Below, one piece after another: positions 1 through 32,158 of a stretch of DNA of 32,158 bases. The stretch is from a candidate division WS1 bacterium (GTDB lineage: Bacteria; Armatimonadota; Zipacnadia; Zipacnadales; Zipacnadaceae), in assembly GCA_012523355.1 (NCBI GenBank), contig JAAYIR010000117.1, forward strand, positions 1-32,158, given 5' to 3'. The position numbers and the translations under genes are program-made. Numbering within the stretch: position 1 is the first letter of the stretch; every line of letters starts with the position of its first letter. The notes under the pieces are model-generated. The model did no database searches. It saw only the letters and a program-made list of their open reading frames with translations, and was not told the DNA's origin.

Positions 1-1
1 G

Positions 2-445
2 AGTGGGTCGGTGGTGGTGCTGGGTTCGGTGACCCTGTTCGCGCTGCTGGGGGTATTGATGGCCTCAGCGGATCTGGGCCGCGTGGTAATGGCACAGCAG
101 CGGGCCCAGGAGGTAGCCAACCTGGCAGCGCTGACGGCAGTAGAAAGCAGGCCCTCGCAAGACTATGGAAGGGCTTTCAGACGCATTGCCGCAGCAGTCG
201 AACCTGATAGCAGTCTGGATCAGCCGGTCACCTTCGTCCCCCGCGAGACGATCTTCTATGTCGGGGGTAACGTAGTTCCCGGCTTGGGCCAGCTCCCAGC
301 CAGGAGCGAGGCGGTCACAGCGAAGACCCATGTCGAGGTGAGACTCTGGTACCTGGGACGTCTCTTGGGGCGGCAGACGGCATCTATCACCCGGCAAGCG
401 ACCGCCTTACGGCACGCGAACGGATCACAACAACTAGTCGATTAG
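2..445 (+). CDS. TadE/TadG-like pilus-assembly protein (5' partial)
   Basis: The reading frame is open to the left edge of the window, so the start is probably outside it. The visible part begins with a hydrophobic stretch (GSVTLFALLGVLMASADLGR) followed by 'QQRAQEVANLAALTAV'. This is the usual pattern of the N-terminal Tad/TadE-like membrane anchor: a Gly-Ser just before a single helix, then an Ala/Gln-rich segment. The rest (about 100 residues) is not recognisable. Proteins of this type are membrane-anchored minor pilins or assembly factors of the Flp/Tad system. No other tad gene is visible, but any would lie to the left. A strong terminator follows 50 bp after the stop, so this is probably the last gene of its operon. 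The family call rests on the N-terminal pattern only. Confidence 0.55.
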   Translation, partial: SGSVVVLGSVTLFALLGVLMASADLGRVVMAQQRAQEVANLAALTAVESRPSQDYGRAFRRIAAAVEPDSSLDQPVTFVPRETIFYVGGNVVPGLGQLPARSEAVTAKTHVEVRLWYLGRLLGRQTASITRQATALRHANGSQQLVD

Positions 446-497
446 GCCGGTGGACTGGCGGGCGAGTCAGTGATTACCCCGAACAGTCTCGGCCCCC

Positions 498-542
498 CCT
501 CCCCGCCCGGTCCCCCCTCGTTCCGGGCGGGGAGGACTTTTT
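498..542 (+). terminator. Intrinsic terminator after the Tad-like gene
   Basis: A perfect 13-bp GC-rich inverted repeat (498-510 with 523-535, loop 511-522) is followed by ACTTTTT. This is a textbook rho-independent terminator for the + strand. Confidence 0.92.
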
Positions 543-1156
543 AAGCAGTGACTTGTGGAAGGATTAGACCACGCGCAGGAACTCGGACTCCTGCGGTTCT
601 GCCTCCACCTCCGAAGCCGCCCCCGGCACCTGCAGTTAGGTGTAGCGATAGCGTCGCCCCCCGGGCGTAGGAGCCCCTACACGATTTCCAGAGCTTACTG
701 AGGCATGTCTCGCGGTAGGCGCAGTCTTCCCGCCACCGCGCGGCGGTATGCAGTCGAGCAAGTCGTCAGGGTCCCCTCACGCGGCAGATCGTGGAGGCGA
801 GAGGCCCCTGCACAGGTTAAGCAGTGGACATTTCCTGGCGGTCGAAGGCCACGGTTCAGAGCCGGGGGCCCACTTCCTGGCTGGGTACTCAGCCCTCCAC
901 AGTGGCCTGTATCTCAAACTCCAGGTCGCCAAGGAATAGGCCTTCATCGCCAGGCAAACTGTCGTGAGACATCTGACCTCGGACTTCTTCCCGCTATACT
1001 TGTCAGGCAACGGTCAGACTTGAGCCTGGAGCCGCCAGGGCGGGCCAGGGAGACTGCCGAGGGGCTCCTCGCAGAGCGCACACAGACCATCCGACGCACC
1101 CCCTTCCCACCGTGGGAATTCCTCCTTGGAACTACCACACCCCCAAGACGTGGAGC
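543..1156. other. Gene-poor stretch, no convincing CDS or RNA
   Basis: I see no gene here that I can support. Open frames exist on both strands (the longest + frame is about 705-1187), but their products are Arg/Pro/Gly-rich and low in hydrophobic residues, as expected from random high-GC DNA. Several short hairpins are present: 574-580 with 589-595 (7 bp perfect), and a GTGTAG...CTACAC pair around 640-685. I did not find the conserved blocks of tRNA, tmRNA, RNase P RNA or SRP RNA. It may be decayed sequence or an unrecognised structured RNA. Confidence 0.4.
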
Positions 1157-1288
1157 ATGTCCGTGGGCGCGCATCGGAGGAGAGTGAGTTCGGAGCGCGT
1201 TGCACGCCTGTTCGGGCTAGAGGTAGTGAACCCTTCTGAGCTAGCCAACGTCAGCAGGGAGGATGTTGAGTGCCTTATTGGCAAGTGA
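1157..1288 (+). CDS. Possible small ORF or gene remnant (43 aa)
   Basis: A 43-codon frame whose C-terminal part (ERVARLFGLEVVNPSEL, then SREDVECLIGK and stop) has a balanced, protein-like composition, unlike the surrounding frames. A GTG at 1184 preceded by GGAGGAG is an alternative start giving 34 residues; the spacing of that Shine-Dalgarno is too tight to be persuasive. No family is recognised. It could be the 3' relic of a larger gene whose 5' part has decayed into the gene-poor stretch. Confidence 0.18.
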   Translation: MSVGAHRRRVSSERVARLFGLEVVNPSELANVSREDVECLIGK

Positions 1289-1356
1289 GCGCATGGCGGA
1301 TTGGGAGCGGCTTTGGGCATAAGCTTATAGCAATAGACTAATGTTTCGCGAGGATG

Positions 1357-1377
1357 CTTGACAGCATTGCGCTCATA
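1357..1377 (+). promoter_or_regulatory. Putative HAIR-like HspR operator over the dnaK -35 box
   Basis: CTTGACA-N7-GCTCATA overlaps the -35 hexamer and resembles the HspR-associated inverted repeat (CTTGAGT-N7-ACTCAAG), with the left half 5/7 and the right half 4/7. Position and spacing fit, and hspR is encoded in the same gene cluster (6590-6958). The right half is weak, so this is a suggestion rather than a certain operator. No CIRCE element (TTAGCACTC-N9-GAGTGCTAA) is visible. Confidence 0.42.
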
Positions 1378-1386
1378 GTCTATAAT
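1358..1386 (+). promoter_or_regulatory. Sigma-70-type promoter of dnaK
   Basis: TTGACA (1358-1363), a 17-bp spacer and TATAAT (1381-1386) give a perfect consensus housekeeping promoter. It lies 102 bp upstream of the dnaK start, so the transcript would have a leader of about 95 nt. That leader contains a 6-bp hairpin (1396-1401 with 1409-1414). A consensus promoter this strong on a heat-shock gene implies that repression, not an alternative sigma factor, provides control. Confidence 0.85.
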
Positions 1387-1488
1387 CTTCAGTAACGCAG
1401 GGGAGAAGCCTGCGGTGTATGAGGCAATGTGGACGGACTAGGGGCGTCCTGGAACAACGCGAGAGATAGTGAGGAAAGGTGACTTCAG

Positions 1489-3360
1489 ATGGCAAGAGCA
1501 GTGGGTATTGACCTAGGTACCACCAATTCGTGTGTAGCGATCATGGAGGCGGGCCAGCCAAAGGTGATCATAAACCCGGACGGGGAACGGATCACGCCCT
1601 CCGTGGTGGCCTTCTCAAAAAGTGGAGAGCGTCTGGTGGGCCGCGCGGCCAAGCGCCAGGCGGTACTGAACCCCGAGCGGACAATGGCCTCCGTCAAGCG
1701 TAAGATGGGTACGCGTGATCGTATGACGATTGACGGTAAAGACTACACCCCGGAGCAGATCTCGGCCATGATCCTGCAGAAGCTCAAGGCGGATGCCGAG
1801 GCCTACCTGGGGGAGCCAGTGACGCAGGCAGTCATCACCGTGCCCGCGTATTTCGACGACACGCAACGGACGGCAACCAAGCAGGCCGGGGAGATAGCGG
1901 GGCTGGAGGTTCTGCGGATCATCAATGAGCCCACAGCGGCGGCGCTGGCGTACGGGTTTGGACAGGACAAGAAGGAAGCCACCATCCTGGTCTATGACCT
2001 GGGCGGCGGCACCTTCGATGTATCCGTGCTGGATGTGGAGATTGGTGGAGAGGACGAGCGTGACGCCTACCACGTGCTGTCTACTTCGGGGGACACACGC
2101 CTGGGAGGGGACGACTTTGATCAACGAATAGTTGATTGGGTAGCGGAGGAATTCAAGCGAGACGTAGGAGTGGATGTACGCAAGGATCGTCAGGCCCTCC
2201 AGCGGCTGCGGGAGGCCGCGGAGAAGGCGAAGATGGAGCTTTCCACGAGCACACAGACGACGATCTCGCTGCCCTTCATCACTTCGGTGGAAGGTGAAGG
2301 CCCCAAGCATCTGGAGATGGTCCTGACGCGCGCCAAGCTGCAGGAGTTGATCGGGGATCTGATCGCCAAGACCGAAGAAGCGGTCAAAGATGCCATGAAG
2401 GAAGCTTCGGTTACGGACCAGGACCTGGATGAGGTGGTCCTGGTGGGCGGCTCAACACGCATCCCGGCGGTACAGGAACTCGTAAAGCGCCTGACCGGCA
2501 AGGAGCCACGCAAGGACCTCAACCCGGACGAAGTAGTGGCCCTGGGGGCTTCCATCCAGGGGGCGGTGCTAGCGGGCGGTTCGCAGGAAATCGTGCTGAT
2601 GGACGTGACGCCGCTGAGCCTGGGCGTGGAGACACTGGGCGATGTGATGGATGTAGTCATACCGCGCAATACCAACATCCCCACCCGGGAGCAGCGGGTG
2701 TACTCGACAGCCTCAGACTTCCAGACCACCGTGGAAGTGCATGTGCTGCAGGGCGAACGGGCGCGGGCTTCGCAGAACAAGTCTCTGGGCCGCTTTCATC
2801 TGGCGGGGATTCCGCCGGCGCCGCGAGGGGTTCCACAGATTGAGGTGACCTTTGACATCGACGCGAACGGGATCTTGCACGTTTCGGCCAAGGACCGGGC
2901 GACGAGTAAGGAACAGGACATAACGATCACCGGTTCTGGTCAGCTCTCGGACAACGATGTCTCGAGAATGGTGCAGGACGCCAAGCAGTATGAGGAAGAG
3001 GACCGCAAGTTCAAGGAGCTAGCCGAGGCGCGGAATCAGGGCGACTCGCTGGCCTACCAACTTGAGAAGACGCTGAACGAACTGGGCGATAAGGTGAGTG
3101 AGAGCGAGGCGACGCCACTGCGGGAGAAGATCGAGGCCATACGCAAGCTGACGCAGGGCGATGATGTGGCGGCCATCCGCGCAGCCATGGAAGACCTGCA
3201 GCAGCAGTTCTCGGCGATCTCGCAGCGGATGTACGAGCAAGCGGGCGCTGCGGCCGGGCCGCAGCCAGGCGCCGAGGGCGGATCGGCTGAGGAGGCTGGT
3301 GCTTCCGGCGCGCAGCAGGATGAGGTCATTGACGCCGAGTTCGAGGCGGAGGAGAAGTAG
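1489..3360 (+). CDS. dnaK: Molecular chaperone DnaK (Hsp70)
   Basis: A full-length (623 aa) cytosolic Hsp70. The ATPase domain (about 1-370) has the phosphate-1 motif GIDLGTTNS at residues 6-14, the [10 protein letters not shown] phosphate-2 loop and [13 protein letters not shown]. It is followed by the substrate-binding domain with the [10 protein letters not shown] linker region, a helical lid and an acidic tail ([11 protein letters not shown]) typical of bacterial DnaK. It binds exposed hydrophobic segments in an ATP cycle stimulated by DnaJ (encoded at 5356) and reset by GrpE, which is not encoded in this window. The ATG at 1489 lies behind AGGAAAGG. It is first in the chaperone island and has its own strong promoter, probably repressed by HspR. 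Confidence 0.98.
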
Positions 3361-3533
3361 GACCGAGGCAGGGAACGCCTGTGCCCCCACGGCGGAGCGG
3401 ACCAATCTGGCGCTGGAGAAGGGGCCGCACGAGACGTTTGCGGTCTGGTCTCAGCAGGCCCCTCTCCCGCGTCGCTAACGCCCTGCTGCACAGCGGGGGT
3501 ATGTGTGGGTAGTCGTCCCACCGGGAGGACGTC

Positions 3534-4322
3534 ATGAAGATCTGGGTCATGTGTGATCTAGAAGGCGTGGCGGGACTGTCGAGCTTCGAGCGGGAGGTGC
3601 AGAGCGACAGTCCCTACTATGAGCTGGCGAAGCGGCTGGCAACGCAGGAGTTGAACGCCCTCGTCGAGGGCGCTCTAGCTGGTGGGGCAACGGAGATCGT
3701 GGCCATTGACGGGCATGGGTGTGGTGGACTGGACATGGAGAACCTGCACCCCGAACTGAAGCTGGGGATGCGGTGGGCGATTGAGTTTCCCTGGGGCCTA
3801 GACGATTCCTGGGACGCGGGCATGCTCTTCGCTCATCACGCGATGGAGGGCACGCCCAACGCCATCCTGCGCCATAGCTGGTCGCACACCGCCTACGGCG
3901 GGGTCTGGCTGAATGACGAGCCGCTGGGCGAGATTGGCACAGGGATTCGTCTGGCCGGCCACTTCGGCTTCCCGGTGGTATTCATCACTGGTGACCGGGC
4001 AGCAGTGCGGGAGGCTCAAGCGCTGGTGCCGGAGATGGAAGGCGCGGTGGTGAAAGAGAAGCTGCCCACGGGCATTGGAGTGTCATTGTCGCCAACAAAG
4101 TCGCGGGAGGTCATCCGGGCCGGGGCTGAGCGGGCGATGGGGCTGGTGAGCGCGATTCCGCCCCTGGAGACGAACACCCCATGCGAGCTGAAGCTGAAAT
4201 ACTCTGATGCGGCGGCCACTGCAAGAGCGGTGGAGTATGGCTGGCAGCGGGTGGATGAGGATACGGTGGTCTGCCAGGGCGCAGATATTGTGGAGGTCAT
4301 GCGGAAGTTCTATGGCGGCTAG
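3534..4322 (+). CDS. M55 family D-aminopeptidase-like protein (DppA-like)
   Basis: 262 residues, the usual length of the family. Peptidase family M55 enzymes, typified by B. subtilis DppA, are zinc-dependent and form decameric rings that release D-amino acids from short peptides. Residues matching the DppA metal site are visible: D8 and E10 (in CDLEGVAG), H61 (in DGHG), H101/H102 (FAHHAM) and E133 (in LGEIG). H114 and H118 (HSWSHT) lie where the catalytic His is expected. The ATG follows GGGAGGACGTC. The gene lies between dnaK and the hsp20 genes, and its stop codon overlaps the AGGAGG that serves the next gene, so the two are probably co-transcribed. An unusual companion for chaperones; a role in clearing peptides is only an inference. 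Confidence 0.88.
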   Translation: MKIWVMCDLEGVAGLSSFEREVQSDSPYYELAKRLATQELNALVEGALAGGATEIVAIDGHGCGGLDMENLHPELKLGMRWAIEFPWGLDDSWDAGMLFAHHAMEGTPNAILRHSWSHTAYGGVWLNDEPLGEIGTGIRLAGHFGFPVVFITGDRAAVREAQALVPEMEGAVVKEKLPTGIGVSLSPTKSREVIRAGAERAMGLVSAIPPLETNTPCELKLKYSDAAATARAVEYGWQRVDEDTVVCQGADIVEVMRKFYGG

Positions 4323-4334
4323 GAGGCATAGATA

Positions 4335-4739
4335 GTGCGCGGGATGAGTCTGGAGACAACACAGGCCCTGGAGCTGCTCCGGCGGCGGCTGTATCCGTTG
4401 CTGGAGGGGAACCTGGGTGAAAGGCAAGCAGCTCCACGGGAGCGGCTATGGACGCCGCCGGCGGAGGTGCGGTTCACGGACAAAGAGGTCGTACTGAGCC
4501 TGGAGATACCAGGCGTGCCACGGGAGGCAGTGGAGGTGAACCTGCAGGGCACGACGCTGACGGTTGCCGGAACGCGCCACCGGCCAGCGGAGGATGATGA
4601 GCGGCAGGTGCATCAGGCGGAGAGGCCGATGGGGGATTTCAGTCGCTCCTTCACGGTGCCGTGGGCCCTGGAGGCAGAGAGCACAGCCGCAAAGCTGGAG
4701 AACGGGGTGCTCACTATCAGGGCAAAGCGTGTTGCGTAG
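4335..4739 (+). CDS. Hsp20/alpha-crystallin family small heat-shock protein (first copy)
   Basis: 134 residues with a central alpha-crystallin domain (about 45-130). The diagnostic features are the LSLEIPGVPREAVEVNL strand pair, the short FSRSFTVP segment and the ENGVLTIRAKR end, which corresponds to the conserved GVL-I motif. Small Hsps bind unfolding proteins without ATP and hand them to DnaK/Clp. A GTG start at 4335 is preferred because AGGAGG (4321-4326) lies 8 nt upstream; an ATG at 4344 is the alternative. The C-terminal extension with the usual I-x-I tail motif is absent: the protein stops at KRVA, so oligomer assembly may differ from the norm. It lies 12 bp behind the M55 gene. Confidence 0.93.
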   Translation: MRGMSLETTQALELLRRRLYPLLEGNLGERQAAPRERLWTPPAEVRFTDKEVVLSLEIPGVPREAVEVNLQGTTLTVAGTRHRPAEDDERQVHQAERPMGDFSRSFTVPWALEAESTAAKLENGVLTIRAKRVA

Positions 4740-4836
4740 AGGGGGTGCTTCGCGGGGCGCCGCGCCAACGGGCGGCAGCTTCGACGCAGAGGCCGAAAGA
4801 GCCGCCGGTGTAAGGAAACGACACAGGGGAATAACC

Positions 4837-5277
4837 ATGAGACTACGCCCATCAATGGACCCGTGGCGAGAACTGGTGGACCTGCATGAGCGGGTCGAGC
4901 AGGCTTTCCGGGATCTCTCGGCGCCGGCGCAGGTTGAGCTGGCCTGGAGACCGCCAGCGGAATCGTTGGAGGACGAGCGTGGGTACGTTCTGCGCTTCGA
5001 CCTGCCGGGCGTGCCGGTAGAGAACATCAAGCTCCAGGTGGAAGAGGGGAGCCTGTGGCTCAGCGGGCAGAAGCCGGAACCGCCAGCAGAGGGGCGGGTG
5101 GCGCGCAGGGAGCGGCGGTACGGGCGATTCAGTGTGGCGGCACCCCTGCCTCGGGACGCGGACTATGAGGCAGCAACCGCTGAACTGGAGCAGGGAGTCC
5201 TCACTGTCATCTTGCCGAGGCGAGCGGGGAGACGGACGCACCGCATTCCGGTACAGTGGAAGAAGACGAGCGAGTGA
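4837..5277 (+). CDS. Hsp20/alpha-crystallin family small heat-shock protein (second copy)
   Basis: 146 residues. The alpha-crystallin domain (about 45-135) shows YVLRFDLPGVPVENIKLQV, then YGRFSVAAPLP and QGVLTVILPRR. It retains a short C-terminal tail ending RIPVQWKK, where RIPV matches the family's I-x-I/V anchoring motif that the first copy lacks. The ATG at 4837 follows AGGGGAATAACC. The same frame is open upstream, but that stretch overlaps the first hsp20 and has no Hsp20 character. Two divergent paralogues side by side suggest hetero-oligomers or specialised roles, an inference from the different C-termini. Confidence 0.93.
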   Translation: MRLRPSMDPWRELVDLHERVEQAFRDLSAPAQVELAWRPPAESLEDERGYVLRFDLPGVPVENIKLQVEEGSLWLSGQKPEPPAEGRVARRERRYGRFSVAAPLPRDADYEAATAELEQGVLTVILPRRAGRRTHRIPVQWKKTSE

Positions 5278-5355
5278 CGACTGTGCGCCCTTCCGATCGG
5301 TATCGGCGGGCGGTCGCAGACCGTGTGTCGGTGGTGAATAGAGGCCTATCAGGAT

Positions 5356-6492
5356 ATGCAGAGATCAGCAGCGCCACCAACTGACTTCTACGAGATACTG
5401 GGAGTAGAACGGAACGCCTCGATGAATGACATTCGCAAGGCGTACCGTAAGCTGGCCCGCAAGTACCATCCCGACATCAATCCGGGGGATGCCGCAGCGG
5501 AGGAGAAGTACAAGCAGATCAGTCAGGCCTACGAGGTGCTCTCAGACACGGAGAAGCGCAAGAAGTATGATCAGTACGGTGCGGCCTTCCAGCAGGCGCA
5601 ACAAGGGGGGCAGTGGCAAGGCGGAGACTTCGGCGACTTTGTCTATACGAACTTCGGGGCGGGGAGTTTCGCGGATCTCTTTGGAGACTTGTTTGGTGAT
5701 CTGGGCGGGGTGCGTGTGGGGCGGAGCCGGGCGCGAGGAGCGGCTCGACAGGCTCAGCGAGGAGAGGACATCCATTACCGGTTGCAGGTGAGTTTCACCG
5801 ACGCCGTGAAGGGCGCGCAGCGGACCATGAGCTTCACCATGGCCGATCGCTGCCCGGAATGTGATGGTCTGGGGGGCCAGACCGCGACGTGCCCGACCTG
5901 TGGCGGAACGGGGCAGTCAGGCCAGCGGGGTTTCCTGGGGATGGTCGCCGCCTGCCCACAGTGCCAAGGCTCGGGCGAGGTCATCACCGAACGCTGCTCG
6001 CGCTGCCGGGGAGGTGGTGAGGTAGCCCGCGAAGTAAAGCTGAACGTCAAGATCCCCGCCGGAGTACATACGGGCGCCAAGTTGCGACTGGCGGGGCAGG
6101 GAGGCCGAGGCTTCAAGGGGGCACCGAACGGAGACCTGATCCTGGAACTGGAGGTGGAAGAGCACCCCTTCTTCAAGCGCGATGAAAACGACAACATACG
6201 GATTGCGGTGCCGATCACAGTGATTGAGGCGCTGCAGGGAGCGAAGGTGTCAGTACCTACGGTGGAGGGTCAAGTCACGCTGACGGTGCCTGCGGGGACG
6301 TCCAGTGGGCAGACTTTTCGCCTCAAAGGGCAGGGGGCGCCCAAGCGAGGAGGTAAGGGACGCGGGGATGAGTACGTGACGGTACAGGTCACGACGCCCA
6401 AGCACCTGAGCCGTGCGCAGAAGGAACTGGTGGAGAAGCTGGCGGAGACCTGGACGGAGGATCCGCGGAAGGGCTTGCCCGGAGGGCTGTAG
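5356..6492 (+). CDS. dnaJ: Co-chaperone DnaJ (Hsp40)
   Basis: 378 residues with the complete class I layout: J domain (about 10-75) with HPD at 38-40, a Gly/Phe-rich linker (about 83-118), a zinc-binding domain with four CxxCxGxG repeats (Cys pairs 166/169, 179/182, 200/203, 214/217) and the C-terminal substrate-binding domains. The HPD loop stimulates DnaK ATPase; the zinc domain helps hold unfolded substrates. The last repeat reads CSRCRGGG, a conservative variation. The ATG follows GAGGCCTATCAGGAT. It sits between hsp20 and hspR, the dnaJ-hspR order known from Actinobacteria. Confidence 0.97.
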
Positions 6493-6508
6493 GAATTGAC
6501 CGCCGCCG

Positions 6509-6526
6509 CCCCGGTGCCGTCCGGGG
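6509..6526 (+). promoter_or_regulatory. Hairpin between dnaJ and hspR
   Basis: CCCCGG-TGCCGT-CCGGGG, a perfect 6-bp GC stem without a U-tract, 17 bp after the dnaJ stop. It may protect the upstream mRNA end or dampen read-through; it is not a canonical terminator. Confidence 0.25.
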
Positions 6527-6589
6527 AGTCCGTTCCCAGGCGCTGAGTTGCGGGGTGTGGTAGCTCCCTGGGGGATGGAGGCACAGCAG

Positions 6590-6958
6590 ATGAGACGAGA
6601 GATGGAACAGATCACATATCGTATCAGCATGGTGGCGCGGATGGTGGAATGTCATCCGCAGACGCTGCGCATGTATGAGCGGCTGGGTCTAGTGGAGCCA
6701 CGACGCTCGCAGGCTAATATCCGGCTGTACTCGAGGGAGGATGTGGAGCGTGTGCGGCAGATCAAGCGACTGACCCAGGAGCTGGGGGTGAACCTGGCGG
6801 GCGTGGAGGTCATCCTGAGAATGTTGGACCACATGGACCGCCTTCAGGAGGAGATCAAGCGCCTGCAGGAGGCCCTCGCACATGGCCCCCCGGCGCTTGG
6901 CCCGGCGACGGAGAGAGCAGCGCGAGAAGTGGAGGTCATGTTCAAGGAGAAGAGCTAA
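6590..6958 (+). CDS. hspR: HspR, MerR-family heat-shock repressor
   Basis: 122 residues. A winged-helix MerR DNA-binding domain occupies about residues 7-75 (MVARMVECHPQTLRMYERLGL, then an RLYSREDVERV wing and IKRLTQELGVNLAGVEVILRM). A coiled-coil tail follows (DRLQEEIKRLQEALA). The HPQTLRxYE-GL-P-R spelling is characteristic of HspR rather than metal-sensing MerR proteins, and no metal-binding cysteines are present apart from one in VECHPQ. HspR represses dnaK and clp genes with DnaK as co-repressor, giving feedback on free chaperone. I chose ATG 6590 because GGAGG lies 8 nt upstream; TTG 6548 and ATG 6575 are in frame upstream and ATG 6602 downstream. A candidate operator lies at 1357-1377. 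Confidence 0.9.
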   Translation: MRREMEQITYRISMVARMVECHPQTLRMYERLGLVEPRRSQANIRLYSREDVERVRQIKRLTQELGVNLAGVEVILRMLDHMDRLQEEIKRLQEALAHGPPALGPATERAAREVEVMFKEKS

Positions 6959-7044
6959 AGCGCACTGTCTCGTGGAGTTGCCATTGAAGGCGTGAGGCTT
7001 ACTCTCGTCCGCTAACAGGCGGAGAGGACGGAGTTGTACAGCGT

Positions 7045-9477
<2,433 letters not shown>

Positions 9478-9478
9478 A

Positions 9479-9501
9479 AAGCGGCGGACTACCCGCCGCT
9501 T
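9479..9501. terminator. Hairpin between the convergent Clp ATPase and nitroreductase genes
   Basis: A perfect 9-bp stem (9479-9487 with 9493-9501, loop ACTAC) directly after the Clp ATPase stop codon. No long U-tract follows on the + strand; on the - strand it is followed by TTTC. Probably a shared transcription end for the convergent genes. Confidence 0.5.
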
Positions 9502-9561
9502 CCACACGTCTGCGCGACTCTTACCAGTCTTCGTCTCATTCGAGCCTTTTGGTCGGCGCTC

Positions 9562-10074
9562 TTAGCTCCACTTCTCCCACTTGACGATCTCCTCGGAGGA
9601 CAGGCGGCGCTTGGGGGACCCGTCGGTAGCCGGGTAACCCAGCGGCATAAGCTCCACCACGCGCACGTCGGCGGGGATCCCCAGGATCTTGCGGACCTCG
9701 TCCTCCTTGAAGGCCCCGATCCAGCATGTGCCCAGGCCCTCCTCCGTGGCCTGGAGCGCGATATGCTCCAGGGCGATGGCGACGTCAATGGGGTAGCAGA
9801 GCTGGCCGCAGCTCATCACATGCTGCTCGCCGGCAGCACAGGCGGCGATCACCACCGGGGCCTGGCCGACAAAGGCCTGGCCGTTGGCAGCATCAGCCAG
9901 GAGCTTGCGGGTGGCGGCGTCACGGACCACCACGAAGCGCCACTCCTGACGATTGCCGGCGGAGGGCGCCAGGCGTGCCGCCTCCAGGACCCGCTCGAGC
10001 TTCTCCTGCTCGACGGGTTTGTCCAGGTACGACCGGGCGCTGAAACGCTTCTGAATGGCTTCGTGTACGGTCAT
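9562..10074 (-). CDS. Nitroreductase-family flavoprotein
   Basis: 170 residues, the size of the small FMN-dependent nitroreductase family. The N-terminal RFSARSYLDKPV segment supplies the R-SxR FMN-phosphate contacts. APSAGNRQEWRFVVV and the GLGTCWIGAF block near the C-terminus are the other hallmarks. Such enzymes are homodimers that transfer electrons from NAD(P)H to nitro compounds, quinones or other acceptors; the physiological substrate cannot be read from sequence. The ATG follows GGAGGTGCCATC on the - strand. It is downstream of nothing obvious and stands alone between the Clp ATPase gene and a methyltransferase gene on the same strand, 75 bp away, across a tandem repeat. Confidence 0.9.
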   Translation of the reverse strand: MTVHEAIQKRFSARSYLDKPVEQEKLERVLEAARLAPSAGNRQEWRFVVVRDAATRKLLADAANGQAFVGQAPVVIAACAAGEQHVMSCGQLCYPIDVAIALEHIALQATEEGLGTCWIGAFKEDEVRKILGIPADVRVVELMPLGYPATDGSPKRRLSSEEIVKWEKWS

Positions 10075-10149
10075 GATGGCACCTCCAGTACCAGAATTTA
10101 GACCTGAGAAATCAAGAGTTCGAACAGCGTATACAATCCCCGCGTTCCA

Positions 10150-10177
10150 ACTCCTAACTCCTGACTCCTAACTCCTG
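10150..10177. repeat. Tandem 7-bp repeat (4 units)
   Basis: ACTCCTA/ACTCCTG alternate for four units. The array overlaps the stop codon of the methyltransferase gene, so the last codons of that gene (AGG AGT TAG on the - strand) are made of repeat sequence. Confidence 0.8.
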
Positions 10178-10815
10178 CATTCCGAGTGCTCCTTCTGGCC
10201 CCCACGTATCACCCGATAGCCTCCCTTGATTTGCACCGTCTCCACCTCTGCCAGTATCTCTCCCAAGTCCCTAGCCAGAGTCTTGGCTCCCTGCTTGGTC
10301 TGGATGACCAGCCAGAGGCTGCCCCCGGGACGGAGACGGCGAACAGCATCAGTGAGCAGACGCATGACCTCGGCCTTGCCGGCGCGGAGCGGCGGGTTGG
10401 TCACAATGGCGTCGAAGGTGCGATCGCTCAGGACCGAGGGCGCATCCCCGGCCAGCACCTCGGCATTGGTCACGCCGTTGAGCGTGAGGTTGCGGCGAGC
10501 CAGGTCGGCTGCACGTTCATTGAGCTCTACCAGGGTTACGTGGGCCGCTGGCGAGCGCAAGGCCGCGACCAGCCCCAAGGGGCCGTAGCCAGCTCCAAGA
10601 TCCAGGATCGCACCCGTCTCCGGGAGCGCCATAGTCCGTGCCAGGAGCTCCGTGCCGCGATCTACCTTCCCGCGGGAAAAGACGCCGCGATCGGTCCAGA
10701 GGTTCAGACTCAGGCCGGGCAGGTCCCAGCGCACCTGCTCAGGCGCGGGTCGCGACAGAGGCCGCGCGGCAAAATACTGCTGGTGGGATGGCACGCCGTC
10801 TTCGTCCCTGGGCAT
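10168..10815 (-). CDS. RsmC-like class I SAM-dependent methyltransferase
   Basis: 215 residues from the ATG at 10815. The HQQYFAARPLS opening, then GVFSRGKVDRGTELL, the SAM-binding loop ILDLGAGYGPLG and the catalytic NPPLR motif form the set found in the RsmC/YbxB branch of N2-guanine rRNA methyltransferases. A TKQGAK/GGYRVIR block near the C-terminus also matches this family. It probably methylates a guanine in rRNA; the exact site is not determinable. The frame is open further upstream to 10941, but that extension is rich in Ser/Thr/Arg and unlike the family. The stop codon lies in a tandem repeat, so the extreme C-terminus (ECRS) is repeat-derived. Confidence 0.85.
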   Translation of the reverse strand: MPRDEDGVPSHQQYFAARPLSRPAPEQVRWDLPGLSLNLWTDRGVFSRGKVDRGTELLARTMALPETGAILDLGAGYGPLGLVAALRSPAAHVTLVELNERAADLARRNLTLNGVTNAEVLAGDAPSVLSDRTFDAIVTNPPLRAGKAEVMRLLTDAVRRLRPGGSLWLVIQTKQGAKTLARDLGEILAEVETVQIKGGYRVIRGGQKEHSECRS

Positions 10816-11035
10816 GGAGATTGCAGAAGGTATTCGTGTTCGGGAGCCGGAAGACCTGCGTATGAAGACATGAGGCCGTGTCAGAAGGTGTGAAGTGGAG
10901 GTCGTCTGGCCCACTGTGTTCTGACGCTGTGTAAAGGACATGGCGGGATAGGCGAGGAACTGAGTAGTAGAGTGTGGCAGAGAGTAACTGGATGACAGGT
11001 GAGCCGCCTGTTCTACTGGACTTTAGGGAGGCACA

Positions 11036-12415
11036 ATGGATTCTGACCTTCGTGTAAAGAGCATCACCGTAGATTTTGAGCCGTGTGTCGCGCGGACACC
11101 ACTGAAGTTTGGTGGCGTGGTAATGGATAGCCTGGACTTCTGCCGTGTGCAAGCGACGGTGGAAAACCGCCGGGGTAAGACGGCCACCGGTTGGGGTGGC
11201 ATCTTCATGGCTGACTCCTGGGCCTGGCCGACGGCGGAGGTAGACAACTCCACCAAGACGGCAGTGATGGAGCACATCGTGCAGGCCTATGCGGACTCCG
11301 TGCTGGACGTGAAGGAATTCGCGCATCCTATTGACACATTCATGACGCTGGAGACCCAATTAGCGGCGATCAACGACGAGGCGGTGGCCGAATTCCCGCC
11401 GCCGCTGAAGATGACCTTCCTGGGGGCGCTGGTCTGTGCCTCACCAGTCGATGCGGCCCTGCACGACGCCTTCGGCAACGTCAATGGCATTGACTCGTAC
11501 GACGGCTACGGTCCCGATTTCATGAGCGACCTTAGCCGGTACCTCGGGCCGGAAGGGGCCGGGAAGTACGTGCAGGACTACCTGCGTCCGGAGTACCTGC
11601 CGGAGGTGCCGGTCTTCCACCTGGTCGGGGGGCTGGACAAACTGACGCGGGCCGAGAAGGACGGCAATGACCCGCAGGACGGTGGGCCGGTGAGCCTGGA
11701 TGAGTGGATCGCGCAGGACGGTGTGTTTTGCCTGAAGGTGAAGCTACGTGGCGTGGACCTGCCCTGGGACATTGAGCGTGTGTTGGCGGTATATGAGGTG
11801 GGGCGGGAGGCACTGGCCAAGCAGGGGCAGGAGGAGCTTTGGCTAACCGCAGACACGAATGAGATGTGCGAGTCGCCCGACTATCTGGTCGAGATGCTGA
11901 AGCGCGTCCAGGAGAAGTCACCCGAGTGCTATGATCGTCTGCTGTACCTGGAGCAGCCGACGGAGCGCGACCTGGAGGCCCATCGGTTTGACATGCGTGA
12001 GTTGTCCAAGCTCAAGCCAGTGCTGCTGGACGAGAGCCTGACCAGCCTGGAGATGATGGACCTTGGCTTGGAGTTGGGCTGGTCAGGAATCGCGCTGAAG
12101 ACCTGTAAGGGGCACTCGATGGATATGATCCTGGCGGCGAAAGCTCGCGAGCTGGGTGTGCCGTACGCGCTGCAGGACCTCACCAATCCCAGCCTGGCGC
12201 TGATTCATGCGGTAGGGATGGGCGCAAGGCTCTATACCATGATGGGGCTGGAGGCCAATTCACGGCAATTCTTCCCGGCGGCGACCCCACCCGGGGAGCA
12301 GGCGGTCCATGAGGGGCTGTTCCGGATACACCGGGGCATGGCCTCGACCGCCAGCCTGCAGGGCACGGGGCTCGGGTACCAGATGGACAAAGTGCTGTCG
12401 TACAAGGGGGATTAG
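11036..12415 (+). CDS. Enolase-superfamily enzyme (mandelate racemase/muconate lactonizing type)
   Basis: 459 residues, a little longer than typical family members. The barrel carries the KxK acid/base motif at K234-K236 (CLKVKLRG), Mg2+ ligands at D273 (TADTNE), E306 (YLEQPT) and D332/E333 (LLDES), and a second-side lysine K355 (ALKTCKGH). This set places it in the muconate-lactonizing/mandelate-racemase part of the superfamily, where the enzyme abstracts a proton alpha to a carboxylate. The long N-terminal capping domain includes a loop (about residues 115-165) that should set substrate specificity; the substrate is unknown. The ATG follows AGGGAGG. It runs into a small Cys-rich gene only 2 bp after its stop. 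Confidence 0.85.
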   Translation: MDSDLRVKSITVDFEPCVARTPLKFGGVVMDSLDFCRVQATVENRRGKTATGWGGIFMADSWAWPTAEVDNSTKTAVMEHIVQAYADSVLDVKEFAHPIDTFMTLETQLAAINDEAVAEFPPPLKMTFLGALVCASPVDAALHDAFGNVNGIDSYDGYGPDFMSDLSRYLGPEGAGKYVQDYLRPEYLPEVPVFHLVGGLDKLTRAEKDGNDPQDGGPVSLDEWIAQDGVFCLKVKLRGVDLPWDIERVLAVYEVGREALAKQGQEELWLTADTNEMCESPDYLVEMLKRVQEKSPECYDRLLYLEQPTERDLEAHRFDMRELSKLKPVLLDESLTSLEMMDLGLELGWSGIALKTCKGHSMDMILAAKARELGVPYALQDLTNPSLALIHAVGMGARLYTMMGLEANSRQFFPAATPPGEQAVHEGLFRIHRGMASTASLQGTGLGYQMDKVLSYKGD

Positions 12416-12417
12416 AG

Positions 12418-12621
12418 ATGCAGAAGACCCTGGAGCGGCGGGTGCTGGACGTCTTTGAGATGTGTGAGAAGTGTGAGTATGACAAGGGATTCCAGGTCGC
12501 GCTCTTGCGACGGCGGGCAGACGCGGGGACGACGGTGAGCAAGGAGCGGCTACGGCTGATCCTGATCTGCCCCCAGTGCGGGCAGCGGTATGACATTGGC
12601 TGGGCGGTGGAGGTGGAGTAG
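12418..12621 (+). CDS. Small zinc-ribbon-like protein of unknown function
   Basis: 67 residues starting 2 bp after the enolase-like gene. Two CxxC knuckles (CEKC near residue 16 and CPQC near residue 51) are about 32 residues apart, the geometry of a small zinc ribbon. The rest is charged, with no membrane segment. I do not recognise a family. The tight spacing suggests translational coupling with the upstream enzyme. It could bind nucleic acid or act as an accessory or metal-handling subunit; nothing in the sequence decides this. Confidence 0.65.
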   Translation: MQKTLERRVLDVFEMCEKCEYDKGFQVALLRRRADAGTTVSKERLRLILICPQCGQRYDIGWAVEVE

Positions 12622-12761
12622 ACCGCTCGGTGCGGCCGCATGAGACGTGGCCATCGGCGGTGACGGCCAATCATTTGGTCCATTCTCATGTCCTGGAGAT
12701 GAAGGGGGCAGGATGAAGGTCCAGTCCGCCCCTGTCGTTGTACTGAGAGAGGCGAGTTGTG

Positions 12762-13079
12762 ATGGTTATTTCCCTGAGCGTGGTGCCGATAGGCGCCGGG
12801 ACGGAGTTGCGCGAGCATCTCGCGGAGGTGCTGCGCGTGATTGATGAGTCGGGATTGCCCTACCGCCTGAACGCGATGTCCACAGAGATTGAGGGTGAGT
12901 GGGATGAGGTGATGGCGGTGGTCAAAGCAGCCCATGAAGCGGGCCGGCGACCCGGGGGACGGGTGGTCACCCACATCGTGATTGACGACCGCGAGGGCGC
13001 AACCGGACGCCTGGAGGGGAAGGTCGCAGACGTGGAGCAGGTCCTGGGCAAGTCGCTGGGGCGGCCGAAGAAGACATGA
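12762..13079 (+). CDS. MTH1187/YkoF-type thiamine-binding domain protein (UPF0045)
   Basis: 105 residues. It opens VISLSVVPIGAGTELREHL and contains GLPYRLNAMSTEIEGEWDEVMAVVKAAHE, the pattern of the small MTH1187/YqgV (DUF77) family. Members have a ferredoxin-like fold, form tetramers and have been linked to binding thiamine or its pyrimidine precursor (HMP). The ATG at 12762 directly follows an in-frame GTG at 12759; either could be used. Its last codon overlaps the next gene's start by ATGA, so the two are translated together. The neighbour is a PurM/ThiL-fold ATP-dependent enzyme, which fits a thiamine-related pair. Confidence 0.8.
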   Translation: MVISLSVVPIGAGTELREHLAEVLRVIDESGLPYRLNAMSTEIEGEWDEVMAVVKAAHEAGRRPGGRVVTHIVIDDREGATGRLEGKVADVEQVLGKSLGRPKKT

Positions 13080-14122
13080 GCGATCGTCCTCGGGTGGGCA
13101 AGATTGACTTGCCGGTATTTGAGTCGTTGCTACAGACCCGCCTGGGCCGGCCTGATCCGCGTGTGAAGGTAGGCCCGCTGACCGGAGTGGACGCTGCGGT
13201 TCTGGAGATCGGGGGGCAGGCGCTGGTCATCGCTGAGGATCCGATCTTCCCGGCCGCCGGGCTGCCGCTGGATACCTTCGGTTGGTTTACCATGCACATC
13301 GGAGCCAGTGACGTGGCGGTCATGGGGATTAGGCCGGAGTTTGCCACCTACTCCCTGTTGATGCCGCCAGGAACGTCGCCCGAGGACCTGGATTGCATCA
13401 CCGCGTCCATTCATCAGGCTGCACTGGAGTTGGACATCGCCATTGTTGGCGGGCATACCGGCTACTACCCGGTGATCACGGTGCCTATCATCGGGGGGAT
13501 CACGGTGATTGGGACGGGCGATCCAGCGCAGGTAGTCACACCAGGGGGAGTGCAGCCCGGTGACGCGATGCTGATGACGAAAGGACCGGCTATCGAGGCC
13601 ACGGGGCTGTTGGCGGTGCTGTACGAGCAGGAACTCCGCGCGGCGCACGGAGAGGCAATTGCGGAGGCGGCGCGGGCGCGGTCCCGGGAGATTACGGTGG
13701 TCAAGGACGCGCTGACCGCGCGGGCCGCAGGGCTGGTCCATGCCATGCACGATGCTACTGAGGGCGGCGTGCTGGGCGGGCTATGGGAGATGGCGGAGGC
13801 CAGCGGCGTGGGGATGGAGATCGAGGAGGCGCTCATGCCCTGGCCGCCGGAGGTGGAGGCACTGTGCGGGCTGCTGGAGATAGACCCGCTGGCGGCGATT
13901 GCCGAAGGCACACTGCTGATTGCCGCCCCCGAGGAGACCGCGGAGACGATTATCGCGGCGCTGGGCGGTGAAGGGATCGCTTGCGCGCAGATTGGGCGGG
14001 CGCTTGACGACACCGGCCGGCGGGTGATTCAGCGGCGTGACGGACGTGTGCAGGAGCTGGCGGTGCCGGCAGAGGACCCCTTCTGGCCGGCGTTCTTCCG
14101 CGGCGTGGAGAGGCTGGGGTAG
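13076..14122 (+). CDS. AIR synthase (PurM/HypE/ThiL)-superfamily protein
   Basis: 348 residues. Two AIR-synthase halves are visible: the N-terminal part (about 30-140) with ALVIAEDPIF, the ASDVAVMGIRPEF segment and IVGGHTGYY, and the C-terminal part (about 160-320) with the MHDATEGGVLGGLWEMAEASGVG motif. The superfamily includes PurM, PurL, HypE, SelD and ThiL, all ATP-dependent. This one resembles the HypE/AIR-related group found mainly in archaea and anaerobes, but it lacks HypE's C-terminal Cys tail (it ends in GVERLG), so it is not a hydrogenase carbamoyl-dehydratase. The start overlaps the thiamine-binding gene by 4 bp (ATGA). Substrate unknown; a thiamine-phosphate-like or nucleotide-like substrate is an inference from the neighbour. 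Confidence 0.82.
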   Translation: MSDRPRVGKIDLPVFESLLQTRLGRPDPRVKVGPLTGVDAAVLEIGGQALVIAEDPIFPAAGLPLDTFGWFTMHIGASDVAVMGIRPEFATYSLLMPPGTSPEDLDCITASIHQAALELDIAIVGGHTGYYPVITVPIIGGITVIGTGDPAQVVTPGGVQPGDAMLMTKGPAIEATGLLAVLYEQELRAAHGEAIAEAARARSREITVVKDALTARAAGLVHAMHDATEGGVLGGLWEMAEASGVGMEIEEALMPWPPEVEALCGLLEIDPLAAIAEGTLLIAAPEETAETIIAALGGEGIACAQIGRALDDTGRRVIQRRDGRVQELAVPAEDPFWPAFFRGVERLG

Positions 14123-14276
14123 GGGATGGCGCTTGTCGCCGGCTGGCGGCTACGGCTGCGGTCATCAGTGATCTTCTGGCGATCCTCAGTGGGGACGTGT
14201 CTGCGGCGCGAGGGAAGAGAAGCGGCAGCTAGCCCCGGGCCGCCCAATACCAGAGACGCCCGGGCGCAAGGATCAA

Positions 14277-15743
14277 TTGCGATTGAAGACGTTTGATGGC
14301 AGATTCTTCCAGTTCTTGCGGCTTGCCTGCGGCCTGGCGGCGGTGGCAAGCCTCGGTCTGTGGGGGACGCTAGCGCTTCTGCGGCTGCGCTTTACGCCAG
14401 CGATAGACTACGGGGAGGGCCTGCTGCTGCATGCCGCTCAGCAGTTCCAGGCGGGGGTATTTCCGTACTCCTGGGAAGCCAGCCTGCCGTACGTTCCCGT
14501 GGTGTATGGGCCGCTCTATCCCCTGGTGTGGGCACTAATTCTGCCCTGGACCGGCCCGGTCTTGTGGGGCGGGCGCCTGATTGCGGTGCTGGGGGCGCTG
14601 GCCTGCGCGGGTTGGCTTGCCTTCACTGTGCGGAGGCTTACAGGCCGGTGGTTAGAAGCTGCGGTGGCGGCTGGCCTCTTCCTATGGTCGGGACCCTCGG
14701 TAGCCTGGACGGCGCTAGCTCGGGTGGATTTCCCGGCCTTAGCGCTGGGCTTGGGGGGCTTGGCCCTCTTCCTGTTCGCTGCTCCGCGGTATCGCGTCGT
14801 GGGCACGGCACTCTTCTTCCTGGCGTTGCTGACCCGACAGACCATGTTGGCGGCGCCGCTGGTGGCGTATCTGCACCTCTATCGTGAGGGTGACCGTAAG
14901 ACCGCAGCACTCCATGCGCTGGCCCTCTTCGGTCTGGTACTTGGGGCTCTTGCGGTTCTGCAGGTGGGAAGCCACGGGGGTTTTTGGCGGGAGGCGGTGG
15001 CGGGAAACGTGTGCCCATGGCAGTGGGAGAGGCTTCGGTGGCTAGGGGGATTCATGGTGCGTCGTTCCCCGCTGTTGCTGGTAGTAGGGGTAGTCGGTGT
15101 GCCTCTGCTCTGGCGTCGGACTCCTCAGATGTGGGCGCTGAGCGTGTATGCAGTCATAGCCCTGCTCTCCATGGTACTGGGAGCCAAACAAGGCGCTGGA
15201 CGCAACTACCTGCTGGAAGCCGTCTGGGCTTGCGCGCTCATCATGGCGCTAGCCCTCTCGCCACGCTTGCTGTGGCGAGAGCCTCGGCGCTGGCAGTTGT
15301 GGTTGCCTGCGGTTCTGATTCTGCTGCAGTTTGGCCTGCTATATCGCGCTCCTGGGCTGTACACTGACCTCTCTCGCGGCTCGGATCCGATCATGGATGC
15401 CGCGCTGATCGAGGCTGTGCGCGCTGAGCCGGGCGAGGTGCTGAGCGAGAATCTGGGGGCGGCGGTGGCTGCGGGCAAGCGCGTCTGGGTGGAGCCGTCC
15501 ACTACCACCCAGATGGCCTGGGCCGATCGCTGGGATCAGGAACCACTGCTGGAGATGATTCGGCAGCACCGATTTGGCCTGGTAGTCACGAGTACTCCTT
15601 TGGGTCCTCCACATGCCGGTTTCTGGGGTTACGCCGATCGTTGGACCGCGGAAGAGGGCCAGGCTCTGGAGGCCAACTACGCTCCCGGCGAACGGTTGGG
15701 AATCTGGCAGCTGTGGCGTCCGGTTCCTCAGGTTAGTCACTGA
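14277..15743 (+). CDS. Multi-spanning membrane protein, GT-C glycosyltransferase-like
   Basis: 488 residues with about 9-11 predicted membrane helices through residue 370, then a soluble C-terminal domain of about 110 residues. After the first helix comes an acidic loop (DYGEGLLLHAAQQFQAGVFPY) like the catalytic loop of GT-C (GT39/ArnT/PMT-type) enzymes, which use a polyprenyl-phosphate sugar. A PVVYGPLYPL loop follows, also common in this group. It probably transfers a sugar to lipid or protein on the outer face of the inner membrane. The TTG start at 14277 is supported by AAGGA 4 nt upstream; a second TTG at 14283 is possible. Its 3' end overlaps the convergent PaaK-like gene by 11 bp. Confidence 0.72.
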   Translation: MRLKTFDGRFFQFLRLACGLAAVASLGLWGTLALLRLRFTPAIDYGEGLLLHAAQQFQAGVFPYSWEASLPYVPVVYGPLYPLVWALILPWTGPVLWGGRLIAVLGALACAGWLAFTVRRLTGRWLEAAVAAGLFLWSGPSVAWTALARVDFPALALGLGGLALFLFAAPRYRVVGTALFFLALLTRQTMLAAPLVAYLHLYREGDRKTAALHALALFGLVLGALAVLQVGSHGGFWREAVAGNVCPWQWERLRWLGGFMVRRSPLLLVVGVVGVPLLWRRTPQMWALSVYAVIALLSMVLGAKQGAGRNYLLEAVWACALIMALALSPRLLWREPRRWQLWLPAVLILLQFGLLYRAPGLYTDLSRGSDPIMDAALIEAVRAEPGEVLSENLGAAVAAGKRVWVEPSTTTQMAWADRWDQEPLLEMIRQHRFGLVVTSTPLGPPHAGFWGYADRWTAEEGQALEANYAPGERLGIWQLWRPVPQVSH

Positions 15744-17115
15744 GCCTGGCAGGCGCGCGGAAGAGCTCCTCCTCCGCGTCGGGGCGCCAGGCGAGGAGGG
15801 GCGGGACTTTCCCGCCAGCAGTTCGCTGAATCCTCTCCACCAACGCTAGTTCCAGCGTCACCTCCGGGCCACAGAGTGCGGCTAGGCCGGCGGCTAGTCG
15901 CTTTCGGGTCTGTTCAAGATCACAGGTCGGCGGGACGACCAAAGCCAGGCGCAGGCGAGTCGGGGTTTCCTGAACGAGCTGGTACTGCCACACCTCCTGT
16001 CCCTCGCAGATGAGCCGGTCCAGCGCCCAGGGGTTGACTATGCGGCCCTCGCCGAACCGCAGGAAATCTCGCGCACGGCCGCGGAGGAAGGACAGCAACG
16101 GCAGCGTGCGACCACAGGGGCAAGGGTCGGGGAGCAAGGCTGCAAGGTCGCCCAGGTGGTAATTGAGGAGCACGGTTCCCCGATTCACGAGGTTGGACAC
16201 CACCACCTCACCCGTCTCACCCCGTGGTAGGGTCTTACCGTCTGTGTCCACCACCCGCAGGGGGTACAGGTCAAGATTGAGGTGCAATCCTGAGTGTTGC
16301 TCGCACTCAAAACCCAGCTTGAAGGCCTCTGTGGCCTGATAGGCGCTGATGAGGGGAAGGCCGAAGTCCTCCAGGATCAGGCGGCGTACAGCCTCAGAGA
16401 CACCCTCAGAGCCGTAGGTCACCACGCGTGGCAGGTGACAGGGGACGCCGGTGCGCTTGAGGTAGCCAAACAGTTCCGCGAGGTAACTGCCGATGCTGTG
16501 GATGACATCTGGCTGGAATCGGTTAAGCTCTCCGACGTTGTGTTCCAGGGAGTCAAACATAGAGAGGTATTGCCTCTGGATGCCGAGATACGGAGGGAAC
16601 CAGGCATGCTGCCGGCAGAACTCCTGGACCTTGTGGGGGGTCGAGGTGAGGCCGTCGCGTGTCAGTACGGACTCCCGGTAGCGCAGCGGGTCTCCGAGGA
16701 ATCTGGCCACAGCCATGCGGTCTCGTTCTGCGTGAGCGATGTTCTGCAGGCATCCTCGGGCATCGTGATAGATGATGCGCGCCAGGCCGGTGCTTCCGGA
16801 GGTGGGGAGCGCAAGATAGGTACCTCTCGGTTTTTCTGTCGAAAGGAATCGCTCAGGATCTCGGCAGTATTCTGCAGTCCTCAACAGCGGAAGCTGGGCC
16901 AGGTCGTCCGCGCTCTGGAAGTCGCACGGGCGGAGGCTCAATCGGTCGAGAGTTTCGCGGTAGTAGGGGACATAGCGGTAGGCGTAGGCCACCATCGCGC
17001 GAACGCGTCGGGACTGATCACGCATGACGGTAGCCAGCGGGCGGAACGGGTACCGCGCTTGTCCGCGGAGGTGATAGGCAAGGTAGCCGCTCCCGCGGAG
17101 ACGACCCATGAACAT
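15733..17115 (-). CDS. Phenylacetate-CoA ligase/CapK-like adenylate-forming enzyme
   Basis: 460 residues, the family length. The phosphate-binding loop LPTSGSTGLAR (about residue 105), the YGSEGVSEAVRRLI region, YQATEAFKLGFECE, GETGEVVVSNLVNRG and the late YHLGDLAAL segment match the PaaK/CapK branch of the ANL superfamily. A CPCGR zinc-like motif also matches PaaK relatives. It should activate a carboxylate as an acyl-adenylate. CapK-type members act in polysaccharide decoration rather than phenylacetate breakdown. ATGs at 17115 and 17109 are both possible; AGGAGG lies 11 nt before the first. It lies 46 bp behind the uroporphyrinogen-decarboxylase-like gene, probably in one operon. Confidence 0.82.
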   Translation of the reverse strand: MFMGRLRGSGYLAYHLRGQARYPFRPLATVMRDQSRRVRAMVAYAYRYVPYYRETLDRLSLRPCDFQSADDLAQLPLLRTAEYCRDPERFLSTEKPRGTYLALPTSGSTGLARIIYHDARGCLQNIAHAERDRMAVARFLGDPLRYRESVLTRDGLTSTPHKVQEFCRQHAWFPPYLGIQRQYLSMFDSLEHNVGELNRFQPDVIHSIGSYLAELFGYLKRTGVPCHLPRVVTYGSEGVSEAVRRLILEDFGLPLISAYQATEAFKLGFECEQHSGLHLNLDLYPLRVVDTDGKTLPRGETGEVVVSNLVNRGTVLLNYHLGDLAALLPDPCPCGRTLPLLSFLRGRARDFLRFGEGRIVNPWALDRLICEGQEVWQYQLVQETPTRLRLALVVPPTCDLEQTRKRLAAGLAALCGPEVTLELALVERIQRTAGGKVPPLLAWRPDAEEELFRAPARLSD

Positions 17116-17161
17116 GGCGAGGCTAACCTCCTGGGTCTGGAGAGGACGCGGTCTTCAGCAC

Positions 17162-18193
17162 CTATCTGCCCCCCACGATGTCCCAGATCTTGCGGGCAGT
17201 GTCCACCACAGTGTGGAGGTTGGGTCCGCGGGCATCGGCGGGGACGGGTCCGGCGGTGGCCAAGATCATGCCGCCGCTCTTCATATGGCGCACCAGGCCG
17301 TCCACATAGGCGGCGACCTGGGAGGGCCAGGCACGAGTGAGCAGGATGGTAGGATCGAGGTTGCCCATGAGTGCAACCCGGCGGCCTAGAGCGGCCTGAG
17401 CCTGGGCCATTGGCAACGAGGGTCCCAGGCTAAGGACGTCCGGCGCAGCCTGGGCATGAAGAGCTAAGGCGTCTAGATCGTTCTCCGCGGTGTGATAGAA
17501 GCCCCAGACCTCCTCGGTGCGGGCGGCGTTGAGCAGGCGCTGGGTGGGAGCCAGCAGCAGGCTCTCATACTCCTCCGGCGGGAGCACGTCCGAGCAGGCC
17601 AAGCGGTCGTCTATCCATAGGGCGTGAGCGCCGGCAGCGGCCTGCGCCTCGAGGAGTAGCAGATCCACTTCCAGCGCGAACTCGATCGCCTCGCGGAGAA
17701 GCGGGAGACCCTCCTGGCGGGCGCTCTCCACTGCGGCAGGGCCAAAGAGCAGGGCAAGGAGGGTGAGGGGACCGGAGAGCCGACCGCAGATGCACTTGGT
17801 GTCACCAAAGATGGCGCGGAGGCGGCTGAGGCTTTCCAGTAGCACGCCGATGCGCTCGCCGCTGAGCGCTTCGGAGGGCTGGAGAGAGTTGAGCACCCGT
17901 CGGTCGAGCGGCAGGTGGGTGACGATGCGCCGGGGATCATCGGCCTTCGGGGAGGTAAGTACGCCGAAGGGCTCCAACTCGATCGCGTCATCCACATGGA
18001 CCCAGGACCAATCCCAACCGAAACGACGAATGGTGTGGACCTGGCAATCCACCAAGGTCGCGGCGTCGCTGGAGTAACGGAGGTAGGGCAGATGGCAATA
18101 GGCCGCGTCAAAACGCTCCGAGTGGCAGAAGACCGGGAGCTGCTCCGGCACGCGTAGAGCCACACATTGAGCTACGCTATCCACCGCAGCCAT
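17162..18193 (-). CDS. Uroporphyrinogen decarboxylase (URO-D) family protein, probably methyltransferase-type
   Basis: 343 residues from the ATG at 18193. It opens LRVPEQLPVFCHSERFDAAYC, has CICGRLSGPLTLLALLFGP and WIDDRLACSDVLPPEEYESLLL, and near the C-terminus GNLDPTILLT-WPSQVAAYV and MILATAGPVPADA, all hallmarks of the URO-D superfamily. The G-C-x-PxD residues and the Cys/His-rich ends fit the cobalamin-dependent methyltransferase (MtaA/CmuA) branch better than true HemE, whose N-terminal RxPVW--RQAGR arginine motif is missing. The upstream frame (to 18520) is open but not protein-like. GGGAGG lies about 12 nt before the ATG. It leads the operon with the PaaK-like gene. Confidence 0.82.
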   Translation of the reverse strand: MAAVDSVAQCVALRVPEQLPVFCHSERFDAAYCHLPYLRYSSDAATLVDCQVHTIRRFGWDWSWVHVDDAIELEPFGVLTSPKADDPRRIVTHLPLDRRVLNSLQPSEALSGERIGVLLESLSRLRAIFGDTKCICGRLSGPLTLLALLFGPAAVESARQEGLPLLREAIEFALEVDLLLLEAQAAAGAHALWIDDRLACSDVLPPEEYESLLLAPTQRLLNAARTEEVWGFYHTAENDLDALALHAQAAPDVLSLGPSLPMAQAQAALGRRVALMGNLDPTILLTRAWPSQVAAYVDGLVRHMKSGGMILATAGPVPADARGPNLHTVVDTARKIWDIVGGR

Positions 18194-18546
18194 TGGCAGG
18201 TCCGTCCTCCCTTTCCTGTGCCACACACCGGCAGAAAGGAGTTCTCTGAGGTGGAGCGAAACTCCTTCTTGCGTCGCATGCCGGGGACGGGGAGTTTTCG
18301 CACAGGGGACCTGGGCAACCGACGCGCTCTGGCAAATGAGAATATGAGACAATCCGCGAAAGAGCGGGGAACTGGTAAGCGGGCGACGCCGTCCTAAGAG
18401 AGGTCTGCGCCGGCAACGAAGACTGAACTCGAGGCTCTGTCCCGGCCCAATATAGTGCCAATCAGCAGGCCACCTCGCGTTGTGATACAATATGAGCGGC
18501 AGCCGCTGGGATAGCGGCACCCGATTGCTTTGCGGAGGACAAAACT
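18194..18546. promoter_or_regulatory. Divergent intergenic region with candidate promoters and a leader hairpin
   Basis: 353 bp between the URO-D-like gene (-) and the lipoprotein gene (+). For the + gene, GATACAATAT (about 18485-18492) is a good -10 box without a clear -35, and GGAGG (18534-18538) lies 8 nt before the GTG start. For the - gene, an 8-bp inverted repeat (18236-18243 with 18260-18267) forms a hairpin in the leader. No open frame here looks coding. Confidence 0.45.
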
Positions 18547-19146
18547 GTGCGCACTATTCTCGCGTTCTCGATGATGGTTTCGCTGTCACTGTTGTGCCTG
18601 TACGGCTGTGGGGGGGGAGGCGGCAGCCCGGTCAGCATGTCGGTTGCCGGGTACCTGGTGGATGCCGGGACCCGGACCCCTCTGGGAGGGGCAACAGTCT
18701 CGGCCCAGGGCCAGACCATATACAGTGAGAGCAATGGGTACTTCACGTTGACGAGGTTGACCAGAAATCCGGTGGTGCTGACCATTCGGGCCGCCGGGCA
18801 TGAGGATCTGAGCCACTCGGTCACAGTGGTGGGTGGGTCCATGAACGTCGGGACGCTGGCCCTGAGGCCCCTGCATACGCCGAATACCGGCAACGTGACA
18901 GGATATGTGACGCTGAATGGCGCCCCTGCGGCCAGCGCGTCAGTGGTGGCCGGGACACGCGAGGCGAGGACTAGTTCCGAGGGCGGTTTCACCCTCTTCA
19001 ACGTACCTCCAGGAACGGTCACCCTGACCGCCGCCAGTGCTGATCGCGTCTTCATGGGCTCCGGGCAGGTGACGGTGGTTGCAGATACCACCGTGTCGGC
19101 AGGGACGATCCAGCTCATCTCGGGGCCACCTCCACCGCCGATCTAA
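18547..19146 (+). CDS. Lipoprotein with two carboxypeptidase-regulatory-like (Ig-fold) domains
   Basis: 199 residues. An N-terminal signal of about 20 residues ends in the lipobox LYGC, giving Cys21 as the lipidated residue, followed by a Gly-rich tether (GGGGG). Two repeats follow with the pattern 'V-G-V-T---PL-GATV....S---G-FTL--L--G-V-LT--A': about 30-115 and 116-195. These beta-sandwich domains (CarboxypepD_reg/CNA-B-like) are structural modules of cell-surface proteins. The last residues are prolines (GPPPPPI), so the true end may be a linker. The GTG start is backed by GGAGG 8 nt upstream. It precedes lptC by 52 bp and may share its transcript. Confidence 0.8.
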   Translation: MRTILAFSMMVSLSLLCLYGCGGGGGSPVSMSVAGYLVDAGTRTPLGGATVSAQGQTIYSESNGYFTLTRLTRNPVVLTIRAAGHEDLSHSVTVVGGSMNVGTLALRPLHTPNTGNVTGYVTLNGAPAASASVVAGTREARTSSEGGFTLFNVPPGTVTLTAASADRVFMGSGQVTVVADTTVSAGTIQLISGPPPPPI

Positions 19147-19198
19147 CTAAGGGCAGCGGGTAGACGGAGCGCGGCGGCGACTGGGCGCAGGCTTCTTC

Positions 19199-19879
19199 AT
19201 GGCACAGCGGAAGCGGTTGATGATAGGTCTGGGAGTGCTCATCCTGGCCCTGGGCGGGGGTCTGGCGGCCTCCTGGCACTTCCGGCGCGCGGCTGAACCG
19301 TCGCCGACGGAGGCGCAGCAGACCAGCCCGGTGGTTTCGATCGAGCGTCCCGTCATCAAGCATACCGAGGGCGACCGGCTGGCCTGGCAGATTCGGTTGA
19401 AAGAGATCCAGATCACTCAGGGCACCGGCTTGCTCTCGGCGGAGGGGATCCAGGAAGCGCTGATCTATGGGGAAAGCGGCGCTCCGATGGTGCGCGTAAC
19501 CGCGGAGAAGGTCACCGGGACAGCAGGCGGAAGCGATTTCTCGGTAACGGGCAAGGTGACCGTGGTCTCCTACCAGGGCGTGGTGCTCAACACCGACACC
19601 GTCCAGTGGAGGCAGTCTCAGGGGAAGATTCTCGCGCCGGGGCAAGTCACCGCGCGGAGCCGCGAGGCAATGTTCAGCGCCCGGGGGCTGAGCTACGACC
19701 TTAACAGCAGCAGTATCTCCGCACCGGGAACTGTGAGTCTGTATTCGGGGCAGAACAAGATCGTTGGCAGATCGTTAAGCTATGATGTGGGCAACGGGAA
19801 CTTCACGGTGGACTCGGTACAGATGATCTTCAACGCTGAGGAGGCGCAGCGCATCCTGCAGGAGGTGCGCAGGCCATGA
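19199..19879 (+). CDS. lptC: LptC-like LPS-transport protein
   Basis: 226 residues: a short cytoplasmic N-terminus, one membrane helix (about 9-26) and a periplasmic beta-jellyroll domain. Segments such as MFSARGLSYDLNSSSISAPGTV, the recurring GKVTVVS/GQVTARSREA strands and NKIVGRSLSYDVGNGNF match the LptC (DUF1239) repeat pattern. LptC sits in the inner membrane and passes lipopolysaccharide from LptBFG to LptA. Its stop overlaps the lptA start (ATGA at 19876), so the two are coupled. Divergent enough from E. coli LptC that only the fold and context support the name. The start codon follows no strong Shine-Dalgarno, but the ATG gives the expected N-terminal anchor. Confidence 0.82.
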   Translation: MAQRKRLMIGLGVLILALGGGLAASWHFRRAAEPSPTEAQQTSPVVSIERPVIKHTEGDRLAWQIRLKEIQITQGTGLLSAEGIQEALIYGESGAPMVRVTAEKVTGTAGGSDFSVTGKVTVVSYQGVVLNTDTVQWRQSQGKILAPGQVTARSREAMFSARGLSYDLNSSSISAPGTVSLYSGQNKIVGRSLSYDVGNGNFTVDSVQMIFNAEEAQRILQEVRRP

Positions 19880-20685
19880 GCCGGCGCGTCTGGGAGCCAA
19901 TGCTCCTGGCTGGATTGACCCTGGCCGCAGCGGTCGGGCTGACGGCAATTGTGGAGGCTCAGCAGGGGGCGACTCCGGCGGCAGCACCAGCCGCTAGCGA
20001 GGTCGCTTCCGATCAGTCGGAGACCGCGGCCAAGCCCAAACGAGTGCAGGTCAAACACGCTGACCGGCTGAGCTATGATTCCGCTGCCAAGGTCTACCAC
20101 CTGACGGGCAACGTGGTCCTCACGCACGAGGATATGACGCTATCTGCCGACAAGTGTGACTACGACGACAAGGGCAACACGGCGGTGGCGACCGGGCATC
20201 TGAAGCTCACCGATCCAGACTCGACGCTAACCGGGGACCTCATCAAGGCGGATTTCAATCAGAAGCTGGCGCAGGTCATTGGCAATGTGACTATCGTTAC
20301 CCAGAAGCAGAAGATCGAGGAGAATGGCAAGCCCGTCTCCGAGTACCGCCAGAAGAAGACGACCATCACCTGCCCCCAGATCGACTACTACTACGCTGAC
20401 GACCGCAAACAGGGAACCGTCTCGGGGCCGCTAAAAGCCGTGCAGGAGGACAAGAGCGTGTGGGCTGACAAGGCCTTCTACGACGGCATCAAGGACACGG
20501 TCACGCTGGAGGGCAACATCCGTGTCCTGACGGAGGCGGGGAGCGAGTTCCGCTGTCCGAAGGCGACGATTTCCCTGAAAGATGATACCCTCGAGGCGGA
20601 GGATGTCACCGGCGTGGCGGTGGAGGAAGAAGAGACGGAAGAGCAACCCGCGACTCCGGAAGCCAGTGCCAGGCCGGCGACGTAG
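19876..20685 (+). CDS. lptA: LptA/OstA-like periplasmic LPS-bridge protein
   Basis: 269 residues, with an N-terminal signal/anchor helix (about 8-28) followed by a low-complexity Ala-rich linker. The OstA-like beta-jellyroll runs from about residue 60: ADRLSYDSAAKVYHLTGNVVLTHEDMTLSADKCDYDDKG, then GHLKLTDPDSTLTGDLIKADF. This is the conserved OstA-N pattern in which each strand pair carries one lipid-A-sized groove. A second copy of the pattern lies around 145-235. LptA forms the periplasmic bridge between LptC and LptD. The protein is longer than typical LptA (about 180) because of the second half and an acidic C-terminal tail. It is coupled to lptC by ATGA. Strong evidence for a diderm cell. 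Confidence 0.85.
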   Translation: MSRRVWEPMLLAGLTLAAAVGLTAIVEAQQGATPAAAPAASEVASDQSETAAKPKRVQVKHADRLSYDSAAKVYHLTGNVVLTHEDMTLSADKCDYDDKGNTAVATGHLKLTDPDSTLTGDLIKADFNQKLAQVIGNVTIVTQKQKIEENGKPVSEYRQKKTTITCPQIDYYYADDRKQGTVSGPLKAVQEDKSVWADKAFYDGIKDTVTLEGNIRVLTEAGSEFRCPKATISLKDDTLEAEDVTGVAVEEEETEEQPATPEASARPAT

Positions 20686-20718
20686 TTCCGCCCCTGCCGC
20701 TACCTGCGCGCTGCACCT

Positions 20719-21609
20719 CTAGTTCTTGGTCTTCTCCCACTTCCCTGCCAGGAGCCACTCGGCCGTCTCGAAGGCCACCCGCGCAGCCCCATCACGGAGA
20801 GGGTCTGGGAGGTGCCGCACGTAGTTGTGGATCTCGTAGGTGAAATCTCCAGCGTAGTCTATCGCCCACAGAGCCTCCATAACAGCTTTCCAGTCCACCT
20901 TCCCCAGGAAGGGCATGAGGTGTTGATCCCAGCGACCGTCATTATCGGCGATGTGAGTGCCCTTTAGCCGCGAACCGATGGCTCGCAGGGCCTGCCCCTG
21001 GTCAAGGCCCTGCAAATGCGCGTGCCCGGTGTCCCAGAGAATGCCGACCAGCGGATGGTCGAAGGCGTCCACCAGGTCGATCAACTCTCCGGGGGTGGCG
21101 GTGTAGGTCCGGCTACGCGCTCCCTCCGAGAAGGCGTCGGCCAGGTTCTCCATCGCCAGACCCACTCCGGCCTTTTCCGCCGTCTTCAGGAAGGGAGCGA
21201 AATATTCAAGATTCCGCTCGCGCAACTCGTCGAGGTGCCCCTGATCCCAGGCTCCGGCAAAGCTGAGAGCGTGACAGGCAATCCAGGGCACGCCCAGCAT
21301 GCCTGCGGCCTCAATGGAGCGGTGGGCCAATTCATTCTCGAGTCGTCGCTTGCGGGTCTTCGTCTCGCGAGGGTCGGCCAGCGGCATATGTGCCTGGTTG
21401 AAGACTACGCCCACATCGCGGGCCGCCTTGCCCGCCCGGCGCACCCAGCGCTGCCAGTCGTCGCCCACGGCCGGCGACCCGTCAAAGAGCCAATCCTGAA
21501 TGTTGAAGTCAAGCACCTGGAAGCCAACTGCCGCCAGGCGTTTCACCGCTTGCTCCATGGAAACATGCGGCGGGTCCCACATTACAGCACAGGAAGTTGA
21601 GATTCGCAT
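20719..21609 (-). CDS. Sugar phosphate isomerase/epimerase-like TIM-barrel protein
   Basis: 296 residues of the xylose-isomerase-like (AP endonuclease 2) TIM-barrel family. Metal-ligand motifs are visible in order: the H in NQAHMP, the E in AMENLADAF, the D and H in WDTGHAHLQG, the H in GTHIADND and an E in FTYEIHN. These form the usual divalent-metal site of sugar isomerases/epimerases and related enzymes such as inosose or hydroxypyruvate isomerases; the substrate cannot be read here. The ATG at 21609 is flanked by a short upstream region shared with hisG. Its 3' end faces lptA with a 33 bp gap and no clear terminator. Confidence 0.85.
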   Translation of the reverse strand: MRISTSCAVMWDPPHVSMEQAVKRLAAVGFQVLDFNIQDWLFDGSPAVGDDWQRWVRRAGKAARDVGVVFNQAHMPLADPRETKTRKRRLENELAHRSIEAAGMLGVPWIACHALSFAGAWDQGHLDELRERNLEYFAPFLKTAEKAGVGLAMENLADAFSEGARSRTYTATPGELIDLVDAFDHPLVGILWDTGHAHLQGLDQGQALRAIGSRLKGTHIADNDGRWDQHLMPFLGKVDWKAVMEALWAIDYAGDFTYEIHNYVRHLPDPLRDGAARVAFETAEWLLAGKWEKTKN

Positions 21610-21722
21610 AGTTATGTCCTTTCGAGGAGATGAGAATGTGTAGGCTGACTGCTCAATTCCCTCCTCTCTGCCGTCCTACCTTCTGCCCTCGGCTTCCACT
21701 GTTCACCTCGCAGTCGCTATGG

Positions 21723-21728
21723 TACAAT
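21723..21728 (+). promoter_or_regulatory. Candidate -10 box of hisG
   Basis: TACAAT lies about 30 bp upstream of the TTG start of hisG, with GAGGAG further downstream as the ribosome-binding site. The -35 box is weak (TTCACC at an imperfect 15-bp spacing), so the assignment is tentative. Confidence 0.35.
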
Positions 21729-21758
21729 GCCCCAAACTGTGCTGAGGAGTGAATCCTT

Positions 21759-22643
21759 TTGTCTGACCAGACCCTGAAAATCGGCCTGCCCAAAGGCAGC
21801 CTGCAAGAAGCCACACTGGCCATGTTTGCGAAGGCCGGCTACCGCATCAGTGTGGATGAGCGCCAATACAAGCCGCATTTTGACGACCCGGAGATCTCCG
21901 GAGTGCTGTTGCGCGCGCAGGAGATGCCGCTGTATGTGGCTCATGGCGAGTTGGACTGTGGGCTAACCGGCTGGGACTGGATACTCGAGCGCGGGGTGGA
22001 GGAGTTGGTGGTGGAGGTCACGGACCTGGTCTACGCCAAGCGCGGCATGCGGCCTTACAAATGGGTGCTGGCGGTGCACGAAAGCTCGGATATCCGGGGG
22101 CCCAAGGACCTGCAAGGGAAGAGGATAGCCACGGAGCTCGTGGAGGCCACGCGCAAGTACCTGGCCTCGCATGGGGTGGAGGCGGAGGTGGAGTTCTCCT
22201 GGGGCGCGACAGAGGCGAAATGCCCGCATCTCGTGGACGCGATCGTCGAGGGAACAGAAACCGGAAGCACGCTGCGGGCCAACAATCTGCGCGTCATTGA
22301 CGAGTTGTTCGAATCCACCACCAAGCTGATTGCTAACCGCGCGGCCTGGGACGACGCATGGAAGCGGGCGAAGATCGAGAGCATGGCGCTGATGCTCAAT
22401 GCGGCGCTGGCCGCCGAGAGCAAGGTAGGGCTGAAGATGAACGTGGCGCCGGAGAACCTGGAGTCGGTGCTGGCGACCCTGCCCGCGCTGAAGAACCCGA
22501 CCGTCTCCCCGCTGGCGGACAATGGTTGGGTGGCGGTGGAGACGATTGTGGATACCGATCAAGTGGTGACTCTAATCCCGGCCCTCAAGGCGGCCGGGGC
22601 GCAGGGGATCATCGAGTACCCGCTGAATAAGGTGATATTGTAA
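21759..22643 (+). CDS. hisG: ATP phosphoribosyltransferase (HisG, long form)
   Basis: 294 residues, the length of the long (HisG-L) type that carries a C-terminal regulatory domain. The start KIGLPKGSLQEATLAMFAKAGY and the LDCGLTGWDWI, GKRIATELVEATRKYL and VEGTETGSTLRANNLRVID blocks, including the PRPP-binding ETGSTLR loop, are typical. The C-terminal region from about residue 215 (the histidine-binding ACT-like domain) supports allosteric feedback. It catalyses ATP + PRPP to phosphoribosyl-ATP, the first step of histidine synthesis. The TTG start with GAGGAG 10 nt upstream is chosen; no other start gives the conserved N-terminus. It stands alone, away from other his genes. Confidence 0.95.
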   Translation: MSDQTLKIGLPKGSLQEATLAMFAKAGYRISVDERQYKPHFDDPEISGVLLRAQEMPLYVAHGELDCGLTGWDWILERGVEELVVEVTDLVYAKRGMRPYKWVLAVHESSDIRGPKDLQGKRIATELVEATRKYLASHGVEAEVEFSWGATEAKCPHLVDAIVEGTETGSTLRANNLRVIDELFESTTKLIANRAAWDDAWKRAKIESMALMLNAALAAESKVGLKMNVAPENLESVLATLPALKNPTVSPLADNGWVAVETIVDTDQVVTLIPALKAAGAQGIIEYPLNKVIL

Positions 22644-22689
22644 CGGCAGGTGTGAATGGGATGACGGCCCAGGGGCCCAGGTGCGTGGT

Positions 22690-23556
22690 CTAGATCCAAG
22701 GCAAGTCTGCCAGTTCCTCTGCGCTGAAGACCGGGCCGTGGAGGCAGACCAGCTTGGGGCCGCAGTTGCAGCGGCCGCACTTGCCGAGCCCGCACTTCAT
22801 CTTGGCCTCCAGGCTGGCGAAGACCTGCTTGCGGGGCCAGCCGAGCTTGTCGAAGGTCTCCAGGACGAACTTTATCATGATGGGCGGGCCCACCGTGTAG
22901 GCGACCGCGTTCTCCGGCGAGGGGTTCAGCTCCTCCAGATACGAGGGCACGAAGCCCTCATGCCCCTCCCAAGTCTCGTCGCCTCGATCCACGGTCAGGC
23001 ACAGATCCAGGTCCTCGCATTGGCCCCATTCCAGCAGGCATTCCTTGTACACCAGGAGTTGCGGGCTGCGTGCACCATAAATGACCGTAACCTCGCCATA
23101 CTCGGCGCAGTGCTCTCGGAGGTAGTCAATCACCGAGCGCAGCGGCGGGAGGCCAATCCCTCCGCCGACCAGGAAGATGTTCTTCCCCCGGTGTTCCAGC
23201 ACGGGGAAGCCGTTGCCGAAGGGGCCGCGGAGGCCGATGGTTGCGCCGACCGAGAGTCCGTGCAGGGCAGTGGTGACCAGGCCGACCTTCTGCACGGAGA
23301 AGCGAATCGGCCGGCCGGGCCCGGCGACGGAGGCCACGCCGAAGGGCGCCTCACCGACGCCGAAGACGCTGACCTCAATGAACTGGCCAGGCATGTAGGT
23401 GAAGGTCTGGGCGACCTCGGGGTCCTGGAACTGGGCCTCAAAGGTCATGAGGCCGGGCCCCTCCTCGCGGACGGTGGTGAGGGTCGCGAGGTGGGGGAGG
23501 TAGGGATTGCCCATTGGGGCACAAGGTTGTACGCGTTCGTCAGAGATGGTGTTCAT
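22690..23556 (-). CDS. FAD/NAD(P)-binding reductase subunit with C-terminal 2Fe-2S site (HydG/AsrB-like)
   Basis: 288 residues. The ferredoxin-reductase-like layout is an FAD-binding barrel (MPGQFIEVSVFGVGEAPFG, then GLRGPFGNGFP), an NAD(P) Rossmann part (NIFLVGGGIGLPPLRSVI) and the C-terminal CGLGKCGRCNCGPKLVCLHGPVF, whose four Cys ligate a 2Fe-2S cluster as in dihydroorotate dehydrogenase PyrK. This architecture occurs in the gamma subunit of sulfhydrogenases, in AsrB and in related NAD(P)H-linked redox complexes. I place the start at 23556 (MNTISDE); the frame is open nine codons further upstream. Its usual partners, the two 4Fe-4S genes at 30472-32119 on the same strand, now lie about 7 kb away. 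Confidence 0.88.
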   Translation of the reverse strand: MNTISDERVQPCAPMGNPYLPHLATLTTVREEGPGLMTFEAQFQDPEVAQTFTYMPGQFIEVSVFGVGEAPFGVASVAGPGRPIRFSVQKVGLVTTALHGLSVGATIGLRGPFGNGFPVLEHRGKNIFLVGGGIGLPPLRSVIDYLREHCAEYGEVTVIYGARSPQLLVYKECLLEWGQCEDLDLCLTVDRGDETWEGHEGFVPSYLEELNPSPENAVAYTVGPPIMIKFVLETFDKLGWPRKQVFASLEAKMKCGLGKCGRCNCGPKLVCLHGPVFSAEELADLPWI

Positions 23557-23717
23557 GGAATTGCTCTCGTTATGATACAACATCTCGAGTATTCAAGTCG
23601 AGTCATGGCACACACATGTTCTTGCTGAGGCAGCAAGTTTCTGACAAACCTTGACAAAGGTGCCCGGAAGGTGTATGCACGTTCCGCGTTGGGTCGTTAC
23701 TTCGACGTCCGAAGGAT

Positions 23718-26144
23718 GTGAAGCTCATGTCCTGCGGTCACCCCGTCGTTGTAGCTGTGCTGTCTCTCTTGACCCTGGCTTGTCTTCCGGCCTTGGCAAT
23801 CACCGCCACCCCTTCGGTGACTCTGACCTCCGACCCCTACGGCGGCGACCCGTTGCCTGTCTGGCCCGCCGAGGAATTCACGCTGGTCGCCGAGGGCTCC
23901 TGCACGTATGACACCGCAACCCAGGATCGGATCACCTCCGGCGAGCTCATCGTCAGCGCGGAGTACCAGTGGGATGAGTTCCCGGCGGTCTGCGATACTT
24001 CTCCTGCCGAGAGCGACACTGAGACCTTCCACTACATGCTCCAGGACTGCGGCAAGAGCCAGCAGGTGTCGGTGACCTACGTCGTAACTCTCACCGAATC
24101 CTCTACTGAATATGCATGGAGCTTCTCCGCCACAGCCGCTCTGGACATCACCGCCCAGAAGCTGGTTGTCGAGATTATCCAACCCACGAGCGTGACCTTC
24201 GATGCCGAAGCGGGAGAGGAAATCACCTTCGAGGCCAAGGCGACCGTCCTGCCCGGCGAGGAAGAGGTGACCGAGGAATGTGACTGGGAATGGGACTTCG
24301 GGGACAACTCCAATCCGTCAACGGACAATCCGGCGGAGCATGGCTACGCGACGGGCGGCTTCTACGTTCTGTCGGTGACAGCGAGCTACGATGGGCAAGA
24401 AGGCTCGGCGGAGATGCGCGGGGCAATATCAGACCAGCCTCCCGCAGGGTGCAGCGCATCGCTCTACCTGAGCGATCCGGCCGGACAGAAGACGGCGAGT
24501 GATATCTCGATGGTGCATCTGGAACTCGGAGGCAATGTCAACGGGATGCGCACCTGGATGTACGACGTGCAGTACCGCCCGAAGAGAACGCCAGAGGTGC
24601 AGTGGGGGGGTGTTGGTTGGGCCTATGACGCCAATTGGAACGGCGTCTCCTTTCCGACAAGAGAATCCTGTGACATGATATGGAATACGCTGAACACGGG
24701 GTATTCCCAACACAATGAAGAATGGGAATGGCGTGCTATCTGCTTCCCCTGGTACTCGTGGCCGGACTATTATCAGGGTCCCAACCCGCCTGAGGGTTGC
24801 TTCGAAGTGAGGAAGGTCTTTCCGGTGAAGAACACCTCCGTTCACGGCGACGATCACGTCCTCAAGTTCGACCCGGATCATCACGGCGATTGTGAGCTAA
24901 CCTACAGCATAAGCCATGCCGACCCGGTGCCCGCCTGTGCATGGGCCTGGCCGCCACCGCAACCGCGCCTGGAGTGGGAGGTCTGGGGGGGCCAGTTCAT
25001 CGGCGGCCTGGGTGGCAATACCACCGACGTCTGGCAATACTACAAGGATGCCAGTATGCCGAAGGGGATATACACGTATCTGGTTACGGCCGAGCAGCGT
25101 GACAAGGACTTCTTCTACTCCTGGACCGGGCTGATGGAGGAGGGGATGTGCAAGGACACCGACAAAGCGCCGTGGGCCGGGGCGTCGGTGAGTCAGTTGC
25201 AGGTTGCCGTGATCAACGACGGGGTGGGCCCAGCTATTCAGGTGAGTGTCACCTATAGTGCTCCGGGCGATGCGGACCGGGTGAAGCTGTGTGTCTACAG
25301 TCCTGATCTCGTGTCGCGCAAGGCAGTATGGCTAGGGGCGGGTCACGACGGAACCGTACGGGGCGGGGACGGTGCGACACTAGTGTTCCCGATCAGGAGC
25401 GTGCCCTGGTCAGCGGCGGCGGGGACGTGGACCGCGGTGTTGTTTGGCAACGAGACTGCAGCCCAGGGACTAAGCCACCGGGACTACCTGCCCAAGCCCT
25501 ACGTGCAGGCGAAGGGGACTGCGGAGCTGTGGCCCAAGGCCTACGACGTCGTTGGCGACGAAACACTGGACCACCTGAGCGATGTCATGACAGCTCAGGG
25601 AACACCTGATGCCAACGGTTCCTGCTACGAGACCAACAGGGGTAGCGTAGGCGCGGGAGCATTCAGAACGGCTATGTCTTCATACACAATCGTGTATGTC
25701 AATAGCCATGCGAATGCTGGCATCATGGACATGGGGGGAAGTGGGGACGACCATAAGCTCTACGGCTCCGGCGGGACGGACGATTCGACACATGACAGGT
25801 ACTGGATCTGCAACGGCCGCTCAATGGGATCATGCTTGCTCGCATATTTCTCTGGATGCTTCACCGCTAACACAGGATTCCAGACCAACGGTAATCTTCT
25901 GGCCGCAGCAACGGATAGGGGTGTGAAGTGCGCGGTGGGGTTCACCGAGATGATCGGCGATCTCCCGTCGTGGTCGTTCGATGCCCAATGCTTCCGAGTG
26001 GCCTTGGGAGGCTACTCGCTGGGGACTGCCCTTGCCAATGCCAAGGTGTACATTCTGCAGCAGTACGGCAACTACTATGGGCTAGACAGCTACGCGTGCA
26101 CTGACGATGCGGTCATGCTGAGCCCGGTACGTTTTGTGGACTAG
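23718..26144 (+). CDS. Secreted PKD-domain protein with C-terminal caspase-fold (CHAT/gingipain-like) domain
   Basis: 808 residues with a signal peptide ending around ALA (residue 27; GTG 23718 or ATG 23727 as start). A PKD beta-sandwich lies at about 150-235 (WEWDFGDNSNPSTDNPAEHGY...GGFYVLSVTA). A middle region includes a His/Asp-rich segment (about 356-410) that is repeated elsewhere in the window. The last 200 residues have the pattern of a caspase-fold peptidase: a beta-strand followed by SHAN with H664, then LLAYFSGCFTANTG with C714. A CHAT-like tail follows (GVKCAVGFTE...SFDAQCFRVALGGYSLGTALANA). H664 and C714 are my reading of a catalytic dyad; activity is not shown. The related remnant at 28620-29257 keeps both residues with similar spacing. 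It is exported, and is followed by a PepSY-like gene. Confidence 0.72.
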   Translation: MKLMSCGHPVVVAVLSLLTLACLPALAITATPSVTLTSDPYGGDPLPVWPAEEFTLVAEGSCTYDTATQDRITSGELIVSAEYQWDEFPAVCDTSPAESDTETFHYMLQDCGKSQQVSVTYVVTLTESSTEYAWSFSATAALDITAQKLVVEIIQPTSVTFDAEAGEEITFEAKATVLPGEEEVTEECDWEWDFGDNSNPSTDNPAEHGYATGGFYVLSVTASYDGQEGSAEMRGAISDQPPAGCSASLYLSDPAGQKTASDISMVHLELGGNVNGMRTWMYDVQYRPKRTPEVQWGGVGWAYDANWNGVSFPTRESCDMIWNTLNTGYSQHNEEWEWRAICFPWYSWPDYYQGPNPPEGCFEVRKVFPVKNTSVHGDDHVLKFDPDHHGDCELTYSISHADPVPACAWAWPPPQPRLEWEVWGGQFIGGLGGNTTDVWQYYKDASMPKGIYTYLVTAEQRDKDFFYSWTGLMEEGMCKDTDKAPWAGASVSQLQVAVINDGVGPAIQVSVTYSAPGDADRVKLCVYSPDLVSRKAVWLGAGHDGTVRGGDGATLVFPIRSVPWSAAAGTWTAVLFGNETAAQGLSHRDYLPKPYVQAKGTAELWPKAYDVVGDETLDHLSDVMTAQGTPDANGSCYETNRGSVGAGAFRTAMSSYTIVYVNSHANAGIMDMGGSGDDHKLYGSGGTDDSTHDRYWICNGRSMGSCLLAYFSGCFTANTGFQTNGNLLAAATDRGVKCAVGFTEMIGDLPSWSFDAQCFRVALGGYSLGTALANAKVYILQQYGNYYGLDSYACTDDAVMLSPVRFVD
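24783..24937 (+). repeat. Internal segment A of the PKD gene, copied at 28.4 and 30.3 kb
   Basis: This piece of the 808-residue gene (residues about 356-407, beginning NPPEGCFEVRKV) recurs outside the gene: segment B (28391-28500) and segment C (30283-30440). A and C share an uninterrupted run of about 45 bp near their 3' ends apart from one mismatch, so the copies are recent. Confidence 0.85.
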
Positions 26145-26192
26145 CGTGTGCCAGGGCCATCCGGACTGGACATGCGGAAGAAAGGACTGGCC

Positions 26193-27053
26193 ATGATGCT
26201 CAAAGGAATAGTGATGGGGCTACTCGTAGGATTGTTGAGCGCTTCTTCGTGCCCGCTCTCGCAGTCGCAACAACCCACCTATGCCGCCACCAGCGAAGAG
26301 GTCAAGTCTGTCATCGCCCGCGATCTGGGCCTCGACATCGCGCGCCTGACCGTGAAGGACATCCCGCCCCTCCCGAACGGCAGCACCGATCAGTTGCCGC
26401 TATACGCGATTTCACTGCAGCAAGCGGAAAGCGAGAAGACGGAACGCGGAGTCGTCAGCCTGGATAGAGAGCAGTCCCACGTCCAGACGATAGCCTGGGA
26501 CCGCTATCCAGTTCATACCGCCGAGGACTGTGGTCTCACTCGGGCACAGGAGGTCGCAGAAGCCTACTGTCGTAAGCTGCTTGGGTCCTGGCCCCCCGGG
26601 ATGGACCTTCAGACGTCAAGGATGACGAGAAAAGGAGTCTACACCTTTCGCTGGGTCGAGGTTACTGATTCAGGGGCTGAGACCGGTAAGGCCGCTTCAT
26701 GCGACATATCTGCTGACGGGCTGGTTTTGACATGCGGAGTGACCGGGAGGGAAACCCCCCATTCGCAAGATGAGGTGCGTGTCACGAAGGAGGAGGCAAT
26801 CGGGATAGCAGAGGGCCACATCGCCTCCAAATTCGCGGAAACCGTCTTCTCCAACGTCAACGCACGTCTGATTCTGAACTATGATTTCAAACCCGACAAG
26901 GGCCCGGTCTGGATCGTGGATTTCGACTCGGCACCGAGCCAAGAGGCCCAGCCGCGTTTGCGCGTGCTCCGAATTGATGCCGTCACTGGAAGCAGACTGG
27001 ACGACAGCCAAGGTCCGAAGATGGAGCAAGACAAAGGCGTACCCGGCAACTAA
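26193..27053 (+). CDS. Exported PepSY-like protein 1
   Basis: 286 residues. An N-terminal hydrophobic segment (MMLKGIVMGLLVGLLSASSC) is followed by a secreted part. The C-terminal half shows a PepSY pattern: VTKEEAIGIAEGHIASKF (helix), then GPVWIVDFD and RVLRIDAVTGSRL (strands). PepSY domains were first described as peptidase-inhibitory propeptides of M4 metallopeptidases and are also free-standing. I choose ATG 26193, backed by AAAGGA about 6 nt upstream; ATG 26172 is an alternative. It lies close behind the PKD/caspase-fold gene, so an inhibitor or chaperone role towards that protease is a reasonable but untested idea. Confidence 0.6.
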   Translation: MMLKGIVMGLLVGLLSASSCPLSQSQQPTYAATSEEVKSVIARDLGLDIARLTVKDIPPLPNGSTDQLPLYAISLQQAESEKTERGVVSLDREQSHVQTIAWDRYPVHTAEDCGLTRAQEVAEAYCRKLLGSWPPGMDLQTSRMTRKGVYTFRWVEVTDSGAETGKAASCDISADGLVLTCGVTGRETPHSQDEVRVTKEEAIGIAEGHIASKFAETVFSNVNARLILNYDFKPDKGPVWIVDFDSAPSQEAQPRLRVLRIDAVTGSRLDDSQGPKMEQDKGVPGN

Positions 27054-27111
27054 CACCAGCTATCAAGCCGAGACCTTATTCGTATGGGCAGAGTCCGGCT
27101 TCCTGCCAAGC

Positions 27112-27162
27112 GGGGAATTCGGGGGACACATTAATCATGGGTAATCATGGGGACACCTTACT
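27112..27162. repeat. Short GGGGACAC-bearing repeat, possible mobile-element remnant
   Basis: GGGGGACACATTAATCATGG is followed by GGTAATCATGGGGACACC, so the GGGGACAC and TAATCATGG pieces occur twice within 40 bp. GGGGGACACC recurs at 30257-30266 just before segment C. Similar GGGGACAC-rich pieces are, to my knowledge, common near REP-associated (IS200-like) transposases; no such gene is present here. Confidence 0.4.
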
Positions 27163-27213
27163 TAACGCTCCCTGCCTCGGGGCCCCGGGCAAGGCTCCAA
27201 CCGACGGTGGCCA

Positions 27214-27858
27214 GTGGGGATTAGGCGCTACAGATGCGAGCGATCCGGGGTGGAAGGACAAGCGCCGTTCGTTGCGTATGTGACCATTGATACGGACCGT
27301 CTATATCCCCTAATAGTTGTTTTCCAGAGGCCGGCCGAGGAAAGCCAACGGGAGCTTGCACTTCCGCAATTCTGTGCCCTGGCGCAAACCTGGTTGGATG
27401 CTCACTATCCACAGTTGAGGCGGCTTCATGGCCTGACGATCTTGAGACCCCAGCGGGTACCTACTGGTCTCTTCGTGACTTGGGAGACGGAGGCGGGTGT
27501 GCCTTCCAGTGGAGTGCGCGCAGGCGTATTGCTGTCGCTGTTCTCGGGCGTGGTCCAGTCGTGTGGGGTCTATGTCCCGCCGGTCAATTGTATACGTGCA
27601 ACCCTCGAGCAATCGCAGGCGGAGCGAATAGTACTAGACGCGCTGGGGAATGAAGGGACGGACTTGTTGGCACTCGAGTCCCGGCTATTGGGGGCACACC
27701 CGGCCGCGCCTAATGAGGGACCGGTGTGGCTGGTCACGGTCCGGATCACGGACGCCGTAAACGCCGCACGGGAACGCCGAGACACGGTCATCGTTGATGC
27801 GGTTACCGGTCTCGTGCTCCGACCGACGCGGGATTATCGGGAGGCTCCTGATGAGTAG
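27214..27858 (+). CDS. PepSY-like protein 2, lacking a signal peptide
   Basis: 214 residues from a GTG at 27214. The C-terminal half has the same pattern as its neighbours (QSQAERIVLDALGNEG, then GPVWLVTVRITD and DTVIVDAVTGLVL). No signal peptide or membrane helix precedes it, and no good Shine-Dalgarno lies before the GTG; the sequence upstream is repeat-like. I suspect the 5' end was lost or replaced, so it could be a pseudogene. Its stop overlaps the next gene's start by 8 bp, so it remains in an operon arrangement. Confidence 0.5.
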   Translation: MGIRRYRCERSGVEGQAPFVAYVTIDTDRLYPLIVVFQRPAEESQRELALPQFCALAQTWLDAHYPQLRRLHGLTILRPQRVPTGLFVTWETEAGVPSSGVRAGVLLSLFSGVVQSCGVYVPPVNCIRATLEQSQAERIVLDALGNEGTDLLALESRLLGAHPAAPNEGPVWLVTVRITDAVNAARERRDTVIVDAVTGLVLRPTRDYREAPDE

Positions 27859-28372
27859 GCGTGCGTCACGCATCTTTCTCGCAGTGCTTCTGGCCTGTCC
27901 CATAATATGGATGGGCTGGTACTCATCCCAGACCTGGGCCCTGCGCCGCTGGGTGGCGCGGGGATTCAGAGTCCCCCCTCGTTGCGTGCAGCCTTCCTGG
28001 CTGCCCCCGGGAGTTACTGGCAAGCTGTTGGTAGATACTCCAGACGGGAGCCGTGTGGCTACGGTCTTCCTTGCTAGCGGAGGCCCAGGCGCTCCTCGAA
28101 TTGCGGGGATTGGGTTTGCTGAGACTTTCGCATTGCACCAGGCCGATGAATGCACCGAGCAGCTGGGGCCGGAGCAATGCGCAACTTCCTTGCTGGAGCA
28201 ATTGCTGGGCGTGCGACAGACGGAGATCGCATCTATCAAGACGACGCCGATGGCCTTGAAAGGACGAAAGGCGCTGGTCGTACATGTGAGCCTCTCGGGC
28301 CGCCACCGTTGGCTCTTCGGGAACTACCAAGTTTCCTTCGTTGATGGAAGACCTCTTGGCGTCTTCCGTTGA
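27851..28372 (+). CDS. Single-pass membrane protein of unknown function
   Basis: 173 residues. One N-terminal membrane helix (RIFLAVLLACPIIWMGWY, about 8-25) is followed by an exported domain with no recognisable family. Cys residues at four positions in the exported part (PPRCVQ, DECTEQ, EQCATS) could form disulfides. GGGAGG lies 6 nt before ATG 27851, which overlaps the stop of the PepSY-like gene, so the two are co-translated. The frame is open further upstream but without a plausible start. It may be a PepSY-array accessory protein; nothing in the sequence decides this. Confidence 0.55.
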   Translation: MSRRASRIFLAVLLACPIIWMGWYSSQTWALRRWVARGFRVPPRCVQPSWLPPGVTGKLLVDTPDGSRVATVFLASGGPGAPRIAGIGFAETFALHQADECTEQLGPEQCATSLLEQLLGVRQTEIASIKTTPMALKGRKALVVHVSLSGRHRWLFGNYQVSFVDGRPLGVFR

Positions 28373-28390
28373 GCGGGGCACGGAGTTCTC

Positions 28391-28500
28391 AACTAGATTC
28401 GACAACCCGCCCCTGGGTTGCTTCGAAGTAAGAAGGGCCTTTCGCGTCAAGAACACCGTGGTCCGCGGAGACGATCACATCCTGCCATTTGGATCCGGGC
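28391..28500 (+). pseudogene. Segment B: fragment of a PKD/caspase-fold gene
   Basis: Translated in its own frame, this reads NPPLGCFEVRRAF then DDHILPF, matching residues about 356-385 of the 808-residue gene at 23718 (about 75% nucleotide identity by eye). It has no start and is out of frame with the caspase-fold fragment that follows. It is the second copy of segment A. Confidence 0.75.
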
Positions 28501-28549
28501 CAGACCTCCTACCCGCACGCAACCAACATACAAGGGGGTAGGAAGCAGA

Positions 28550-28613
28550 TTATCCCGTTTCTGCGGGCTTCTTGCGCAGGGCGTTGAGGGTCTCCACGAT
28601 GTCGCTGGTGTAC
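28550..28613 (-). pseudogene. 3'-end relic of a 4Fe-4S subunit gene
   Basis: On the - strand, this encodes SDIVETLNALRKKPAETG and a stop codon (TAA at 28550-28552). The intact 4Fe-4S gene at 30472 ends DIVATLEDLRKKPIGSRDG. The 14-bp stretch GGCTTCTTGCGCAG is identical in both (28566-28579 and 30494-30507). No upstream part of the gene is present to the right of 28613. So this is a duplicated 3' end, with the other copy of the junction at 30440-30530. Confidence 0.65.
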
Positions 28614-28619
28614 AGAACC

Positions 28620-29257
28620 TGGGAGACTCTTTCAACGCAGTCACTTCCGACGCGGGAACAGAGCAGGGGCATGGGCAGGGCGAGGAGTCCGGGCTGGTAA
28701 CCTACCCGGCACCGCGTTACGATCCGGTGAATGTATGCCAGCCCGGGACGGCTGAGGGAATCTGGTCCGAGTTACAGGCCGGAACTTCATCTGTAGTCTT
28801 CTACATGGGACATGCGAGCGTGAACGGTCTTTGGGTTTCAGGTGACGGAACCCAGATATTGTTCGGGGGCTATCCGTTTGGGACGCCTGAGCCCAATACT
28901 CCGGACGCGTGCTACCTTGAGAACCTGTCGTCTGGCGCGCTCTCTCGGTGTGCGTTAGTGGTTTTCGGCGGGTGTCTGACTGGAGTGGTAGACTGCGGTG
29001 GCAGGAGCCTGCCCGGGTCGGCGATTGGCAAGGGCGCGGCAACCGCAGTCGGCTTTACCGGATCCCCAAGTGCCTATGTCACCTATTTTGGCGCCTTTGG
29101 GGAAAGCCTCATGAAATGGGGACATTACGTGGAGGTCGCTAATGTAGCTGGCAAGCAGGCCGTATTCGATGCGTATGGTCAGTATCATGGAACCGACACC
29201 TTGGTTATTTTCGGAAAGACTGGACAGGTCGTTCGACCGGCTCGCTTTGGGAGCTAA
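28620..29257 (+). pseudogene. Caspase-fold (CHAT/gingipain-like) domain remnant
   Basis: An open frame whose product matches the last 200 residues of the 808-residue PKD protein. It keeps the strand-plus-His (FYMGHASVNGLW, His codon 28811) and strand-plus-Cys (LVVFGGCLTG, Cys codon 28973), then TAVGFTGSPSAY and a C-terminal KWGHYVEVAN-like helix. Spacing His to Cys is 54 residues versus 50 in the intact gene. The frame continues leftward to about 28418, but that part reads across the antisense of the 4Fe-4S relic and has no start or ribosome-binding site. It is a truncated paralogue, not a complete gene. Confidence 0.65.
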
Positions 29258-29307
29258 GAGACGACTGCACGCTGCAAAGTCTGCTACAACAAGGGGGAGA
29301 ATTGTCT

Positions 29308-30219
29308 ATGATCACCTGGAGAGCGGCGCGCCGCTGGCGGTCGGCACTCATCACTATCGCGGTGCTCTTGGGCATCGCCCTATCATGGTGGATTAGAACC
29401 ATCGCACTGACGGAGGCTCTTGTGGGTCGGGAATTGCCCGCGCGCTTTCTAGGTCTGGACGAAGAAGATATTCTCCTGACACCCGTCGCGGAGAGGGATC
29501 CAGATCGCGAATCCTTCTTCGTCACCGTCCTCAAACGCCCGAACGAGACCTCGGAGTCTTTGACACCCTTTCTGTTCGGGGATACCGTTGAGACGACCAT
29601 CGATGTGCGCAGAGGTTACGTATGCTATGCGCGAGCTCATTCGAGCGAGTACCTGCAACCAGCAAAGGCCTCCCTTGGCGTGGATGAGGCACGGGATATC
29701 GCCGCCGTGTTCTTTCGGTCACATTACCCTCTGCAAGCTGCCGTGCCCAATATGGTTATCAAGTATGCCGGACCGGACGTTAACTCGGACGGCGAGGTTT
29801 TTGAACATGTCTTTGGTTGGTGGGGAAGGCAGGGCCAGGCCCTGACCGGCAATAGCTGCATCATAGCCGTCGGCGTGGGGGGTAGGATCATCTCTTATAC
29901 CGCCAGGGTCGCGCCGCAGCAAAGCCCGCCACAACCGAAGATCAGCAAAGAGGAGGCGCGCAAGATCGTCGAGCAAAAGACCACCCCGGTAGGTAGCACG
30001 AGGGTGCGTGTCGAAGTGCTCGAGCCCCAACTCACACTTAGCTCGCATTTGCACCCCTCGGGCGGGCCCGTGTGGAGCGTGCCTTTCAATACGTGGGCAC
30101 GCGCTCCCCAGGGCTACCCGTATGAAACGAAGGACGGTTGGGTGCAGCTGACAGCCGGGATTCTGGAGATTGACGGCCTGAGCGGCAAGGTCTTGCGGTC
30201 TCCAGAAGACACTCGGTAG
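29308..30219 (+). CDS. Exported PepSY-like protein 3
   Basis: 303 residues. An N-terminal membrane helix (ALITIAVLLGIALSWWI, about 13-29) precedes the exported part. The C-terminal half again shows the PepSY-like pattern: KEEARKIVEQK, GPVWSVPFN and ILEIDGLSGKVL. GGGGGAGA lies 7 nt before ATG 29308; a TTG at 29302 is in frame but less likely. It follows the caspase-fold remnant as PepSY-like protein 1 follows the intact PKD gene, so the pair [caspase-fold gene, PepSY gene] exists twice. Low similarity to copy 1 shows old divergence. Confidence 0.6.
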   Translation: MITWRAARRWRSALITIAVLLGIALSWWIRTIALTEALVGRELPARFLGLDEEDILLTPVAERDPDRESFFVTVLKRPNETSESLTPFLFGDTVETTIDVRRGYVCYARAHSSEYLQPAKASLGVDEARDIAAVFFRSHYPLQAAVPNMVIKYAGPDVNSDGEVFEHVFGWWGRQGQALTGNSCIIAVGVGGRIISYTARVAPQQSPPQPKISKEEARKIVEQKTTPVGSTRVRVEVLEPQLTLSSHLHPSGGPVWSVPFNTWARAPQGYPYETKDGWVQLTAGILEIDGLSGKVLRSPEDTR

Positions 30220-30282
30220 CCCTAGGATCGGGAAGCGGGGGGGAATCGGGTAGTCCGGGGGACACCATACCCGATCAAAGGC

Positions 30283-30440
30283 CCTAATCCGCCTGAGGGT
30301 TGCCTCGAAGTGCGGTGGGTCTGTCCCGCCAATCATACGGTGGTGGACGGCGACGAGCACGTGCTCAAGTTAGACCCGGACAATCACGGTGATTGTGAGC
30401 TAACCTACAGCATAAGCCCTGCCGACCCGGTGCCCGCCCT
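30283..30440 (+). pseudogene. Segment C: second extra copy of the PKD-gene segment
   Basis: Translated, it reads NPPEGCLEVRWV then GDEHVLKLDPDNHGDCELTYSI, equivalent to residues about 356-407 of the 808-residue gene. The last 45 bp match segment A with one mismatch. It starts after a GGGGGACACC piece and stops 31 bp before the stop codon of the intact 4Fe-4S gene. Confidence 0.8.
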
Positions 30441-30471
30441 AGGCACGCGAACATGTCACCGCGCGGTCACA

Positions 30472-31575
30472 CTATCCATCTCTCGAGCCGATCGGCTTCT
30501 TGCGCAGATCCTCCAGGGTGGCGACGATGTCCGTGTGCCCGGCGCAGCCACGGAGACAGCGCCCGCAGCCCACACAACTGATCGGCCCCCCGCGCTCCAC
30601 CGAGTACCAGAACTTGTGGCTCAGGCGGTTGCGCTGGCGCATCCACTGCTGCGACTTCGGGTCGTGGCCGCTGGCCTCGCGGGAGAAATCTGCGAATTGG
30701 CAGGTGTCCCAACAGCGGTAGCGCAGGCCGCGCCCGCTGATGGCGTCGTCGCGTACGTCAAAGCAGGTGCAAGTGGGGCAGAGGAAGGTGCACACCCCGC
30801 AGCCTACGCACGCCTCGGTGTGCGCTTTCCAGAACTCTTCATCGTGATACGCCGCCCGGACGGCCTCGGTGAGGCCCTCGACGTCAATCTTGCGCGTCTG
30901 GGCGGCGGCAGTCTGTGCGGCGATCTCCGCCTTGCGCTCCAGGTCGGCCTCGGAGGCCTCTTTCCATCCCGTTAGGACAGGCGTCTCGCCCGTCTCTTCC
31001 GATTCTGACAGACGAGACGTCTGTCCCACCGTTGCCACGAGTAGCGCCTTGCCCTTGTCGGTCAGGGGCTCGACCAGGTAATCTCCATTGAGCTGGGTCA
31101 GGAGGACATCCGCGCCGGGGGCGGTGAGGAGCACGTCATTGAGGCAGGCGCAGAAGCACTCGGGCAGGGCGGAGGTGCAGTTGACGGCAATGATCGTGCC
31201 CGCGTCGCGGCGGGCCTGGTAGTAGGGATCGGGTACATCGGACAGGTATACCGTGTCCGCGATGGCCAGCGCGTAGGCGTCGCAAGGGCGCACGCCGAAG
31301 ACCGCGAAGGGCTCGGAGACCGGAGGCGTCGGGACCACGCCGGCCCGGTCACCGCGATAGCCATAGCGCAGGAGCACCTCGGAGAGCGGGGTGAAGAGCT
31401 TCTTCAGCGGCATATCGGGGACGCCGGGCTCGAGGGCAATCTGCTCGGGGTCTTCGACCTCGCGCCAGTCCACGACACCGTCGGCATCCGGCAGCGGCGC
31501 CACGAGACGGCGATTCTGCTTGACCCGGAGGAGCCAAGGGTTCAGCTGGTCTTGCGACAAAAGGTAAGAGGCCAT
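30472..31575 (-). CDS. 4Fe-4S dicluster electron-transfer subunit (HydB/AsrA-like)
   Basis: 367 residues from ATG 31575 (an upstream TTG at 31596 would overlap the preceding gene). The N-terminal half (to about 190) includes GVRPCDAYALAIAD and NCTSALPECFCACLND, the Cys-rich N-terminal region of this family. The C-terminal half has two clusters of cysteines: CVGCGVCTFLCPTCTC and CVGCGRCLRGC, which ligate two 4Fe-4S centres, with RYRCWDTCQFADFS between them. It is homologous to hydrogenase beta subunits and to anaerobic sulfite reductase subunit A; the partner catalytic subunit is not in the window. An in-frame palindromic repeat (30975-31026) adds about 17 residues (GQTSRLSESEETGETPV) in a variable part. 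The two 4Fe-4S genes are 4 bp apart. Confidence 0.88.
   Translation of the reverse strand: MASYLLSQDQLNPWLLRVKQNRRLVAPLPDADGVVDWREVEDPEQIALEPGVPDMPLKKLFTPLSEVLLRYGYRGDRAGVVPTPPVSEPFAVFGVRPCDAYALAIADTVYLSDVPDPYYQARRDAGTIIAVNCTSALPECFCACLNDVLLTAPGADVLLTQLNGDYLVEPLTDKGKALLVATVGQTSRLSESEETGETPVLTGWKEASEADLERKAEIAAQTAAAQTRKIDVEGLTEAVRAAYHDEEFWKAHTEACVGCGVCTFLCPTCTCFDVRDDAISGRGLRYRCWDTCQFADFSREASGHDPKSQQWMRQRNRLSHKFWYSVERGGPISCVGCGRCLRGCAGHTDIVATLEDLRKKPIGSRDG
30975..31026. repeat. In-frame palindromic repeat inside the 4Fe-4S gene
   Basis: GGACAGGCGTCTCGCCCGTC (30975-30994) pairs with GACAGACGAGACGTCTGTCC (31007-31026): 17 of 20 bases match, and the three mismatches become G-U pairs in RNA. Read on the - strand it encodes GQTSRLSESEETGETPVL within the protein, between LLVATV and TGWKEAS, without breaking the frame. 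It looks like a mobile palindromic element that inserted in frame. Confidence 0.85.
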
Positions 31576-31579
31576 GGTA

Positions 31580-32119
31580 TCAGTGATGCTCCGCAATGTC
31601 CTTATCCTGGCTCTCGAAGACGGAGAGCGGGGGCTGGGTCTCGGGGTCCAGACCCGCGACTTGCGCGAAAGCCTCCTGCGCCTCCTTCGCCATTTTCGCG
31701 TTCAGCAGGCGCAGGGGCAGGTTCATCGGGCAGGCGCGGTCGCAGGCCCCGCACTGCACGCAGCGCCCGGCCAGGTGCATGGCCCGGCCCAGCAGGAACA
31801 TCTCGTTCTCGTCTGCGCCGACCGTGCGCGGTAGCCATTCCGGCTGGTTCGTTTGCGCGAAGCAGGTCGTGCAGAAGCACAGCGGGCAGTTCTTCACGCA
31901 GGCATAGCAACGGATACAGCGCTCGAAAGCCCGGCGGAAATACTCGCGGCGCTCCTCAGAGGTCATGGCCTCGAGGCGGGCGAGCTCGGCGTCTTCGCCC
32001 TCAGGGTTGCGAGAGGGGACCTCCGGGCCCAGGAGCTCGTCGAAAGTCACGGGATTCGGGTGCTGGCAGTGGAGGCAGGTGTCCTCCAGCAGGTCGGCCA
32101 CGGGAAGGTGCCGCTCCAT
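31580..32119 (-). CDS. 4Fe-4S ferredoxin-type subunit (possibly 5' truncated)
   Basis: 179 residues from ATG 32119. Cysteine clusters: CLHC near residue 15, CIRCYACVKNCPLCFCTTC near 68, and CVQCGACDRACP near 119. These are the ligands of two 4Fe-4S centres as in electron-transfer subunits paired with HydB/AsrA-like proteins. Relatives that I recall have an additional N-terminal domain of about 130 residues before the first CLxC; it is absent here. The frame stays open through the palindromic repeat to the right edge of the window, so the gene may continue, or may have been cut by the repeat. AGGAG in the repeat lies about 7 nt before the ATG. It is followed by the second 4Fe-4S gene after 4 bp. 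Confidence 0.72.
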   Translation of the reverse strand: MERHLPVADLLEDTCLHCQHPNPVTFDELLGPEVPSRNPEGEDAELARLEAMTSEERREYFRRAFERCIRCYACVKNCPLCFCTTCFAQTNQPEWLPRTVGADENEMFLLGRAMHLAGRCVQCGACDRACPMNLPLRLLNAKMAKEAQEAFAQVAGLDPETQPPLSVFESQDKDIAEHH

Positions 32120-32120
32120 A

Positions 32121-32158
32121 CCCCCTCTCCTGCCAGGAGAGGGGGCAGGGGGTGAGGC
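32121..32158. repeat. Palindromic GC-rich repeat at the window edge
   Basis: CCCCCTCTCCT (32121-32131) and AGGAGAGGGGG (32135-32145) form a perfect 11-bp hairpin with a 3-nt loop, followed by CAGGGGGTGAGG. Such CCCTCTCC/GGAGAGGG elements are common interspersed repeats in high-GC environmental genomes, to my knowledge. It abuts the ATG of the 4Fe-4S gene. Confidence 0.75.

Follow-up and report, generated by a model that had tools for sequence, protein, structure and literature searches.

Within the window—the whole contig, 32,158 bases long, of a metagenome-assembled Armatimonadota genome—a gene for an exported protein with a predicted caspase-like peptidase domain is followed by a gene for an exported PepSY protein. 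Because across the phylum the PepSY gene almost always comes directly after the peptidase gene and diverges together with it, we conclude that the two probably represent an enzyme and a protein dedicated to inhibiting it or helping it to fold. A more specific reading, which we consider rather likely, is of an enzyme–regulator pair: the enzyme would be an exported cysteine peptidase of clan CD and the regulator its own double-PepSY protein, acting in trans both to fold and to restrain it. The first pair comprises the following features:

23718–26144, forward strand: exported PKD protein of 808 amino acids, with a signal peptide (residues ~1–27), a PKD domain (163–225), an Ig/FlgD-like middle region (~245–600) and a predicted clan-CD caspase-fold domain (~600–808)
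25707–25709, forward strand: codon for H664, the predicted catalytic His of the 808-residue protein, invariant in 33/33 aligned homologues
25857–25859, forward strand: codon for C714, the predicted catalytic Cys of the 808-residue protein, invariant in 34/34 aligned homologues
26193–27053, forward strand: pepA, the exported double-PepSY partner of the 808-residue protein; likely ATG at 26193 after AGGA, 48 nt past the caspase stop codon, in a frame open from 26145

The 808-residue open reading frame of the first-pass annotation was borne out, with a signal peptide and a PKD domain, and codon reading placed H664 and C714 where they had been reported. When the window's own proteins were searched against Pfam and NCBIfam, the results comprised only the PKD domain (Pfam PKD_4, E = 1e-6, residues 163–225), sub-threshold PepSY and Peptidase_C25 matches and a spurious FAAL match. 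Taken singly, the caspase domain of the 808-residue protein matched no Pfam family, and a phmmer search of the PDB with the single domain found no match, so a family profile was needed for structural comparison.

When 46 genomes of the class were searched, homologues of the caspase-like domain emerged at 24–31% identity, and in a first alignment of twelve sequences the invariant columns were the His, the Cys and one Gly only. One hit from that first search (L020) was dropped as a sugar-phosphate-isomerase-like chance match from which the motif was absent. Among 36 aligned domains from the phylum, at 16–28% identity, just four columns were invariant—H664, C714, G735 and P803—with the counts for His and Cys taking in only those aligned domains that reach the column in question. 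Both residues lie behind a hydrophobic strand, His before Cys, as in clan CD, and the retention of both by homologues had been anticipated. This His/Cys pattern is not attributable to chance, because it supplies two of only four invariant columns at such low identity and because the gene order recurs throughout the phylum.

Searched against the PDB, a profile built from 32 domains of the family matched SAVED-CHAT 8tl0 (E = 2.7e-7), with the H664 and C714 columns falling on its GHG and NAC motifs, as well as the CHAT domain of DdvA (E = 0.0072). Pfam CHAT (PF12770) gave weak matches at E ≤ 0.1 to eight of the 32 members (best 1.3e-6) and Peptidase_C25 (PF01364) gave weak matches to five (best 3.2e-6). 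An AlphaFold model of the caspase domain, drawn from six alignment rows, was poor (pLDDT 40); in a Foldseek search with this model, CHAT proteins led (E = 2.5e-4, but with low TM), followed lower down by gingipain R, separase and Craspase. These matches are in keeping with the earlier suggestion of a fold related to caspases, and assignment of the C-terminal domain to clan CD (CHAT/gingipain-like) is well supported by profile similarity and motif conservation.

Downstream of pepA, the window contains four more genes or gene fragments that bear on the pairing:

27166–27858, forward strand: PepSY-like gene, probably 5′-truncated, with no signal sequence (E = 1.4e-63)
27794–28372, forward strand: small open reading frame with an N-terminal hydrophobic segment and no family match; its membership of the module is uncertain
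28595–29257, forward strand: paralogous caspase-fold domain, 5′-truncated (E = 6e-60), with its His at 28811–28813 and its Cys at 28973–28975
29308–30219, forward strand: pepB, the intact exported PepSY partner of the second caspase domain, with GGGGGAG ahead of its ATG (E = 5e-87)

As first described, each caspase-fold gene is followed by a gene for an exported PepSY-like protein (pepA and pepB). The further PepSY-like gene reported between them is indeed present, but is probably truncated, since its open frame lacks an N-terminal signal sequence. Against Pfam PF03413, the window's PepSY proteins scored below the 24-bit cut-off (E = 0.012–0.026), a cut-off too insensitive for counting partners; at E ≤ 0.1, 18 of 36 partners were matched (best 2.2e-9). 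A profile of 36 partners matched the pro-elastase propeptide (E = 6e-5), YpeB (1.4e-4) and the propeptide of MCP-02, a vibriolysin (6e-4), in the PDB. A model of the partner from AlphaFold reached a pLDDT of 74 and, when compared with the PDB using Foldseek, retrieved YpeB first (E = 4.3e-8), then YycI and MCP-02. Similarity in fold and in profile thus identifies the downstream partners as predicted double-PepSY proteins, with YpeB and the propeptides of M4 proteases as relatives; an N-terminal hydrophobic segment is found in 38/39 of them.

Under the mechanism we propose, peptidase and PepSY protein would both be exported, from adjacent genes, and binding of the PepSY protein to the peptidase domain would take place periplasmically or outside the cell. 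Acting in trans, like an M4 propeptide, the PepSY protein would aid folding of the enzyme and would then keep the peptidase inactive until displaced or degraded. Direct binding is suggested by the combination of export of both proteins, adjacency of their genes and co-divergence; catalytic activity, binding, direction of regulation and substrate are all features that we infer.

A possible, if unlikely, alternative is that the PepSY protein serves mainly as a dedicated foldase or export chaperone for making or exporting the peptidase, rather than as an inhibitor: M4 propeptides assist folding, and the double-PepSY proteins resemble them. Stable SleB requires YpeB (PMC6660665) and a chaperone role has been proposed for staphostatin (PMC3462683). 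However, the present data fit either role, and propeptides commonly perform both. Against the proposed inhibition it counts that a PepSY fold alone need not make an inhibitor: the part of YpeB that inhibited SleB most strongly in vitro was its N-terminal domain, not its PepSY domains (PMC6660665).

The case for a dedicated pair, whichever role predominates, draws on gene order. Class-wide, a PepSY match was found directly downstream on the same strand at most caspase loci. Across the phylum, counting loci with room on the contig and scanning all open reading frames, the PepSY gene came next on the same strand at 42/46 caspase loci of this type, usually less than 60 nt away or overlapping; at the remaining four, a PepSY-like neighbour was visible by eye only at L096 and L105, with none clear at L109 and L106. 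As controls, seven caspase-fold proteins of other architecture (one TPR-CHAT protein and proteins of 900–1,658 amino acids) had no PepSY neighbour (0/7). The check proposed in the first-pass annotation, for PepSY genes beside such domains in other genomes, gave a strongly positive result. Because the partner profiles had been built in part from caspase neighbours, we also ran a profile made from the window's three PepSY proteins alone; outside this genome it recovered 11 genes lying next to a caspase gene, where 0.0035 would be expected. Such neighbours turn up in many of the phylum's families, well in excess of chance, and adjacent same-strand genes across lineages are what is looked for in a protease with a co-encoded inhibitor.

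The converse is incomplete, in that PepSY paralogues without a caspase neighbour exist, many of them at contig ends. One genome (G027) contains at least seven PepSY-partner matches (L121–L126), several at contig ends, although the search revealed no member of the caspase family in it. At two other loci (L138 and L140), where a caspase gene is absent, PepSY proteins with a hydrophobic anchor at the C-terminus (PWALYGGIVLLCAIALGLFLLRRR) are encoded in tandem arrays. At L105 (2067–4145, reverse strand), the PepSY-like partner downstream of the caspase gene is apparently fused to a beta-propeller-like part. A scan of contigs returned four loci only, all from Armatimonadota, a result which is no evidence of absence elsewhere and cannot show that the pair is missing from other phyla, because it used a single short peptide pattern. 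A tblastn search in plasmids produced no match, and neither did PADLOC defence models.

The two partners also diverge together. Distance matrices for caspase domains and PepSY proteins were correlated across 28 pairs (Mantel r = 0.63, reached by 0/5000 shuffles). When partners were swapped only among paralogues of one genome, the observed correlation was reached in 47/5000; co-divergence therefore goes beyond species relatedness, since swapping within genomes removes that component. For 16 of the 28 pairs, the caspase domain and the PepSY partner had their best matches at one and the same locus, where about one such pair was expected.

The second pair in the window sits with the first in an island that can be laid out as follows:

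23584–30471: island of 6.9 kb carrying the cluster, between sulfhydrogenase-like gamma (22690–23583, reverse strand) and beta (30472–31596, reverse strand)
28403–28498, forward strand: second copy of a middle-region piece, with 79% nucleotide identity over 81 nt to 24782–24862, not in frame with the paralogue that follows
28566–28603, reverse strand: 38-nt copy (79%), inside the island, of the 3′ end of the sulfhydrogenase-beta-like gene (30494–30531)
30280–30438, forward strand: third copy of the middle-region piece, with 83% nucleotide identity to 24777–24935

A sulfhydrogenase-like operon (window 22690–23583 and 30472–32119, both reverse strand) is split here by the caspase/PepSY island; in both relatives from the same genus (G044:C95 and G045:C74), beta abuts gamma, the sequence running directly from one into the other, and the operon is intact. 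The second caspase-fold domain does retain a His and a Cys 54 residues apart, as noted at the outset, but it is not the decayed copy, or remnant, for which it was first taken: it is a divergent 5′-truncated paralogue, only about 25% identical to the first domain, nearer another subfamily (L080, L017 and L021) and in a different frame from the preceding 'GCFEVR' fragment. Its match to Peptidase_C25 (PF01364) fell below the cut-off (E = 0.038), and an NCBIfam FAAL match was rejected as spurious (E = 0.0017, score 16.8 versus a cut-off of 1100). The history of 'two generations' proposed for the locus is likewise wrong or unproven, and the middle-region piece of 80–160 nt is present in three copies, not two, all those in the genome being at this locus (24777–24935, 28403–28498 and 30280–30438). 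A middle-region fragment followed by the sulfhydrogenase-beta 3′ end occurs twice (28403–28603 and 30280–30531), an arrangement that suggests an old segmental duplication inside the island; the 38-nt copy of the beta 3′ end hints at duplication during island formation.

Tandem pair arrays occur at L015, L019 and L090; at L090 (257–4943), three caspase-fold/PepSY pairs lie consecutively, with caspase genes that are short or broken. An ambitious generalisation, which we regard as doubtful, would see here a polymorphic system spanning the phylum, made up of exported proteases of CHAT type and exported PepSY immunity or inhibitor proteins, multiplying as tandem pairs in insertable islands, with PepSY proteins as a general class of trans-acting caspase-fold inhibitors. 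More doubtful still is an effector/immunity role, in which the exported peptidase would attack other cells while the PepSY protein protected its producer. The tandem pairs (three in a row at L090, others at L015, L019 and in the window), the co-divergence of cognate pairs beyond species relatedness, the retention of the partner gene by truncated copies and the variable genomic position of the island would all fit such a role. However, neither delivery machinery nor the architecture of a toxin carrier was apparent, the PKD/Ig proteins having a plain signal peptide; none of the PADLOC models matches; and tandem expansion can occur, too, in nutritional proteases that are secreted and have inhibitors.

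It is very improbable that the caspase-fold domain is a pseudo-enzyme acting as a binding or structural module; its peptidase activity is a prediction and its model is poor (pLDDT 40), but hardly any residues other than the His and Cys are invariant in this family, whose identity is otherwise ~20%. Equally hard to credit is that unrelated causes put the two genes side by side, the PepSY protein being a generic exported protein brought alongside by chance or in a shared mobile block: such a view could point to the insertion of the cluster as an island in this genome and to the occurrence of orphan PepSY genes, but chance neighbourhood is rejected by the 11 adjacent genes found against 0.0035 expected and by co-divergence that persists within sets of paralogues from a single genome.

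Many exported proteins of bacteria carry PepSY domains, whose function is little known beyond YpeB and the M4 propeptides. Their recurrent association with a caspase-fold domain, with joint divergence, supplies a concrete PepSY partner and a testable role, that of a trans-acting propeptide, in a class of proteases for which no use of PepSY is known, and adds to the CHAT/gingipain group an exported, PKD-linked branch that expands as tandem enzyme–partner pairs. Consistent with the novelty claimed for the combination, no paper featured both 'CHAT domain' and 'PepSY' in the literature searched, for the most part papers outside subscription journals; within the same limits, papers mentioning 'PepSY' alongside 'gingipain' or 'caspase' gave no sign of such a protein pair in their titles and abstracts or in one passage of text. 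That a protease may have its inhibitor encoded next door is a known principle; the combination of caspase fold and PepSY appears to be new.

Among characterised systems, CHAT peptidases (SAVED-CHAT 8tl0, the TPR-CHAT of Craspase, DdvA) give the best PDB profile match and share the His/Cys motifs, their spacing and the helix–strand pattern. However, these serve as regulators inside the cell or at the membrane and carry TPR, SAVED or similar parts as fusions, whereas the Armatimonadota family is exported, PKD/Ig-linked and PepSY-paired; a TPR-CHAT gene of the same phylum (L112), unlike the exported family, has no PepSY neighbour. Gingipains (C25) are exported clan-CD cysteine peptidases with Ig-like parts, as is predicted for this family, but their Ig-like domain lies behind the catalytic domain, whereas in the 808-residue protein the predicted catalytic domain is C-terminal, with the PKD domain and Ig-like region before it, and the family's PepSY partner is a separate gene.

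SleB–YpeB of Bacillus spores resembles the pair in gene order, an exported enzyme being followed by a PepSY protein within one operon, and YpeB, the partner's best fold match, stabilises and may inhibit exported SleB (PMC6660665, PMC13393411). Unlike the putative peptidase, SleB is peptidoglycan-lytic, spore-specific and from a different phylum. In the staphopain/staphostatin, SpeB/Spi and Bacteroides C10 systems, a secreted cysteine protease is co-transcribed with its own inhibitor gene, with several paralogous pairs (PMC3462683); those enzymes have a papain fold and small, unrelated inhibitors thought to be cytoplasmic, in contrast to the caspase fold and exported PepSY partners of the Armatimonadota pair. 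M4 propeptides (pro-elastase, vibriolysin MCP-02) share with the partner a PepSY domain related in sequence profile and fold, but they are a covalent part of a metalloprotease, whereas the Armatimonadota partner is encoded by a separate gene beside a cysteine-peptidase-like protein.
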